7,233 nt of DNA from positions 1-7,233 of the forward strand of contig NZ_JACRSW010000021.1 of the NCBI RefSeq assembly GCF_014384965.1, written 5' to 3'. Source of the stretch: Jutongia hominis (GTDB lineage Bacteria; Bacillota; Clostridia; Lachnospirales; Lachnospiraceae). How positions within the stretch are numbered: position 1 is the first letter of the stretch; each line of letters begins with the position of its first letter. Under the pieces are notes generated by a model. That model was not told the origin of the DNA, made no database searches, and saw only the letters and a program-made list of their open reading frames with translations. The position numbers and the translations under genes are program-made. This document shows positions 1-7,233 of this stretch, piece after piece.

Positions 1-26
1 ACAGAAGACTTATGCAGTATTTCTTT
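1..26 (+). other. Possible right arm of a third intergenic hairpin, cut by the window edge
   Basis: Bases 7-14 read GACTTATG, the same octamer that forms the loop end and right arm of the hairpin at 6455-6495 (6474-6481); seven of the eight bases are shared with the hairpin at 1000-1037. It stands in the equivalent place, upstream of a gene. The left arm would lie outside the window and the following bases (CAGTATTTCTTT) carry no clean U run, so this is a suggestion from one short match only. Confidence 0.25.
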
Positions 27-39
27 AAAATAAGAGAGC

Positions 40-48
40 TGGTATAAT
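40..48 (+). promoter_or_regulatory. Extended -10 promoter of the lipoprotein gene
   Basis: TGGTATAAT is a perfect -10 hexamer (43-48) with the TG extension at 40-41. A -35 at about 20-26 is poor (TTTCTT or TTCTTT), which is common when an extended -10 is present. Transcription would start near base 55 and give a leader of about 130 nt before the ATG at 185. This is read from the sequence by eye; it has no experimental support. Confidence 0.55.
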
Positions 49-62
49 GAAAGGAGTTTAAG

Positions 63-101
63 ATGCACAGAATACGGGACAGTCCTATGTGTCCCGTGCA
101 T
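63..101 (+). promoter_or_regulatory. Leader hairpin with perfect 8-bp stem
   Basis: ACGGGACA (74-81) and TGTCCCGT (90-97) are perfect inverted repeats around an 8-nt loop. The stem is continued below by ATGC (63-66) pairing with GCAT (98-101), leaving a 7-nt bulge (67-73) on the 5' side only. It lies just after the expected transcription start and before the T-box-like element. There is no U run, so it is not a terminator. It could be a structural part of a riboregulator, a 5'-end stabiliser or an operator; I cannot choose between these. Confidence 0.5.
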
Positions 102-118
102 TACAGATAAATAGTTCA

Positions 119-180
119 CCGCAAGGGTGGATGGCACGGAACACAAAGCCCGTCCCTCTTGCGGAGAAGGGATGGGTGAT
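119..180 (+). promoter_or_regulatory. T-box-like alternative-structure leader, probably controlling translation
   Basis: Two mutually exclusive folds are visible. Fold 1: AGGG (124-127) pairs with CCCT (154-157), then an 8-nt bulge TGGATGGC (128-135), then ACGG (136-139) pairs with CCGT (150-153); CCGCAAG (119-125) can alternatively pair with CTTGCGG (158-164) to lengthen it. Fold 2: CCCGTCCCT (149-157) pairs with AGGGATGGG (168-176), nine pairs with one G-U. Fold 1 has the topology of a T-box antiterminator, and AGGGTGGA (124-131) matches the first eight positions of the T-box consensus AGGGUGGNACCGCG. Fold 2 is not followed by a U run but ends 8 nt before the ATG at 185 and buries the purine-rich stretch and part of GGTGAT (175-180), the likely ribosome binding site, so it would act as a sequestrator. 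No specifier stem is recognisable, so T-box membership is uncertain. Confidence 0.45.
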
Positions 181-184
181 TACT

Positions 185-973
185 ATGAAGAAGATAAGGA
201 TTATCTTATTATCCGCAGTACTGGTCTTTTCAATGGCTGCCTGTAATGGTGGTAAGGAAAAGGCTGATAATAAGACAGAGAAACAGACGGAAAGTGTAAA
301 GCCAACTGAAGAAGCAGAAATGGCAACGGAAGCTGTCACAGAGGTCGCAACCGAAGCTGGAAGTGAAGAGACAGAGAAAGATATTGCCGAGGTTAAAGAT
401 TCAGAAGAGAAGACGGATAAGGAAGATAACCAGTCTGCTGATAATGAAACTGCTTCAAAGCAGAAAGAAAAGTCAGAGCAGAATGACGAGTCGGAACAGA
501 AAGCTCCTGCAAGTGGTAATAAGGAAGCTGGTGGAAATCAGAGTAATGCAGGTAATGGTGGTCAGACTACAGACATTCCGAAAGACAATGTGAGCAATCC
601 AAAGCCTGCATCCGTGGCGTACAGTCCACAGAATGTTGTGTCACTTGCAACAGCAAAGTGTCAGGCAGGAGGGATGATTACCACACAGCAGAATTTACAG
701 AATCATTTGAATGACGGCAGTATCACGCAGGAAGAGTACAATGAGTATTATCCTTACGATGGTATGGAAGGCTCTTATTATAGTGTGTTTGTAGAGACAG
801 ACCTCAACAAAGCAAGTACCATTGATGGACAGCGGTTATCATCTGAGGATGCAATTGCAGAATATATTGCAAGTATGTTACTTTTGGAAACAGATCCGGT
901 ATTCTACATCAGTTATGATGGAGTTTACACGACAGGCGGCACAAACTATTACGAGTTTCGATGTCACAGATAA
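185..973 (+). CDS. Secreted lipoprotein with acidic spacer and small C-terminal domain
   Basis: A 262-residue lipoprotein of unknown function. The start at ATG 185 gives a textbook signal: basic MKK, a hydrophobic run, and lipobox MAAC with the lipidated cysteine at residue 20. A GTG at 89 in the same frame would add 32 non-hydrophobic residues, has no ribosome binding site and lies in the leader structures, so it was rejected. Residues 21 to about 140 are low complexity, rich in Glu, Lys, Thr, Ser, Asn and Gln, with loose TEA/VTEVATE repeats; this looks like a flexible spacer that crosses the wall. Residues about 144-262 look folded and are flanked by Cys159 and Cys260, which could form a disulfide after export. 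I do not recognise this domain. It sits directly upstream of the adhesin gene in the same direction, 91 bp away, with a terminator-like hairpin between, so co-expression is possible. Its own leader carries the T-box-like element. Membrane anchoring is well supported; any role as partner, receptor or exclusion factor is a guess. Confidence 0.85.
   Translation: MKKIRIILLSAVLVFSMAACNGGKEKADNKTEKQTESVKPTEEAEMATEAVTEVATEAGSEETEKDIAEVKDSEEKTDKEDNQSADNETASKQKEKSEQNDESEQKAPASGNKEAGGNQSNAGNGGQTTDIPKDNVSNPKPASVAYSPQNVVSLATAKCQAGGMITTQQNLQNHLNDGSITQEEYNEYYPYDGMEGSYYSVFVETDLNKASTIDGQRLSSEDAIAEYIASMLLLETDPVFYISYDGVYTTGGTNYYEFRCHR
924..952 (+). promoter_or_regulatory. Weak candidate promoter inside the end of the lipoprotein gene
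   Basis: TTTACA (924-929), a 17-bp spacer and TATTAC (947-952) match the sigma-A consensus at 5 of 6 and 4 of 6 positions. A transcript from here would start near 959 and meet the hairpin at 1000-1037 before the adhesin gene, making that hairpin a leader attenuator. Such matches occur by chance in A+T-rich sequence, so this is only a candidate. Confidence 0.2.
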
Positions 974-999
974 ATAAAAACGAATAGAAGCAGAAGGAA

Positions 1000-1037
1000 G
1001 AAAGATGTAAGCCATAAACTTATGTCTTTCTTTTTTT
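1000..1037 (+). terminator. Terminator-like hairpin between lipoprotein and adhesin genes
   Basis: A 12-bp stem (1000-1011 with 1019-1030) closes a 7-nt loop CCATAAA and is followed by seven T (1031-1037). The stem contains a tandem wobble, G1007-T1023 and T1006-G1024, in the middle of otherwise Watson-Crick pairs. The hairpin lies 27 nt before the adhesin ATG, leaving room for the ribosome binding site but not for a promoter, so it probably terminates only partly or is regulated. Its core is shared with the hairpin at 6455-6495. Confidence 0.75.
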
Positions 1038-1048
1038 ATGCGTAAATT

Positions 1049-1055
1049 AAGGAGG
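1049..1055 (+). promoter_or_regulatory. Ribosome binding site fixing the adhesin start
   Basis: AAGGAGG, a full match to the anti-Shine-Dalgarno complement, ends 9 nt before the ATG at 1065. An in-frame ATG at 1038 lies at the end of the terminator's T run, has no ribosome binding site, and would put nine residues before the signal peptide, so 1065 is the start. Confidence 0.9.
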
Positions 1056-1064
1056 AAAGAGCAC

Positions 1065-4000
1065 ATGAAACAGAAACTAAAGCGTTTTATGGCAGGATTT
1101 ATGGCTATGCTCACACTGGTTGGAACACTCTTTACGAATGGAACAACAGCATTTGCAGCCAGTCCGCAGGCAAATATTGCGTTCTGGAATGCGTCAGTCA
1201 AAAATTCCGGAGAAGTAAGTGAGCTGAAGCCCGGATATAATCATGGTAAGATTCTGTATTCAATTCTTGACGGAAATTCTGCATATTGTATGAATTTCGG
1301 ATTAAGAGCAGATGGCGGTCAGCTTATGAACAGCTACGATGATGCGAGCACATCAATGTCAGCACAGCAGAGAAAGCTTTTAAGTTACTGCCTTTATTAT
1401 GGGTTTAACAGTACACAAAAGGCGGCACCAAGCAATAGTCAGTGCAATGAGTATATCGCAACTCAGGCAATGGTATGGGTTATTGTAGCAGATATCTTTG
1501 GAACCGGAAGTGGTGATTCGGCAGCAAGAAAGCTCTGTAACACAGCACCAAGTCCTGATTCTTCATACAGCTATTATGAGAGACTCAGGGACAATATCAA
1601 CAGTTCCTACAATGCAACGCTTCCAAGTTTTGCATCACGCAGAACCAGTGAGGCACCAACTTATGAATTAAAGTGGAATGAGGGAAGTCAGAGATTTGAA
1701 ACAACATTATCTGACAGCAATGGTGTTTTATCGGATTTTGATTTTGGCATCAGCGGATATTCTGTTGATAAGAATGGCAACAGTATTACAATCTCTTCAA
1801 CGAGCGTGAATACTACAGCTACAACAGGAACATTCACATCCAATGCTGGCAAGGTTGAGACAACATCAAGCTGTGTATTCTGGCTTACAGGAAAGAGCGG
1901 ATATCAGGAGTTTATTTCTGAAAGACCGACAGCAGATCCTATCAAAGCATATATCAAGGTCAAGACAGAGAATATCGGATATGGTGAGCTTACAAAGACA
2001 GATGAGTCAAGCGGAGTGAAGCTTTCCGGTGCAGTCTATGGAATCTATTCTGACAGCGGATGCACAAACAGAATACAGACCATGACAACAGATGGAAACG
2101 GATATGCAAAGTCAGCTGCACTTGTCGCAGGTACTTATTATGTAAAAGAGATTACCGCACCAAAGGGATATGTCCTTTCCGGTAAAGTTCATACACTTAC
2201 TGTAAAAGCAGGACAGACAACGGGAATCTCTGCAACAGATAAAGAGCAGCTTGGAGCAATCACAATCTATAAAGAGGGTGAGGTGCTTAGCTCATGGAAT
2301 GGAAGTAACTTCACTTATGAGAAAAAGAAGCTTTCCGGAGCAGCATTTAAGGTAACTGCTGGAGCAGATATCTATAAGGCAGATGGTACAAAGGTGTATA
2401 GTGCTGGCGATGTTGTGGCAGAAAGCCTTACAACAGGAACTGACGGACAGGTGGTATTATCTGACCTTCATCTTGGAACTTATGTGGTAACTGAGATTAA
2501 GAGCATTGACGGGTATACAATCAATACCACACCTCAGACAGTAGCAGTTGAGTATAAGGACCAAACTGTGACAGTACAGTATGAATCAACTACGATTGAG
2601 AATACAAGACAGAAAGCCGATGTATCTGTCGTAAAGAAGGACTCTGACACAGAGAATCCTCTTGATGGTGGCAAGTACACACTTTATGCCGGAAATGACA
2701 TCAAAAACTATGCCGGACAGGTTATTGTGACAAAGGGTACAGCTCTTGAGACAGTAACTACAGGTGAGGACGGAAAGGCAAGCTACAGCGTGGATCTGCC
2801 AATCTCTAACGGATATTATATCTCAGAGACACAGGCACCATACGCTTATATCAGAAACCAGTCTGATGTGTATAGTTTCAACTTCAATGTATTGCCTGAA
2901 ACACAGGCAAAGGCATCATTCAGCCACACATTTAAGAATGACAGAACTACAGCTAAGATTCACATTTACAAGGTAGATAAGGAATCGGGCAAGGCAGTTC
3001 CACAGGGTGATGCAAGCCTTGAAGGAGCAGTTTATGGTCTTTATGCCAGAAACGATATCGTGCATCCGGACGGAGCAACAGGTGTTGTATTTAAAGCAGG
3101 GGACTTAGTTGCAACTCTTACAACAGATAAGAATGGCGAGGCAGAGGTAAATAACCTTTATCTTGGCAACTATTATGTGAAAGAAATCACACCATCAGAA
3201 GGCTATCTTCTTGATGAAGAGGAGCATGATGTAGTATGCGACTACGAGGGAGACTTAGTAGCAGAGGTATCAAGAAGTACAACTTCCGCAGAGCAGGTCA
3301 TCAAGCAGCCATTCCAGCTTATCAAGGTATCGGACAATGGCGATGATACTGAAGCAGGACTTCTTGCAGGAGCAGAGTTTACAGCTTACTTAAAATCATC
3401 TTTACCTGTAAAGGAAGATGGAAGCTATGACTTTGATAAGGCAACTCCAGTAGTAATCGGTGAAAATGGAGCCACAACAATCACATCAGACGACAAAGGA
3501 CATGCAGTATCCATTGCAATTCCTTATGGAACTTATGTGGTAGTAGAGTCAAAGACTCCGCATAACATGAAGACAATCAAGCCATTTGAGGTAAAAATCA
3601 GCGAGAACCATCCTGACAAGCCTCAGACATGGAGAGTATTCCTTGACAGGGAGTTTACTGCAAAGCTTCGTGTAATCAAGAAGGATTCCGATACAAAGCA
3701 GACAGTACTTGTACCAAATGCAGAGTTTAAGATCTTCAATATTGATAAGAATGAATATGTGAAGCAGTACACAACTTATCCGTCAAAGGTCGAGCATACT
3801 TCATTCTTTACTGACGATGATGGAGATTTAATCTTACCTGAAGCACTTAAAATCGGTAACTACCGTATTGAGGAAGTATCTGCACCATACGGATATGTTG
3901 TAAATGATAAGTATGTCAGCATCTCTGTTGATACTGATACAGCATTTGAAACAGATGGTGATACAAATGATGCAATCATTACTGTGGAATATTCCGATGC

Positions 4001-6443
4001 CCCTGCAGTCGGAGAAATGACTGTAGAAAAGAAGGGTGAGGTACTTGACGGATTCAAGGGTGGACTTCTTGCAAGCTCATATGAGAAAGAGTTTGTTTAT
4101 AAGGAAGGCTCACTTGCCGGAGCAAAATTCAAAGTTTATGCTGCCGAGGATATTTACACAGCAGACAACCAGAAGGATGCAGACGGAAACCGCATTAAGT
4201 ATTACAGCAAGGGAGACCTTGTGACAACTCTTACAACTGGCAAGGATGGAAAGGCAACAGCTAAGAATCTTCCTCTTGGACAGTACAGAGTTGTGGAAGT
4301 GGAAGCTCCATACGGATATGTATTAAATCCGAATGAGCAGAAAGTGACATTCACATATGTGGATGATAAGACACCTGTTATCAAGGAAAGCCTTACTTTC
4401 TCAGATGACAGACAGAAGCTTGATATGTCAGTGACTAAGCTTGATGCAGAAGATAACACACCGATTGCAGGTGCAGTATTTGGTCTTTATGCAGACGAGG
4501 ATATCAAGAATGTAGATGGCAAGGTAATTATCGAGAAAGGCACACTTCTTGAGAAGACAACATCTGATGAGAATGGAAAGATTGCTTTTGTTAAGGATTA
4601 TCCATTTGCAAAATATGTTGCAAGGGAGCTTGTAAAGCCTGCCGGATATGTGACAAATGAGGAAGCAGTAAACTTTGATACAAAATATCAGGGACAGGAT
4701 GTTAAGACTGCTGTATATAACAGCAAGTATAAGAACACTCCTACAACCTTTGAGTTTACAAAGACAGATATCACAAGCGGTGCAGAGCTTACAGGTGCAA
4801 CACTTACTGTACTTGATAAGGATGGAAATGTGGTAGACACATGGACATCTGATGCTAAGGAAGCACATGTAATCAAGAGACTTGTAGTTGGAGAGACTTA
4901 CACTCTTCGTGAGGAATTTGCTCCTTACGGATACCTCAAGGCAACTGATATCCAGTTTACAGTAGAGGATACAGGCAAAGTGCAGCATGTAGAGATGAAG
5001 GATGAAGTACCTACAGGTTCCATTGTCATCAATAAGGATGGCGAATTTGTAACAGATACTACTCTTATGAAGGGTTACTGGTATGACTTTATCTTCAATT
5101 TCTTCAAGGACAGCCTTGCAGGAGTAACTTTTGATGTATATGCAAAAGAGGATATCGTAAGTGCTGACGGACTTGACACTGTATATCATAAGGCAGGAGA
5201 CAAGGTGGCAACCATCGTGACAAATGATAAGGGTATCGCAAGAATTGATGACCTTCCACTTGGCAAGTATTATCTTGTTGAGACAAAGACCATTGATGGA
5301 TTTGTATTAGATGATACACCGATTGAGGCAGACCTTTCCTATATCGACCAGAATACAAAGGTTGTTTTCGCAGGAATGGATGTGACAAATGAGCGTCAGA
5401 AAGTGCAGATTACTGTTACAAAGACTGATTCAGAGACAAAGAAAGAGCTTGAAGGTGCTGTATTTGGTTTGTATGCGAAAGAAGATATCGTAAATAAGGA
5501 TGGAAAGGTTATTGTCAAAGCAGATACACAGATTGAGAGAGGTGTTACTGGAAAGGATGGCAAAGTAACATTTACCTCTGACCTTCCGCTTGGACAGTAT
5601 TATGTCAAAGAGATTGAGGCACCAAAGGGCTATGTGAAGTCTGATAAGATTTTTGATGTGGATGCTTCATATCAGGGAGATAAGGTAAAGGTTATCGAGT
5701 TTAAGGCAGCATTTGAAAATGCACCGATCAAGGTAGAGATTTCAAAGACTGATATCACAGGCGAGAAAGAATTACCTGGAGCAAAGCTTTCAGTTATTGA
5801 TGCTGATGGAAAGCTTGTTGAGAGCTGGACATCAGAGGCAGGAAAGACTCATATGATTGAGAGACTTCCTGTCGGAAAGTACACACTCAGAGAGGAATCT
5901 GCACCATATGGATATAAGGTGGCAAGTGATGTGACCTTTGAAGTAAAGGAGACAGCAGAAATCCAGAAGGTATCCATGAAGGATGAGCAGGCAGTCGGTA
6001 AGATTGTCATTGAGAAAACTGACAAAGTAACCGGAAAGCCAATCGAGGGTGTTGTATTTGAAGTAAGAGATAAGGACGGAAAGGTGCTTGATACACTCAC
6101 TACTGACAAGAATGGTCATGCAGAGAGCAAGGAGCTTCCTATCTGTACTTACAACGAGGATGGAACTTTTAAGGAAGATATCCATTATACAGTAGTTGAG
6201 ACAAAAGCAGCTGACGGATATATCCTTGATGAAACAGCCCATGATGTAACTCTTCGATATGATGACAATGCACCGGATGTTGTTGTAGCAACTCTTAAGC
6301 TTGTCAATGTACCGACAGAGCCTAAGCTTCCACAGACAGGCGACAATGCAAATCCGCTTCTTTATCTTGGAATTGGTGCACTTGCACTTATTACAGGTGT
6401 TGGAGTCGGACTTCGTGGAAGAAAGAAAAAGAATAAACAGTAA
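1065..6443 (+). CDS. Thioester-domain, multi-CnaB (SpaA-type) cell-wall adhesin, LPQTG-anchored
   Basis: A 1792-residue surface protein. Residues 1-31 are a Sec signal peptide ending in AFA. Residues about 36-305 form a thioester domain: Cys75 in AYCMNFG and Gln134 in ATQAMVW are the pair expected to form the internal thioester, which in this family reacts covalently with target-surface amines. Then follow 13 CnaB/SpaA-like beta-sandwich domains starting near residues 307, 397, 518, 630, 750, 866, 982, 1119, 1229, 1318, 1447, 1557 and 1645. Each has a first-strand Lys (for example K311, K524, K1125, K1453, K1651) and a Glu in a segment like VKEITAPKGY; many end in an Asn or Asp, the residues needed for an intramolecular Lys-Asn/Asp isopeptide bond. 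LPQTG at 1755-1759, a hydrophobic span and the tail RKKKNKQ form the sortase signal. No YPKN pilin motif is seen, so it is more likely a monomeric fibrous adhesin or tip subunit than a pilus backbone. No sortase gene is in the window; a housekeeping sortase would serve. The reading frame is intact across the repeats. The ligand cannot be read from the sequence. Confidence 0.93.
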   Translation: MKQKLKRFMAGFMAMLTLVGTLFTNGTTAFAASPQANIAFWNASVKNSGEVSELKPGYNHGKILYSILDGNSAYCMNFGLRADGGQLMNSYDDASTSMSAQQRKLLSYCLYYGFNSTQKAAPSNSQCNEYIATQAMVWVIVADIFGTGSGDSAARKLCNTAPSPDSSYSYYERLRDNINSSYNATLPSFASRRTSEAPTYELKWNEGSQRFETTLSDSNGVLSDFDFGISGYSVDKNGNSITISSTSVNTTATTGTFTSNAGKVETTSSCVFWLTGKSGYQEFISERPTADPIKAYIKVKTENIGYGELTKTDESSGVKLSGAVYGIYSDSGCTNRIQTMTTDGNGYAKSAALVAGTYYVKEITAPKGYVLSGKVHTLTVKAGQTTGISATDKEQLGAITIYKEGEVLSSWNGSNFTYEKKKLSGAAFKVTAGADIYKADGTKVYSAGDVVAESLTTGTDGQVVLSDLHLGTYVVTEIKSIDGYTINTTPQTVAVEYKDQTVTVQYESTTIENTRQKADVSVVKKDSDTENPLDGGKYTLYAGNDIKNYAGQVIVTKGTALETVTTGEDGKASYSVDLPISNGYYISETQAPYAYIRNQSDVYSFNFNVLPETQAKASFSHTFKNDRTTAKIHIYKVDKESGKAVPQGDASLEGAVYGLYARNDIVHPDGATGVVFKAGDLVATLTTDKNGEAEVNNLYLGNYYVKEITPSEGYLLDEEEHDVVCDYEGDLVAEVSRSTTSAEQVIKQPFQLIKVSDNGDDTEAGLLAGAEFTAYLKSSLPVKEDGSYDFDKATPVVIGENGATTITSDDKGHAVSIAIPYGTYVVVESKTPHNMKTIKPFEVKISENHPDKPQTWRVFLDREFTAKLRVIKKDSDTKQTVLVPNAEFKIFNIDKNEYVKQYTTYPSKVEHTSFFTDDDGDLILPEALKIGNYRIEEVSAPYGYVVNDKYVSISVDTDTAFETDGDTNDAIITVEYSDAPAVGEMTVEKKGEVLDGFKGGLLASSYEKEFVYKEGSLAGAKFKVYAAEDIYTADNQKDADGNRIKYYSKGDLVTTLTTGKDGKATAKNLPLGQYRVVEVEAPYGYVLNPNEQKVTFTYVDDKTPVIKESLTFSDDRQKLDMSVTKLDAEDNTPIAGAVFGLYADEDIKNVDGKVIIEKGTLLEKTTSDENGKIAFVKDYPFAKYVARELVKPAGYVTNEEAVNFDTKYQGQDVKTAVYNSKYKNTPTTFEFTKTDITSGAELTGATLTVLDKDGNVVDTWTSDAKEAHVIKRLVVGETYTLREEFAPYGYLKATDIQFTVEDTGKVQHVEMKDEVPTGSIVINKDGEFVTDTTLMKGYWYDFIFNFFKDSLAGVTFDVYAKEDIVSADGLDTVYHKAGDKVATIVTNDKGIARIDDLPLGKYYLVETKTIDGFVLDDTPIEADLSYIDQNTKVVFAGMDVTNERQKVQITVTKTDSETKKELEGAVFGLYAKEDIVNKDGKVIVKADTQIERGVTGKDGKVTFTSDLPLGQYYVKEIEAPKGYVKSDKIFDVDASYQGDKVKVIEFKAAFENAPIKVEISKTDITGEKELPGAKLSVIDADGKLVESWTSEAGKTHMIERLPVGKYTLREESAPYGYKVASDVTFEVKETAEIQKVSMKDEQAVGKIVIEKTDKVTGKPIEGVVFEVRDKDGKVLDTLTTDKNGHAESKELPICTYNEDGTFKEDIHYTVVETKAADGYILDETAHDVTLRYDDNAPDVVVATLKLVNVPTEPKLPQTGDNANPLLYLGIGALALITGVGVGLRGRKKKNKQ
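2253..2951 (+). repeat. First, partial copy (A-B) of the CnaB domain block
   Basis: Domains 2 and 3 of the adhesin (residues 397-629) have the same order and signatures as the first two domains of the later blocks: an A-type domain with a KEGEV opening, an insertion before LSGAAF and an ENTRQK end, then a B-type domain with KKDSD and a DIKN segment. The C-type domain that follows A-B at 4008-5996 is absent; domains 4-6 are there instead. Similarity is at protein level and diverged. Confidence 0.6.
4008..5015 (+). repeat. CnaB domain block A-B-C, copy 1
   Basis: Domains 7-9 of the adhesin (residues 982-1317, 336 aa). A: opens VEKKGEV, has a long insertion before SLAGAKF, ends DDRQK. B: opens VTKLDAE, has GAVFGLYADEDIKN and DGKVI, ends KYKNTP. 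C: opens FTKTDIT, has YTLREEFAPYGY, ends VEMKDE. The next 327 residues repeat this order, so a three-domain unit was duplicated in tandem and then diverged. Confidence 0.8.
5016..5996 (+). repeat. CnaB domain block A-B-C, copy 2
   Basis: Domains 10-12 of the adhesin (residues 1318-1644, 327 aa). A: opens INKDGEF, ends TNERQK. B: opens VTKTDSE, has GAVFGLYAKEDIVN and DGKVIV. C: opens ISKTDIT, has YTLREESAPYGY, ends VSMKDE. The C domains of the two copies are the most alike, with about half of the residues the same by eye. The A domain of this copy carries an unusual aromatic insertion not seen in the others. Confidence 0.8.
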
Positions 6444-6454
6444 TAATTAACCTT

Positions 6455-6495
6455 GCGGGGAATGTAAGCCAGTGACTTATGTTCTCCGCTTTTTT
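6455..6495 (+). terminator. Terminator-like hairpin between adhesin and HTH genes
   Basis: A 14-bp stem (6455-6468 with 6476-6489) closes a 7-nt loop CCAGTGA and is followed by six T (6490-6495). It contains the same tandem wobble next to the loop-proximal helix as the hairpin at 1000-1037 (G6464-T6480, T6463-G6481), plus one more G-T lower down. Only 17 nt separate the T run from the GTG of the next gene, so the downstream genes have no room for a promoter here and must depend on read-through or on a promoter inside the adhesin gene. Confidence 0.8.
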
Positions 6496-6500
6496 GATTT

Positions 6501-6505
6501 GGAGG
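6501..6505 (+). promoter_or_regulatory. Ribosome binding site supporting the GTG start of the HTH gene
   Basis: GGAGG ends 7 nt before GTG 6513. The first in-frame ATG is residue 15, inside the HTH domain, so the GTG start is needed to keep the first helix. Confidence 0.8.
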
Positions 6506-6512
6506 ACAAACA

Positions 6513-6860
6513 GTGGTAGGAGAAAGAATCAGATATTACAGAAAACGACAAAAAATGACACTCAGGGAACTGGGCGAGAAAAGTGGTTTTGAAAATAGAG
6601 GTGATGTAAGAATTGCCCAATACGAAAATGGTTCAAGAGTTCCAAAGACGGGAACGTTGAACAGGATTGCAAAGGCACTTGGTATTCCGCCAGAAGAATT
6701 ATTCTGTGAGAACTGTAGAAAGTGCATGTTTCTCAAGAATTATTACAGAAAGAAAAGAAAATCTCATACCACTTTTGATATGGGAATCGAAGAAGACAAC
6801 AGTTACAGAGAACACAATAATCCCGATGATGAGGGAATTTTATATGACAATTTAGATTAA
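6513..6860 (+). CDS. Cro/CI-type helix-turn-helix regulator with Cys-x2-Cys-x2-Cys motif
   Basis: A 115-residue DNA-binding protein starting at GTG. Residues about 3-64 form an HTH_3/Xre-like domain: RIRYYRKRQKMTLRELGEKSG, then the recognition region with IAQYENGSRVPK, then TLNRIAKALGIPPEELF. The stretch ENRGDV between helix 2 and the recognition helix is a little longer than in typical members. Directly after the domain come Cys65, Cys68 and Cys71, which could bind a metal or sense redox state, followed by a basic patch (YYRKKRK) and an acidic tail (residues about 85-115) of unknown role. The gene follows the adhesin across a terminator-like hairpin and is 14 nt from the DUF5688-type gene, whose ribosome binding site overlaps this gene's stop codon. 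It probably regulates its own region or host-element genes; the target cannot be read here. Confidence 0.85.
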   Translation: MVGERIRYYRKRQKMTLRELGEKSGFENRGDVRIAQYENGSRVPKTGTLNRIAKALGIPPEELFCENCRKCMFLKNYYRKKRKSHTTFDMGIEEDNSYREHNNPDDEGILYDNLD

Positions 6861-6874
6861 GGAGGAACCGTAAT

Positions 6875-7233
6875 ATGATGAATTACGAGATTTTTAAGGA
6901 AGTAGTAAAAGAAAAGTTTATGGATTATATGCCTGAGAAATTCAAAGGAATGGAGCTTGTGGCAGAGCCAGTGGAAAAGGTGAATGTGACTCTTGATGGC
7001 ATCATCTTAAGAGAAGAAGGCAGGAACATTTCGCCTACGATTTATATCAATGACATGTATAAGAAGTATCAGGACTGTGGTGATCTTGAGGAAACACTTA
7101 TGGCTGCATGTGATTTTATGGAAAGGGCATATGAGCAGGCTCCGGTTGTTGATGTGGACAGCATTATGAAGGATGCTAACGAGAAGATTGTATTCCAGCT
7201 CATCAATACAGAGCAGAATAAGACATTTTTGGA
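6875..7233 (+). CDS. DUF5688-type protein, 3' end beyond the window
   Basis: The first 119 residues of an open frame that continues past the window. AAGGAGG (6859-6865), overlapping the stop codon of the HTH gene, ends 9 nt before ATG 6875; a second ATG follows at once (6878), and the first fits the spacing better. The N-terminal pattern, with MNYEIFKEVVKEKF, then MPEKFKGMELVAEPVEKVNVTLDGI and SPTIYINDMYKKY, is one I associate with DUF5688, a family of uncharacterised soluble proteins frequent in Lachnospiraceae, often in several copies and in accessory regions. No signal peptide or membrane segment is seen, so it is probably cytoplasmic. The tight spacing indicates translation in one operon with the HTH protein. 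The family function is unknown and nothing in the visible part reveals a catalytic motif. The family call is from memory. Confidence 0.75.
   Translation, partial: MMNYEIFKEVVKEKFMDYMPEKFKGMELVAEPVEKVNVTLDGIILREEGRNISPTIYINDMYKKYQDCGDLEETLMAACDFMERAYEQAPVVDVDSIMKDANEKIVFQLINTEQNKTFL

What the first reader, a model, noticed from the sequence alone, without database searches (positions are those of the whole stretch)
1000..6495. Two intergenic hairpins share the same core, loop ends and tandem wobble pairs
The hairpins at 1000-1037 and 6455-6495 have unrelated lower stems but an identical upper part: left arm ATGTAAG (1005-1011; 6462-6468), a 7-nt loop CCANNNA, right arm CTTATGT. In both, G-U and U-G wobbles stand side by side at the same height in the stem. 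Ordinary terminators of different genes do not share loops and mismatches. This points to a recognised RNA or DNA motif, for example a binding site for an antitermination, processing or element-encoded regulatory protein, or to a spreading small repeat. A third right arm may start the window (7-14).
Basis: seen in the sequence. Interest (0 to 1): 0.72.

Follow-up and report, generated by a model that had tools for sequence, protein, structure and literature searches.

The report
Look-alike terminators around an adhesin gene
In a mobile element of gut bacteria, two look-alike RNA hairpins that are predicted to stop transcription bracket a surface-adhesin gene, and no promoter-like site was found between either hairpin and the next gene, so the element likely needs a way to read past them; a structured RNA of unknown function at the start of the same gene cluster, seen in about half of the related genomes examined, is a candidate for that job.

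Summary
Hairpins A (993-1037) and B (6455-6495) share ATGTAAG-CCANNNA-CTTATGT on unrelated lower stems. Both are U-tailed, terminator-like, and bracket a 1792-aa SpaA/thioester/LPXTG adhesin gene in the transfer operon of a Lachnospiraceae integrative conjugative element (ICE). All 31 exact copies found among 84,980 species genomes sit at A or B of this ICE, so it is no dispersed repeat. The supposed third arm (7-14) is coding. In diverged ICEs located by protein homology the wobbles and stems change, but the 5' apex RRG-CCA recurs at A (6 of 11 lineages) and B (3 of 7 with a hairpin), against 1 of 972 host hairpins by the same rule. Only 27 and 17 nt separate the U-tracts from the next start codons, so the genes after them must be reached by read-through. 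Known parallels are the terminator/antitermination systems of pLS20 and Tn916. In 12 of 23 related genomes the orphan Rfam RNA Clostridiales-3 (RF02942) starts this operon, 3.0-3.2 kb before A (6.2 kb in one); in 7 of 7 checked, A is the first terminator-like hairpin after it. I propose it as candidate processive antiterminator. It is missing from several ICEs that have the hairpins, and nothing was tested in cells.

The parts
993..1037 (+). Hairpin A: terminator-like stem-loop with U-tract between the lipoprotein-like gene and the adhesin gene
   Evidence: fold; scans; same position in relatives
1005..1025 (+). Shared core of A: ATGTAAG CCATAAA CTTATGT
6455..6495 (+). Hairpin B: terminator-like stem-loop with T6 tract between the adhesin gene and the HTH / DUF5688 genes
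   Evidence: fold; scan; relatives
6462..6482 (+). Shared core of B: ATGTAAG CCAGTGA CTTATGT
1065..6443 (+). Adhesin gene between the hairpins, 1792 aa: thioester domain, repeated SpaA domains, LPXTG anchor; RBS AAGGAGG at 1049-1055, start codon 27 nt after the A U-tract
   Evidence: Pfam, NCBIfam (NF033902, TIGR01167), gap
185..973 (+). Lipoprotein-like gene upstream of A (262 aa; lipoprotein is my reading of the signal sequence); stop codon ends 19 nt before the A stem
   Evidence: no confident family
6513..6860 (+). HTH gene after B, GTG start 17 nt after the U-tract; missing in some ICE copies
6875..7231 (+). DUF5688 gene (cut by the window end)
7..14 (+). Proposed third right arm: coding sequence of a 27-codon reading frame, not a hairpin copy

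Best explanation
The two hairpins are U-tailed, terminator-like stem-loops on either side of a cell-surface adhesin gene in the transfer operon of a gut-bacterial integrative conjugative element, and they likely act as intrinsic terminators that RNA polymerase would have to be helped past before the adhesin and transfer genes are made. Shown from sequence: position, structure, covarying lower stems, U-tracts, terminator-like hairpins at the same two positions in diverged ICEs, a recurrent RRG-CCA apex, and 27 and 17 nt between U-tract and next start codon with no promoter-like match there. Inferred: that they terminate in vivo, that downstream genes depend on read-through, and that the read-through is processive antitermination as in pLS20 (conAn) and Tn916 (canT). 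Predicted: the antiterminator is the Clostridiales-3 RNA (RF02942) found at the 5' end of the operon in 12 of 23 genomes examined. Spurious transcripts would stop at A or B; only polymerase that started at the operon promoter and transcribed that RNA would pass. The kept apex would be the part of the terminator on which the element's own factor, or a host elongation factor, acts.
For: Terminator anatomy; a U-tract follows the A-position hairpin in nine diverged lineages (R. hominis, G127, G190/G282, G196, G210, G123, G118, RUG14549, G724). Lower stem covariation: 34 cells changed on both sides, 98.4% of cells paired, 0 of 500 shuffles as high for either (rows were chosen by the core). Tight spacing: U-tract to start codon is 25-37 nt in 9 of 14 A rows and 12-29 nt in 13 of 13 B rows measured, although apices differ. 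No promoter-like site on the + strand before 1765 or between 5273 and 6793. RF02942 over its gathering score in 13 of 23 genomes; in 12 it lies upstream of A on the same contig and strand; 0 of 14 control genomes. In 7 of the 12 I looked between RNA and A: A is the first terminator-like hairpin in 7 of 7. More terminator-like hairpins lie deeper in the transfer region. GCCA within 5 nt of the apex: 4 of 10 ICE hairpins in G009, 5 of 10 in G008, 4 of 7 in G001, 4 of 8 in G279, and 10 of 42 in nine further slices, against 4 of 272 in host DNA. Precedents: pLS20 (PMC8955417, abstract and passages read) and Tn916 (PMC11658703, passages read). B is kept with a perfect stem in two ICEs that lost the adhesin cassette.
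Against: RF02942 is not found within 5.7-6 kb upstream of the adhesin in G013, G190, G282, G210, G118 (two loci) or G123 at E up to 0.01, although these have an A-position hairpin, so it cannot be the only way past. conAn and canT act on unrelated terminators (canT on heterologous ones), so they do not explain a shared apex. A-position hairpins of G210, G123, G118, G724 and G637 lack RRGCCA, as do B of G196, G210, G123 and one R. hominis ICE; of eight further DUF5688 loci folded, one (G021) has AAGCCA. In 5 of 14 A rows (R. hominis, G013, G123, G724, G637) the gap is 73-169 nt, room for a promoter. The B hairpin has no U-tract in G210 and only UUU in G127. The promoter scan finds no more sites than shuffles do (16 against 16.2) and covers one promoter type. 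Without A and B the apex excess in G009 is 2 of 8 (P 0.010), and one of those two lies in a reading frame; the GCC at the relaxase stop is coding (own reading). The second R. hominis ICE slice, G196 and G123 show no GCCA apex (0 of 3, 0 of 3, 0 of 4). In host DNA 11 of 134 terminator-like hairpins also have a start codon within 40 nt. No expression data exist here.
Confidence: 0.45

Rival explanations
1. Partial intra-operon terminators without any antitermination: A and B leak at a fixed rate and simply set how much adhesin and transfer protein is made relative to upstream genes.
For: Same anatomy and spacing; needs no extra factor; fits ICEs without RF02942; 11 of 134 host terminator-like hairpins have a start codon within 40 nt.
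Against: Gives no reason for the shared RRGCCA apex (1 of 972 host hairpins). Several hairpins in series before the transfer genes would multiply the loss.
Confidence: 0.25
2. An RNA-binding protein, of the element or the host, recognises the AAG-CCANNNA-CTT apex and controls termination or decay at both hairpins.
For: The apex is fixed while the lower stem covaries, recurs at A and B in other lineages, and is nearly absent from host hairpins.
Against: Loop length runs from 7 to 13 nt and the last loop base is A or G among relatives; lineages without the apex exist. No NusG-like gene lies in the ICE of 6 genomes, and Pfam scans of ten ICE proteins of G009 showed no known RNA-binding antiterminator; not every ICE protein was scanned.
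Confidence: 0.13
3. The likeness is inherited: one core was copied between A and B by duplication or conversion, and the apex has no function beyond closing a hairpin.
For: A and B copies in close ICEs are nearly identical, so much of the sameness is recent descent. ATGTAAG is also in the B hairpin of G190/G282 and may be the older source.
Against: R. hominis, at 65% identity in the adhesin N-terminus, keeps A and B cores alike although lower stems changed. A in G127, G190/G282 and G196 keeps RRG-CCA on other stems.
Confidence: 0.1
4. Processing or stabilising hairpins: after cleavage of a long transcript they protect 3' ends and separate cistrons of different stability.
For: Strong stem-loops at cistron borders; B lacks a proper U-tract in G210 and G127.
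Against: The U-tracts kept at A positions are a termination feature, not needed for protection.
Confidence: 0.07

Closest known systems
conAn processive antitermination system of pLS20-family conjugative plasmids (PMC8955417, abstract and passages read)
   Same: Long transfer operon with several intrinsic terminators inside it; an element at the operon start is the antiterminator; a surface-function gene (surface exclusion) is set apart by a terminator.
   Different: conAn has a protein part (ConAn1), none identified here; no shared terminator apex was mentioned in the passages read; similarity to conAn sequences was not tested because they were not held.
canT antiterminator and terminators T1-T3 of Tn916 (PMC11658703, passages read)
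   Different: Unrelated element; canT also works on heterologous terminators, whereas the hairpins here share an apex; no sequence comparison with canT was made.
Clostridiales-3 RNA, Rfam RF02942
   Same: The ICE operon leader in relatives scores up to 270.7 bits against a cut-off of 103.4.
   Different: Filed in Rfam as an sRNA; here no terminator-like hairpin was found between it and A, so it runs into an operon. It lies outside the window itself.
Premature terminator before the pil1 pilus genes of Streptococcus gallolyticus (PMC3894217, abstract and outline read)
   Same: A terminator hairpin upstream of surface pilus or adhesin genes.
   Different: There the length of a leader peptide with GCAGA repeats decides; here a 262-aa gene ends 19 nt before the hairpin.

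Membership tests
Intrinsic (Rho-independent) terminator | Stable stem-loop followed directly by a U-tract on the coding strand | tested here: met
   window A and B: (one search lists B only; A is); B relatives G210 and G127 lack a full U-tract
Intrinsic (Rho-independent) terminator | Transcript ends at the U-tract in vivo | not testable with these tools
   no RNA data
Processive antitermination operon (conAn / canT kind) | Several intrinsic terminators inside one co-directional transfer operon | tested here: met
   4 to 10 terminator-like hairpins per ICE slice, by definition and slice; some lie inside reading frames
Processive antitermination operon (conAn / canT kind) | Antiterminator element at the operon start | tested here: inconclusive
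   RF02942 in that place in 12 of 23 genomes, not found in others; function unknown
Processive antitermination operon (conAn / canT kind) | Sequence similarity to ConAn1, conAn2 or canT | not tested
   sequences not held; the original conAn paper is not in the library
LoaP / NusG-paralogue antitermination | NusG-domain gene in the element | tested here: not met
   PF02357 in 6 genomes: 8 hits, none in the ICE
Dispersed small repeat (REP / MITE kind) | Many copies in unrelated intergenic places | tested here: not met
   31 of 31 exact copies at A or B; covariance model
Known Rfam hairpin family | Match of A or B to an Rfam model above its cut-off | tested here: not met
Leader-peptide attenuator (S. 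gallolyticus pil1 kind) | Short translated leader overlapping or abutting the terminator | tested here: inconclusive
   upstream ORF is 262 aa and ends 19 nt before A; the gap varies among relatives

The most novel reading that the evidence does not exclude
Clostridiales-3 RNA is the processive antiterminator of an ICE family of gut Lachnospiraceae, and the element's terminators carry a matching tag, the AGCC(A) apex, that the antiterminator complex reads, perhaps through the conserved GGCU stretch of the RNA. That would be a terminator-addressed antitermination system and would give an orphan RNA family its function. The four- to five-base complementarity was seen by eye only and is within chance.
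Probability: 0.15. Interest if true: 0.85.

Novelty: new variant of a known kind. Interest (0 to 1): 0.5.

Why it matters
If right, conjugative elements of common gut bacteria use the same logic as pLS20 and Tn916, terminators inside the transfer operon plus an antiterminator at its start, but with terminators that share a recognisable apex and with a structured RNA, for which I found no described function, as the candidate antiterminator. One reporter experiment would test the function of that RNA family.

Tried and rejected
Plasmid and phage collections: no DNA match in plasmids, two weak phage matches in the adhesin gene; the adhesin N-terminus gave 3 plasmid and 6 phage records at 30% identity or less. 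A viral-contig search with an adhesin alignment gave the same single contig. Dispersed repeat: rejected. NusG paralogue in the ICE: rejected. Rfam family for the hairpins themselves: none. Third arm at 7-14: coding. Obligatory tandem wobble: rejected by R. hominis A, G190/G282 B and G127 A. The hairpin at the relaxase stop (AGCC apex) was set aside because its left arm is coding. Base pairing between RF02942 GGCU and the AGCC apex: seen by eye, not counted as evidence. Searches for print on Clostridiales-3 found nothing relevant in the held library; the conAn paper and the paper that I recalled as the origin of the RNA motif are not held.

Rows and rules behind the apex count: one search used 15 rows typed from earlier outputs, read from folds, whereas host hairpins came from a scan for contiguous stems; G196 A and G127 B, with internal mismatches, would not pass that scan. 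Near-identical copies were merged (R. porci and others with the window; G190 with G282; two G118 loci). RUG14549 A is counted although its ICE was found through the core of its B. G724 and G637 were not in the script; with them A is 6 of 11 (the G637 hairpin lies about 170 nt upstream and may not be the same position). G123 B was not in the script; with it B is 3 of 7. RUG14549 B and further R. hominis-type B copies, which have the core, were not counted because they were found by it. G118 and G637 show no hairpin between the adhesin stop and the next gene that I could call B; G724 ends before it. rows were all chosen by the core or a near match to it, so only the lower-stem covariation there is informative. 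The ICE slices are related to each other and some may run past the ICE.

Full report
What is there. The window (7233 nt) holds the end of a 27-codon reading frame, a lipoprotein-like gene (185-973), hairpin A (993-1037), an adhesin gene (1065-6443; thioester domain, repeated SpaA domains, LPXTG anchor), hairpin B (6455-6495), an HTH gene (6513-6860) and the start of a DUF5688 gene (6875-). All are on the + strand. In homologous stretches of other genomes this is followed by RadC-type, MobC, MobA/VirD2-type relaxase and TraG/VirD4 genes and preceded by an actin-like (ParM-type) gene, so I read it as part of the transfer operon of an integrative conjugative element (ICE).

The observation. The 21-nt core ATGTAAG-CCANNNA-CTTATGT occurs twice and nowhere else in the window within 3 mismatches; shuffles give 0.04 on average and never two. 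Both fold well below shuffles. The lower stems are unrelated. The third right arm at 7-14 is coding.

Spread. The exact core (18 fixed bases) is found in 31 stretches of the collection of 84,980 species genomes. From their flanks and neighbours 13 are copies of A and 18 of B, in 19 genomes, mostly of genera that I know as Lachnospiraceae, plus Pseudoruminococcus massiliensis (Acutalibacteraceae). By my arithmetic about 7.5 hits were expected by chance at even base composition; none lies elsewhere. A covariance model built from 13 hairpins finds in 299 genomes of the family of R. faecis 16 matches of 54 bits or more, all A or B copies; the next two, at 43 and 41 bits, are the B hairpins of G282 and G190; weaker matches were not examined one by one. 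In 14 carrier genomes the next match after the A and B copies (54 bits and more) is at 32 bits. R. hominis has four copies on four contigs, apparently of two ICEs. So this is not a dispersed repeat.

Selected by position, not by core. The adhesin N-terminus was searched in 299, 392 and 397 genomes (the draws overlap) and DUF5688 in 299. The DNA upstream of the adhesin start (A), upstream of DUF5688 and after the adhesin stop (B) was scanned and folded. A-position hairpins: R. hominis GGTATAAG-CCAACAA-CTTATGCC; G127 GGTTAAAG-CCAAATA-CTTTAACC; G190/G282 GACAAG-CCATTTYAYATGA-CTTGTC; G196 GCAGG-CCATGAAAGTGA-CCTGC; RUG14549 GAGCC-ATAA-GGTTT. G210, G123, G118, G724 and G637 have other apices. B-position: G190/G282 GTAAGC-CAGAGCA-GCTTAT; G127 AGGC-CATT-GCTT; G196 GTAGGC-CGTAATA-GCTTAC; G210 GTAGG-ATGTATTATA-CTTAC; G123 ACAGGC-TGAT-GTCTGT; a second R. 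hominis ICE has ATGTAAG-CTAATGA-CTTATGT. So stems turn over, wobbles come and go, the last loop base is A or G, and the 5' apex RRG-CCA recurs: A 6 of 11 lineages, B 3 of 7 with a hairpin. Of eight further DUF5688 loci folded (G179, G143, G021, G284, G118, G072, G241, G296), not all of this ICE, one (G021) has AAGCCA.

Background. In 800 kb of host DNA from three carrier genomes (40 stretches), 0 of 134 strict terminator-like hairpins have a loop that starts with CCA. Of 972 loose ones, 0 have RRGCCA at the exact apex and 1 within 2 nt, the rule used for the ICE rows. With an intermediate definition, GCCA within 5 nt of the apex is found in 4 of 272 host hairpins, but in 4 of 10 (G009), 5 of 10 (G008), 4 of 7 (G001) and 4 of 8 (G279; this slice holds B but not A) hairpins on the sense strand of the ICE, and in 10 of 42 in nine further slices: G127 2 of 6, G190 1 of 7, G282 2 of 6, G196 0 of 3, G118 1 of 4, G123 0 of 4, R. 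hominis 3 of 3 and 0 of 3, GAM79 1 of 6. Fisher P is 5e-5 for G009 and 2e-6 for G008 with A and B, and 0.010 and 5e-4 without them. Of the others, one is non-coding: a terminator 11.6 kb after B in G009 (AAGCACTTTAGCC aataaa GGTTAAGGTGCTT), with counterparts in G008, G279 and R. hominis. A G282 hairpin with TCTAAGCC atat GGTTTAGG lies at a different place. The hairpin at the relaxase stop and the one with apex TTGCCA lie in reading frames. The ICE samples are related to each other, so these are not independent tests.

No room for promoters. The U-tract of A ends at 1037, the RBS is at 1049-1055 and the start codon at 1065. The U-tract of B ends at 6495 and the GTG is at 6513. The sigma-70 scan lists no + strand site before 1765 or between 5273 and 6793, but it finds no more sites than shuffles do and covers one promoter type. 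Hence, in the window, the adhesin and the genes after B are reached by transcription through A and B. Measured over relatives, the gap is 25-37 nt in 9 of 14 A rows and 12-29 nt in 13 of 13 B rows; in R. hominis, G013, G123, G724 and G637 the A gap is 73-169 nt, and the B hairpin of G210 has no U-tract and that of G127 only UUU. A start codon within 40 nt of a U-tract is seen for 11 of 134 host hairpins, so this is uncommon but not unique.

Operon start. Rfam finds Clostridiales-3 RNA (RF02942) at the operon start in four of six loci scanned (244-271 bits, cut-off 103.4). Over 23 genomes chosen because they carry this ICE or adhesin relatives, 13 have it over the cut-off (14 at E <= 0.001). 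In 12 it is on the same contig and strand upstream of A, with 3.0-3.2 kb between RNA and A, or 6.2 kb in G009 where genes that I read as transposase genes lie between; a weak match in G016 has the same place; G123 has it on another contig; 0 of 14 control genomes have it. In the 7 of these 12 that I scanned, A is the first terminator-like hairpin after the RNA; a looser scan lists one more in G009 beside the inserted genes. Nine genomes have no match. For G190, G282, G210, G118 (two loci), G123 and G013, 5.7-6 kb upstream of the adhesin was searched at E up to 0.01 without a match. In G190, G282, G210 and G123 a 128-130-aa gene with a conserved leader of about 300 nt sits in that place instead.

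Mechanism. In pLS20 the transfer operon contains many intrinsic terminators that are passed thanks to conAn at the operon start (PMC8955417). [quoted passage not shown] I read the abstract and passages of the first and passages of the second. The ICE here has the same layout: structured RNA, short gene run, A, adhesin, B, transfer genes, more hairpins. I therefore propose that A and B are terminators read through by a processive antitermination system, with RF02942 as the candidate antiterminator. The shared apex is the part that this analogy does not explain; it suggests that the factor, or an elongation factor it recruits or opposes, touches the terminator hairpin itself. Everything about activity is inference.

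Backbone or cargo. In Lachnospiraceae bacterium GAM79 and R. inulinivorans the lipoprotein-like gene, A and the adhesin gene are missing, with a short remnant left, yet B is kept with a perfect stem before DUF5688. B thus looks like part of the ICE backbone and not merely the 3' end of the adhesin gene.

Novelty. Terminators in a transfer operon are known. A conserved apex shared by terminators of one operon, and a link of RF02942 to such an operon, did not turn up in my searches of the held library, which lacks most subscription papers.

Noticed in passing
L185 12695-13013 (+), L183 16263-16530 (+), L192 3072-3338 (-), L195 3646-3959 (-): Orphan Rfam family Clostridiales-3 (RF02942) sits as a leader at the start of the ICE transfer operon, with no terminator-like hairpin between it and A.
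   Followed up: yes
[quoted passage not shown]
   Followed up: no
L403 1850-2140, L404 4035-4320 (-), L405 3498-3800 (-), L408 3275-3560 (-): Four ICEs without Clostridiales-3 near A carry a 128-130-aa gene with a conserved leader. A 15-bp long-range pairing (columns 37-51 with 208-222 of A3) is predicted; by eye the same 3' segment can pair with GCTAAYYTGGTCCTA before a U-tract. It could be an attenuator or antiterminator leader.
   Followed up: partly
L187/L188 (GAM79), L202 (R. inulinivorans): The adhesin cassette (lipoprotein-like gene, A, adhesin gene) is missing, leaving a short remnant like the adhesin C-terminus; B stays intact.
   Followed up: yes
L295, L301, L304, L305, L306 upstream of DUF5688: Even where the apex differs, a terminator-like hairpin lies 14-29 nt before the DUF5688 start codon: a terminator directly before this gene seems to be a habit of the wider ICE group.
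   Followed up: partly
window 6513-6860 and relatives: The HTH gene after B is present in some ICE copies (G018, G279, G012, G008) and absent in others (G004, G006, G009, G013); R. porci has a 59-aa ORF whose end resembles the end of the HTH protein.
   Followed up: partly
L141, L144 (Pseudoruminococcus massiliensis): A and B with near-identical flanks occur in a species of another family (Acutalibacteraceae), a sign of recent transfer.
   Followed up: no
L185 12625-12641; seen in G018 and G009, not perfect in G001: A palindrome CTACAGAATTTCTGTAG lies beside promoter-like hexamers (by eye) just upstream of the Clostridiales-3 RNA: a possible operator of the operon promoter.
   Followed up: no
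L186 15087-15211 (+): An azaaromatic (yjdF) riboswitch aptamer (RF01764, 73.3 bits) lies inside the ICE region of G009.
   Followed up: no
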